DNA from: a virus | Length of the DNA stretch: 32,449 nt | Direction: 5' to 3' (one strand) | Virus record (IMG/VR): IMGVR_UViG_3300044695_001839 | Location: 1 to 32,449 of that record | The notes under the pieces: model-generated | What the model was told of the DNA's origin: nothing | The model's input: only the letters and a program-made list of their open reading frames with translations | Database searches by the model: none | Shown here: piece by piece, positions 1 through 32,449 of the stretch | How positions within the stretch are numbered: the stretch's first letter is position 1 | How the letters are laid out: each line of letters opens with the position of its first letter | Program-made: the position numbers and the translations under genes

Positions 1-901
1 CAGACGCACCAATAAACTGATCTTCGCCAGCCGATGGGAATTCACCGTAGACCTCAACCCTAGCCTGTGGCGAATCCTCGCCATACTCCGCAATGATCTG
101 CTCATATATCTGCTTGTCCGTGTCCTCAACCGTTCGCGAGTCAATGTTCTCTGTGTGCCAGAAGTTACGCTTGGCGTGGAAGCACTCGTAGAAGTAGCCT
201 TGATTACGCCGGGGGTTACTGAACGCGAACCAGTACCGGTCTAGGATCGGTTCTGTAAAGAAGCCCGCACCGACCGACCAGATGGCGTCGGGAATACCAC
301 TGGCCTCATCAAAGATCAGCATCATGCCGTCGTGGTTGTGAACACCGGCGTAGCTGTCGGGATTCTCTTCCGACCACAGTTTGCCTTCAGCCGCCCAGTA
401 GCGCGTACCCTTCTTTAAGTCCCGCTCGACCAGTTCAGTTAACCACTTAGCTGGGATTAGCTTGGTTGCGCTGATCTCCCACCAGTGGTTGTTAATCACC
501 ATCGCCTGCCACTTAGTCAACTCACCCCATGTGACCGACCGCAGCTGCGCTTCGCTGTTGGCGGAGACGATCACGCTGGAACCGATGCGGGTGGTCAGCA
601 TCCACAAGATGAGCCAGCTGACTAGCGCAGACTTACCAATCCCTCGACCGGACGCGACCGCTGTTCTGAGCGCGTCCATGTCAATCTGACCACGGTTGTT
701 CTTGATGTGGCTGGCTATCCTGCGCAGTATCTTGCGCTGCCAGGTGCGCGGGCCTTTGAACTTGGCCAGCGGCGTGTTTGCCTGCCCCCACGGGAACGCG
801 AACAGCACGAACGCTTCGGGGTCGTCAGCGATGGTCGGCGCCCAGAGGCGCGTCATTAGGAGCTGCTCGCCCTCGGCGTCATAGATCGGCTGTTGCGCCA
901 T
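1..901 (-). CDS. terL: Terminase large subunit (partial, C-terminus beyond left edge)
   Basis: This is the ATPase/nuclease motor that packages DNA into the prohead. Reading leftward from the ATG at 899-901, about 300 codons are visible with no stop before the window edge. The ATPase domain is clear: a Walker A-like SGRGIGKS near residues 84-91 and a Walker B LIFDEA near residues 195-200, followed by a motif III-like stretch (WFAFSNPRR, about residue 220). The nuclease domain has only begun at the edge. The start overlaps the small terminase gene by 23 bp, the usual translationally coupled terS-terL order. A missing C-terminus is expected from window truncation, not from a mutation. Confidence 0.93.
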   Translation of the reverse strand, partial: MAQQPIYDAEGEQLLMTRLWAPTIADDPEAFVLFAFPWGQANTPLAKFKGPRTWQRKILRRIASHIKNNRGQIDMDALRTAVASGRGIGKSALVSWLILWMLTTRIGSSVIVSANSEAQLRSVTWGELTKWQAMVINNHWWEISATKLIPAKWLTELVERDLKKGTRYWAAEGKLWSEENPDSYAGVHNHDGMMLIFDEASGIPDAIWSVGAGFFTEPILDRYWFAFSNPRRNQGYFYECFHAKRNFWHTENIDSRTVEDTDKQIYEQIIAEYGEDSPQARVEVYGEFPSAGEDQFIGAS

Positions 902-1328
902 TCGTCACTTTAGTTGGTAGATGGGTGGGCTGTTGCTCGGTAATCAGTCCGTCCAAGACGCGCTCTTGTGCCTGTTGCAGCGCCTGCGTGATGCTGATCT
1001 TGTTGGTGATGTCGACACTGATCTCTTGGCGGGCCGTCCAGCCGTGGGCGTGTTGCAAAATGGCGAGCGCGGCCTTGCTGTCGCCAGCGCGGGCTGCCTC
1101 ACGCAGGTGGGCACTGGCCTCCATCTCGCTGTCGGCGCGGCCCTTCATGGCGGCCATGTCCGCTGCCGGGTCAAGCTCGCACAATTGCCTGAACTCGGTG
1201 GGCAGCATACCAGCAGCTAACGCCAGCGAGTCGCCCTTTAGACCCAAAGCAGCAGCGTCATAAATCGCCTGAAGCCTGGCTTCGGTCGCCTCGACTTTGC
1301 GCGGGGTGAACGGGATGGATTTGAACAT
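879..1328 (-). CDS. terS: Terminase small subunit
   Basis: A 149-residue protein directly upstream of and overlapping terL. It starts from an ATG and has an N-terminal helical stretch (residues about 12-60) resembling the helix-turn-helix found in small terminases, then a helical region with AARAGDSKAALAILQ around residue 85, typical of phage TerS-like proteins. Its role would be to recognise the packaging site and recruit the large subunit. The assignment rests on position, size and overall pattern; no catalytic motif exists to confirm it. It is the first gene of the leftward late unit, so a late promoter should lie in the 1329-1996 gap, but I see no convincing sigma70 promoter there on the minus strand. 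Confidence 0.75.
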   Translation of the reverse strand: MFKSIPFTPRKVEATEARLQAIYDAAALGLKGDSLALAAGMLPTEFRQLCELDPAADMAAMKGRADSEMEASAHLREAARAGDSKAALAILQHAHGWTARQEISVDITNKISITQALQQAQERVLDGLITEQQPTHLPTKVTNGATADL

Positions 1329-1346
1329 ACGCCGATATTAGCAAAG

Positions 1347-1364
1347 TGTGGGCAATGTGGGCTA
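1347..1364 (+). repeat. Two head-to-tail 9-mers, TGTGGGCAA and TGTGGGCTA
   Basis: Two adjacent 9-bp units lie just upstream of the terS start. The same unit recurs at 1642-1668 and inverted at 1777-1785. They differ from the DnaA box at 1610-1618 (TGTGGATAA) at two or three positions, so they may be weak DnaA sites or operators for another protein. Confidence 0.6.
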
Positions 1365-1463
1365 CTTTTTTGCTGGTCGGTATTGAGCTTTTAAAAAATA
1401 AAAAAATTTCTTCTGACACCTCCGTGACCGCGACCGGCCTGCCGCCGGCCCCCCACCCCCCAG

Positions 1464-1586
1464 GTTAGTGGGCACTCACTTCTGTGTTGTCAGCCTGGCA
1501 AGTTAGTAAGCACTAACTAACCAGGTTAGTAAGTACTCACTTACAAAGTTAGTGGTCACTAACATGACAGGTTAGTGGTCACTAAC
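1464..1586. repeat. Array of five palindromic iterons
   Basis: Five copies of a 16-bp near-palindrome with arms GTTAGTG and CACTAAC start at 1464, 1502, 1525, 1548 and 1571. The last four are spaced by exactly 23 bp, about two helical turns; the first is offset by 38 bp. Copies 4 and 5 are identical (GTTAGTGGTCACTAAC); copies 1 to 3 vary in the centre and right arm (for example GTTAGTAAGCACTAAC). Regular spacing and dyad symmetry suggest cooperative binding of a dimeric protein on one face of the helix. Confidence 0.85.
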
Positions 1587-1609
1587 TGTTAGCATAATGC
1601 TACCAAACC

Positions 1610-1618
1610 TGTGGATAA
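1610..1618 (-). other. Consensus DnaA box
   Basis: The plus strand reads TGTGGATAA, so the minus strand is TTATCCACA, the canonical high-affinity DnaA-binding 9-mer of proteobacteria. It lies 23 bp after the last iteron. A single 9-mer could occur by chance, but its place beside the iterons makes function likely. Confidence 0.65.
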
Positions 1619-1641
1619 CTTTGCCTGTTGTCATTCTGCTA

Positions 1642-1668
1642 TGTGGGCAATGTGGGCAATGTGGACTA
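1642..1668 (+). repeat. Three head-to-tail 9-mers (TGTGGGCAA, TGTGGGCAA, TGTGGACTA)
   Basis: Three contiguous 9-bp units follow the DnaA box, and an inverted copy of the third (TAGTCCACA) lies at 1777-1785. Together with 1347-1364 there are six such units in the region, all beginning TGTGG like the DnaA box. Their head-to-tail packing at a 9-bp period is unusual for classic operators. Confidence 0.6.
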
Positions 1669-1904
1669 TCGGAAAAAATCGCAGCCGGCTCTTTAAACGC
1701 TGCCATATTCCAGACACTATTGCCATAATAATAACGAAAAAACACAAAATCTAGCTTTACAGAATAATCTGTCACATAGTCCACAAAATGCCAAAAGCTA
1801 GTAGCAGACTAGGTTTTGCCGTGGGTCAAATGGGGCGATTTTTGACGTCCACGTTTTGCCCTTTTCAGCCACAAATTGACCCGAAAATAAATGCAAAATA
1901 ATGT

Positions 1905-1932
1905 TTGACATTGTAAAAGAATCTTGTATAAT
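1905..1932 (+). promoter_or_regulatory. Consensus sigma70 promoter for the early cassette
   Basis: TTGACA at 1905-1910 and TATAAT at 1927-1932 are both perfect consensus hexamers with a 16-bp spacer. Transcription would start near 1939, giving a leader of about 58 nt before the first gene at 1997. A perfect promoter fits immediate-early expression by host RNA polymerase. Confidence 0.88.
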
Positions 1933-1996
1933 GGTTTTTAGCAGCAAAACATTGTGTAGTATTTCACTGATTAAATTTTAAGCAAAGGGGATAAAA

Positions 1997-2209
1997 ATGT
2001 ATCAAGTCACCGCGATTTATCAGAACAGCGAAATTGGTTACGGCGAGGGCGAGGGCCTGGAATATGCAATCGAGGATTGCGCCGCGTCAATTTCGCCAAT
2101 GTTCGAGAATGAAATTGTGACGCTATCGATTCTCGAAAACGACGAAACGCGCCAAATTAGCGGCCGCGTATATATCCGCGTCAACGGCGATATCGCCGTC
2201 GGTATCTAA
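1997..2209 (+). CDS. Early hypothetical protein, 70 aa
   Basis: First gene after the consensus promoter, with a strong Shine-Dalgarno AAAGGGG about 8 nt before the ATG. The 70-residue product is acidic and soluble, with predicted alternating strands and a central helix (GLEYAIEDCAASI) and no membrane segment or catalytic motif. I do not recognise the family. Its place as the first gene made after infection suggests a host-takeover or anti-defence role, but nothing in the sequence proves this. The ribosome-binding site, promoter and same-strand neighbours make it a convincing gene despite its size. Confidence 0.75.
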   Translation: MYQVTAIYQNSEIGYGEGEGLEYAIEDCAASISPMFENEIVTLSILENDETRQISGRVYIRVNGDIAVGI

Positions 2210-2254
2210 ATCAATCAGGCCGGCGCAAGCCGGCCACTATCGGAGATTATCAAA

Positions 2255-2338
2255 ATGAAAAATTACGGATTCGAAATACTCTCAGCGATCTATTGCGCGG
2301 CTATGCTGTTCTGCGCCGTTCTAATGATGACAATTTAA
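2255..2338 (+). CDS. Tiny single-pass membrane peptide, 27 aa
   Basis: A 27-codon frame starts at the ATG at 2255 behind a GGAG-type ribosome-binding site (CGGAG, about 9 nt upstream). After a short polar start (MKNYGFE) almost the whole peptide is hydrophobic (ILSAIYCAAMLFCAVLMMTI), one transmembrane helix with two cysteines. It lies 45 bp after the previous gene and 10 bp before the next. Very small, but the ribosome-binding site, tight packing and clear hydrophobic design support a real gene. The function is unknown; membrane targeting early in infection is an inference. Confidence 0.5.
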   Translation: MKNYGFEILSAIYCAAMLFCAVLMMTI

Positions 2339-2348
2339 GGGGCACGAT

Positions 2349-2513
2349 ATGAAACTCAAAACTATTCAATCACTCGCGCTAGCCGCTCTCGGCACGCTGA
2401 TCGTTATCGGCACGCTAACCCGCGTATTTGATAGCGCCGAAACGATTATGTGGACGGCAATGTGGCTCGCATGCGCCGCCGCGCACGTCACGACGCGCGA
2501 CAGCGACATTTAA
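2349..2513 (+). CDS. Small two-helix membrane protein, 54 aa
   Basis: The ATG at 2349 follows the ribosome-binding site AAGGGG at 2337-2342. The 54-residue product has two hydrophobic stretches, about residues 8-24 (LALAALGTLIVIGTL) and residues 33-46 (IMWTAMWLACAAAH), separated by a short polar turn and followed by a charged tail, so it is probably an inner-membrane hairpin. It is the second consecutive small membrane gene in the cassette. I do not recognise the family. It could influence the envelope or proton-motive force, or carry a superinfection-exclusion role; no motif distinguishes these. Confidence 0.55.
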   Translation: MKLKTIQSLALAALGTLIVIGTLTRVFDSAETIMWTAMWLACAAAHVTTRDSDI

Positions 2514-2535
2514 TAACTTGATAAGGGAACCGACC

Positions 2536-3288
2536 ATGCAAAATCCATTCAAAGCACAATTAAAACGTGAAGGCCTGGAATATCGCCGCGTTTTGGGCGA
2601 ATCCAGCGCCAAAACAATCAAAGGTGAAAAAATCGGCTACTTGACGGCCATATGTTACTTGGTACCGGATGAAAAGCTTTGTCCGTTTGCGATTATGGCC
2701 GGCTGTTTTGACGGCTGTCTAAAATCGGCCGGCCGCGGCGCGTTTAATGCCGTGCAAGCGGCACGCGCCGCCAAAACCGCGTTTTTCCGCGAGAATCAGC
2801 GCGCGTTTATGCTATCAATGGCCGCCGATGTATGGTCGCACGCACGCCGTGCGGAAAAATTAGGATTAATCCCGCTTGTGCGGCCGAATGGCACAAGTGA
2901 TATCCCGTTTGAGAATATTCTCATTGACGGCAAAACGATATTCCAGCTGTTCGCTGACGTACAGTTTTATGACTATACGAAACACCCTAGCCGAAACCTG
3001 ACGGGCAAAACGGCCGGTAATTATGATTTGACGTATTCATTCAGCGCTATCACGCCGAAACCGATATCAATCAAAGGCCTGATTAACCCGGCCAATAAAC
3101 GCACGGCCGTAGTATTCCAAAAGCAGGCCGATATTCCGGCCGAATTTCGCGGATGGCCTGTCGTTGACGGCGACGACACTGACGTACGCCATATTGAGCC
3201 GGCCAACGTGGTAGTGGCCTTATATGCCAAAGGCAAAGCAAAACGCGATACCGGCGGATTCGTTCAAATTAAAGGTCGTGACTACTAA
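2536..3288 (+). CDS. Phage gp88-like / DUF7227-like protein
   Basis: A 250-residue soluble protein, the largest of the early cassette. I start it at the ATG at 2536 behind AAGGGA; the frame is open further upstream, but that part overlaps the previous gene. It matches my memory of a widespread phage family annotated gene product 88 or DUF7227: an N-terminal KTIKGEKIGYLTAICYL segment, a cysteine cluster CPFAIMAGCFDGCL (about residues 50-63), SAGRG, a helical middle and the LVRPNGTSDIPFENI signature near residue 120. The three closely spaced cysteines could bind metal or Fe-S, which is inference. Biochemical function is unknown. It overlaps the next gene by one base (TAATG). Confidence 0.7.
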   Translation: MQNPFKAQLKREGLEYRRVLGESSAKTIKGEKIGYLTAICYLVPDEKLCPFAIMAGCFDGCLKSAGRGAFNAVQAARAAKTAFFRENQRAFMLSMAADVWSHARRAEKLGLIPLVRPNGTSDIPFENILIDGKTIFQLFADVQFYDYTKHPSRNLTGKTAGNYDLTYSFSAITPKPISIKGLINPANKRTAVVFQKQADIPAEFRGWPVVDGDDTDVRHIEPANVVVALYAKGKAKRDTGGFVQIKGRDY

Positions 3289-3446
3289 TGCGCTATCGCC
3301 TGCAATATGGCCGGCTAGATGACTTTGACGCCGTCATCCAGTGGCTGGATTATCCGCCGGCCAATGGCCGGTATATCACGCGGCGCGTGCCCGTACCAGC
3401 GCGTCTAATTCCGACAATCGAAACTCATGGGAGTGCATTATGGTGA
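3288..3446 (+). CDS. Early hypothetical protein, 52 aa
   Basis: The ATG at 3288-3290 shares one base with the stop of the gp88-like gene (TAATG), a typical reinitiation junction. The frame stops at 3444-3446, inside the start of the next gene. The 52-residue product is basic and tryptophan/tyrosine-rich (DAVIQWLDYPPANGRYITRRVP) with no membrane segment, and I do not recognise it. Tight coupling on both sides is the main evidence that it is translated. A small nucleic-acid- or protein-binding role is possible but not shown. Confidence 0.55.
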   Translation: MRYRLQYGRLDDFDAVIQWLDYPPANGRYITRRVPVPARLIPTIETHGSALW

Positions 3447-3673
3447 CACTATTTAAAACCGGCGACCGCGTGCAATACGCCCGCCAATGGCTTAGATCAA
3501 CCGGTCAATTGACCGGCGATATACCGCACGCAAAAGGGCGGATTATCAGTCTCTCGCCGGTATCTAATGGCCTGGACATTGCGACCATTGAATGGGATCG
3601 GCCAGGATTATCGGCCAAAGTATTGACGTCAAACCTGATCCGCGAGGATCGCAAACAATTTGAGAGGGTTTAA
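3440..3673 (+). CDS. Small SH3/KOW-like beta-barrel protein, 77 aa
   Basis: Starts at the ATG at 3440 behind GGGAG, overlapping the previous gene by 7 bp; an upstream in-frame extension would run through that gene and is unlikely. The pattern KTGDRVQYAR, then KGRIISL, DIATIEWD and a final LTSNLIRED resembles the KOW/SH3-type small beta barrels often found in phages, where a GDRV loop precedes repeated strands. Such domains bind nucleic acid or proteins. The fold is inferred from pattern only; the function is unknown. The next gene follows after 2 bp. Confidence 0.65.
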   Translation: MVTLFKTGDRVQYARQWLRSTGQLTGDIPHAKGRIISLSPVSNGLDIATIEWDRPGLSAKVLTSNLIREDRKQFERV

Positions 3674-3675
3674 TT

Positions 3676-3963
3676 ATGCAAACGATAAATATTGACGGCA
3701 CCACCTATAAAGTGAAATTCGACCGGGATCCGGTCGAACTAGCCAAAGCGGCGCGCAAAGCCTGGAAACCGGGAAAACCTAAGGACCTTCGGAAATTTCC
3801 GGTCCGATCGGACCTTAGCACGGCCGAATATGTGCGCCAGTACGATGCGCTCAATTTCCGCGTGCCGGTCCAATATTGGCCCGAATTGAACACCACAGGC
3901 ACGGCCCAATACGACCCGACAATCCCACTACTTGAGGATCTATCCAATGAAGACGCAAACTGA
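3676..3963 (+). CDS. Early hypothetical protein, 95 aa
   Basis: The ATG at 3676 lies behind a GAGAGGG ribosome-binding site and 2 bp after the previous stop. The 95-residue product begins with two short strands (TINIDGTTYKVKF), followed by a basic helix (ELAKAARKAWKPGKPKD) and a proline-rich, acidic tail. No catalytic motif or membrane segment is visible and I do not recognise the family. The basic middle could contact nucleic acid. Its end overlaps the next gene by 17 bp, consistent with a compact co-translated cassette. Confidence 0.65.
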   Translation: MQTINIDGTTYKVKFDRDPVELAKAARKAWKPGKPKDLRKFPVRSDLSTAEYVRQYDALNFRVPVQYWPELNTTGTAQYDPTIPLLEDLSNEDAN

Positions 3964-4195
3964 TATCGGCGGCCTGCAATGGCCGCAGCACTTGTGGCCG
4001 TATACGTACACGCACGGCGATACCGAATTGCTCTGCTTTTTGGATTATGAGCCCGGCGACCGGTCGGTCGGCATGGCCGCCGGCGCCTGGTTAATTCACG
4101 CATTCGCCGGCGGCGTTGACGTGATAGACCTGCTCAAGGACCATATTGTCAAAGATATCGAGGAGAATGCCGCATGTTCGCTCTCATCGGATTGA
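3947..4195 (+). CDS. Early hypothetical protein, 82 aa
   Basis: I take the ATG at 3947 (MKTQTDIGG) behind a GAGG ribosome-binding site, because the ATG 15 bp upstream (3932) lacks a good site. The 82-residue product is acidic and aromatic-rich (LQWPQHLWPYTYTHGDTELLCFLDYEPGD), has a Gly/Ala-rich middle and ends with a helix (VIDLLKDHIVKDIEENA). It resembles a small alpha/beta fold with no visible active site. Family not recognised. Its end overlaps the next, tiny membrane gene by 22 bp, so the two are probably coupled. Confidence 0.6.
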   Translation: MKTQTDIGGLQWPQHLWPYTYTHGDTELLCFLDYEPGDRSVGMAAGAWLIHAFAGGVDVIDLLKDHIVKDIEENAACSLSSD

Positions 4196-4233
4196 TACTT
4201 GCGGCCATGCTCGCGATCGTGCTAGGGTTATAG
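4174..4233 (+). CDS. Tiny membrane peptide, 19 aa
   Basis: Last frame of the early cassette: an ATG at 4174 with a perfect AGGAG 8 nt upstream, and a 19-residue product (MFALIGLILAAMLAIVLGL) that is a single uninterrupted hydrophobic helix without charges. It overlaps the previous gene, and its stop is followed within 2 bp by a hairpin. The strong ribosome-binding site and pure transmembrane composition argue for translation, but a 19-codon frame remains uncertain without expression data. Confidence 0.4.
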   Translation: MFALIGLILAAMLAIVLGL

Positions 4234-4263
4234 CGCGGCTTCTCTCCAGCCGCCCTTCGGTTC

Positions 4264-4298
4264 GCCCGTCAGGATCAAACCTGACGGGCTTTTTTTTT
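4264..4298 (+). terminator. Strong rho-independent terminator of the early cassette
   Basis: A perfect 10-bp GC-rich stem (GCCCGTCAGG / CCTGACGGGC) with a 6-nt loop is followed by nine T residues on the plus strand. A second hairpin (GCGGCT / AGCCGC, 4235-4253) precedes it. It isolates the rightward early genes from the convergent primase-helicase gene, whose stop codon lies in the T tract. Confidence 0.93.
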
Positions 4299-6612
4299 AC
4301 TTGACTAGCCGCACCGCTGACGGCGGCGGTGTTTCCTCCACCATGCGGCGCAATTCTGACTTTGTGGCCGTGGCGGCCAGCTCTGGCGCACAGATAATGT
4401 GCTTACGGGTGTCAAACTCCCGCGACTTTAGGCGCCCCATATCGACCCAGCCGGCTTCTTTCAACGCGTGCAATAGTGCCTGCTGTACCACGCGGGTGCT
4501 CATCGGCGCCCCGCCCTGTAGCCGGTCGCACAGGCTATAGAACGGCGCCGCTACCACGCCGGCAGCAAACTCGCCCAAGCGGCGCTCGATCATCTCGACA
4601 AGGTACGACTCGGCAGTCGACCTGCCCTGCTCGACCATAATGATTTTCGCCTCGGTCAATGGTGGTGTCGCGCCGGGATTGAACCGCGACACGTCACGCG
4701 CATATAGCCAGCCAGCAGCCACAGCTAGGCCGCCGGCCTTGTACCAATCCCAGATCGCCCACGCGTCCGCCTCGGCCATGCGCGGCGCCTCGGAGTACGT
4801 CACAAACCAGCGGCGGTCATCTCCTGACACCGATATGGGCACGCGTTCATTAGAAAACGCGAGAACGAAAATACGGTTTAGTGCCTGATACGGGTGCAGC
4901 CCCTTACGGTTCACTTGCAGGAAATCTGGCGGGGCGGCGATGATGGGCTTCAGATGGTTCTCAAGCGCGCGGCGGTCTTTCGCTTCCGCTTGGCGCAGCT
5001 CTTCAAACACCATCACCTCGGATTCATACGCGTAACCCCATTGCGACTGAATCTCTTCATTGCGGACAATCGACACGTTCGATAGCGCTTCACCACCAAT
5101 GCCCCATAAAAACGGCTGCCACATGGTGTCTTTACCGCTGCCAGGGTGACCGATATGCAGCACCGCGTGGTTGATCTTGCGGTTTGGGTGCTGGAGCTTG
5201 TAGGCCATGACGTCCAAAACGTGGTTGCGCTCGACCGGGTCGGGAATCATGCGCTCAACGTGATCGAGCCATATTTTTGCGTTGCCGGTGGCCGCTGTTG
5301 GCCGGTGATCGACCCAGCGGTTGCCATACGCCTGCCCTTCACGCGACACAAGCACCGTCTCGCCAGCGGCGTAGGTGATGCCGCTGATGGTCAGCGCGTC
5401 CTTGGCCTGCCGGTTCTCGTCATAACAAATTGACGCCTCAATGCGGCGCTTGCCCGTTTTCGTCGGGTGGATTGAATAACAGGTGACGTGTCGAAAGAGT
5501 GCGTTAAAAGTACCGCGACTAATCTCGCGCCGATCGTCCATGTCAAAGTACGCATCTTCGTTTTGAATGTACGCAAAGCGTTTGTACCAATCATCTTTCG
5601 TTGTCCTATCCAGTTGCTTTTTCTCGACCTCTGCAATGACTTCAGCGCCCTTGTCTGGAAATGCTTCAGTCGGCGTCAGTTTGGATAGCGCCGCGTCCAT
5701 CGCATGCGCTAGTAGTTCCTCACGCAGTCCAGGCGCGTGTTTCGGCCCACCATTGGCCGACACCCAATCCAAAAACGCATGCGAGTCGAAGTCAACGCAG
5801 TGCGAATGCAGACAGCGGTATGAGCGCGTTGACGGGCTGTAGCGCCCCTCTGGGTTGCCGTCGGTATGCTCGTCCTTGTTAGGGCAGATGACGCCAGCCC
5901 ACCCGGCAGGGTTTGGTGTCGACAACAGCACGCCCTGATGCGAGAGCCACGCCATCACGTCATCGGCGCCGTCATCCGACAGGCGGATAGGACGCACGCC
6001 CAGTGACTCAGCGGGCGCTGGCGTGACATTCAGAGCGGCGCACACCTCTGGCAGGCTGTACTCGCGCTCTGGGTGGAACTCGACCAGACGAGCGGCGAAG
6101 TTATCCCGCCCCGGCTTGATATTGATCGACCCCGGCAGGCGGAAGTTGCGCACTGCATTGCAGGCGCCGGGGTCGGTGTAACCGGCGTCCGCAATCGCTC
6201 GGATGGCCGCAGCGTACTCGCCGGTGGTCGGCTGCTCTGAAAATGCGTAACCCCACTGGAACGACCCGGCAGACGTCTCGATGATCCATGTCGGCGCAAG
6301 CGGCGGCGTGTTAGGCGCTTTCTCAGGGTCACCTACATCATCCAAGACCATGACGAGAACGTAGTCGGCATTCGCAGCTGACGCAGACACATGGCCGTCC
6401 TTGAACCGGTCGATGATAAACGACGCGGTGTTGCCGTAGATTGCCCAATCGGGCTTAGTCGGGTAGTCGGGCAGGTACGCCGGCCATGTGCAGATCACCG
6501 CGCCGTCGGGGTGCAGCTGAATCTGTCCGCTTTTGAGTTTAGGTTTCTGGCGGACAACTAATGCAGTCTCACCCTGTGGTGCCAAATTAGTATAAAATTC
6601 GAGGAAATCCAT
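4297..6612 (-). CDS. Primase-helicase (zinc-binding, SF3/D5-like, DUF5906-type)
   Basis: A 771-residue replication protein. The N-terminal part (about 1-200) resembles RepB/NrS-1-type primase domains. Next comes a putative zinc-binding segment (CPNKDEH near residue 242 and CLHSHC near 265), as in phage primases. The C-terminal half is an SF3-like ATPase: Walker A GHPGSGKD near residue 488, a Walker B-like VMVFEEL near residue 530, and NRIFVLAFSNERVPI with GDDRRWF, the usual signature of D5/DUF5906 helicases. It would unwind origin DNA and prime synthesis for the polymerase encoded just upstream. AAGGA lies 6 nt before the ATG. Last gene of the leftward replication operon. Confidence 0.85.
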   Translation of the reverse strand: MDFLEFYTNLAPQGETALVVRQKPKLKSGQIQLHPDGAVICTWPAYLPDYPTKPDWAIYGNTASFIIDRFKDGHVSASAANADYVLVMVLDDVGDPEKAPNTPPLAPTWIIETSAGSFQWGYAFSEQPTTGEYAAAIRAIADAGYTDPGACNAVRNFRLPGSINIKPGRDNFAARLVEFHPEREYSLPEVCAALNVTPAPAESLGVRPIRLSDDGADDVMAWLSHQGVLLSTPNPAGWAGVICPNKDEHTDGNPEGRYSPSTRSYRCLHSHCVDFDSHAFLDWVSANGGPKHAPGLREELLAHAMDAALSKLTPTEAFPDKGAEVIAEVEKKQLDRTTKDDWYKRFAYIQNEDAYFDMDDRREISRGTFNALFRHVTCYSIHPTKTGKRRIEASICYDENRQAKDALTISGITYAAGETVLVSREGQAYGNRWVDHRPTAATGNAKIWLDHVERMIPDPVERNHVLDVMAYKLQHPNRKINHAVLHIGHPGSGKDTMWQPFLWGIGGEALSNVSIVRNEEIQSQWGYAYESEVMVFEELRQAEAKDRRALENHLKPIIAAPPDFLQVNRKGLHPYQALNRIFVLAFSNERVPISVSGDDRRWFVTYSEAPRMAEADAWAIWDWYKAGGLAVAAGWLYARDVSRFNPGATPPLTEAKIIMVEQGRSTAESYLVEMIERRLGEFAAGVVAAPFYSLCDRLQGGAPMSTRVVQQALLHALKEAGWVDMGRLKSREFDTRKHIICAPELAATATKSELRRMVEETPPPSAVRLVK

Positions 6613-6630
6613 TGCAGTCCTTGTAGTTGG

Positions 6631-6657
6631 AAAGCCGCCCTGCCAGGCGGCTTTTTT
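6631..6657 (+). terminator. Hairpin between polymerase and primase genes, T tract on the plus strand
   Basis: AAAGCCGCC / GGCGGCTTT forms a 9-bp stem with a 6-nt loop. On the plus strand it is followed by six T residues, a good terminator for antisense transcription. On the coding (minus) strand the stem ends in only three T residues before CCAAC, so it would be weak there, perhaps an attenuator or RNA-processing site. It sits in the 43-bp gap between the two genes. Confidence 0.6.
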
Positions 6658-8599
6658 ATTTGCCGTAACGATTCATCACTTCAACTTCAGCGGACAAAGG
6701 CAGTCCAGCCGCCCATTTAGGCGGCGTACACATCACTTGCTCTAGGGTATTGGGTGCATCGGGGTCGGCGGTCTCCATTACGATCTCGTCATGTACGTGC
6801 AGCACTACGTCAGGAAGCTGGCGTAAAGCATGCCGTAGCAGATCGTTGGCGATCGCTTGCGTTATGTTCTCACAAGCGAGACCCCGCCACAAGCGGGCGC
6901 GTGGCCATTCCTTCGCGTCCGCTGCCGGCTTCCAGGCTGCTTTGACGTACGTGATCTCATCACCCTCAAACTTAGCAAATGGATAGCACAACACGCGTCC
7001 ACTGGGCAGCGCGTACCAGAGATGTTGACCGTCGTAGAGATACGTGACCCGACCGGCTGAGAACTCCCGATTGGGGTTGCGTAGCGCCCGTGTGTAGGCG
7101 TCCTCAAGCTTGCCCCAGTAACGTACCGCCCAAGCGTTTGAGCGCCGCCAAGCGTCTACAATCCGGCGGGAATCGGACTCGGGCATGAAGACACCATAAT
7201 TGCGACCCATCGCTGAGAACGCGCCGATCGACCCGCCGAAGCCAAGTGAGAGGATGGCTACCTTGCCGATCTGGCGCTGGTCTTTATCGACCGCGTCCTC
7301 GGCCACGCGGTAGATGCCGGCGGCTTCACGTTTGTAGATGTCGCGACCCTCACGGAAGACTTGCAGCACATCGTCGGCCTGCGGGTCATTGGATGCCCAG
7401 GCTGTTACGCGCGCCTCGACGGCTGACCAGTCGGCGACGACGAACTGCTTGCCGGGTGCGGGTATCAGTGCGGGCCGGAGCATTCCTTTGAGAACATCCG
7501 TAACGCGTTTTCCAAATCTTGGGACGACGCTGTGGCCTCTGACCATAGCGTGCCTAACGTCATCTGGCTCTGCTGCGCACTTGCGCGTGAAGTTGTGTAC
7601 CTGCGCGCCATAGCTTGAAGCACGTCCTGTGGCAGAGCCTCCAGCGAAGACAAAAGCACCTCGTACTCGGTGATCGTCTTCGTCTGCCAAACTCGCAAGG
7701 CGGCTGAACTTCGCAACTGACGACGCCCAGAGGTCATCTGCGCATTGAATGACGTCCGCAACAGTGGTCGGAATCTCATCGGGGTTTTCCTCGGCAAAAG
7801 CCAGTAAATTAGCGCGTACGGACTTGTCGATAGAATACTTCAAGTCGCCGTCCTTGTACGTCTCCATCATCTTCAAAGCCTGCGGGCCGACCCGGTCGAT
7901 CACCCACTGGCGCATCTTGGGGCTGCGCACAGACTTGATCGCGCCTTCGGTAAGTTCAGCGACCAGCGTCTCGATCTCTTCAAGCTCGACCGATGCGTAA
8001 CGGATGGCGGCTTGCGCGAGTGGCAAGTCAAGCAGCACGCCCCGGTCGTTGATGCGCTCGTTGGTGTGGTAGTCGGCCAGCTCCTCGTCCGACAGTGGCC
8101 GCATGGCCTTGGAGATTGCGCGCATGGCACGGACATCTTGTTCGCAGTAAGCGATCATCTCGGCCATCAGCTCTGGCGAATTGTTAAACGATCCATCTGC
8201 GCGAGGGACGGAAAGAAGTCGGATAAGCTGGCTTCCACGATGGTCTTTTCGCATTTGGCTGCTAATCGCTCGTCCGACGTCTTCAAGGCTGCCAGGTAAG
8301 CAGTTAGCACGCGCTTGTGCAGCGGTGCAGACGAACTGCTCAAGTCGAAAGTTAATCTGTAAAACGTACCAGAAGATAAGCCTTTCGAATGCGGCGTTAT
8401 GGGCGCGTATCTCCCCTGTGTGCTGACGTACAGCGTCAGGGAACGGTTGATCGGGAGTCCAGGTGACAACCTCATCGTCGTCAAACGCGTAGGACATACA
8501 AAGTACATCGGTGGTGCCGTCTTGGGCATAGTTATAGACTCCCCGTGAGGATAGGTCGCACTTCGACCGGGTTTCAAAGTCAATCCAAAGTATTGTCAT
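6656..8599 (-). CDS. Family A DNA polymerase with 3'-5' exonuclease
   Basis: A 647-residue replicative polymerase. The N-terminal DEDD exonuclease shows Exo I (WIDFETR, residues 5-11), Exo II (AHNAAFE, about 67-73) and Exo III (YCEQD, about 150). The polymerase domain shows motif A VVADWSAVEAR (about residue 386), a motif B-like helix KVAILSLGFGG (about 445) and motif C HVHDEIV (about 600). All catalytic acidic residues are present. It is shorter than bacterial Pol I and lacks the 5' nuclease domain, as in many phage polymerases. GGGAG is 12 nt before the ATG, a rather long spacing. An 11-codon minus-strand frame overlaps the start and could couple translation. Confidence 0.95.
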   Translation of the reverse strand: MTILWIDFETRSKCDLSSRGVYNYAQDGTTDVLCMSYAFDDDEVVTWTPDQPFPDAVRQHTGEIRAHNAAFERLIFWYVLQINFRLEQFVCTAAQARANCLPGSLEDVGRAISSQMRKDHRGSQLIRLLSVPRADGSFNNSPELMAEMIAYCEQDVRAMRAISKAMRPLSDEELADYHTNERINDRGVLLDLPLAQAAIRYASVELEEIETLVAELTEGAIKSVRSPKMRQWVIDRVGPQALKMMETYKDGDLKYSIDKSVRANLLAFAEENPDEIPTTVADVIQCADDLWASSVAKFSRLASLADEDDHRVRGAFVFAGGSATGRASSYGAQVHNFTRKCAAEPDDVRHAMVRGHSVVPRFGKRVTDVLKGMLRPALIPAPGKQFVVADWSAVEARVTAWASNDPQADDVLQVFREGRDIYKREAAGIYRVAEDAVDKDQRQIGKVAILSLGFGGSIGAFSAMGRNYGVFMPESDSRRIVDAWRRSNAWAVRYWGKLEDAYTRALRNPNREFSAGRVTYLYDGQHLWYALPSGRVLCYPFAKFEGDEITYVKAAWKPAADAKEWPRARLWRGLACENITQAIANDLLRHALRQLPDVVLHVHDEIVMETADPDAPNTLEQVMCTPPKWAAGLPLSAEVEVMNRYGK

Positions 8600-8741
8600 G
8601 GTAGAGGGTGGCTCCCGTCATCCGCCAGCATCAGGCCGAACCGACCAAGGAAAACCTGATGATTAAATGACAGGAGCCATAGAAAGGTGGGGTACTCGCT
8701 GCGTCCGTCAACCGCCCGGCATCCGCTTTCCCCCATGCTAC

Positions 8742-9383
8742 TTAGCCGCGACGGCGGCGGGCAGGTGCTGCTTCGGCTGCGGGTGCTTCTTCAGCTGGGG
8801 CTTCATCTGCTTTGCCATCCATCGACACAAACTCGACGACCTCAAAGACCGGCGTGTAGATGCGACCATACGACTTGTGCGTGTAGTGGTCTTTTTTGAG
8901 ACGCACGACAGGCACGGGCTTGCTTTGATCCTTCTCGACTTGCTCGGCGATCGCTACTGCCAACGCCTGCACGGCCTTCTTACCGCCGACAGACGTCACC
9001 GTGTAGCGCGCCTCCATGCCCTTGTCTTCGCCAGTGACGCACTTTAAGGACATGCCGATCTGCGACTCCCAACCACGCTTGGCGTTGGGCGGCGCTGCTT
9101 CCATCTCAGGCAGCGGCTCGGACACCGACACCATCTTCTCACCCAACACCTCACCATCACCCCAAGCGATAAAGCCGTGGATGAAACTGAACGGGTTGAC
9201 CGCCCAAGTCGAGTCTTCTTCGACGTCGGTCTGGTCAGCACCGAACACCCAATGGCCGGTCTTGTCCATCTTGATGATGACAGAACCTGCTGGGCCTGCG
9301 ACGGTTTCAAGCGCGCGCAGTGCTGTTGAGAGGGTAGATACTGCTGGAAGGTTTGCACCTTTGAACGTGACCATATTGGACAT
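8742..9383 (-). CDS. Replication-associated protein, possible ssDNA-binding protein
   Basis: A 213-residue soluble protein between the polymerase and the DUF2800 nuclease genes. It starts MSNMVTFKGANLPAV behind AGGAG; strand-rich segments follow (SVIIKMDKTGHWVFG, WVNPF-like, MSLKCVT), and the tail is low-complexity Ala/Glu/Pro ending in a basic ARRRRG. In related phage replication modules this position is often held by an ssDNA-binding protein (for example DUF2815), but I cannot see a definite OB-fold signature. The basic tip is unlike the acidic tip of bacterial SSB, so it may bind DNA rather than partner proteins. The function is inferred from context. Confidence 0.5.
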   Translation of the reverse strand: MSNMVTFKGANLPAVSTLSTALRALETVAGPAGSVIIKMDKTGHWVFGADQTDVEEDSTWAVNPFSFIHGFIAWGDGEVLGEKMVSVSEPLPEMEAAPPNAKRGWESQIGMSLKCVTGEDKGMEARYTVTSVGGKKAVQALAVAIAEQVEKDQSKPVPVVRLKKDHYTHKSYGRIYTPVFEVVEFVSMDGKADEAPAEEAPAAEAAPARRRRG

Positions 9384-9396
9384 TACTGTACTCCTA

Positions 9397-10515
9397 TTAA
9401 AGTTTAGAGAGGGCGGCAGTTAACTGCTTCCCGATTTGCAGAACCGCTGGCCTCGGATCAGAGTCCGGTGCCAACGTACTCCCCGACGAGATCGATACAA
9501 CTAACTCCGACGGGAAATCTAGTGTAGTCTTTTTCAAGACTTTTTCAAGCTGTGCAGGCGATTTAATTTTTGTCTCATAAGCGTCTTCTACGCCATTCGC
9601 GTCCGCCCATGCTTCAATCCTTGCCTCGTCCACCCACTGACGTGTGCCACGCTTGGCGACCAGTTTGTAGCCTGGCACGGGACGCTCGTTCTCAAGCATC
9701 TGGAACGCAAGCGCACGCAGCTCTTTGATGTAGTCTTCTAGCATGTCGGCCTGACGCAACTGTGTTGCGATCTGTTCTGCCGGCAACGCTGCGAGCTGCA
9801 CCTTTAGCGCACGATCAGCTGCGCCAGTCATGCGTGGGCAGATCGGTTTCGCTGTACACCAACGGCAGTGGTCGCCTGTTGCAAAGGGCGCCTCTGGCCA
9901 TGAGGACAGACGCACCGCGTACAGCAGCTCTTGCTCAAACTGCTTCACACGCTCCGGTGTGGTGACCCAGCGTCGCATGGCCGGTGGTTGCACGATGATG
10001 CACTCGATCTCTTCAGCACCTTCGAACACCCACTGACATGCGGGCGTTCTCATGGCCGCAGCTGCATAAAATAAGAGTTGAGGATTGTCTTCAGCATCCA
10101 CAAGTACGCCATCGCCAAATTTCCAATCAAGAACGATGGCGCGTTTATCTTTACGCCCAAGTAGGTCAGTGCTACCAAAGACACCAGGCAGAAAGTCGCC
10201 AAAACCAACTCTGGTTTCAACCATGTACTCCATCTGCTTGTTCGGGTCGATCTCGTCGAGTGCCGCGAGAGCGGGAATAATTTTCTCATCAAGTAGCTCC
10301 GGTGTGAGTGTCTGATCTTTGTATTGGGCGCCCAAGCACTGCGCGGGCTTCTTGTCGAACTCAAGCAGTTCGGCAATCACATTGTGCAGGAGAGTGCCAC
10401 GCGCTGCGTGTTCGGACTCAGATTGGGGCGGCATCTGTTGCACCAGCTTGACTGATGCTGGGCAGTTGATGACGCGCTTGGCGGTGCTACCGCCGACGAT
10501 ACTGGAGTGGCTCAT
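9397..10515 (-). CDS. DUF2800 family RecB/Cas4-like Fe-S nuclease
   Basis: A 372-residue PD-(D/E)XK nuclease. Visible motifs are the helix RGTLLHNVIAELL with its histidine (about residue 40), GSTDLLG carrying the catalytic aspartate (about 114), and VLDWKFG giving the D-x-K metal site (about 128). A C-terminal cysteine cluster HCRWCTAKPICP (about 217-228) plus the N-terminal cysteine in INCPAS match the four-cysteine 4Fe-4S arrangement of AddB/Cas4-type nucleases. It probably processes DNA ends in replication or recombination. It starts 1 bp inside the preceding gene's stop (TAATG) and shares its operon with the polymerase. Confidence 0.85.
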   Translation of the reverse strand: MSHSSIVGGSTAKRVINCPASVKLVQQMPPQSESEHAARGTLLHNVIAELLEFDKKPAQCLGAQYKDQTLTPELLDEKIIPALAALDEIDPNKQMEYMVETRVGFGDFLPGVFGSTDLLGRKDKRAIVLDWKFGDGVLVDAEDNPQLLFYAAAAMRTPACQWVFEGAEEIECIIVQPPAMRRWVTTPERVKQFEQELLYAVRLSSWPEAPFATGDHCRWCTAKPICPRMTGAADRALKVQLAALPAEQIATQLRQADMLEDYIKELRALAFQMLENERPVPGYKLVAKRGTRQWVDEARIEAWADANGVEDAYETKIKSPAQLEKVLKKTTLDFPSELVVSISSGSTLAPDSDPRPAVLQIGKQLTAALSKL

Positions 10516-10694
10516 TATTTCACCCCCGCTGGCTCGTTACGCCATGAACTAGACAGGCGTTGACGCAACAACAGCAACACCGGCGCAGCCGTTTCGTCGT
10601 AAACGCCGGGATCGGTTTTGATGATGACCTCGATTAGGTCTAATGCTGCTTGCAGGGCTGTGCCGTCTGCGTCAAAAATGTCTTCTACATTCAT
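10515..10694 (-). CDS. Small acidic protein, first gene of the leftward replication operon
   Basis: I place the start at the ATG at 10692-10694 behind GGGAG; an upstream in-frame extension would run through the promoter. The 59-residue product is acidic at its N-terminus and mostly helical (ALQAALDLIEVIIKTD, APVLLLLRQRLSSSW), with no catalytic motif. It overlaps the DUF2800 gene by one base. I do not recognise it. It may be a small regulator or a partner of the replication proteins. Its leader shares a 12-nt sequence, GGAGTACAGTAA, with the leader of the gene at 8742-9383. Confidence 0.65.
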   Translation of the reverse strand: MNVEDIFDADGTALQAALDLIEVIIKTDPGVYDETAAPVLLLLRQRLSSSWRNEPAGVK

Positions 10695-10727
10695 TTTACT
10701 GTACTCCCGTGTAGTGATTGAGCCTCG

Positions 10728-10756
10728 ACTGTAGACCCTAAAATAATCCTTGTCAA
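10728..10756 (-). promoter_or_regulatory. Leftward sigma70 promoter of the replication operon
   Basis: On the minus strand a perfect TTGACA (10751-10756) is followed after 17 bp by TACAGT (10728-10733), a 4-of-6 match to TATAAT. Transcription would start near 10721, about 27 nt before the first ATG. Its -35 element overlaps the -35 of the divergent rightward promoter. Confidence 0.75.
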
Positions 10757-10778
10757 ATACTTTTTGATGCCTTATATT
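10750..10778 (+). promoter_or_regulatory. Rightward sigma70 promoter, possibly giving a leaderless mRNA
   Basis: TTGTCA (10750-10755), a 17-bp spacer and TATATT (10773-10778) form a good promoter. The expected start site, 6-8 bp after the -10 element, is at about 10785, right at the ATG of the VRR-NUC gene (10786), and no Shine-Dalgarno sequence precedes that ATG. Confidence 0.65.
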
Positions 10779-10785
10779 TCGCAAC

Positions 10786-11058
10786 ATGTTAGAAAAAGAA
10801 ATCGAGAACTACTTTGTGTGGACGGTCGAGCGTGCCGGCGGCAAGACCTACAAGTTCAGGTCAGTCAACCAGCGTGGTGTGAGTGACCGCATCGCTTGTA
10901 TGCCTGATGGCAGCACATGGTTTGTCGAATTGAAAACCAAAGGTGGTCGGTTGTCTGAACTACAGAAACGATTTGCTGACGACGTTATTGCGTTGCAACA
11001 AAACTACGCCTGTTTATGGTCGAAGGAGATGATTGATGAGTGGATTAGACAGAGATGA
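10786..11058 (+). CDS. VRR-NUC domain nuclease
   Basis: A 90-residue stand-alone VRR-NUC (PD-(D/E)XK) nuclease. Key elements are the N-terminal helix EKEIENYFVWTVER, then RGVSDRIACMP with the catalytic aspartate, and FVELKTKGG giving the E-x-K metal site, followed by the helix LQKRFADDV. This family includes phage Holliday-junction or flap-type nucleases and is common next to SNF2 helicases in phages, as here. First gene of the rightward operon. The ATG has no ribosome-binding site and sits at the predicted transcription start, suggesting leaderless translation. Confidence 0.88.
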   Translation: MLEKEIENYFVWTVERAGGKTYKFRSVNQRGVSDRIACMPDGSTWFVELKTKGGRLSELQKRFADDVIALQQNYACLWSKEMIDEWIRQR

Positions 11059-11311
11059 CATTATTCGCATGGCGCAGGAAGCGGGTTGGGGGTTTAACAA
11101 CTCGCGCGATTCCGATTTTGTAAAAGCCCAGCTAAAGTTTGCAGAGCTAGTCGCCGCAGCAGAACGCGAGGCGTGTGCGAAGTTATGCGACGCACTCAAG
11201 AATCCGATTGACGATCCACACGCGCCTGTAGGTCAATACGAGAGCGGCGGCTACATCACCGCCGAGTTTCTTGCTGACGCTATCCGCGCCAGAGGCAACG
11301 ATGCAGCTTAG
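11036..11311 (+). CDS. Phage hypothetical protein, 91 aa
   Basis: The start is the ATG at 11036, 7 nt after the strong AAGGAG at 11023-11028; a TTG one codon upstream is less likely. It overlaps the VRR-NUC gene by 23 bp. The 91-residue protein is helical, with DRDDIIRMAQEAGW at the N-terminus and a central AAAEREACAKLCDAL helix, a pattern I recall from many phage hypothetical proteins near replication genes. No catalytic residues stand out. The product may be an accessory factor; its role is unknown. Confidence 0.75.
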   Translation: MSGLDRDDIIRMAQEAGWGFNNSRDSDFVKAQLKFAELVAAAEREACAKLCDALKNPIDDPHAPVGQYESGGYITAEFLADAIRARGNDAA

Positions 11312-12638
11312 ACCTTACCAAGACGAAGCCGCCGACTTCCTGTACGAGCGTGACCGGGCGATGATCTTGGCGCCCGTGGGCGCAGGCAAGACGGCCATCA
11401 CGCTGACCGCGATGCAGGCGATGGTCAAGGACGGCTACGCGTCACGCTTCCTCGTTCTGGCGCCCAAGCGTGTTTGCACGGACGTGTGGCCGATCGAGGT
11501 GCCCAAGTGGGCGCCGGATCTGGACTGCCGCGTCGCCGTGGGCAGCCCTAAAGACCGGGCGTCAGCACTGCGCTCGTTTGTGGCGATAGTGGTCACTAAC
11601 TACGACAACATCCAGTGGCTGGCCGAGCAGGACTTGTCTGACTTTGACGCCATTGTGTTCGACGAGCTGACTAAGCTCAAGAACCCTTCCGGCACACGCT
11701 TCAAAGCGCTGCACAAGGTGATCGACCAGTTCAAGATCCGCTGGGGTCTGACCGGGTCGTTTACCAGTAACGGTCTGGAAGACGTCTTTGGCCAGTGCAA
11801 GATTGTGGATGAAAAGCTCTTGGGCCGTGCCAAGGGCGCGTTCTTGCAGCAATACTTCGTCTGCATGAACCGCGACTTCGGCGAGTGGCTGCCACGCCCA
11901 GGCGCGCTGTCGTTAGTCATGCAGCGCATCAAGCCGGCAACGTTCGTGCTGGAGCCTGGCGAGTACCGCGACAAGCTGCCGCCCTGCCATGTGGTCGAGT
12001 TGCGCTGTGAGCTAGATGACAGGAAGCCTTACGAGAAGATGAAGAAAGATTTTGTGGTGCAGTTTCCAACAGCCGAAATACTGGCCGCGAACGCGGCGGC
12101 TGTTACATCAAAGTTGCAACAGATGGCGTCGGGCTTTGTTTATGACAGCACCCGCGTGGCGAGTGACGTGCCGGGTCAGTTCACCTCCAGCAAGACGGCG
12201 GTGTGGTTTAGCAGTCACAAGTTTGACCGATTGGATGAATTACTAGAGGAGAACCAGCATGCCAATACGCTTATCGTTTACCAATTTCAGGAAGAGGTGG
12301 CAGAACTTCGTCGCCGCTATCCGAGGCTTGCCACCCTCGACGACACCGACGCCATCAAACGATGGAACGCCGGACAAATCGAGCTTCTTGCCGTCCATCC
12401 TAAGTCAGCGGGACATGGACTTAATCTACAGCACGGGGGAAGCCACATGGTATTTCTGTCGCTGCCGTGGAGCTTGGAGTTGTACGAGCAAACGGTTGGA
12501 CGGCTGCACCGTTCCGGGCAACTGCATGACGTCTGGGTTTATATCCTACTCGCCGAGAAGACAGTTGACGAAAAGATCTGGGCAGCGCTCCACGACAAAC
12601 GAGCAATTTCCGACATAGCGATGGAGGCACTGAAATGA
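11301..12638 (+). CDS. SNF2-type DEAD/DEAH helicase
   Basis: A 445-residue superfamily 2 ATPase. Start chosen at the ATG at 11301 (MQLRPYQDEA), because the Q-motif-like RPYQ should be near the N-terminus; AGAGG lies 5 nt upstream. Motifs: I APVGAGKT (residues 24-31), II FDELTKL (about 120, DELT rather than DEAH), III GLTGSF, and in the second RecA domain motif V SAGHGLNLQ and VI QTVGRLHRSGQ (about 397). Phage members remodel or unwind DNA during replication or recombination. The partner VRR-NUC gene is two genes upstream. A near-perfect copy of the origin iteron lies inside this gene at 11585-11600. Confidence 0.93.
   Translation: MQLRPYQDEAADFLYERDRAMILAPVGAGKTAITLTAMQAMVKDGYASRFLVLAPKRVCTDVWPIEVPKWAPDLDCRVAVGSPKDRASALRSFVAIVVTNYDNIQWLAEQDLSDFDAIVFDELTKLKNPSGTRFKALHKVIDQFKIRWGLTGSFTSNGLEDVFGQCKIVDEKLLGRAKGAFLQQYFVCMNRDFGEWLPRPGALSLVMQRIKPATFVLEPGEYRDKLPPCHVVELRCELDDRKPYEKMKKDFVVQFPTAEILAANAAAVTSKLQQMASGFVYDSTRVASDVPGQFTSSKTAVWFSSHKFDRLDELLEENQHANTLIVYQFQEEVAELRRRYPRLATLDDTDAIKRWNAGQIELLAVHPKSAGHGLNLQHGGSHMVFLSLPWSLELYEQTVGRLHRSGQLHDVWVYILLAEKTVDEKIWAALHDKRAISDIAMEALK
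11585..11600. repeat. Extra iteron copy inside the helicase gene
   Basis: GATAGTGGTCACTAAC differs from the origin iteron GTTAGTGGTCACTAAC at one of 16 positions and retains most of the dyad. It encodes in-frame residues IVVTN of the helicase, so coding constraint may explain part of the match. Confidence 0.4.
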
Positions 12639-12663
12639 CTGACAAAGAAGAGGAAAAGAACAC

Positions 12664-12903
12664 ATGAACCACCAAGCAAAGATGGGTCTGACATGGGCAT
12701 CACCCCAACAGCAAGCAAGAAACGCAGCACAGCCTGAACCACAGCGCGAATGGCGGGGGCTGACGGATGAGGAGGTTAAAGAAATCTATAGAGCCACAGA
12801 AATAAAAGTTGAGGATCATTGGCGCACTGGCGGCACAACCATGATGTTTCCTACTGCTATATACCAAGCCATTGAAGCCAAGCTAAAGGAGAAGAACGCA
12901 TGA
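12664..12903 (+). CDS. Phage hypothetical protein, 79 aa
   Basis: A 79-residue soluble protein starting at the ATG at 12664, preceded by a purine-rich GAAGAGGAAAAG stretch. The N-terminal half is Gln/Pro-rich; the second half holds REWRGLTDEEVKEIY and ends in an AIEAKLKEKN helix. The short REW-GLTDEE module recurs in many small phage proteins of unknown role. A ten-codon frame at 12634-12666 bridges the helicase stop and this start and may support reinitiation. It overlaps the next gene by 4 bp (ATGA). Confidence 0.7.
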   Translation: MNHQAKMGLTWASPQQQARNAAQPEPQREWRGLTDEEVKEIYRATEIKVEDHWRTGGTTMMFPTAIYQAIEAKLKEKNA

Positions 12904-13181
12904 GATACCTACTTTTATTATTGACGGCGTCGGCGGTGGCCGCCGAGCCAGAGCATCTGACTTACACCAACGACATCAACGTGCGCACGGTCTTGACGCA
13001 GACCAAACCAAACTGGTGTTTGGGTATGAAGATGGCGTTTGACATTGACGGGCTAGACCGGGCTTACTACGGCTGCTGGGTGCCCATGCAAGGCTTTGCG
13101 CACATTGAGATGCTTGACGGCAGCCGGCGGGTGATCGCGTTAGATAAATTTACCAAACCAAAACAGGAGGCAACAAAATGA
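12900..13181 (+). CDS. Small secreted (periplasmic) protein
   Basis: A 93-residue protein with a short Sec signal peptide: MRYLLLLLTASAVAA followed by E, with an AVAA-type cleavage site near residue 15. The mature part has two cysteines (NWCLGM and YYGCWVP) that could form a disulfide in the periplasm, and aromatic, strand-like segments. The ATG overlaps the previous stop (ATGA) with GGAG upstream. I do not recognise the family. A secreted protein among replication-accessory genes is odd; it might act on the envelope, for example in superinfection exclusion, but this is speculative. Confidence 0.7.
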   Translation: MRYLLLLLTASAVAAEPEHLTYTNDINVRTVLTQTKPNWCLGMKMAFDIDGLDRAYYGCWVPMQGFAHIEMLDGSRRVIALDKFTKPKQEATK

Positions 13182-13324
13182 CGGACTTTACCAAATACGA
13201 AACGCAGCGTGAGATTCTGATTGATTACCTGCATGTCATGATCGCTAGATCCGACTGGCACGGCGTCTCTGATGTTGCTAACGATCTGCGTGAGCTGGAG
13301 GCCGAACAACGTGAAAAGAATTGA
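13178..13324 (+). CDS. Small hypothetical protein, 48 aa
   Basis: A 48-codon frame from the ATG at 13178 behind AGGAGG (9 nt spacing), overlapping the previous stop by 4 bp. The product is mostly helical and acidic (REILIDYLHVMIARSDWHGVSDVANDLRELEAEQ), resembling a small helical-bundle phage protein; no motif gives a function. The strong ribosome-binding site and overlaps on both sides (14 bp into the next gene) make it convincing despite its length. Confidence 0.7.
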   Translation: MTDFTKYETQREILIDYLHVMIARSDWHGVSDVANDLRELEAEQREKN

Positions 13325-13484
13325 CTATTGGAAGGCCAAGCTGCCTGCCGCCCGTGCAGAGGAGCGCATACGCCAGAAAGAACTAAACCAGATGGCGCGA
13401 GCCTTTGAGCGGGCTGTTGAGAAGGTGACTGAAATTGAACAAAGGATAGAAGATGAAAAAGCAAAGCTGGCGCGCCCTGAATGA
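13311..13484 (+). CDS. Small coiled-coil protein, GTG start
   Basis: I choose the GTG at 13311 (VKRIDYWKAK) with GGAGG upstream, because an earlier start would overlap the previous gene heavily. The 57-residue product is almost entirely one charged helix (RIRQKELNQMARAFERAVEKVTEIEQRIEDEK in segments), a likely coiled coil. No family recognised. Its 3' end overlaps the next gene by 32 bp. It probably acts by protein-protein contact. Confidence 0.65.
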   Translation: MKRIDYWKAKLPAARAEERIRQKELNQMARAFERAVEKVTEIEQRIEDEKAKLARPE

Positions 13485-13647
13485 TGTCTTGGCGTCGCTG
13501 TCTGAAGAAGAGGTGTTCGCGCTACTGACGCATGAGACGCTAAACGAGCGCCGCAGCTCACACCTGCAACGTCTGCACCAGCGCTACTGCGCCCTGCGTG
13601 ACGCCCGTGAGCGGTTGGAAGTGATGGCCAAGGCGGTACGGCCATGA
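13453..13647 (+). CDS. Small helical hypothetical protein, 64 aa
   Basis: A 64-residue basic, helical protein (WRALNDVLASLSEEEVFALLTHE, then RRSSHLQRLHQRYCALRDARERLEVM). The ATG at 13453 follows AAAGGA. It overlaps the preceding gene by 32 bp and the following one by 4 bp (ATGA). The N-terminal SLSEEEVFALL looks like a short helix-cap motif seen in small regulatory proteins, but no HTH is clear. The function is unknown. Confidence 0.65.
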   Translation: MKKQSWRALNDVLASLSEEEVFALLTHETLNERRSSHLQRLHQRYCALRDARERLEVMAKAVRP

Positions 13648-13889
13648 AATGTCAGCAGTGCGGCAGTAAGACCCATGTAGTCAACACCACGCAGCAGCCA
13701 GGCGGCATCCGGCGGCAACGCAGGTGCCCGTCATGCAAGAACAATGCCTACTCAGCAGAGGTGTGGGTTGCAGGTAACGTTATGGTGGGGAAATCGATTT
13801 ATACTAATGACGAGGTAGCGTTGATAAAAAAGAAAGGCGTTGACGCTCGCCGCGCAAATGAAGATAGGAGGAAAGACGATGTTACGTGA
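13644..13889 (+). CDS. NrdR-like zinc-ribbon protein
   Basis: An 81-residue protein whose first 40 residues match the zinc ribbon of NrdR: C3-x2-C6, then GGIRRQRRCPSC with C28-x2-C31, followed by a YSAEVW strand. In NrdR this ribbon binds DNA upstream of ribonucleotide reductase genes, but the ATP-cone that should follow is absent; instead there is a basic tail (KKKGVDARRANEDRRKDD). It is therefore probably a stand-alone DNA-binding ribbon of phage type. It overlaps its neighbours by 4 and 11 bp. Target sites are not identifiable here. Confidence 0.8.
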   Translation: MKCQQCGSKTHVVNTTQQPGGIRRQRRCPSCKNNAYSAEVWVAGNVMVGKSIYTNDEVALIKKKGVDARRANEDRRKDDVT

Positions 13890-14061
13890 TGGATACTTTA
13901 TTAGAGAAGAACCACCCAAAATCGGCGCGCATTACATCCCGCAGTTCTATCAGCGCCCCTCTACGCCTGAAGAGCGGTTCGTGCAGGACATTATGCTGGG
14001 GTCTAAGCCACAGCAGGAGTCGCCTGTAGTGAAGTTATTCGGCAGGCTGCTGAGTATATGA
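13879..14061 (+). CDS. Small hypothetical protein, 60 aa
   Basis: The start is the ATG at 13879, behind a strong AGGAGG; an in-frame upstream extension would overlap the zinc-ribbon gene extensively. The 60-residue product is proline- and aromatic-rich (EEPPKIGAHYIPQFYQRPSTPEERF) and ends in a short helix KLFGRLLSI that could associate with membranes. No family recognised. It overlaps the next membrane-protein gene by 4 bp (ATGA). Confidence 0.65.
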   Translation: MLRDGYFIREEPPKIGAHYIPQFYQRPSTPEERFVQDIMLGSKPQQESPVVKLFGRLLSI

Positions 14062-14246
14062 AAGAGCTTGTCCTCGTCTACTACGCGGCCATCGTGGTTG
14101 CCACCGTGGGCTTTCTGGCGTTCTTCATACCAGAGCCACGGCGGCCTACCGCTGCTGAGTGCGGTGTGTCTGAGATCGCGCCTGACATGTCAACGCGCGA
14201 CCGTGAGGTCTGCCGGCAGTTACGCCAGCATCGTCACCGCATGTGA
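14058..14246 (+). CDS. Small single-pass membrane protein, 62 aa
   Basis: A 62-residue protein with one N-terminal transmembrane helix (LVLVYYAAIVVATVGFLAFFI, residues 4-24 in part) and a basic, arginine/histidine-rich cytoplasmic or periplasmic tail with two cysteines. Last gene of the rightward operon. Its final 27 bp overlap the 3' end of the convergent endolysin gene, so the two operons meet tail to tail without spacer or obvious terminator. The function is unknown. Confidence 0.65.
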   Translation: MKELVLVYYAAIVVATVGFLAFFIPEPRRPTAAECGVSEIAPDMSTRDREVCRQLRQHRHRM

Positions 14247-14732
14247 TTGCGCCTCTGCTACCCGGCGCATCCAGCCTTTGCCGAAGGTTGCGAACGTCGG
14301 GAGCGCCTTATAAAACAGCTCCTTCTCCATGCTGAACTTAGCAATCAAGTCCTTCTGATCGGCGGCTTTGAGCGCTGCCATCGTCTTGGGGCCGATCGCG
14401 CCATCAGGCGTCGTTCCGATCGCTTTCTGCATGGTTCTGATGGCGCGGCCAGGGCCAGCGTTGATTGCAAAGTCGAACATCAGATAGTCCAGACCCGTTG
14501 GCAGCTCGTCGGCCTTGACCGCATCCCAGTACTTCTTCCTGTACATAGGTGCCACTGTATCCGGGGTCAATGCGCGCATCTCTTTTTCGCCAACAGCTTT
14601 GCCGACCCATTCTTCCCACACTTTCTTGGTGACGCCCAAGTTGGTCATGCCGCCTGGGTCTTTGGGATGATTAACGAACCCGCCTTCGTGTTTAAGGATC
14701 GCTTTGAGCGCTTCGTCGAAGTTTTCTTTCAT
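14220..14732 (-). CDS. Endolysin, glycoside hydrolase family 108 type
   Basis: A 170-residue peptidoglycan hydrolase. The N-terminal catalytic signature ILKHEGGFVNHPKDPGGMTNLGVT contains the EGG glutamate expected to be catalytic and the DPGG-TN-G pattern of GH108 muramidases. YWD and the helix DYLMFDFAINAGPGRAIRTMQ follow, then a C-terminal peptidoglycan-binding module of the PG_binding_3 type (GTTPDGAIGPKTM). There is no signal peptide, so it depends on the holin encoded nearby. Its start lies 41 bp inside the Rz gene, giving a compressed endolysin-spanin block. Last gene of the leftward late unit. Confidence 0.93.
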   Translation of the reverse strand: MKENFDEALKAILKHEGGFVNHPKDPGGMTNLGVTKKVWEEWVGKAVGEKEMRALTPDTVAPMYRKKYWDAVKADELPTGLDYLMFDFAINAGPGRAIRTMQKAIGTTPDGAIGPKTMAALKAADQKDLIAKFSMEKELFYKALPTFATFGKGWMRRVAEAQSHAVTMLA

Positions 14733-15204
14733 TTCTCAGTATCTCCTGACAGGCAGTTAGTTGGTGGGTGATTTCGTCGGCGTCGGCTGCGATGGTGATA
14801 AGAGCTTCCGCAGCCTCTCCTGAAAGTCGGGCTTTCGTGGTTCCATGATCGCTGCTGGCACTGGGGGCAGCACTGGGCACGGCGTTACTATTGTCTGGAC
14901 ACGCGGCGTCGATGAACAGCCCGTCAGTACGAGCAACATCAACCAGCTGCTGACGCTCCACTTCCACCGTCCTAATCTTGTCAACATAGACCTTCTCCAC
15001 TTTGTTTTGTGTGTTCGCTAGCAGGTGTTCAAACTCCGCTACCTTGGCCTGTTCGGCTGCTAGCACTCTGCCAGCTTCGATGGCCATTGCAGCCTTTTCT
15101 GCTTCCCACGCCGCCTTAGTGACTTGGACGCCTGTATGGTGCCCATAGAAGTACGAGCAGATAGCAAAAACAAGCGCGCCAACAATCACATAAGGGTTAG
15201 GCAT
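14692..15204 (-). CDS. Rz: Inner-membrane spanin (Rz-like)
   Basis: A 170-residue type II membrane protein: one N-terminal helix (PYVIVGALVFAICSYFYG, residues 4-21) followed by a long periplasmic coiled coil (KAAWEAEKAAMAIEAGRVLAAEQ in part, then KVEKVYVDKIRTVEVERQQ). This is the Rz architecture. A lipoprotein gene is nested inside it in another frame (14757-14987), the classic Rz/Rz1 layout, which confirms the assignment. It spans the periplasm and fuses the membranes at lysis. The 3' end overlaps the endolysin gene. Confidence 0.87.
   Translation of the reverse strand: MPNPYVIVGALVFAICSYFYGHHTGVQVTKAAWEAEKAAMAIEAGRVLAAEQAKVAEFEHLLANTQNKVEKVYVDKIRTVEVERQQLVDVARTDGLFIDAACPDNSNAVPSAAPSASSDHGTTKARLSGEAAEALITIAADADEITHQLTACQEILRNERKLRRSAQSDP
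14757..14987 (-). CDS. Rz1: Outer-membrane spanin lipoprotein (Rz1-like), nested in Rz
   Basis: A 76-residue frame lying wholly inside the Rz gene in a different reading frame. It has a lipoprotein signal: basic start, hydrophobic SSWLMLLV, then the lipobox LTG-C with the lipidated cysteine at residue 24, followed by a proline-rich mature part (PCPVLPPVPAAIMEPRKP). These are the defining features of Rz1 o-spanins. The chance of a perfect lipobox in a shadow frame at this position is small. It implies a Gram-negative host. Confidence 0.88.
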   Translation of the reverse strand: MLTRLGRWKWSVSSWLMLLVLTGCSSTPRVQTIVTPCPVLPPVPAAIMEPRKPDFQERLRKLLSPSQPTPTKSPTN

Positions 15205-15484
15205 CGTCTTCTTTCCCGGCTTTGATGGACTCGATTTTCTCTTGGCCGCGTGTCCAGGCAGAGATGCCTAGAATGGCCATGAAGGTGATGTGAATGAATC
15301 CGCCTGACTGGAGCGTCAAGGACGTCCATGCGCGGAAGGCATCGTTTGCCGCTTCCGTCTCCCAGAACTGCACGACTGTCCAGAGCATGGGGAAGATCAC
15401 AAAGTCGCACAAGCAGATAATCATGTACGTGATCGCCATCATGGGGCGCCACTTGGTTGTCATCCAGTCAGTCGCATCGGTCAT
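15197..15484 (-). CDS. Holin-like membrane protein
   Basis: A 95-residue protein just upstream of the spanin genes. It has a long hydrophobic stretch (about residues 14-40, MAITYMIICLCDFVIFPMLWTVV in part) and a second helix (about 61-78, GFIHITFMAILGISAW), then a charged tail (RGQEKIESIKAGKEDD). Size, two transmembrane segments and position with endolysin and spanins point to the holin that permits endolysin release. The start has GAGGGG upstream and overlaps the preceding gene (ATGA). I am not sure of the exact holin family. Confidence 0.75.
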   Translation of the reverse strand: MTDATDWMTTKWRPMMAITYMIICLCDFVIFPMLWTVVQFWETEAANDAFRAWTSLTLQSGGFIHITFMAILGISAWTRGQEKIESIKAGKEDDA

Positions 15485-15732
15485 TCTTCACCCCTCATTT
15501 CCCGTAAAACTTTTATCCGCAATTCCTTCATCTTGCGCGTTTCTTGTTCCGCCCGGTACAGCGCGTTGTTCATGTCCATGTACATCACGCCCATCACAGG
15601 CAGGGCGATGACTAGCACAAAACACAAGACCAGAACGGCGACGAGGAGTGCCCACGGTACGTCTGACTCAGGCGGAGGAGGAGGAGGACTCCGACGTACC
15701 ACGCCACGACGAAAAGGATTGCTCCAACCCAT
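15481..15732 (-). CDS. Small membrane protein with coiled-coil tail
   Basis: An 83-residue protein: basic, proline-rich cytoplasmic start (RRSPPPPPPESD), one strong transmembrane helix (WALLVAVLVLCFVLVIALPVMGV, part of residues 27-49) and a charged coiled-coil tail (YRAEQETRKMKELRIKVLREM). The first 121 bp overlap, in another frame, the end of the upstream gene at 15612-16322. It could be an antiholin or an accessory lysis protein; no motif decides. It overlaps the holin-like gene by 4 bp (ATGA). Confidence 0.65.
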   Translation of the reverse strand: MGWSNPFRRGVVRRSPPPPPPESDVPWALLVAVLVLCFVLVIALPVMGVMYMDMNNALYRAEQETRKMKELRIKVLREMRGEE

Positions 15733-16322
15733 ACCGCTTCTTCTTTCCTTTTTCTTACCCGCCTGCGTCTTTGCGCCGCCTCCACCTGCATCTTTGCAGT
15801 CTCACGTTTGTGTGCCTCATCCTGCTCAATGACGATCTGCTTCCACATCTTTTCGTACTTGCCCCACAAATCGCCTAGTTCCGCTGGCGCTTTGTAGACC
15901 ATCGTCTCGCGTAACTCAGCAAGCATGGCGTCTAACCTTGACCGGACGATGACGCGCATTAACGCCCGCTTGCCAATCGAATCCGTACCTGTGTAGACCT
16001 GCTGCGCTTCTGCTTCCTGCTGGATAAAGACCTTACCGATCTTGTCGTACTCATCCATTAACGCACCCAGATCGTTACCTATCTGGATAAACACGTCGTT
16101 TGGGTCGGCCTTGGCTATCTCCTGCACTCGCTGTACTTCTTCGTTGTACTGAATCTTCTGCGCGTTGGTCGGGTTTTGAATCTTCCCAAACTGCGTCTTT
16201 AAGTCATCCAGTACATCCTTGACCTCACCCGCTGCGCCCTTGATGTCCTTGTAGAGCTGACAGCCTTTTTTAACAGCCGCAACAGCCGCGTTAGCAGCAG
16301 CAAGTAAGGTTAACGGATCCAC
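15612..16322 (-). CDS. Coiled-coil protein with C-terminal membrane helix, GTG start
   Basis: A 236-residue protein beginning at GTG (MDPLTLLAAANAAVAAVKKG), a start pattern familiar in phage proteins of this type, with GAGG just before it. Residues about 1-190 are helical and charged. A basic cluster (QRRRRVRKRKEE) precedes a C-terminal transmembrane segment (VWVGAILFVVAWYVGVLLLL). The last 121 bp are shared with the next gene in another frame, so the hydrophobic tail is encoded by DNA that also encodes a proline-rich start. The function is unknown; the lysis neighbourhood suggests an envelope role. Confidence 0.65.
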   Translation of the reverse strand: MDPLTLLAAANAAVAAVKKGCQLYKDIKGAAGEVKDVLDDLKTQFGKIQNPTNAQKIQYNEEVQRVQEIAKADPNDVFIQIGNDLGALMDEYDKIGKVFIQQEAEAQQVYTGTDSIGKRALMRVIVRSRLDAMLAELRETMVYKAPAELGDLWGKYEKMWKQIVIEQDEAHKRETAKMQVEAAQRRRRVRKRKEEAVWVGAILFVVAWYVGVLLLLRLSQTYRGHSSSPFWSCVLC

Positions 16323-16323
16323 C

Positions 16324-16545
16324 TCACTTGTCTTGCTTGGCCTCTAAGCGGTCAAAAATCTTACCCAACATCTCCTTGATGTCGCGCATGTCTTCCTTGT
16401 AGTCCTCACGCGTGACGTAGACGTGCGGCATGGCACGCACGTCGGTGTCCAGTCGGTCAATCGAGCGGTGGATGTTGTTCAACACCCAGCCGCCGAAGAA
16501 CCCGGCAATGGCCACCGCGATGTTAAATAGTACCTGGGAGTCCAT
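16324..16545 (-). CDS. Small membrane-anchored coiled-coil protein, XhlA-like
   Basis: A 73-residue protein with an N-terminal membrane helix (VLFNIAVAIAGFFGGWVLNNI in part) and a charged helical tail containing PHVYVTREDYKEDMRDIKEML and FDRLEAK. The YVTREDY...DI...KIFDRLE pattern resembles XhlA-type phage lysis-accessory proteins, although those often carry the membrane segment at the C-terminus. It overlaps the upstream 49-residue gene by one base. A lysis accessory role is inferred from position and pattern. Confidence 0.6.
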   Translation of the reverse strand: MDSQVLFNIAVAIAGFFGGWVLNNIHRSIDRLDTDVRAMPHVYVTREDYKEDMRDIKEMLGKIFDRLEAKQDK

Positions 16546-16694
16546 TACTCGACCACCTCGTCAGCAGGTTCTGGCTCGTTGCCCGCCTCAAGCCACTTTA
16601 AATACTGCTGGTAATCCGTGTTGGCTGGATCAAAGGGGATGAATGCGTTATCTGAAAGACGCTGCACTGTGTTGTTGTCTATTAAATTGTACAT
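16545..16694 (-). CDS. Small tail-fibre-associated protein, 49 aa
   Basis: A 49-codon frame from the ATG at 16692-16694 behind AAGG to a stop sharing one base with the next ATG (TAATG). The product contains LSDNAFIPFDPANTDYQQYLKWLEAGNEPEPAD. This motif, with its DYQ-YL-WL-GN-P-PAD core, is common in small proteins or domains encoded right after phage tail-fibre genes and thought to act as fibre assembly factors. It lies 8 bp downstream of the receptor-binding-type fibre gene. A role in fibre assembly is inference. Confidence 0.7.
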   Translation of the reverse strand: MYNLIDNNTVQRLSDNAFIPFDPANTDYQQYLKWLEAGNEPEPADEVVE

Positions 16695-16702
16695 AATCAA
16701 CC

Positions 16703-17701
16703 TTAAAGTTCGATTGCGGCATTCCCACCGGTACCAGTTGCGGGGGTAGAACCACCAGCGCCTAACTGAAATAAATCAACACTGGTATTGGCAACGGTTC
16801 CGTTACTTCCGGAGCCTAAAGTGATTGTCGGCGTAGCTCTTTTACTGACTTTAAAAAAATAGGTGGTTCTTGCGGTTGACCCTCCTGATGAGTCTGGCCC
16901 AGAGTAAGACGATAGCAATTCAAAATACCTTTGGCACAACGCCAACTCCGTACCATACGCCCTGTAGTCAAAGCTGGTCGCCTGCGTGCCCTTCTCTAGC
17001 TGCACGCCGGTGACGGCGAAAGTAGCGCCAGATGTCGATATAATTTTAGATGTCCCACTAGCCGCACGAAAATCGGATGCTGCCCAAGCCCCAGCCGTCC
17101 CTTGAAATGTTGAGCCTGTTCCAAGGTCAATTGTTAACACCAAACCGACGCCATTAGTGGTCAACCATGTTCCTGTCGTATCGCCGGGGATTGTTATTGT
17201 TTCAAACTCCCAAGTATTTGCAGCGTTAATTGTGTAGGTGAATGGGTAAGAACGGTCTAAAGCGTTGTTTTGAATTGCGCCACCAAATGTTCCTGTTACG
17301 CTTGAACGAACCCAAAAAGAAAGTGTGACTGTTGTGGCATTAGCTGTGCCCCAACCAAAGTCTGCCATGTTCAGCCCCTCAATACGCTGGGCGACATAGT
17401 TATTATCAGACGCGCCGGGGGATGCGCCGGTACCTACAGTTATCAGTAAGCTGTTTTTAAAATTAGCCGGGACAGTTGTGGATTGAATAGCTGTTGTTCC
17501 ACTACCTGTTGCAGCGCGAGCAAACCATCTATCAAGGTTGTATACATTAGACGAAGTTAACGTCACACTCGCCCCAGCATTGCGCTGATCGATCACCATC
17601 GCACCATTGATGATGCGGTTCTTGAAGTTGTAATAGCTGTTGTACTGCTTGCTGGTGTCTGGGAACGTGATCCCAGCGGTGCCATCCAAAATCATTGTCA
17701 T
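16703..17701 (-). CDS. Tail fibre / receptor-binding protein
   Basis: A 332-residue fibre protein. I start it at the ATG at 17699-17701 (MTMILDGTAG) behind GAGG; upstream codons belong to the endonuclease gene. The N-terminal part has DGTAGITFPDTSKQ and then FKNRIINGAMVIDQRNAG, a motif shared by many phage fibre/collar proteins. A carbohydrate-binding-like beta sandwich follows (NYVAQRIEGLNMADF, VTLSFWVRSS) and VQLEKGTQATSFDYRAYGTELALCQRYFE, a conserved end of such lectin-like domains. It would bind the host surface. It overlaps the homing endonuclease gene by 4 bp. Confidence 0.82.
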   Translation of the reverse strand: MTMILDGTAGITFPDTSKQYNSYYNFKNRIINGAMVIDQRNAGASVTLTSSNVYNLDRWFARAATGSGTTAIQSTTVPANFKNSLLITVGTGASPGASDNNYVAQRIEGLNMADFGWGTANATTVTLSFWVRSSVTGTFGGAIQNNALDRSYPFTYTINAANTWEFETITIPGDTTGTWLTTNGVGLVLTIDLGTGSTFQGTAGAWAASDFRAASGTSKIISTSGATFAVTGVQLEKGTQATSFDYRAYGTELALCQRYFELLSSYSGPDSSGGSTARTTYFFKVSKRATPTITLGSGSNGTVANTSVDLFQLGAGGSTPATGTGGNAAIEL

Positions 17702-18384
17702 TGTGCAACCTCTTTGTGTAAACAATTATTCATGTGCCAGCGTTTCATTGCGCCGATACCACCAACTTTATCGCAGTGAGGGCAGACTATCGTTGCCATT
17801 TTTCTGCCACGCCTAACAGCCGACATTTTTTGCTTAGTTTCTTCTGACGCTTTCTTACCAAGTTTTATCCGCCGCATCCGCTCAAGTGCTTCTGGCGTAT
17901 GTTTTTTACCTTTGGCGCCGCTCGGATTACCTTTGTGCGCTTCCGACATATGCTTTCGGTATTCAGGATTGCCCCAAAGCAGCTTAACTTTTTCGCTAAT
18001 CTTTTCTTTAGTATTAGGCGGCAAAGGTATACCTTTATTCCATGCCGACGCTACGCGAACGTATTTTTTGCCAAGCGAAGACGGAGGCTTACCACCACCT
18101 TTAACCAAATTCCACCCGATACGATCTTCGGGGCGCAACTTTTGTTCTACCTCTAAACAATACTCTTCAGACGCCAGCACTACTTTTTCTTTAACTAAAT
18201 TATCCCACCCATATTTAGCAATTGCACGCGTCAAATGTATATTCTGTCGCAGCGTTTTATGCTCAAACAATCGGCGGTCAAACCGTTTTGTAACGCCAAC
18301 GTACCCTTGGCAACGAATATCATCGTGGTCTGGACGCCTGATCCAGTAGACCACGTTGACGGCGCTGTCCGTGGGCATCGTCAT
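17698..18384 (-). CDS. GIY-YIG homing endonuclease with NUMOD3 repeats
   Basis: A 228-residue free-standing homing endonuclease placed between fibre genes. Residues about 12-95 form the GIY-YIG domain: VYWIRRP, GYVGVTKR with the following FDRRLFEHK, AIAKYGWDNLV, and WNLVKGG. Residues about 100-190 carry NUMOD3-type repeats (SAWNKGIPLP, KEKISEKVKLLW, HMSEAHKGNP, LERMRRIKLGKK, TKQKMSAVRRGRK), which contact DNA. The C-terminus is a possible zinc finger (CPHCDKVGG...HMNNC). It starts 7 bp after the upstream fibre gene and ends in a 4-bp ATGA overlap with the next, so it is translated with the late genes. Probably a mobile gene. Confidence 0.92.
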   Translation of the reverse strand: MTMPTDSAVNVVYWIRRPDHDDIRCQGYVGVTKRFDRRLFEHKTLRQNIHLTRAIAKYGWDNLVKEKVVLASEEYCLEVEQKLRPEDRIGWNLVKGGGKPPSSLGKKYVRVASAWNKGIPLPPNTKEKISEKVKLLWGNPEYRKHMSEAHKGNPSGAKGKKHTPEALERMRRIKLGKKASEETKQKMSAVRRGRKMATIVCPHCDKVGGIGAMKRWHMNNCLHKEVAQ

Positions 18385-18390
18385 GGCTAT

Positions 18391-18999
18391 TTACTCGTAA
18401 AGAATGTTGATGGAGCCTGCATCGAATGTGTCGGTGCCGTTGGTCGTGGTGACGCGGACGCGGTCTAGGGTTGCGGACAACGATTTTGATCCGGTGGTCA
18501 GTAACGTATAGGCTGACCCAGCCGCGCCAAGTATCCCCATTGCAGTCCATGTATTTGTGGACGAGTTAAGCAACGAAAATATAACTTGCCCACTAACTTC
18601 TAAGGGCGCGCTACCAACGCCAACTAAATCAAATCCAGATGAAGATGTGCCGCCGTTATTTAACGCTCCATTATATGAAAATATCGACACGTATCCGCTA
18701 GTTTCCGCGCCGCCAGAATCACCAAGTTGAAAACGTAGGTTGGCCGATCCGTTAAGACTAACGCCATTTAACATCAGCGTAATACGCCGCACCCACGACG
18801 GGATACTGGTAAAGTCAAGCGCTGTGCCCGACGTGGACGCAATCGCGGTGCCGGAGGTGAGTGGATACAGCACACCGCCACTGGCCGTGACCGTGCCCGC
18901 GAACGTGGTATTTAGCCCTGTGCTGATCGTGATCGCATCCGAGCCACCGATCTGGACGGCACCCGAGCCGTCCGTGTTACCTTTCAACCCGATTGGCAT
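18391..18999 (-). CDS. Tail fibre protein
   Basis: A 202-residue, Gly/Ser/Thr-rich protein with few charges, typical of fibre shafts. It begins MPIGLKGNTDGSGAVQIGGSDAITIST, a short repeat-like module shared with phage fibre genes, and continues with a beta-rich C-terminal domain (WVRRITLMLNGVSLNGSANLRFQLGD, ATLDRVRVTTTNGTDTFDAGSINILY in parts) that looks like a compact host-binding or trimerisation domain. The ATG shares a base with the upstream stop (TAATG). Function by family resemblance only. Confidence 0.75.
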   Translation of the reverse strand: MPIGLKGNTDGSGAVQIGGSDAITISTGLNTTFAGTVTASGGVLYPLTSGTAIASTSGTALDFTSIPSWVRRITLMLNGVSLNGSANLRFQLGDSGGAETSGYVSIFSYNGALNNGGTSSSGFDLVGVGSAPLEVSGQVIFSLLNSSTNTWTAMGILGAAGSAYTLLTTGSKSLSATLDRVRVTTTNGTDTFDAGSINILYE

Positions 19000-19817
19000 T
19001 ATGCTGCTCCTTCTAACGCGGCGACTTTCGCCTTCAGTTCTTCAATCATTGCTTGTTGCTCTTGGATGCACTTCATAAGAGCGTATTGCAAGTCAGTTTG
19101 GTAGATCGACAGCAATTCTGAGCCGTCATCTGCTTTTTCGTTTTCAAACCCATCTGTGCAAACAAGTTCAGGTGCTATGGCCTGTACATCTTGAGCAACT
19201 ACACCCAATGTAATTGGCGATGTATCGTCGTCTTTTTTGTACCTGAAGTTTTTTACCGGAATAGCGCAAATTTTATTCAGGTAATTGCCCGCTAATGAAA
19301 TATCTTTTTTGATACGCTCATCCGACAAATTTTGGTTATTCGCAGAATAATTTGCTAGCCCGCCATCAACCCTAAAGTAAGCTTGCGTTCTTTGTGTTGA
19401 TCCGCTATCAGAATAAAAAAAGCCAATACCAGAAGCGGCACTAGATGATACTCTGTAAAAACCATGACAAGCACCAGATGATTTTGCTTGGATGGAGTTT
19501 AAAGCGCTACCAAGAACGTCACTCGTCGTCCCCACCAGCAGATTACCGCTGGCGTCAAAACGTCCACTCTCAACGCCACCTTCTGCAAACGCAATCGTAT
19601 CCGCAGCGGGGGAGAAGATACCTGTGTTGGTGTCGTTTGAGAACGTAATTGATGGTGCGGCAGCAGACCCCAGCGTGACAGCAACCTGCTGCCCTGTACC
19701 AATCGTCACTGCGGTCGCGCCGCTGCCTGTGCCCGTCTTTAGCTCCAGAATGCCCGTATTGTCGCAAGACAGCGCTAGGCCGTTCGTTGCATTACCGGCG
19801 GTGATAGTGCTTGCCAT
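18999..19817 (-). CDS. Tail fibre with S74-type intramolecular chaperone
   Basis: A 272-residue fibre. The N-terminal two-thirds is beta-rich (DNTGILELKTGTGSGA, SNDTNTGIFSPAADTIAF, GRFDASGNLLVG). The C-terminal 110 residues form a peptidase S74 / endosialidase-type chaperone: NLSDERIKKDI near residue 163, with the serine at the expected autocleavage site (about 165), FRYKKDD, LGVVAQDVQAIAPELV and a terminal coiled coil (EQQAMIEELKAKVAALEG). In this family the chaperone trimerises the fibre and then cuts itself off. AAGGAG precedes the ATG. Confidence 0.9.
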   Translation of the reverse strand: MASTITAGNATNGLALSCDNTGILELKTGTGSGATAVTIGTGQQVAVTLGSAAAPSITFSNDTNTGIFSPAADTIAFAEGGVESGRFDASGNLLVGTTSDVLGSALNSIQAKSSGACHGFYRVSSSAASGIGFFYSDSGSTQRTQAYFRVDGGLANYSANNQNLSDERIKKDISLAGNYLNKICAIPVKNFRYKKDDDTSPITLGVVAQDVQAIAPELVCTDGFENEKADDGSELLSIYQTDLQYALMKCIQEQQAMIEELKAKVAALEGAA

Positions 19818-19826
19818 ACTTTCTCC

Positions 19827-20717
19827 TTAAATGACGACGTAACGGACGCCATCTGGCACCGTCAGGACAATATCCGAGGTGATGGCCGTAGATGACACCG
19901 ACTGCGAGGTGCCAACAGTATACGTGCCTGCACCGCCTGACCCCGTGCCCAAGGCCGTGATCGTCGTGCCTGCGGTCACACCGCTACCAGCAATCACAGA
20001 ACCAACAGCCAAGACGCCAGCGGTGACCGCCGAAATTGTCAATGTTGTGCCCGCAATACTACCAGTGCCAGCAAAAGAAGAGGCAAAAGTAATCGGGCCA
20101 GTTGACATAGCGTTCTTACCTGCGGTCAACGAATAGCTGGTCGTAATCGTCTGGTCGTTCTGGTAAAACACCTGGTTGGTGCCGCCACCTGTAGCACCCG
20201 CACCACCGATCGCGCCCCAGCCTGACGAGCCGTAGCCCTCAAACTGATTCAACGACGTGTTGTAGCGGATCATGCCCGAACTTGATGGCGCTGGGCGGTC
20301 AGACGTTGTACCGTTTTGCAGACGAGTCGCACCAAAGCCTGAGAACGTCACCACGTCGCCAGAGGCCGACAGGGTGGTGAATGCGCCCGTGTTGGGGGCA
20401 ACATTACCGATCGGGGGTGGCGAGCCGAACGACAGGATGTCTGGTGGCACAACAATGTTGTCGACTGTATAGAGCTGCACGTCGTTGGAGTCGGTAACGA
20501 CGTACTTGTAGGCGAGCGTTGCCAAGAGCCAGATGTCGCAGCGACCCGACGCATCCAAGATGATCGGGTTGGTGTTAGCAGTCAAGCCCGTCTGGTCTGT
20601 GAACGTCGCAATCGGTGTCGTCGTGCCGCCAGCGTAGGTAAAGACCTTGCCGGCGACTAACGGATTGCCGTTGTCGTCAAAAAATTGCTGCTTGGGGGTT
20701 GGGGTTAGGGATGCCAT
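19827..20717 (-). CDS. Tail fibre protein, virion-attachment type
   Basis: A 296-residue protein. The first 100 residues ([51 protein letters not shown]) match a conserved N-terminal domain of podovirus fibres/tailspikes that attaches to the tail. A Gly/Ser/Thr-rich shaft follows ([18 protein letters not shown] is a common fibre module), and the protein ends [13 protein letters not shown]. That ending resembles the end of the protein at 26706-28274 (ISVSNG...SRWVVV), suggesting a shared capping module. First gene of the fibre array after the ejection proteins. Confidence 0.82.
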
Positions 20718-20720
20718 TTA

Positions 20721-23201
20721 TCACCTACGATTAAGGTTGTTTCGGTCTGCCGGCGCTTGAGACGCGGCGCGCGATACAAACGGCGCGGCGCGCCGCAGCG
20801 CCTCGTCATTTACTTCTTGCCCAATCTTACGAACGGTTGCTTTCTCTATAGACTGCGCCGCCAAAGCTGGGCTAGTTAGTTCGCGAGCAATTTCTAGCGC
20901 GAGTTTATCATCCATTTTTAACGCCAAACGTTTGACAACCGCATTAAATATGGTAAGCGGTACGCTAAGTAAACTAGGCGCAGGCAAACCCCCTTCTTTA
21001 GCTGTTTTAGTAGCAATAGCAGTTCCCTGATCTCCTGCGCCGCCCAACTGGGCTAGCCGAACGTATTCCGCTTCGCGAGCCAAATCATCCCGCACAGCGT
21101 TAACCGCGCGCAGTTGTTCTGGGGATAGATTTTTAGTTAGTTCAGCAATGCGTTTTTCCACCAGCATAGCGTTGGAGCCTGGTGGGAGTGGTGGCCGCAG
21201 CTTATTGCCCGTCTTATCAATTAACTCTTGAATGCGTGACAAACGAGCGGCGTCCGCACCAATAGCGTCAAAGCCTTTGCGCAGGCCCATACCGGCGTCG
21301 TCTAAAAGCGCTATTGGCCGCGCGTAATCTTTCATAAACGCAGCGTGTTTAGCCATGTTAACGCGGCCTGTTGCAGCGTCTACGACTTTTTGACGGTAAA
21401 GATCTTCGATGCCTGCTTTGGTTACTTTAAGCGCGTCGGGGTTTTTGCCAAACATCGTAATAAACTGTTCGGCTTCGCGCTCGCCTTTAGGCTGAAAATA
21501 CTTGCTTACCACGTCGTCGGCTATAATTTTTGGCTCGTTCAACGAAGTCTGCTTAAACAGATTAGCGTTCACGCCGGTTTTAAAACGCGGTACGTACTCG
21601 GTACGGTAGGTCTGCACCGCATTGGCGTACAGCGATTTTGCCTCGTCGGTGAGATTACTGCTCTTGCCGATCGCGTCGTCAATAGACTCATGCAGCTTGT
21701 ACAGATTGCGCAGAGTCATGTCGGAAGACGGCACCAGCGAAGTTTTAGCCGCCTGTATGTCTGCATTGATAGCTTTTCTGATGTCGTCAAGCTGCTGCAA
21801 CGTGGCTTCGGCGGGCGCGGTAGATTCCGACGCTGGCCTAATTATCTTGGACGAAACCTTACCTTTGCCTAACGCTGCTTCAGGCTCACCTTTAGGTTTA
21901 AGCGCCAACAGTTTACGGACAGTATTAGGCGCCGTTTCTGGCGCAAAGTCCGACAACTTGCGCTCCAGTATGTTTTCGGCGGTCTTTACTACGTTAGACA
22001 CGTCTATCTTGGCGTTACCCGCAGCTTTATACGCCGCGTTATACGCTGGCTCAATAACGCTGGTCTTAAACAATTTTTGTTCGGCTTTTGCCGCAGTCAA
22101 CAAGGCTTCGCCGGTTTCTCGCTGGCTGACATTAGTTAACGCGCTATCAATCTTGTCTAATACTTTTCTAAACGCGCCTTCTCGCAAAGCTTTAATTCGT
22201 TCTTCTTGCGCTATGCGGGCGGCATTAGTTTGCGCGGCATTTTCAGCGTATGCAGTGGCTACGCCGGGCAGTTTAGACAGCCTGTCTTGCATAGCAGAAA
22301 ACTTAGTGCTGCCTGCTGGTGCGGCTACTTCGCCTGCGGTGGGTGCGCTGCCAGGAACTCTTGATGTGACGTCCGCCCGCAGTAAATTAATAATGTCACG
22401 GCCTTTACCTTCTACTGCTTCAAGGTAATTGGTGCCTTTTAAGTCGGCTAGTTTACGACCGTAATCAAGAACTTTTCCCGCGACAGGGGCGACAACTGTG
22501 GGTAACAGCGCGCCAATTGCACCACCTGCGGCTGCGTCTTCAGGGTTTATTGCCGCAGCAGACGCAGCGCCTGTAGCGCCGCCGCCAACAAGTTTAACGC
22601 CAGTTGATGTCAGCCCAGGCGCTAAATTAGTTTTAAAACCGCCAGACTCTAGAGAGGTGGTTATTGGGGTTAAATAGCGCGCCAACGAAGGCGCCATTTG
22701 CGCCGCTTTTTTAAGTGGGGCAGCTAATACGCCACCTACAGGAGCGGTGCCAAACGCGCTGCCGATAAAGCGACCTACATCACCACCACCAAACTCGCCA
22801 TATTGCTGCTCATACGCCGCTTTTTGGCGGTCAATTTCTGCTTGAATGGCTTTAGATGCGTTGTCGTTACCCGCTACTTTATCTACACCCTTTGAGAGCA
22901 ATAGTGTAGCGGTGTCCGTAATGTCCTGAAGTCCTCGCCCAAAGCCCGCAAAAGGCGCCGCTACTGCGCGGCCATAATATGACGCGGCGCTTTCTTGACG
23001 AGGCTTGGGAATTTCATTTTTAACGTCAACAGTAGGCTCCCCACCATCACGCGGGTAGGTGTACGTTATTTCTGGCGACGACCCTTCTTGCTCTTGCGCG
23101 CGCACTTGTTTGTACGCAGCAGCAACCTTTTCAAAGTCGGGCGTACCTTTTTTGTCTGCGTTTTTGACAATCCACGCCGCGTATTCTTCTGCTGTAGCCA
23201 T
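20721..23201 (-). CDS. Large internal virion / DNA ejection protein
   Basis: An 826-residue protein. The N-terminus EEYAAWIVKNADKKGTPDFEKVAAAYKQ matches a repeat-like motif found at the start of many podovirus internal virion proteins. A Gly/Ala-rich, membrane-active-looking stretch (about residues 160-245, GGVLAAPLKKAAQ, GGGATGAASAAAI) is followed by long helical regions. It is the largest of three consecutive genes in the position of the P22 ejection proteins gp7, gp20 and gp16, and longer than gp16 (609 aa). It would be ejected with DNA to cross the envelope. No lytic-transglycosylase motif was seen. Confidence 0.75.
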   Translation of the reverse strand: MATAEEYAAWIVKNADKKGTPDFEKVAAAYKQVRAQEQEGSSPEITYTYPRDGGEPTVDVKNEIPKPRQESAASYYGRAVAAPFAGFGRGLQDITDTATLLLSKGVDKVAGNDNASKAIQAEIDRQKAAYEQQYGEFGGGDVGRFIGSAFGTAPVGGVLAAPLKKAAQMAPSLARYLTPITTSLESGGFKTNLAPGLTSTGVKLVGGGATGAASAAAINPEDAAAGGAIGALLPTVVAPVAGKVLDYGRKLADLKGTNYLEAVEGKGRDIINLLRADVTSRVPGSAPTAGEVAAPAGSTKFSAMQDRLSKLPGVATAYAENAAQTNAARIAQEERIKALREGAFRKVLDKIDSALTNVSQRETGEALLTAAKAEQKLFKTSVIEPAYNAAYKAAGNAKIDVSNVVKTAENILERKLSDFAPETAPNTVRKLLALKPKGEPEAALGKGKVSSKIIRPASESTAPAEATLQQLDDIRKAINADIQAAKTSLVPSSDMTLRNLYKLHESIDDAIGKSSNLTDEAKSLYANAVQTYRTEYVPRFKTGVNANLFKQTSLNEPKIIADDVVSKYFQPKGEREAEQFITMFGKNPDALKVTKAGIEDLYRQKVVDAATGRVNMAKHAAFMKDYARPIALLDDAGMGLRKGFDAIGADAARLSRIQELIDKTGNKLRPPLPPGSNAMLVEKRIAELTKNLSPEQLRAVNAVRDDLAREAEYVRLAQLGGAGDQGTAIATKTAKEGGLPAPSLLSVPLTIFNAVVKRLALKMDDKLALEIARELTSPALAAQSIEKATVRKIGQEVNDEALRRAAPFVSRAASQAPADRNNLNRR

Positions 23202-23206
23202 GTTTA

Positions 23207-25060
23207 TTACTTCCTTAAAACTGCATCAGCTTCTTCAAGTATGCCGCCGCCGCTGCTAGGTGCAGCAACATTAGCTCGCTTACGCGCTCTGTCCATGCCT
23301 ACTCTTAATATGTTTTGAACTTCACGCGCGGCGGCTATATATTCTCTTTCGCTTTGCGCTATAGACATACGGTTAATTGCGGCGGTGCCTTTTTCACCTT
23401 CAATGTTAGTGATGGCACCGCCGCCTTTAAGAATTTCAAACGCTTCCAAGAACGACGCGCCTTTAATTTGCTGATCTCTACGCGCAAAATCGGCGGCGTC
23501 CGTTCCATCTATAAACCGCGCGCCTGGCAACCAAGTAGCGCCAACCGCGTCACTAAACCCAGGGTGCGGTTTTGTTCCGGCGCTAATTACTTTACCTGTT
23601 TTTTTATCTATTTCTGGTTCTTTACCAATTAAACTATCAATTAAGCGTATGCTTTCTTCGCCTCGCTGAATAACGCCCGGCAGCATTGCTTTTGCCTTAA
23701 CTTGGTCTTTTGCAATTGCTTCACCCGTTGCGCGCGCAGAAGCCATTCTTTGCTGAAACGCAGGGTCTGCATCGCGCGCAGCACTTTGCTCTGCTATAGT
23801 AACGCGTTTAGTTTCAAGTCCTACCCGTTGAGCCTCAAGCTGAATACGGCGGTTTTCCTGTTTTATGCGAGTAGATTCATTTTTAAGCCGCTCTTTATCC
23901 GCAGGGGATATGCCCATGTCAAACGTGTCGACAACAGTAGTTTTGCCAGTGGCGGGATCTCTTTTAACCACCGCAATTTTATTTTGCAAATTAATTTCAG
24001 AATACACTGGACGCTGGTTCTCAAGATCTTTTCTAAACGCATCTTGAATTTCTTTAGCCATAGCCGTTAGCGCCAGACGCCGATCTTTATCGGTAGTTTT
24101 AGCCGCTAACGCGTATAGTTGTTGCGCTGTTGGGTCGAGGTAGTCAACACCTGTTTTTTTAGCCGTTGTAACGTCGGCGGGCAGCACTAGTTCTTCGCCC
24201 GGGGCTGGCGCTGCTGCTGGAGCTGGTGCAGGAGCTGCTGCTGGAGCTGGTGCAGAAGCTGGTGCAGGAGCTGGTGCTGGAGCTGCTGCTGGAGCTGCTG
24301 CTGGAGCTGCTGCTGCTGGTGCTGGAGCTGCTTGTTCTCCCTGTCGACTTCTAAGATAAGCCTCTTTAGTTGGTGGGGTACGCCCAGCAAGAATTTCGTT
24401 AAAACTAAAGTTGTCGTATTCTTCAGCATCGCGGGCGTCGGCGGCTTTTAAGATATTTTCCGCAGACACCCCAGACAAACGGGCTTTGTAGCCTTTTGAG
24501 TTACGTCTAAATTCAGCGCGGTCGCGCGCAATAGTATCCCCTAGCGGGCCAAAACGTGTTGTTAGCGGGCCAAGCACATCGTCATTAGACATCGCTAAAA
24601 GACGCGCTTCAACATCTTCTTCAGATTGAATATTGTACGCAGGGAATGCTTCGTTAAACTGTTTTAGTCGAAGATCCAAAGTGTCTATTTCTTCTTTTTT
24701 CTTTGCCTGCTCTAAGTCAAATTTGCTCTTGTCAATAGCAGCTTCGCGTTGCTGTTTTGTTGAAAGCGCTGTTTGCCGTTGCGCTTCCCCTGTGGCAATC
24801 TTTTCATAAAAACTAGGGGCAACCGTAGCAAGCTGTGAATAGAACGCGTCTGACCCGTAAGGTACTTGTTTATTGGCCATTAGTTGAGCAAGCGCGTTTT
24901 TTTCTTGTACTTGCTGCTGGTATTCCTGCATTTTCAACGCGTTCATCTGCTGTTGCTGCTGCGCGCTTTGCAATTGCGCAATAGCAGCCATTTGGTTTAC
25001 CGGCGATTCAATTTGAATCGGGCGAAACCCCATTGCAATAGATGGGTCGATCTGTGCCAT
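23207..25060 (-). CDS. Internal virion / DNA ejection protein with Pro-Ala linker
   Basis: A 617-residue, largely helical protein with Gln-rich N-terminal coiled coil (QLQSAQQQQQMNALKMQEY, QQQVQEKNALAQLM). A Pro-Ala repeat of about 43 residues (about 244-286, from DNA 24203-24331) separates it from a second helical half (RRIQLEAQRVGLETKRVTI; a conserved-looking RGEESIRLIDSLIG; GATWLPGARFIDGTDAADF). It is the middle of three ejection-type genes and comparable in position to P22 gp20. The rigid linker suggests an extended two-domain protein packed in the head. AAGGA precedes the ATG. Confidence 0.7.
   Translation of the reverse strand: MAQIDPSIAMGFRPIQIESPVNQMAAIAQLQSAQQQQQMNALKMQEYQQQVQEKNALAQLMANKQVPYGSDAFYSQLATVAPSFYEKIATGEAQRQTALSTKQQREAAIDKSKFDLEQAKKKEEIDTLDLRLKQFNEAFPAYNIQSEEDVEARLLAMSNDDVLGPLTTRFGPLGDTIARDRAEFRRNSKGYKARLSGVSAENILKAADARDAEEYDNFSFNEILAGRTPPTKEAYLRSRQGEQAAPAPAAAAPAAAPAAAPAPAPAPASAPAPAAAPAPAPAAAPAPGEELVLPADVTTAKKTGVDYLDPTAQQLYALAAKTTDKDRRLALTAMAKEIQDAFRKDLENQRPVYSEINLQNKIAVVKRDPATGKTTVVDTFDMGISPADKERLKNESTRIKQENRRIQLEAQRVGLETKRVTIAEQSAARDADPAFQQRMASARATGEAIAKDQVKAKAMLPGVIQRGEESIRLIDSLIGKEPEIDKKTGKVISAGTKPHPGFSDAVGATWLPGARFIDGTDAADFARRDQQIKGASFLEAFEILKGGGAITNIEGEKGTAAINRMSIAQSEREYIAAAREVQNILRVGMDRARKRANVAAPSSGGGILEEADAVLRK
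24203..24331. repeat. Low-complexity Pro-Ala coding repeat
   Basis: Imperfect tandem 6-bp units (GCTGGA, GCTGCT, GGTGCA on the plus strand) encode the alternating Pro-Ala linker of the overlapping ejection-protein gene. Such tracts are prone to slippage and length change between isolates. Confidence 0.85.
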
Positions 25061-25072
25061 GATTAGTCCTTA

Positions 25073-25855
25073 TCAACGCCAATACGCGCTGCTGTCGTTA
25101 TTTGGTGGTATTTGTGGACGGTAAAGATTCATGAGCTGTTGATTCTGGTAATAGTTCAACCCTTGACCCAATGAATTTGATATAGCATTAGCTGTGCCCA
25201 TGTACCCAGACGCGCGAGCGTTACCTGCATTAATAGCGCTAGCACCCAAAGCGCTACCCAAATTACCATAAGCGCCTGCCATGCCTGCACCTAAATTTCC
25301 TGCCGCGTTAGTCAGCGTATTAGTTGCGGTTTGCCCCACGCCACCCAAGCTCTGTAGCGGGTTAAGAATATTTGCCCGTTCAGTTTGATAGCGGTTAAAC
25401 GCGTTTTGATATTCTTGTGACGCCAAATCTTGGCCGAACTCCATAGCACCGCGCAGCTGGTTACCCGACAGCAAACCACCGCGTGCAGCAGCCGTGCGTT
25501 CCATCGCATCAAGGCCACGCTTTAACCTAAACCCGTACCCAGGATCAGCTTGGTACTGCGCCATCGTAAACGGCTGCAAGCCGTAGCCATAACCAGGCTC
25601 GCTGGTACGTCCGCTAATTCCAAGCAAATCGGCCAATCGATTTTGTGCAGCTAGGCCAGTCTCACGAAACGGTTCTTGCAGCGCAACCTGCCGGTTGAAC
25701 ATGCGCTCTTGCGCTTCAATACTCGCTTGTGTAGTTTCGCGCGACGCGGCTGCTGCTGTGTCGGCGGCTTGTTGCTGCGCTTTAGATGCTTTACTCGATG
25801 CCGCTGAACCAATAACGGCGGCGCCTATGGTTGCTCCAGCTACCCATCCTGACAT
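25073..25855 (-). CDS. Small DNA ejection protein (P22 gp7-like position)
   Basis: A 260-residue protein starting at the ATG at 25853-25855 (MSGWVAGATIGAAVIG) behind AGGGG; an upstream extension of seven codons is less likely. The N-terminus is a Gly/Ala hydrophobic segment, possibly membrane-active, followed by a helical Ala-rich region (KASKAQQQAADTAAAASRETTQ), then DPGYGFRLKRGLDAMERTAAARGGLLSGNQLRG, a signature common to podovirus ejection/tail-assembly proteins, and a Gly/Ala/Asn-rich C-terminus. It is similar in length to P22 gp7. It overlaps the SET gene by 16 bp. Confidence 0.75.
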   Translation of the reverse strand: MSGWVAGATIGAAVIGSAASSKASKAQQQAADTAAAASRETTQASIEAQERMFNRQVALQEPFRETGLAAQNRLADLLGISGRTSEPGYGYGLQPFTMAQYQADPGYGFRLKRGLDAMERTAAARGGLLSGNQLRGAMEFGQDLASQEYQNAFNRYQTERANILNPLQSLGGVGQTATNTLTNAAGNLGAGMAGAYGNLGSALGASAINAGNARASGYMGTANAISNSLGQGLNYYQNQQLMNLYRPQIPPNNDSSAYWR

Positions 25856-26721
25856 GATGTTTCCCCTGATAAACAAAGCCCAAAATTTACCTGCATAGAG
25901 GCTCTATAATCTACAAAAAGTTCCCCGCCAACAGGTATATCTTTTAAGGCTATGGCGTAAATATCGTCACCAAACTTGTACGGCGTCACATTCGCATCAT
26001 GCGAATGATTTATGAATCGCCCTGCCGGGGTACGCTTACCATCTAATCGACCAGGGCAAATAACTTCACCTGCAAAAAAGTACCGCGTAGCAAACATTCC
26101 AATACCATGCACGGGCGATTCTTTTAACTCCACACTATGCCCTTCAGGCATATCAATCAAATCACTTTCAATGGTCACTATAGCGTCCATTGTAGGTTGA
26201 TCTACTCCCAGCTGCTCTAAAAATAACTGATAATCCGCTTGCGCCAATTCAATTGCTAATCGTTTGCGCGTGTCGCCTAACCCACATTCCGGCACAACGT
26301 AAAGCCTATCTTCTAACGTCTCTATATCTTGGCAATCATCTGGGTTTTCATACACATCAACCCACACCACTTCATCTTCAAACACGCGCCCTGCGCGTTG
26401 CTCACCTGCTTTTGCATCAAACTCACATGGCGCTGTTAACACAACTACTTCCGTATCACGGTTCACCGCAATCGTGCCTTTTTCCAACCGCACGCGGTAA
26501 TCTGTTTTATGCGCGGCTCCCGTTAGTACAGTCCAAGGCGGCACGATAATTTTTCGTTCGTATACGCCTGGCAAAAATGCGTGTACTGTTACGATGTCTG
26601 CTTGCGGCATTTCAAGCAACGCGTCTTGCAACGCAACAACTTTTTGCCGCATCAATTCTGGCGTAACTACCGCCGTACTATCGGGATTAAATATCTCAAC
26701 CGCGTTCACACCACCACCCAT
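25840..26721 (-). CDS. SET-domain protein methyltransferase with cupin-like N-terminus
   Basis: A 293-residue protein. Residues about 205-275 form a SET domain: GIGMFATRYFFAGEVI, RFINHSHDANV with the NHS substrate/SAM-site motif, and IPVGGELFVDYR with the catalytic-region tyrosine. SET enzymes transfer methyl groups from SAM to lysine. Residues about 45-135 (FLPGVYERKIIVPPWTVLTGAAHK, LEKGTIAVN, VVVLTAPCEFDAKAGEQRAGRVFEDEVVWVDVY in parts) look like a cupin-type beta barrel. A GTG at 26707-26709, overlapping the upstream stop as GTGA, is an alternative start. Lying among virion genes, it may methylate a capsid, tail or host protein; the target is unknown. Confidence 0.85.
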   Translation of the reverse strand: MGGGVNAVEIFNPDSTAVVTPELMRQKVVALQDALLEMPQADIVTVHAFLPGVYERKIIVPPWTVLTGAAHKTDYRVRLEKGTIAVNRDTEVVVLTAPCEFDAKAGEQRAGRVFEDEVVWVDVYENPDDCQDIETLEDRLYVVPECGLGDTRKRLAIELAQADYQLFLEQLGVDQPTMDAIVTIESDLIDMPEGHSVELKESPVHGIGMFATRYFFAGEVICPGRLDGKRTPAGRFINHSHDANVTPYKFGDDIYAIALKDIPVGGELFVDYRASMQVNFGLCLSGETSCQDG

Positions 26722-28274
26722 CGAGAACCGTTAGACACTGTTACGGTAATGCCGTTTGACACCGATATAACGCCTGCCGACATACCCGACGATCCTGACG
26801 GGATAGTGTAACTGGTAGCTATTGTCAGGCTGTTAACAAAAATGCCGTTAGACGCTACGACATGCGAGGATGTTAATTCACCTGTGCTGGGTTTGTACAG
26901 CAGTTTTGCGTTGCCGGTATAGATGGTCGACATCGTGCCGGTGGTCGCAGCAGCAAACGTCGGGTACAGGTTCGTTGACGTTGTTGTGTCGTTAGAAATG
27001 TTGATGCTGGCACCACCCGTTGCCCACTTCATGCCGGTGGCTTGCGTAGAGTCTGCCGTCAAAACAAACGTGTCGCTGCCAATCGGCAGACGCACATTGT
27101 CCGTGCCGTCATACGCAATCAAGTCACCCTTGGTGGTGGCTGGCGACAAGGCGTCAAACGCAGCCAATTTAGTCGTCTGGCCTGTACCGCCATTAGCTAT
27201 GGCCACGGTGCCGGTGACGTTGCTGGCCGTGCCTGTGGTGTTTTGGTTTAGCGTTGGTACGTCAGCTGCCTGAATGGCCGCCATAACAACGTTGGTGCCG
27301 TTACCACGCAGATACTGGCCAGACGTGACCGCTCCAGCAAACGCATTCATGGCTGTCTGAGCCGTTGTCTGCCCCGACCCGCCGTTAGCGATTGGCAACG
27401 TGCCGGTCACTTGGGTAGCCAAATCAACGCCGGTTAGCGTGCCGCCTAGTGTCAGGCTGCCGCTGGACGTCACCGTGCCCGACAAGCTAATGCCGTTGAC
27501 CGTACCGGTGCCGGAAACGCTGGTAACTGTACCGGCGTACTGGTCGTTCGACGTAATGGTAAAGTTAGGGTAGGTACCAGAGATGCTGGTTGTGCCCGCC
27601 CCGGTCAACGCCACTATCTGGTCTGGTGCTGTATTGGTAATCGTAAAGCTGGGGTACGTGCCCGACGTGCTAATGCCTGTGCCGCTAGTCAATACTACCG
27701 TCTGGTCTGGCGCAGAATTACTGATGGTAATGGCCGTTGACCCGTTGTACGTCGTGCCCGCGCTGTACGAGATGCCCGTGCCAGCAGTCAAAGCGTTAGC
27801 TACGCTACCTGCTTGGCCGCTAATGTTGCCCGTTATTTTGCTGCCGGCTAGCGACGTAATCCATGTCGGGTCAGCATAGCTGCCAGACGTATAAACGCCG
27901 TCAGTGACGGTGTTAGCGTTGCCGGTAACGCTGATTGCCCAAGTGCCTGTTGCGTTGGTGCCGTCTGTTCTTGGTACATCCAAATTGACGCGGGCGTTTG
28001 TCGCATTGATAGCGCCTGTGCCGCCGTTACTGACATTTAGTGCCCCACCTAGTGTGATCGTGCCTGACGTGGTTACGGGGCCGCCAGAGGCCGTTAAACC
28101 CGTCGTGCCGCCCGAAACATTGACCGACGTGACCGTACCCCCACCGCCGCCTGATTCGGCCTTGTTGAGCAGGTTAAGGAAGAACCGGTACCAATCGCGC
28201 GCAACAAACCCCGATCGCTCGTCGATGATCTGCGATTGGATACGGGGTATTTGCGGTTCGTTATCGCTAGGCAT
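26706..28274 (-). CDS. Repeat-rich tail fibre / tail structural protein
   Basis: A 522-residue Gly/Thr/Ser-rich protein. The N-terminal 45 residues (IIDERSGFVARDWYRFFLNLLNKAE) are a helical virion-attachment segment seen in related phages. The remainder is beta-rich with internal repeats: three copies of a GTGIS/GTTSIS-GTYP-FTIT module with APDQ-V-LT spacers (about residues 180-235), and several copies of IANGGTGQTT-like units. It ends ISVSNGITVTVSNGSRWVVV, similar to the end of the fibre at 19827-20717. Probably a fibre or tail appendage. It overlaps the gp10-like gene upstream by 8 bp and the SET gene by 16 bp. Confidence 0.78.
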   Translation of the reverse strand: MPSDNEPQIPRIQSQIIDERSGFVARDWYRFFLNLLNKAESGGGGGTVTSVNVSGGTTGLTASGGPVTTSGTITLGGALNVSNGGTGAINATNARVNLDVPRTDGTNATGTWAISVTGNANTVTDGVYTSGSYADPTWITSLAGSKITGNISGQAGSVANALTAGTGISYSAGTTYNGSTAITISNSAPDQTVVLTSGTGISTSGTYPSFTITNTAPDQIVALTGAGTTSISGTYPNFTITSNDQYAGTVTSVSGTGTVNGISLSGTVTSSGSLTLGGTLTGVDLATQVTGTLPIANGGSGQTTAQTAMNAFAGAVTSGQYLRGNGTNVVMAAIQAADVPTLNQNTTGTASNVTGTVAIANGGTGQTTKLAAFDALSPATTKGDLIAYDGTDNVRLPIGSDTFVLTADSTQATGMKWATGGASINISNDTTTSTNLYPTFAAATTGTMSTIYTGNAKLLYKPSTGELTSSHVVASNGIFVNSLTIATSYTIPSGSSGMSAGVISVSNGITVTVSNGSRWVVV

Positions 28275-29700
28275 TGGTGCCCGACAAAACTAATTCGGCA
28301 CCCACAATCGATATTTTGACCGGGTCAGTGCCGGAGATTTCATAGACACGGTCACGCAGTTTCAACGTCATGCCCAGCCGGCGACGGATGGCACGGGTAC
28401 CGTAAGCCCCAATCTTGCCAGCCGACATCCAATGCTCGTTTGACCATGTGTGGCCGCCGTCATCCGACCAGCGCAACATAACTTGCGGGTTGCTGCCTTG
28501 GCCAGTGTTTAGCCCCACACCGGTCTGCATGTCGATTTGCAGCGAGTGCTGGGCAGTACGCTTTAGGTTGTTTTGGCCAGTTGGCAGCGCGCGCCACGAC
28601 CGCAGCCACTTCTGAGCAAAGTCGCCGTCAGAAAACTGGTCTAAGTCGTAAGCGTAGATGTTGCCGTTTTCAAAGTCACCGACCACCACTTCTTCGCTGT
28701 AGAACATCTGGCAGTTAGCCCGGTGGCGGATAAACTGCCCGTTAGCAAATCCTGCCCGTTCATGCCAGGCGCCGGTAGCTGCGTCGTACACCCAAGTGGC
28801 CTGCGCCGACGGGAAGGTCAGCACATAGAACGAATGGCCGTCCTGCTGGTAGGTAAACGCAATCGCATCCGATATGATTTCATAGCTCTGGATAGCATAC
28901 TCAACCGCATGGGTGGAGATGCGCTGCCCTGCGTAGCCATTGGCACGAAACACGATGCCGTGGCCACGGGCGTCTGCGCCCAGCCAAAACAGCGAGTTGT
29001 CCATCTTGGCCACTGAAAAAGTAGCCGCGCAGCCAAACTCGTTGACCGCACCTTGGATACGCGCTAGAGGAAAGCCTTCTAGCGCAGCGTCGTACCAAAC
29101 TTCCACCGACTGAGTGCCAAACAGCCACACCTCGCGGTGGTCAACAAACAGCGACACCAAATTGTCTGGCATACCTTCAGCGCTGGCAAACGACAGCGGG
29201 TCAATCTGGGTGCCGTCCAGCAACTCAGACGTCCAAAAACGGTCTGAGTTGGGCTCTTGGAAAATAAAATAGCCGTCCAAATACCCAACAGTCACCGCGC
29301 CGGGAAAGTCAATATCGGTGATCTGAGCTAGCGTTTCACTAGCGGCGTCGTAAATGTAGCTAATCGGGTTAGTGGCGATAAACAGCTGGGTGCCGTTGTC
29401 TACCATCGACACGGGGCCTGTGCCAGCGATTGGCCCGATGGGCTGCACGTTCCATGTAGAGTCCACGCGGTACAGCCGGTTGCCCGACACCGCGTAGCCG
29501 TAGTCACCGTATGACCACAAGCCCCGAATAGGGCCGGTGCCAACGGTGGCAAGTTTACGCAAGCCTGGGGCACGGTTTAGAAACCCGCCGGTCTTGCCTT
29601 CTGGCGTAGGTAGTGGTTCGGGATACAGGTTAACCATGCGGCTGTCCGCAGCGTTAATACTGCGGGCAACATACGCTTGGCCAAGAATTGGCGTCTGCAT
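28267..29700 (-). CDS. Head completion / packaged DNA stabilisation protein, P22 gp10-like
   Basis: A 477-residue protein, nearly the length of P22 gp10 (472). The N-terminus (ARSINAADSRMVNLYPEPL, then GFLNRAPGLRKLATVG, IRGLW) is the conserved opening of this family. Multiple Trp/Gly-containing blades follow (GYAVSGNRLYRV, YFIFQEPNSDRFWTS, LWLGADARGHGIVFR-like), consistent with a beta-propeller plug in the tail hub. It follows the gp4-like gene by 3 bp, the same order as in P22. It holds packaged DNA in and forms part of the tail machine. Confidence 0.87.
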   Translation of the reverse strand: MQTPILGQAYVARSINAADSRMVNLYPEPLPTPEGKTGGFLNRAPGLRKLATVGTGPIRGLWSYGDYGYAVSGNRLYRVDSTWNVQPIGPIAGTGPVSMVDNGTQLFIATNPISYIYDAASETLAQITDIDFPGAVTVGYLDGYFIFQEPNSDRFWTSELLDGTQIDPLSFASAEGMPDNLVSLFVDHREVWLFGTQSVEVWYDAALEGFPLARIQGAVNEFGCAATFSVAKMDNSLFWLGADARGHGIVFRANGYAGQRISTHAVEYAIQSYEIISDAIAFTYQQDGHSFYVLTFPSAQATWVYDAATGAWHERAGFANGQFIRHRANCQMFYSEEVVVGDFENGNIYAYDLDQFSDGDFAQKWLRSWRALPTGQNNLKRTAQHSLQIDMQTGVGLNTGQGSNPQVMLRWSDDGGHTWSNEHWMSAGKIGAYGTRAIRRRLGMTLKLRDRVYEISGTDPVKISIVGAELVLSGTNA

Positions 29701-29703
29701 AGT

Positions 29704-30414
29704 TTAGTAATTACCAGCGTAAATGTTAAACCGCTGACGAGTGGCAATCAGCGAGTACGGCATGGACATCACGTCATCAGGATTGTTGATGCGCTTCAGG
29801 TTGCGCTTAGACGTCATGGCGATACGCTGCACTTGCGGCATAGGCTCGACACCAAACTCGTTGGCAATTTCCATCGCCAAGTTGTATTTGAACGCGCGCA
29901 AATAGCCCGGCGGGAACGACAGCACGGTGCCAAGTGTTGCAGGCTTAGTCAGCTCCTGCACCGACACAAAGTGCCACTCCAGAACGCGTGTTGGTTGGGG
30001 ATAGATCGTCATGGTGATGTCTGGGAACGTATTGTTCACAAACATGACCTGCGGGTAGGTGCTGGTGACTGTCTTGACCGCAATGCCGTTGTACTGCTGT
30101 TGATTAATCAACTTGATGCCGTAGGACACGTTGGTGCTAGCGTCACGGAAGTACGTTGCGTCGTCAATCAGAACGGGGCGGTTGCCCACGAAGTTACCTG
30201 TCGGCCCCAGAGTGCGAGTAATCTGGCCAGGCGGCCAGTTAAACACCTGATCTTCGGTGCAAAACACGGCTAGGCGCTCAGTATTCCACGAATCAATCAT
30301 CTGATTCATGGCGGATAGCGCATCTTGTGCTGCCTGCGGGGAGGGCTCTTCACCTTCAGCCAGCTGGCCTATGAGCCGAAGCGACGCTTTAATCTGGTCG
30401 AAGGCGGTTGCCAT
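29704..30414 (-). CDS. Head-tail adaptor, P22 gp4-like
   Basis: A 236-residue protein. It begins with a helical domain (ASLRLIGQLAEGEEPSPQAAQDALSAMNQMIDSWNTERL in parts) characteristic of P22 gp4-type head-completion adaptors, followed by VFNWPPGQITRTLGP and a beta-rich middle, then LSFPPGYLRAFKYNLAMEIANEFG, another family hallmark. It is longer than P22 gp4 (166 aa). In P22, gp4 binds the portal ring and recruits gp10, the next gene here. GGAG lies before the ATG. Confidence 0.87.
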   Translation of the reverse strand: MATAFDQIKASLRLIGQLAEGEEPSPQAAQDALSAMNQMIDSWNTERLAVFCTEDQVFNWPPGQITRTLGPTGNFVGNRPVLIDDATYFRDASTNVSYGIKLINQQQYNGIAVKTVTSTYPQVMFVNNTFPDITMTIYPQPTRVLEWHFVSVQELTKPATLGTVLSFPPGYLRAFKYNLAMEIANEFGVEPMPQVQRIAMTSKRNLKRINNPDDVMSMPYSLIATRQRFNIYAGNY

Positions 30415-30424
30415 TTACACTCCT

Positions 30425-30619
30425 TTAAGCTGCCGCCTGTACAGTAGTGCGGCTACGACGACGTTTAACTTCCAGTTCATTGGCTGGTGCCGCCGCTTCA
30501 GGAGCTGAAGGCGTGTCGGGATTATAGCGTTCCCAGCCATTTTGTTCATCAAATTCTGCTTCCAACTCCATTGTGGCAACTTTGGTGCCGTGAACGGGGT
30601 GTTGTAGGTATATGAGCAT
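30425..30619 (-). CDS. Small virion-operon protein, 64 aa
   Basis: A 64-residue protein: MLIYLQHPVHGTKVATMELEAEFDEQNGWERY, then an Ala/Pro-rich stretch and a basic tail (LEVKRRRSRTT). The HG-K-A...E-E...GW-RY pattern is familiar from small proteins between coat and gp4 genes in many podoviruses. There is no clear Shine-Dalgarno; a hairpin (30627-30644) sits 8 bp upstream of the ATG and could modulate initiation. It may be a minor head or connector component; no function is known. Confidence 0.72.
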   Translation of the reverse strand: MLIYLQHPVHGTKVATMELEAEFDEQNGWERYNPDTPSAPEAAAPANELEVKRRRSRTTVQAAA

Positions 30620-30626
30620 AGGGTAG

Positions 30627-30644
30627 ACGGGGCCAAAGCCCCGT
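30627..30644. terminator. GC hairpin between capsid accessory genes
   Basis: ACGGGGC-CAAA-GCCCCGT is a perfect 7-bp stem with a tetraloop. There is no T tract on the transcribed (minus) strand, so it is more likely an mRNA-processing/stability element or weak attenuator than a full terminator. It is related in sequence to the hairpins at 31079-31098 and 31531-31548. Confidence 0.5.
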
Positions 30645-30648
30645 GGTT

Positions 30649-31062
30649 TTACAGTACGTGAATTACAGCAAAATTGATTACAACCGCTTCAGACAACGAA
30701 CCGCCCGAAAGATTGCGCAATGTAATTGTGCAGCTTCCAGTGGTCTTGCCAGAAATCCAGCAGTTGTACGCACCAGCAGTAGCACCAGCTGCAACGCTCA
30801 AAATTACAACATCTTTAGCGCTGATGGTGCTGTTATTTAAAGTAAACGAAACGTTAGTAGCGTTAGCCAGAGCAGCGTTGTTCATTGTAATTTGACCAGC
30901 GGACTTGTTTAAAGTCACGGCGGTCGATTTGTCGGTCAATTGCGTAACCGTACCGCTTGCTTCTGCGGTGTAGCCTAATTCGCCTCCAGACATCACTAAA
31001 TCAGACCCAATGATGTTCTGGTCTTCAAAAGCCACACCAATTGATTTGGTATTTGATGACAT
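30649..31062 (-). CDS. Capsid accessory (decoration or head-fibre-like) protein
   Basis: A 137-residue beta-rich protein with few charges: ALANATNVSFTLNNSTISAKDVVILSV, AGAYNCWISGKTTGSCTITLRNLSGGSLSEAVVINFAVI in parts. The final segment is a recurring module of phage decoration or head-fibre proteins. It lies two genes downstream of the major capsid gene with a strong AAAGGA site. Decoration of the capsid is inferred from position and fold pattern. Confidence 0.7.
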   Translation of the reverse strand: MSSNTKSIGVAFEDQNIIGSDLVMSGGELGYTAEASGTVTQLTDKSTAVTLNKSAGQITMNNAALANATNVSFTLNNSTISAKDVVILSVAAGATAGAYNCWISGKTTGSCTITLRNLSGGSLSEAVVINFAVIHVL

Positions 31063-31074
31063 AGTCTATCCTTT

Positions 31075-31098
31075 AAAAATGGGGGCCGAAGCCCCCAT
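31075..31098 (-). terminator. Hairpin with UUCG loop and T tract, transcribed strand
   Basis: On the minus strand ATGGGGGC-TTCG-GCCCCCAT is a perfect 8-bp stem with the extra-stable UUCG tetraloop, followed by four further T residues. It lies between two capsid accessory genes, so it probably acts as a partial terminator or 3'-end stabiliser that boosts upstream (capsid) mRNA relative to downstream genes. Confidence 0.75.
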
Positions 31099-31102
31099 AG
31101 CA

Positions 31103-31501
31103 TTAAGAAATGCGGTAGCAAGTCCAAGTACCGTCGCCAGTCTTGCGAGCGCGGAAGTGACCTGAAGTAGTTTCAGTCACCACCATGTTGCCGACCAGAG
31201 TCCAGCCAGTAGCTGTTGCAACCGTTACGTCGTCAGTACCAGCATCGATATTGATAACGAAGAAGTCAAAAGCTGCATTGACTTTAGCTGCGCTAGACAC
31301 GTCTGCTTCCAGATCAGCAACGGTTGGCAGAGTCAGATTGCCAGCAGTGCCGTTGAAAGTAAACAGGCCATTTGCGAGTTGAGCAGCAGTTGCAGTTGCA
31401 GCAGCTGTCAGTGCGGTCGGAGCACCCTGAACAAACAGTTGGGCTTCGCCGACATTACCATCACCAAGCTGGTATCCACCAGCGCCATTAGGAAGTGCCA
31501 T
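31103..31501 (-). CDS. Capsid accessory protein (probable decoration protein)
   Basis: A 132-residue protein immediately downstream of the major capsid gene: MALPNGAGGYQLGDGNVGEAQLFVQG, then LFTFNGTAGNLTLPTVADLEA, FDFFVINIDAGTDDVTVATATGWTLVG and TTSGHFRARKTGDGTWTCYRI in parts. It is beta-rich with no enzyme motif, resembling small head decoration or vertex proteins that follow coat genes in related phages. AAAGGA precedes the ATG. It is bracketed by hairpins on both sides, pointing to individually tuned expression. Confidence 0.72.
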   Translation of the reverse strand: MALPNGAGGYQLGDGNVGEAQLFVQGAPTALTAAATATAAQLANGLFTFNGTAGNLTLPTVADLEADVSSAAKVNAAFDFFVINIDAGTDDVTVATATGWTLVGNMVVTETTSGHFRARKTGDGTWTCYRIS

Positions 31502-31530
31502 GATAAATATCCTTTAAAAAATGTTGTTAA

Positions 31531-31548
31531 TGGGGGCCGAAACCCCCA
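31531..31548 (-). terminator. Hairpin after the major capsid gene
   Basis: On the minus strand TGGGGG-TTTCGG-CCCCCA forms a 6-bp stem directly after the capsid stop. Only two T residues follow, so it is likely a 3' stability element or attenuator rather than a complete terminator. The sequence is closely related to the hairpin at 31079-31098. Confidence 0.6.
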
Positions 31549-31555
31549 CCAAGAC

Positions 31556-32449
31556 TTAACCCCACATGCGGCAAGCCATTTGCGGACGGATCGTGCTATA
31601 GCCGTACAGCACGTCAATACGGCAAGGCATACGGTCGTTGTTGATGTCGTACTGACGAACAACACGCAACGAGATGCCGTTGTGTACTTGACGCGAAGCC
31701 ATGTCGACGCCTTGTGGCAGCAACAGGTCGGCGGTAGCAAAAGTGATCGCATCCTTATGGTAGATAAGGTTCTGAGCGTACTGGCTGCTGGCTGCACCCA
31801 AGAAGGTCACAGCTTTGCCAGTAGCAGGCAGAGCGGTCATAGTGGCCAGAGCGTGGCTTGCCGAGTACATCGGTGCCACAGTCACAGTCCAAGTACCAGA
31901 CACGGCAGTGGCGTCAGCCAGAGCAACGAACTGGAACAGCGAACCAGTGGACTCACGGGTCTGTGGGTTGACCGCAAAGCTGTCAGCGATAGTGAACACG
32001 TCGCCAGCCTTGATGGTGGTTGTCACAGAACCCTGCTCCAGCAGGATCGTGGACGCGCCTTCAGCAGTTACGCCTGGGGTTTTAACCGCAGTGGATGCAG
32101 AAGCGTCGCGCGAACCAGTGGTGTGCTGCTTGATTGACTGGGACATGTTGACTTCTTCAAAGCCCAGAACACCCATACCCATCATACCGTTCTTGAACTG
32201 GCTAGAGATGGTGGTGGTTGGGTTGAACAGACCTTTCATGCCTTCAACCAGACCAGCGTTAGCAGCTGGGTTAACAGTTGCGTAGCGTGGCGACATCACA
32301 GCTGCGTTTTCGTTCAGCTTCTGCTGGGCTTGCAGCAGAACGAGCGAAGTCGAAGGTACGGTGCCAGGCGTGCCGACCGAGTTACCGATGGTCTTGTACG
32401 CGTTAGCAACGTCAGCGTCGATCGACGATGCGAGCTGAGAAATACGAGG
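31556..32449 (-). CDS. Major capsid protein, P22 coat (gp5)-like (partial, N-terminus beyond right edge)
   Basis: 297 codons are open from the right window edge to a stop at 31556. The visible part matches the C-terminal two-thirds of P22-type coat proteins: ISQLASSIDADVANAYKTIGNSVGTPG at the edge, LLQAQQKLNENAAVMSPRYATVNPAANAGLVEG, GLFNPTTTISSQFKNGMMG, GFEEVNMSQSIKQHTTG, and the conserved end SLRVVRQYDINNDRMPCRIDVLYGYSTIRPQMACRMWG, each in part. P22 coat is 430 aa, so roughly 130 residues are missing. It builds the icosahedral head. Confidence 0.92.
   Translation of the reverse strand, partial: PRISQLASSIDADVANAYKTIGNSVGTPGTVPSTSLVLLQAQQKLNENAAVMSPRYATVNPAANAGLVEGMKGLFNPTTTISSQFKNGMMGMGVLGFEEVNMSQSIKQHTTGSRDASASTAVKTPGVTAEGASTILLEQGSVTTTIKAGDVFTIADSFAVNPQTRESTGSLFQFVALADATAVSGTWTVTVAPMYSASHALATMTALPATGKAVTFLGAASSQYAQNLIYHKDAITFATADLLLPQGVDMASRQVHNGISLRVVRQYDINNDRMPCRIDVLYGYSTIRPQMACRMWG

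Follow-up and report, generated by a model that had tools for sequence, protein, structure and literature searches.

Palindromes resembling SlmA-binding sites beside a probable replication origin in a phage family

Lambda Kil, T7 gp0.4 and T5 Hdi are phage proteins that block division of the host cell. Phage P4 alpha is a primase-helicase whose C-terminal DNA-binding domain recognises short origin repeats, and both iteron plasmids and lambda-type origins carry repeats beside an AT-rich tract, the plasmids also having a DnaA box. SlmA is a TetR-family nucleoid-occlusion protein that antagonises FtsZ when it is on its DNA sites. E. coli cells with a multicopy plasmid that bears SlmA sites in tandem stop dividing and die, an effect that depends on SlmA (PMC3573117). 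The E. coli ChIP consensus of this host protein is GTGAGTACTCAC, and exclusion from the terminus is a published signature of its sites (PMC3116907). SlmA binds DNA as a dimer of dimers (PMC4423959, PMC5519180). In the literature searched, no report of SlmA sites in phage genomes was found.

The window analysed here, meaning the whole stretch of DNA, is a 32,449-bp linear virus fragment with its left end inside the terminase large-subunit gene. Between its terminase and early genes lies an array of five palindromes. We consider it likely that this array recruits host SlmA and that beside it lies a probable origin with 9-bp iterons read by the predicted winged helix of a VapE-like primase-helicase. 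The proposed outcome, inhibition of the FtsZ ring during infection, is that of Kil, gp0.4 and Hdi, but these are proteins, whereas the array is DNA and would act through the FtsZ antagonist that the host itself provides. Like the chromosomal SlmA-binding sites (SBSs) of E. coli and Vibrio cholerae, the phage sites have the GTGAGTACTCAC core within a 20-bp extended palindrome in which every fourth base is free, and their pattern is over-represented in chromosomes that encode SlmA and scarce around the terminus. The chromosomal sites, however, are single and scattered (24–52 per E. coli genome), while the phage sites are packed at one place in groups of three to seven. The array also resembles the pUC-2xSBS multicopy plasmids (PMC3573117) in placing several SBSs on a high-copy replicon, with an expected spread of active SlmA and a Z-ring block; those plasmids are a laboratory E. 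coli construct, whereas the phage array is natural and viral.

The palindromes and their likeness to SlmA sites

The palindromes start at positions 1464, 1502, 1525, 1548 and 1571, with spacings of 38, 23, 23 and 23 bp, and are restricted to the terminase/early intergenic region of the window. They are genuine: the pattern GTNAGTNNNNACTNAC has six exact matches in the window, every one within the array, against 0.025 matches per dinucleotide shuffle (maximum 1 in 200). An earlier note on this DNA had listed five 16-bp palindromes. Its starts and spacing were reproduced, but the size applies to three sites only, since those at 1502–1521 and 1525–1544 are 20-bp palindromes of the form GTNAGTNAGYRCTNACTNAC. 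Site E (1464–1479, 16-bp form) reads GTTAGTGGGCACTCAC on the plus strand. The 20-bp sites D (1502–1521) and C (1525–1544) read GTTAGTTAGTGCTTACTAAC and GTAAGTGAGTACTTACTAAC on the minus strand, with 15/20 and 16/20 identity, respectively, to the published SBS consensus oligo, and the 16-bp sites B (1548–1563) and A (1571–1586) both read GTTAGTGGTCACTAAC.

The symmetrised consensus of 198 phage 20-mers, GTTAGTGAGTACTCACTAAC, contains the E. coli SlmA consensus GTGAGTACTCAC at 12 of 12 positions. The core of the published SBS consensus oligo, GTAAGTGAGCGCTCACTTAC (PMC4423959), fits the phage pattern GTNAGTNAGYRCTNACTNAC exactly, and GTTAGTGACC is contained in SBS17 (PMC4423959) as well as in sites A and B. 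The 20-bp site can be read as two 16-bp sites offset by 4 bp, an arrangement that would fit the SlmA dimer of dimers, and the 16-bp forms would probably each hold one SlmA dimer. This likeness was spotted on inspection and then tested, and the half-site match alone could be luck among many motifs.

For the chromosome test, the phage pattern GTNAGTNAGYRCTNACTNAC was searched with up to two mismatches and compared with its reversed control. The 17 genomes with a strong SlmA gave 105 pattern matches vs 59 for the reversed control, and the 128 genomes without an SlmA over the cut-off gave 71 vs 218. The enrichment in SlmA genomes corresponds to an odds ratio of 5.5, with a Fisher p of 1.5e-16 that counts non-independent sites, so that site-level p values overstate independence, and a genome-level p of 6e-5. 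Several SlmA-bearing genomes, e.g. G047, G110, G039 and G138, showed no enrichment. In three SlmA-bearing chromosomes, oriented by dnaA and with approximate lengths, the 33 matches lay at a mean of 0.36 of the ori-ter distance, nearer dnaA than expected (p 0.002). None fell in the last 24% of that distance, whereas some control matches were located near the terminus.

Additionally, a betaproteobacterial bin that includes an array-bearing phage contig encodes SlmA (273.7 bits vs a cut-off of 120), a host link that consists of one binned contig of a related phage. The recognition helix of this SlmA, SEAALYRHF, is identical, and the FtsZ-contact residues F65 and N102 are kept, while R73 is not. 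Few such sites were observed in the bin outside the phage contig. On the strength of the consensus and of its chromosomal distribution, SlmA probably binds the five-palindrome array, and our confidence in this reading is substantial but not complete.

Conservation and loss of the array among phages

Scans for the terminase small subunit (TerS) and the VapE-like primase-helicase collected 149 loci from relatives. The search for the array in related phages that had been proposed earlier was rewarding, with 58 distinct conserved arrays that include 198 twenty-mers and 76 sixteen-mers. Most near relatives have three to seven sites upstream of terS, packed into about 70–250 bp per array, and wherever an array-bearing virus record was searched over its full length, the sites were limited to one locus per genome. 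The genome had also been described as circular; the record of the window is a linear fragment, but six full-length relatives are circular contigs. Each of these is opened at a different point, so the array marks no fixed genome end. In one contig (G020; L193/L194), a 121-bp exact inverted terminal repeat was observed, both sides of which end inside the array; it is probably an assembly fold-back at the palindrome.

The array is missing in four loci of close relatives (L020, L115, L116 and L122), in much of a distant clade, in MW202483 and in Rhodoferax phage P26218, and it is therefore dispensable. Terminase relatives with known hosts (Rhodoferax P26218, Methylophilales Venkman and Pelagibacter HTVC100P) contained no arrays. 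In L020, L115, L116 and L122, and in seven contigs in all, the array is replaced by another cassette of about 150 bp. These four loci retain the DnaA box, and the array-less relatives are unchanged in their terminase gene and still have the G-run/AT-rich element and the region upstream. Compared with array-bearing relatives, the TerS proteins of the four loci are 98–100% identical, the VapE proteins 96–99% and the PolA proteins mostly 98–100%, the comparison for L020 covering TerS and one early protein only. At the corresponding spot upstream of terS, L124 and L125 carry a different array, in which a unit of about 20 bp (CTGTACCGTTCAGTAATAAT and variants) occurs six times.

No gene was found that is present with the array and absent without it, either in the early region or when the window's genes were compared genome-wide with the available part of the array-less G010. 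The swap and gene-content comparisons exclude the initiator, TerS and any other gained or lost phage protein as the binder. They rule out the GP88-family protein (PF17338), VapE, TerS and a small early protein as candidates. The earlier suggestion that a phage protein may bind the palindromes is not supported, as the array is lost with near-identical replication proteins and no gene tracks it. A PHROGs scan of 20 window proteins (the small ones together with TerS, VapE, PolA and others) assigned no DNA-binding regulator; the exceptions were a homing endonuclease and a zinc-ribbon protein without an assigned role. A host protein would be the simplest alternative binder of the array.

Same-site arrays were also identified by the pattern scan in contigs without the window's terminase (L281/L292, L327, L302, L284, L288, L319 and others). 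Over longer stretches, these contigs had little in common with the family beyond, in some of them, a GP88 gene and a few scattered genes. The GP88-family protein, encoded in the window's early region at 2536–3288, is shared with three of them (L281, L327 and L302). In the unrelated contigs, the array again has a terminase operon nearby, but of a different kind, and a GGGGGCC element often adjoins the array. A scan with the 20-bp consensus returned 34 contigs with at least three terminase types. Most arrays are near terminase genes, those in L300 and L430 being 5–6 kb away. No replication gene common to all array-bearing phages was found, and when phage and plasmid records were searched by BLAST with the region or a synthetic array, no array was returned, only one weak and siteless plasmid match.

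GTTAGT-N4-ACTAAC sites with a different centre occur every few hundred bases across several kb in the 169-kb contig L299 and in L303, beside CTGGCCGGCC motifs. They are perhaps operators or promoters of another regulator. We treated these scattered sites, and also the pairs seen in actinobacterial and further genomes, as motifs of another kind.

Possible roles of the array

In the mechanism that we propose, the 20-bp palindromes would dock SlmA in the manner of the published dimer-of-dimers site. Each replicated copy of the phage genome would add five SlmA sites, and SlmA would be pulled onto many phage molecules across the cell. The likely outcome would be a block of host division, as with the multicopy SlmA-site plasmid. 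Because SlmA and tandem multicopy sites block division, and a replicating phage would be such a replicon, SlmA recruitment with a division block is the reading that we favour. Given SlmA binding, the chance of the block appears somewhat better than even. If true, phages would block host division not by a protein but by a DNA stretch, multiplying the sites for the host's FtsZ antagonist. This would be the natural counterpart of the laboratory multicopy SlmA-site trick and would give nucleoid occlusion a part in the conflict between virus and host. For array-bearing phages, the prediction is that infected slmA-positive cells stop dividing and slmA-negative ones do not.

A pure division-block role does not predict the clustering of arrays near terminase operons in several lineages. 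It is possible, though on balance doubtful, that the array binds SlmA for gene regulation or DNA placement rather than to block division. SlmA bound 130–250 bp upstream of the terminase gene could activate or time late transcription; other variants are that the array titrates SlmA, or that it holds the origin and packaging region of the phage close to the membrane. The chief competitor of the division block is SlmA-dependent late transcription, because in V. cholerae SlmA switches on a promoter when bound 167 bp upstream of it (PMC5519180) and the arrays of unrelated phages are mostly near terminase operons. Placement is in keeping with the ability of SlmA and FtsZ to gather SlmA's DNA site at membranes (PMC7468209). 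Against regulation, loss of the array leaves the terminase gene, the upstream region and the G-run/AT-rich element in place in relatives, so late expression can do without the array. Furthermore, E. coli SlmA is not known as a gene regulator (PMC3116907), and the few arrays 5–6 kb from the terminase gene are poorly placed for it.

It is unlikely that the palindromes are operators through which another TetR-like or other regulator, of phage or host origin, governs the divergent late and early units. Palindromic sites spaced about 23 bp apart, with divergent units on either side, would suit such operators, and bacteria that are unlikely SlmA hosts, Actinobacteria among them, also have GTTAGT-N4-ACTAAC pairs. 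However, no regulator gene tracks the array, and the consensus and the chromosomal enrichment fit SlmA specifically. No sigma70-like promoter overlapping the array was found; a perfect sigma70-type early promoter, TTGACA-N16-TATAAT, is located at 1905–1932 on the plus strand, about 320 bp from the array. The operator idea of the earlier note survives mainly as SlmA-dependent regulation.

The adjoining probable origin and the VapE-like primase-helicase

The region has further elements besides the palindromes. A perfect DnaA box, TTATCCACA, was found at 1610–1618 on the minus strand, 23 bp past the last palindrome, and the AT-rich tract at 1386–1410 is present on the opposite side of the array, both as the earlier note had reported. 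The box is conserved in relatives, where it is usually the sole perfect one in the locus and often lies exactly 32 bp from the start of the first palindrome. Five loci with fewer than three palindromes or without an array retain it. The AT-rich tract is part of a longer element at 1386–1459 (minus strand GGGGGGTGGGGGGCCGGCGGC...AATTTTTTTATTTTTT), which combines it with a G-run and GC-rich block and sits between the array and terS. Nearly all inspected TerS-bearing relatives keep this element, array or not, and it is a candidate unwinding or packaging element. A GGGGGCC-like block beside the array is also seen in the unrelated lineages G022, G023, G026 and G027. In L025, L059 and L021, as well as in the array-less cassette of L115, L116 and L122, we observed the palindrome GTGAAACATGTTTCAC or a spaced version of it. 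This palindrome resembles parS half-sites in reversed order and is placed between the DnaA box and the array.

A second repeat of this region was overlooked by the earlier note. It is a 9-bp word, TTGCCCACA, which with its variants starts at 1347, 1356, 1642, 1651 and 1660 on the minus strand and at 1777 on the plus strand. The copies form a tandem pair (TTGCCCACA, TAGCCCACA) at 1347–1364, beside the terminase gene start, and three tandem words (TTGCCCACA, TTGCCCACA, TAGTCCACA) at 1642–1668, both being probable VapE-binding iterons. The variant TAGTCCACA at 1777–1785 has the opposite orientation. In relatives, the word is TTGTCCACA, TAGCCAACA, TGACCCACA, TGACTAACA, TGACGTGCA, TTGCCTACA or TTACCCGCA, often in tandem with a 9-bp period, and the words switch in concert between relatives, at similar positions. 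Across nine full genomes, 37 of the 40 exact word copies are no more than 900 bp away from the start of terS, with about 0.3 per genome expected by chance.

The VapE-like primase-helicase is encoded at 4297–6612 on the minus strand (DUF5906, 2.3e-11; DNA primase PHROG, 2.7e-26; RepB_primase, 1e-4, just below the cut-off), and it has both the primase and the SF3-type helicase domain of a P4-alpha-like initiator. Its C-terminal domain (residues 655–771; 4300–4650, minus strand) is a predicted winged helix. Among 36 distinct VapE proteins, identity over residues 711–750 (4363–4482) followed word sharing with a partial correlation of 0.51 against a null maximum of 0.15. The corresponding values for TerS, PolA, DUF2815-like, DUF2800, GP88, e52, e95 and e87 ranged from −0.17 to 0.09. 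As the intervening genes are at about 0, linkage does not explain the covariation. For instance, L112 and L118 are 98.7% identical elsewhere, yet they differ both in VapE 711–750 and in the word. The signature RLKSREFDTRKHII goes with the word TTGCCCACA, RLKSREYDAKKHIF with TTGTCCACA (similar in the distant clade), RLASRE[FH][GS]TKKHIF with TAGCCAACA and RLRSRDFDARKHII with TGACCCACA. The one clear exception to the rule, L007, has a mixed word set. The AlphaFold2 model of the VapE C-terminus (pLDDT 79) has a helix-helix-wing order, and its wing loop contains K729 and D734. A PDB structure search with two models of the C-terminus placed winged helices among the top matches, none with E<0.001.

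The covariation of initiator and words makes it likely that the 9-bp words are iterons and that VapE is the phage initiator, and the terminase/early intergenic region probably holds a replication origin on which the primase-helicase acts. The 9-bp words and the predicted C-terminal winged helix of VapE fit the example of P4 alpha; unlike alpha, VapE has no significant solved-domain match, and within a single phage family its specificity has diverged to at least eight different words. The repeats beside an AT-rich tract and the DnaA box recall iteron plasmid and lambda-type origins, but the palindromes follow no phage initiator.

The earlier note was accordingly probably right about the place of a replication origin, in a conserved region with a DnaA box, whereas its reading of the palindromes as the initiator's iterons is not supported. 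A plasmid-like origin, in which a phage initiator would bind the palindromes and DnaA would assist at the adjacent box, would account for the array, box and AT-rich tract standing together, for the recurrent 32-bp distance and for the confinement of the array to one locus per genome. We regard it as very improbable. The array is gone in L115, L116 and L122, with near-identical replication proteins, and in L020, with a near-identical TerS. No phage gene covaries with the palindromes, which are common to phages that share no replication gene, and it is the 9-bp words of the same region that covary tightly with the initiator. The DnaA box persists without the array, and the GC-skew profile that the earlier note had called for has no inflection there, its extremes following gene strand, which is weak evidence in a small (37-kb) genome. 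A packaging site, with TerS binding the array as pac or cosB upstream of the terminase operon, is hardly credible: the array does lie directly upstream of terS, with the G-run and GC-rich block in between, but TerS is 98–100% identical with and without it, unrelated terminases share it, and contig ends are not gathered at one base.

The pairs of wing signature and word point to at least eight initiator/iteron specificities in one phage family, which would constitute a natural recognition code. With pairs that are a few wing residues apart, this series offers a system for studying the protein-DNA recognition code and why phage origins diversify. A broader proposal joins the origin to the array. 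Unrelated phage lineages would carry a cis-acting array that, with no phage protein needed, makes SlmA block division during phage multiplication, and the initiator wing and 9-bp iterons of the adjoining origin would have co-diversified into at least eight specificities that may separate the replication of coinfecting relatives. This combined proposal is tentative, and we place it a little below an even chance. Finally, MW202483.1, a circular related genome without the palindromes, has TGTTTACAT/ATGTAAACA repeated many times at the equivalent place (28190–28600), possibly its own origin word.

Follow-up and report, generated by a model that had tools for sequence, protein, structure and literature searches.

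The closest described relatives of the SET domain analysed here are PBCV-1 vSET and enzymes of the MLL1/EZH2 type (PF00856), with which it has in common the fold, the SAM-binding GxG and NHS motifs and the catalytic tyrosine of the E-L-x-x-D-Y motif. In canonical histone-type enzymes (MLL/EZH2 class) the SET-I segment helps to bind the substrate peptide; a SET-I of canonical length is absent from the phage domain, which has ~34 fewer residues than MLL1 from motif I to NHS. Further differences from vSET, MLL1 and EZH2 are a family-specific R225 and RT pair (230-231), a small V, I or L at the switch residue, and the fusion to a phage cupin with no chromatin context. The phage family has been catalogued as PHROG 34170 without an assigned function. 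The protein encoded in the window (the whole stretch analysed, a 32,449-base virus record) matches this family over its whole length (E = 5e-33) and is a diverged member that differs in nothing essential; gp30 of Rhodoferax phage P26218 matches it as well (E = 3e-168). The cupin part is shared with PHROG 12032/24280 and PHA00672 (VvAW1 gp4, VPMS1, BPP-1 Bbp23; E ~1e-20), which lack SET, and in VvAW1 the cupin gene has the same operon position as the fusion gene of the window. By gene position, the cupin-SET gene corresponds to that of P22 gp14 (head morphogenesis; order 10-26-14-7-20-16), although homology of the cupin to gp14 was rejected (hhalign probability 0.5%, different PHROG). The internal virion protein gp13 of T7 (phrog_308), of which mature virions probably contain little or none, is also encoded immediately before the ejection proteins; it has neither SET nor cupin, is unrelated in sequence and is an analogue in position only, and phrog_308 was matched neither by the window protein nor elsewhere in the window record.

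An earlier note on this DNA, which comes from a short-tailed phage, knew of no characterised function for such a fusion in phages of this type, and we likewise found none in open-access papers, nor any description of a phage SET-cupin fusion or of virion-linked SET enzymes in phages. Term searches of the genome papers of phages P26218, VvAW1, SInP-X14 and zth2 returned no discussion of the fusion, the window protein had no match among defence-system and NCBIfam families, and BFVD names single family members 'SET domain containing protein'. What is already known is the family as PHROG 34170 without function, while the size, partner and setting of the SET domain are new.

The cupin-SET gene and its two domains

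The fusion gene lies on the minus strand at 25840..26721, exactly where the earlier note had placed it, and encodes 293 aa from an ATG at 26721 or alternatively a GTG at 26709; the plus strand is riddled with stops, and homologues from three other records (L015, L023, L030) start near codon 5, i.e., at the position of the alternative GTG. The motifs read previously as GIGMFA (here HGIGMFA), RFINHS and GGELFVDY are all present in the translation. The ORF coordinates also bear out the overlap with both neighbours: the 3' end of the upstream fibre-like gene (26706-28274) reaches 16 nt into the cupin-SET ORF, an overlap that shrinks to 4 nt (GTGA) if translation begins at the GTG, and the ATG of the downstream ejection gene (25855) lies 16 nt inside it, with a Shine-Dalgarno-like AGGGGAA stretch for that gene within the SET tail. 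From the overlaps and the common strand, co-transcription with the tail and ejection genes appears probable.

The N-terminal barrel proposed in the earlier note was recognised as a cupin (RmlC-like jelly-roll) domain at residues ~40-142 (26296..26604, minus strand) by PHROG 12032/24280 profiles, AlphaFold2 and Foldseek. Pfam had no match to the N-terminal half, while in PHROGs it matched phrog_12032 (1e-20) and phrog_24280 (1e-15), families annotated 'short tail fiber' and 'tail fiber adhesin'. The structural model exceeds a pLDDT of 90 over most of residues 40-142, the top Foldseek matches of this region are cupins, cupins are also among the best VIA matches, and the comparison with cupin 4e2g gave a Z of 10.5. 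Only some of the histidines of the metal-binding cupin motif are visible in the alignments, and Pfam Cupin_2 matches 2/55 members. Both the profile match and the position ahead of a gp7-like gene place the domain with the podophage 'short tail fiber' cupins of PHROG 12032; no experimental basis for this annotation and no virion proteomics were found in open-access papers.

The C-terminal part is a helix pair followed by a mini-SET (residues ~162-276, 25894..26238, minus strand; Pfam, AlphaFold2, alignments) that holds the residues G206, G208, R225, R230, T231, N238, H239, E267 and Y272. The Pfam SET model matched the fusion protein with 39.2 bits (cut-off 22.4, E = 1e-9) and likewise each of the 55 diverse fusions in an alignment, and in a PDB profile search with the fusion SET methyltransferases came out on top (MLL1 best with E = 2e-11, vSET 7e-7). 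The single-chain AlphaFold2 model, built from the alignment of 55 diverse fusions, has a mean pLDDT of 89.9, with cupin and SET mostly > 90 and SET at ~97; its pTM is 0.62, so the relative placement of the two domains may not be fixed. Residues 183-284 of the model align with MLL1/EZH2 at Z 10-11 (~80 residues, ~2-3 Å, ~30% identity) and with vSET at Z 9.7. Since motif I and NHS are separated by 12 profile positions in the phage family and by 46 residues in MLL1, the SET-I insert is missing, and by sequence the domain is a mini-SET led by a conserved helix pair. The position of V270, which precedes D-Y and which we take to be the Phe/Tyr switch of known SET enzymes, holds V, I or L in 96% of homologues. 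By sequence and modelled fold this is a SET protein; methyl transfer to lysine itself is a prediction.

Locus, distribution and gain and loss of the SET segment

The earlier note had also placed the fusion inside a virion operon, and its neighbours, all on the minus strand, agree with this. They comprise the C-terminal part of a P22-type major coat protein (31556..32299, recognised by family matches and cut by the window/ORF start), a P22 gp4-like head-tail adaptor (29704..30414, phrog_12985/637), a head-closure Hc3/P22 gp10-like protein (28267..29700, family profile matches) and, overlapping the fusion, a fibre-like protein (26706..28274) assigned by its P22 gene 26 position, with no family match in Pfam or PHROGs. 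On the other side lie a gp7-like DNA-ejection protein whose gene starts inside the SET tail (25073..25855, phrog_598, E = 3e-33), a gp20-like ejection protein (23207..25060, phrog_2534, 'released from the phage upon host infection') and an 826-aa protein (20721..23201) that, judging from position only, would take the place of P22 gene 16. The gene order is thus that of P22 (5-4-10-26-14-7-20-16), with cupin-SET at the gene 14 position, and a gp7-like ejection gene follows immediately downstream in 301/319 related loci, whether SET is present or absent. Elsewhere in the window, the minus strand carries a NUMOD3-containing protein within the tail-fibre gene cluster (17698-18384), probably a GIY-YIG homing endonuclease, its GIY-YIG part being judged by eye, and a fibre protein that ends in a Peptidase_S74 intramolecular chaperone (18999-19817), while a GP88 family protein (Pfam Gene product 88) is encoded on the plus strand (2428-3288).

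A first scan of IMG/VR returned full fusions at 62-98% identity together with relatives that match only residues ~1-157. With a SET profile, 499 IMG/VR stretches were matched, of which 498 encode relatives, so the fusion or its relatives occur in at least 498 stretches. Further scans, including the genomes of 84,980 prokaryote species, added distant relatives, and full fusions at 25-33% identity were found in Rhodoferax phage P26218, Pseudoalteromonas phage PH1, phage zth2-2 and two distinct spring-water podophages. Loss of the SAM or tyrosine residues in homologues had been named as evidence against an active enzyme, but N238, H239 and Y272 are kept in 162/164 distinct homologues, and the two that lack Y272 (L303, L318) are truncated at or near contig ends. 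Over the 164 SET sequences, G206, G208, R230, T231, G234, R235, N238, H239, E267 and Y272 are 99-100% conserved; some of the scans selected for an RTxxGR-type pattern, which by itself accounts for part of the conservation of that motif, whereas the other SET residues are less affected and are also kept in the SETs found via the cupin scan. Among close relatives, dN/dS is ~0.08 for SET and ~0.05 for the cupin. The earlier description of a cupin fusion whose SET looks catalytically intact holds, with residues conserved and the domain, on these sequence comparisons, under strong purifying selection.

The segment that encodes SET behaves as a presence/absence cassette. At 25868..26254 (minus strand), the window has 387 bp where a near-identical relative (L044) has 18 bp; DNA identity between the two is 93-95% from the upstream region to the end of the cupin and 85% beyond it. 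An independent pair of records (L037/L062, 89% identity over 3.4 kb) has practically identical cassette boundaries. No SET was found elsewhere in any of 40 cupin-only records, many of them 35-40 kb long, which rules out that these genomes supply it from another place, and the 335 cupin ORFs sampled have only two architectures, cupin alone or cupin-SET, with no other large C-terminal partner. In a cupin tree (117 sequences, 119 columns, gain and loss not distinguishable), the SET label changes ~13-14 times, at least 7-8 of these changes being forced by strongly supported branches. In some pairs synonymous divergence is lower in SET than in the cupin, a hint of cassette exchange by recombination that we do not claim because dS is near saturation.

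Cupin and SET are also found apart. In L180 and L181, which have identical DNA and come from two samples, they are adjacent separate genes, and the split pair in L181 still precedes a gp7-like gene. In the genome of Paraburkholderia ferrariae (L255) a cupin gene lies just upstream of a separate SET gene, and helix pair and SET together form a gene of their own in L255-L257, whose SETs gave an hhalign E of 9e-43. On bacterial contigs, this helix-plus-SET module is located near a tyrosine integrase in L255 and L256 (Comamonadaceae) and near primase/helicase genes in L256 and L257 (Rhodocyclales). No cupin was detected in L256 and L257 and no P22 coat protein in any of the three genomes; by gene content these loci look like integrated elements or phage satellites. 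A 99-aa stand-alone mini-SET that shares the RTPLGG..NHS motif is encoded by Prochlorococcus phage P-SSM7 (PSSM7_204; L088 2983-3282), where this gene of a T4-like cyanophage, annotated as a hypothetical protein, is close to nrdAB.

Absence of the cassette from ~93% identical relatives, together with the lack of a SET elsewhere in the 40 records, makes the cupin the conserved component; the same data make SET a repeatedly gained or lost and dispensable add-on to it, functional as judged from its sequence. As the SET-minus sisters keep the cupin and its neighbours, a generally required role of SET in assembly is very unlikely on these genome comparisons, and an accessory or conditional role appears to fit better.

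Possible roles of the fusion

Our leading explanation, held tentatively and with somewhat less than an even chance, sees in the fusion an accessory, SAM-dependent enzyme that is attached to the tail and ejection machinery, methylates lysines of virion proteins and confers a conditional advantage. It builds on the two folds, the conserved catalytic residues, purifying selection, the linkage to the locus and the gain and loss of the cassette, from which we infer that the enzyme is an active methyltransferase, associates with the virion, has its substrates there and is of advantage. The cupin would be the conserved docking component, its gene standing first in the row of ejection-protein genes in the P22 gene-14 position, and would bring the mini-SET, an optional catalytic module, to its site of action. 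Made late, alongside the virion proteins, cupin-SET would most likely methylate lysines on them during particle assembly, and such methylation might be of advantage under some conditions, e.g., where ejection is met by host proteases or other defences. A docked accessory methyltransferase is favoured because the cupin is conserved while the SET, intact, is optional and apparently unneeded for assembly, and as hundreds of phages have the fusion and close sisters lack SET, a real, optional, particle-tied protein-modifying enzyme looks likely.

The missing SET-I insert speaks against this explanation. The earlier note had suggested the ejection protein made next as a substrate, which now appears a weak candidate: there are 3 lysines in the window's gp7-like protein, which is lysine-poor, and among 89 relatives none of the alignment columns with lysine tracked the presence of SET, so that a SET-linked lysine signature was discarded. 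The P22 record notes that the N-terminal 20 residues of gp7 are removed by a host protease; an effect of methylation on processing of this type is speculation.

If the enzyme were docked in or on the virion by the cupin, it could also enter the cell with the ejection proteins and methylate a host protein early, for takeover or counter-defence. We consider this possible though rather unlikely. The immediate linkage to gp7/gp20-like ejection genes, the accessory gain and loss typical of host-interaction genes and the stand-alone relatives without a detected cupin in bacterial elements are in its favour, and where virion operons differ in little else, such gain and loss is explained by host-directed effectors no less well than by modification of the virion. 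Packaging or ejection is nevertheless an assumption that requires the fold to pass a narrow tail, and the sequence suggests no host target; virion proteins are slightly favoured over host proteins as substrate, given that the docking domain is part of the virion locus. In a specific form of the idea, which seems unlikely, the virion would carry the methyltransferase and release it along with the ejection proteins, so that a host target is methylated as infection begins; the cupin would then be a conserved adaptor in the virion, and SET an effector cassette that can be swapped on it.

A late intracellular modifier that is not incorporated, acting either on abundant host proteins or as an assembly catalyst that leaves, has a distinctly low probability. 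The position of T7 gene 13 (the phrog_308 match) directly before the ejection genes agrees with it, and so do the phrog_308/GNAT-like gene directly upstream of cupin-SET in L167 and the GNAT gene that adjoins the cupin gene of Bordetella phage BPP-1. The former (2956-3504 of L167) is a relative of the T7 gp13 family with a weak GNAT match that adjoins the cupin-SET gene, and the latter is bbp24 (L339 4480-4944), a GNAT-like gene directly beside the cupin. Such genes are nonetheless rare (among related records, phrog_308 was matched in 1/50, PF00583 in 2/50), and the idea that a GNAT acetyltransferase generally partners the cupin in place of SET was dismissed; the neighbourhoods suggest that protein-modifying enzymes can recur beside it, but rarely.

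The SET might alternatively be a non-catalytic beta-clip, a structural or ligand-binding add-on such as a receptor-contact module in which only the fold is used. SET-I, normally part of the lysine/peptide site, is indeed missing, and the protein that hosts the SET carries a tail-fibre annotation; conservation of GxG, NH and the catalytic tyrosine, however, stays at 99-100% down to ~25% overall identity, which a purely structural role leaves unexplained, and we regard this reading as improbable. An assembly or annotation artefact or a decaying gene is refuted by ~500 metagenome stretches, isolate phages and strong purifying selection, the lone truncated cases being at or near contig ends.

If active, cupin-SET would place a widespread protein-lysine methyltransferase within the virion operons of phages, a modification of which open-access papers yielded no phage example, and would represent a very small SET without SET-I, informative on substrate recognition by such enzymes. 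The SET-plus and SET-minus sister phages offer a natural controlled comparison for finding its target.

Of the phage records MW202557 (L087) and MW202655, the former misses the cupin-SET ORF in its deposited annotation; an antisense ORF that overlaps it is called 'contryphan-vn-tryptophan', an evident annotation error.
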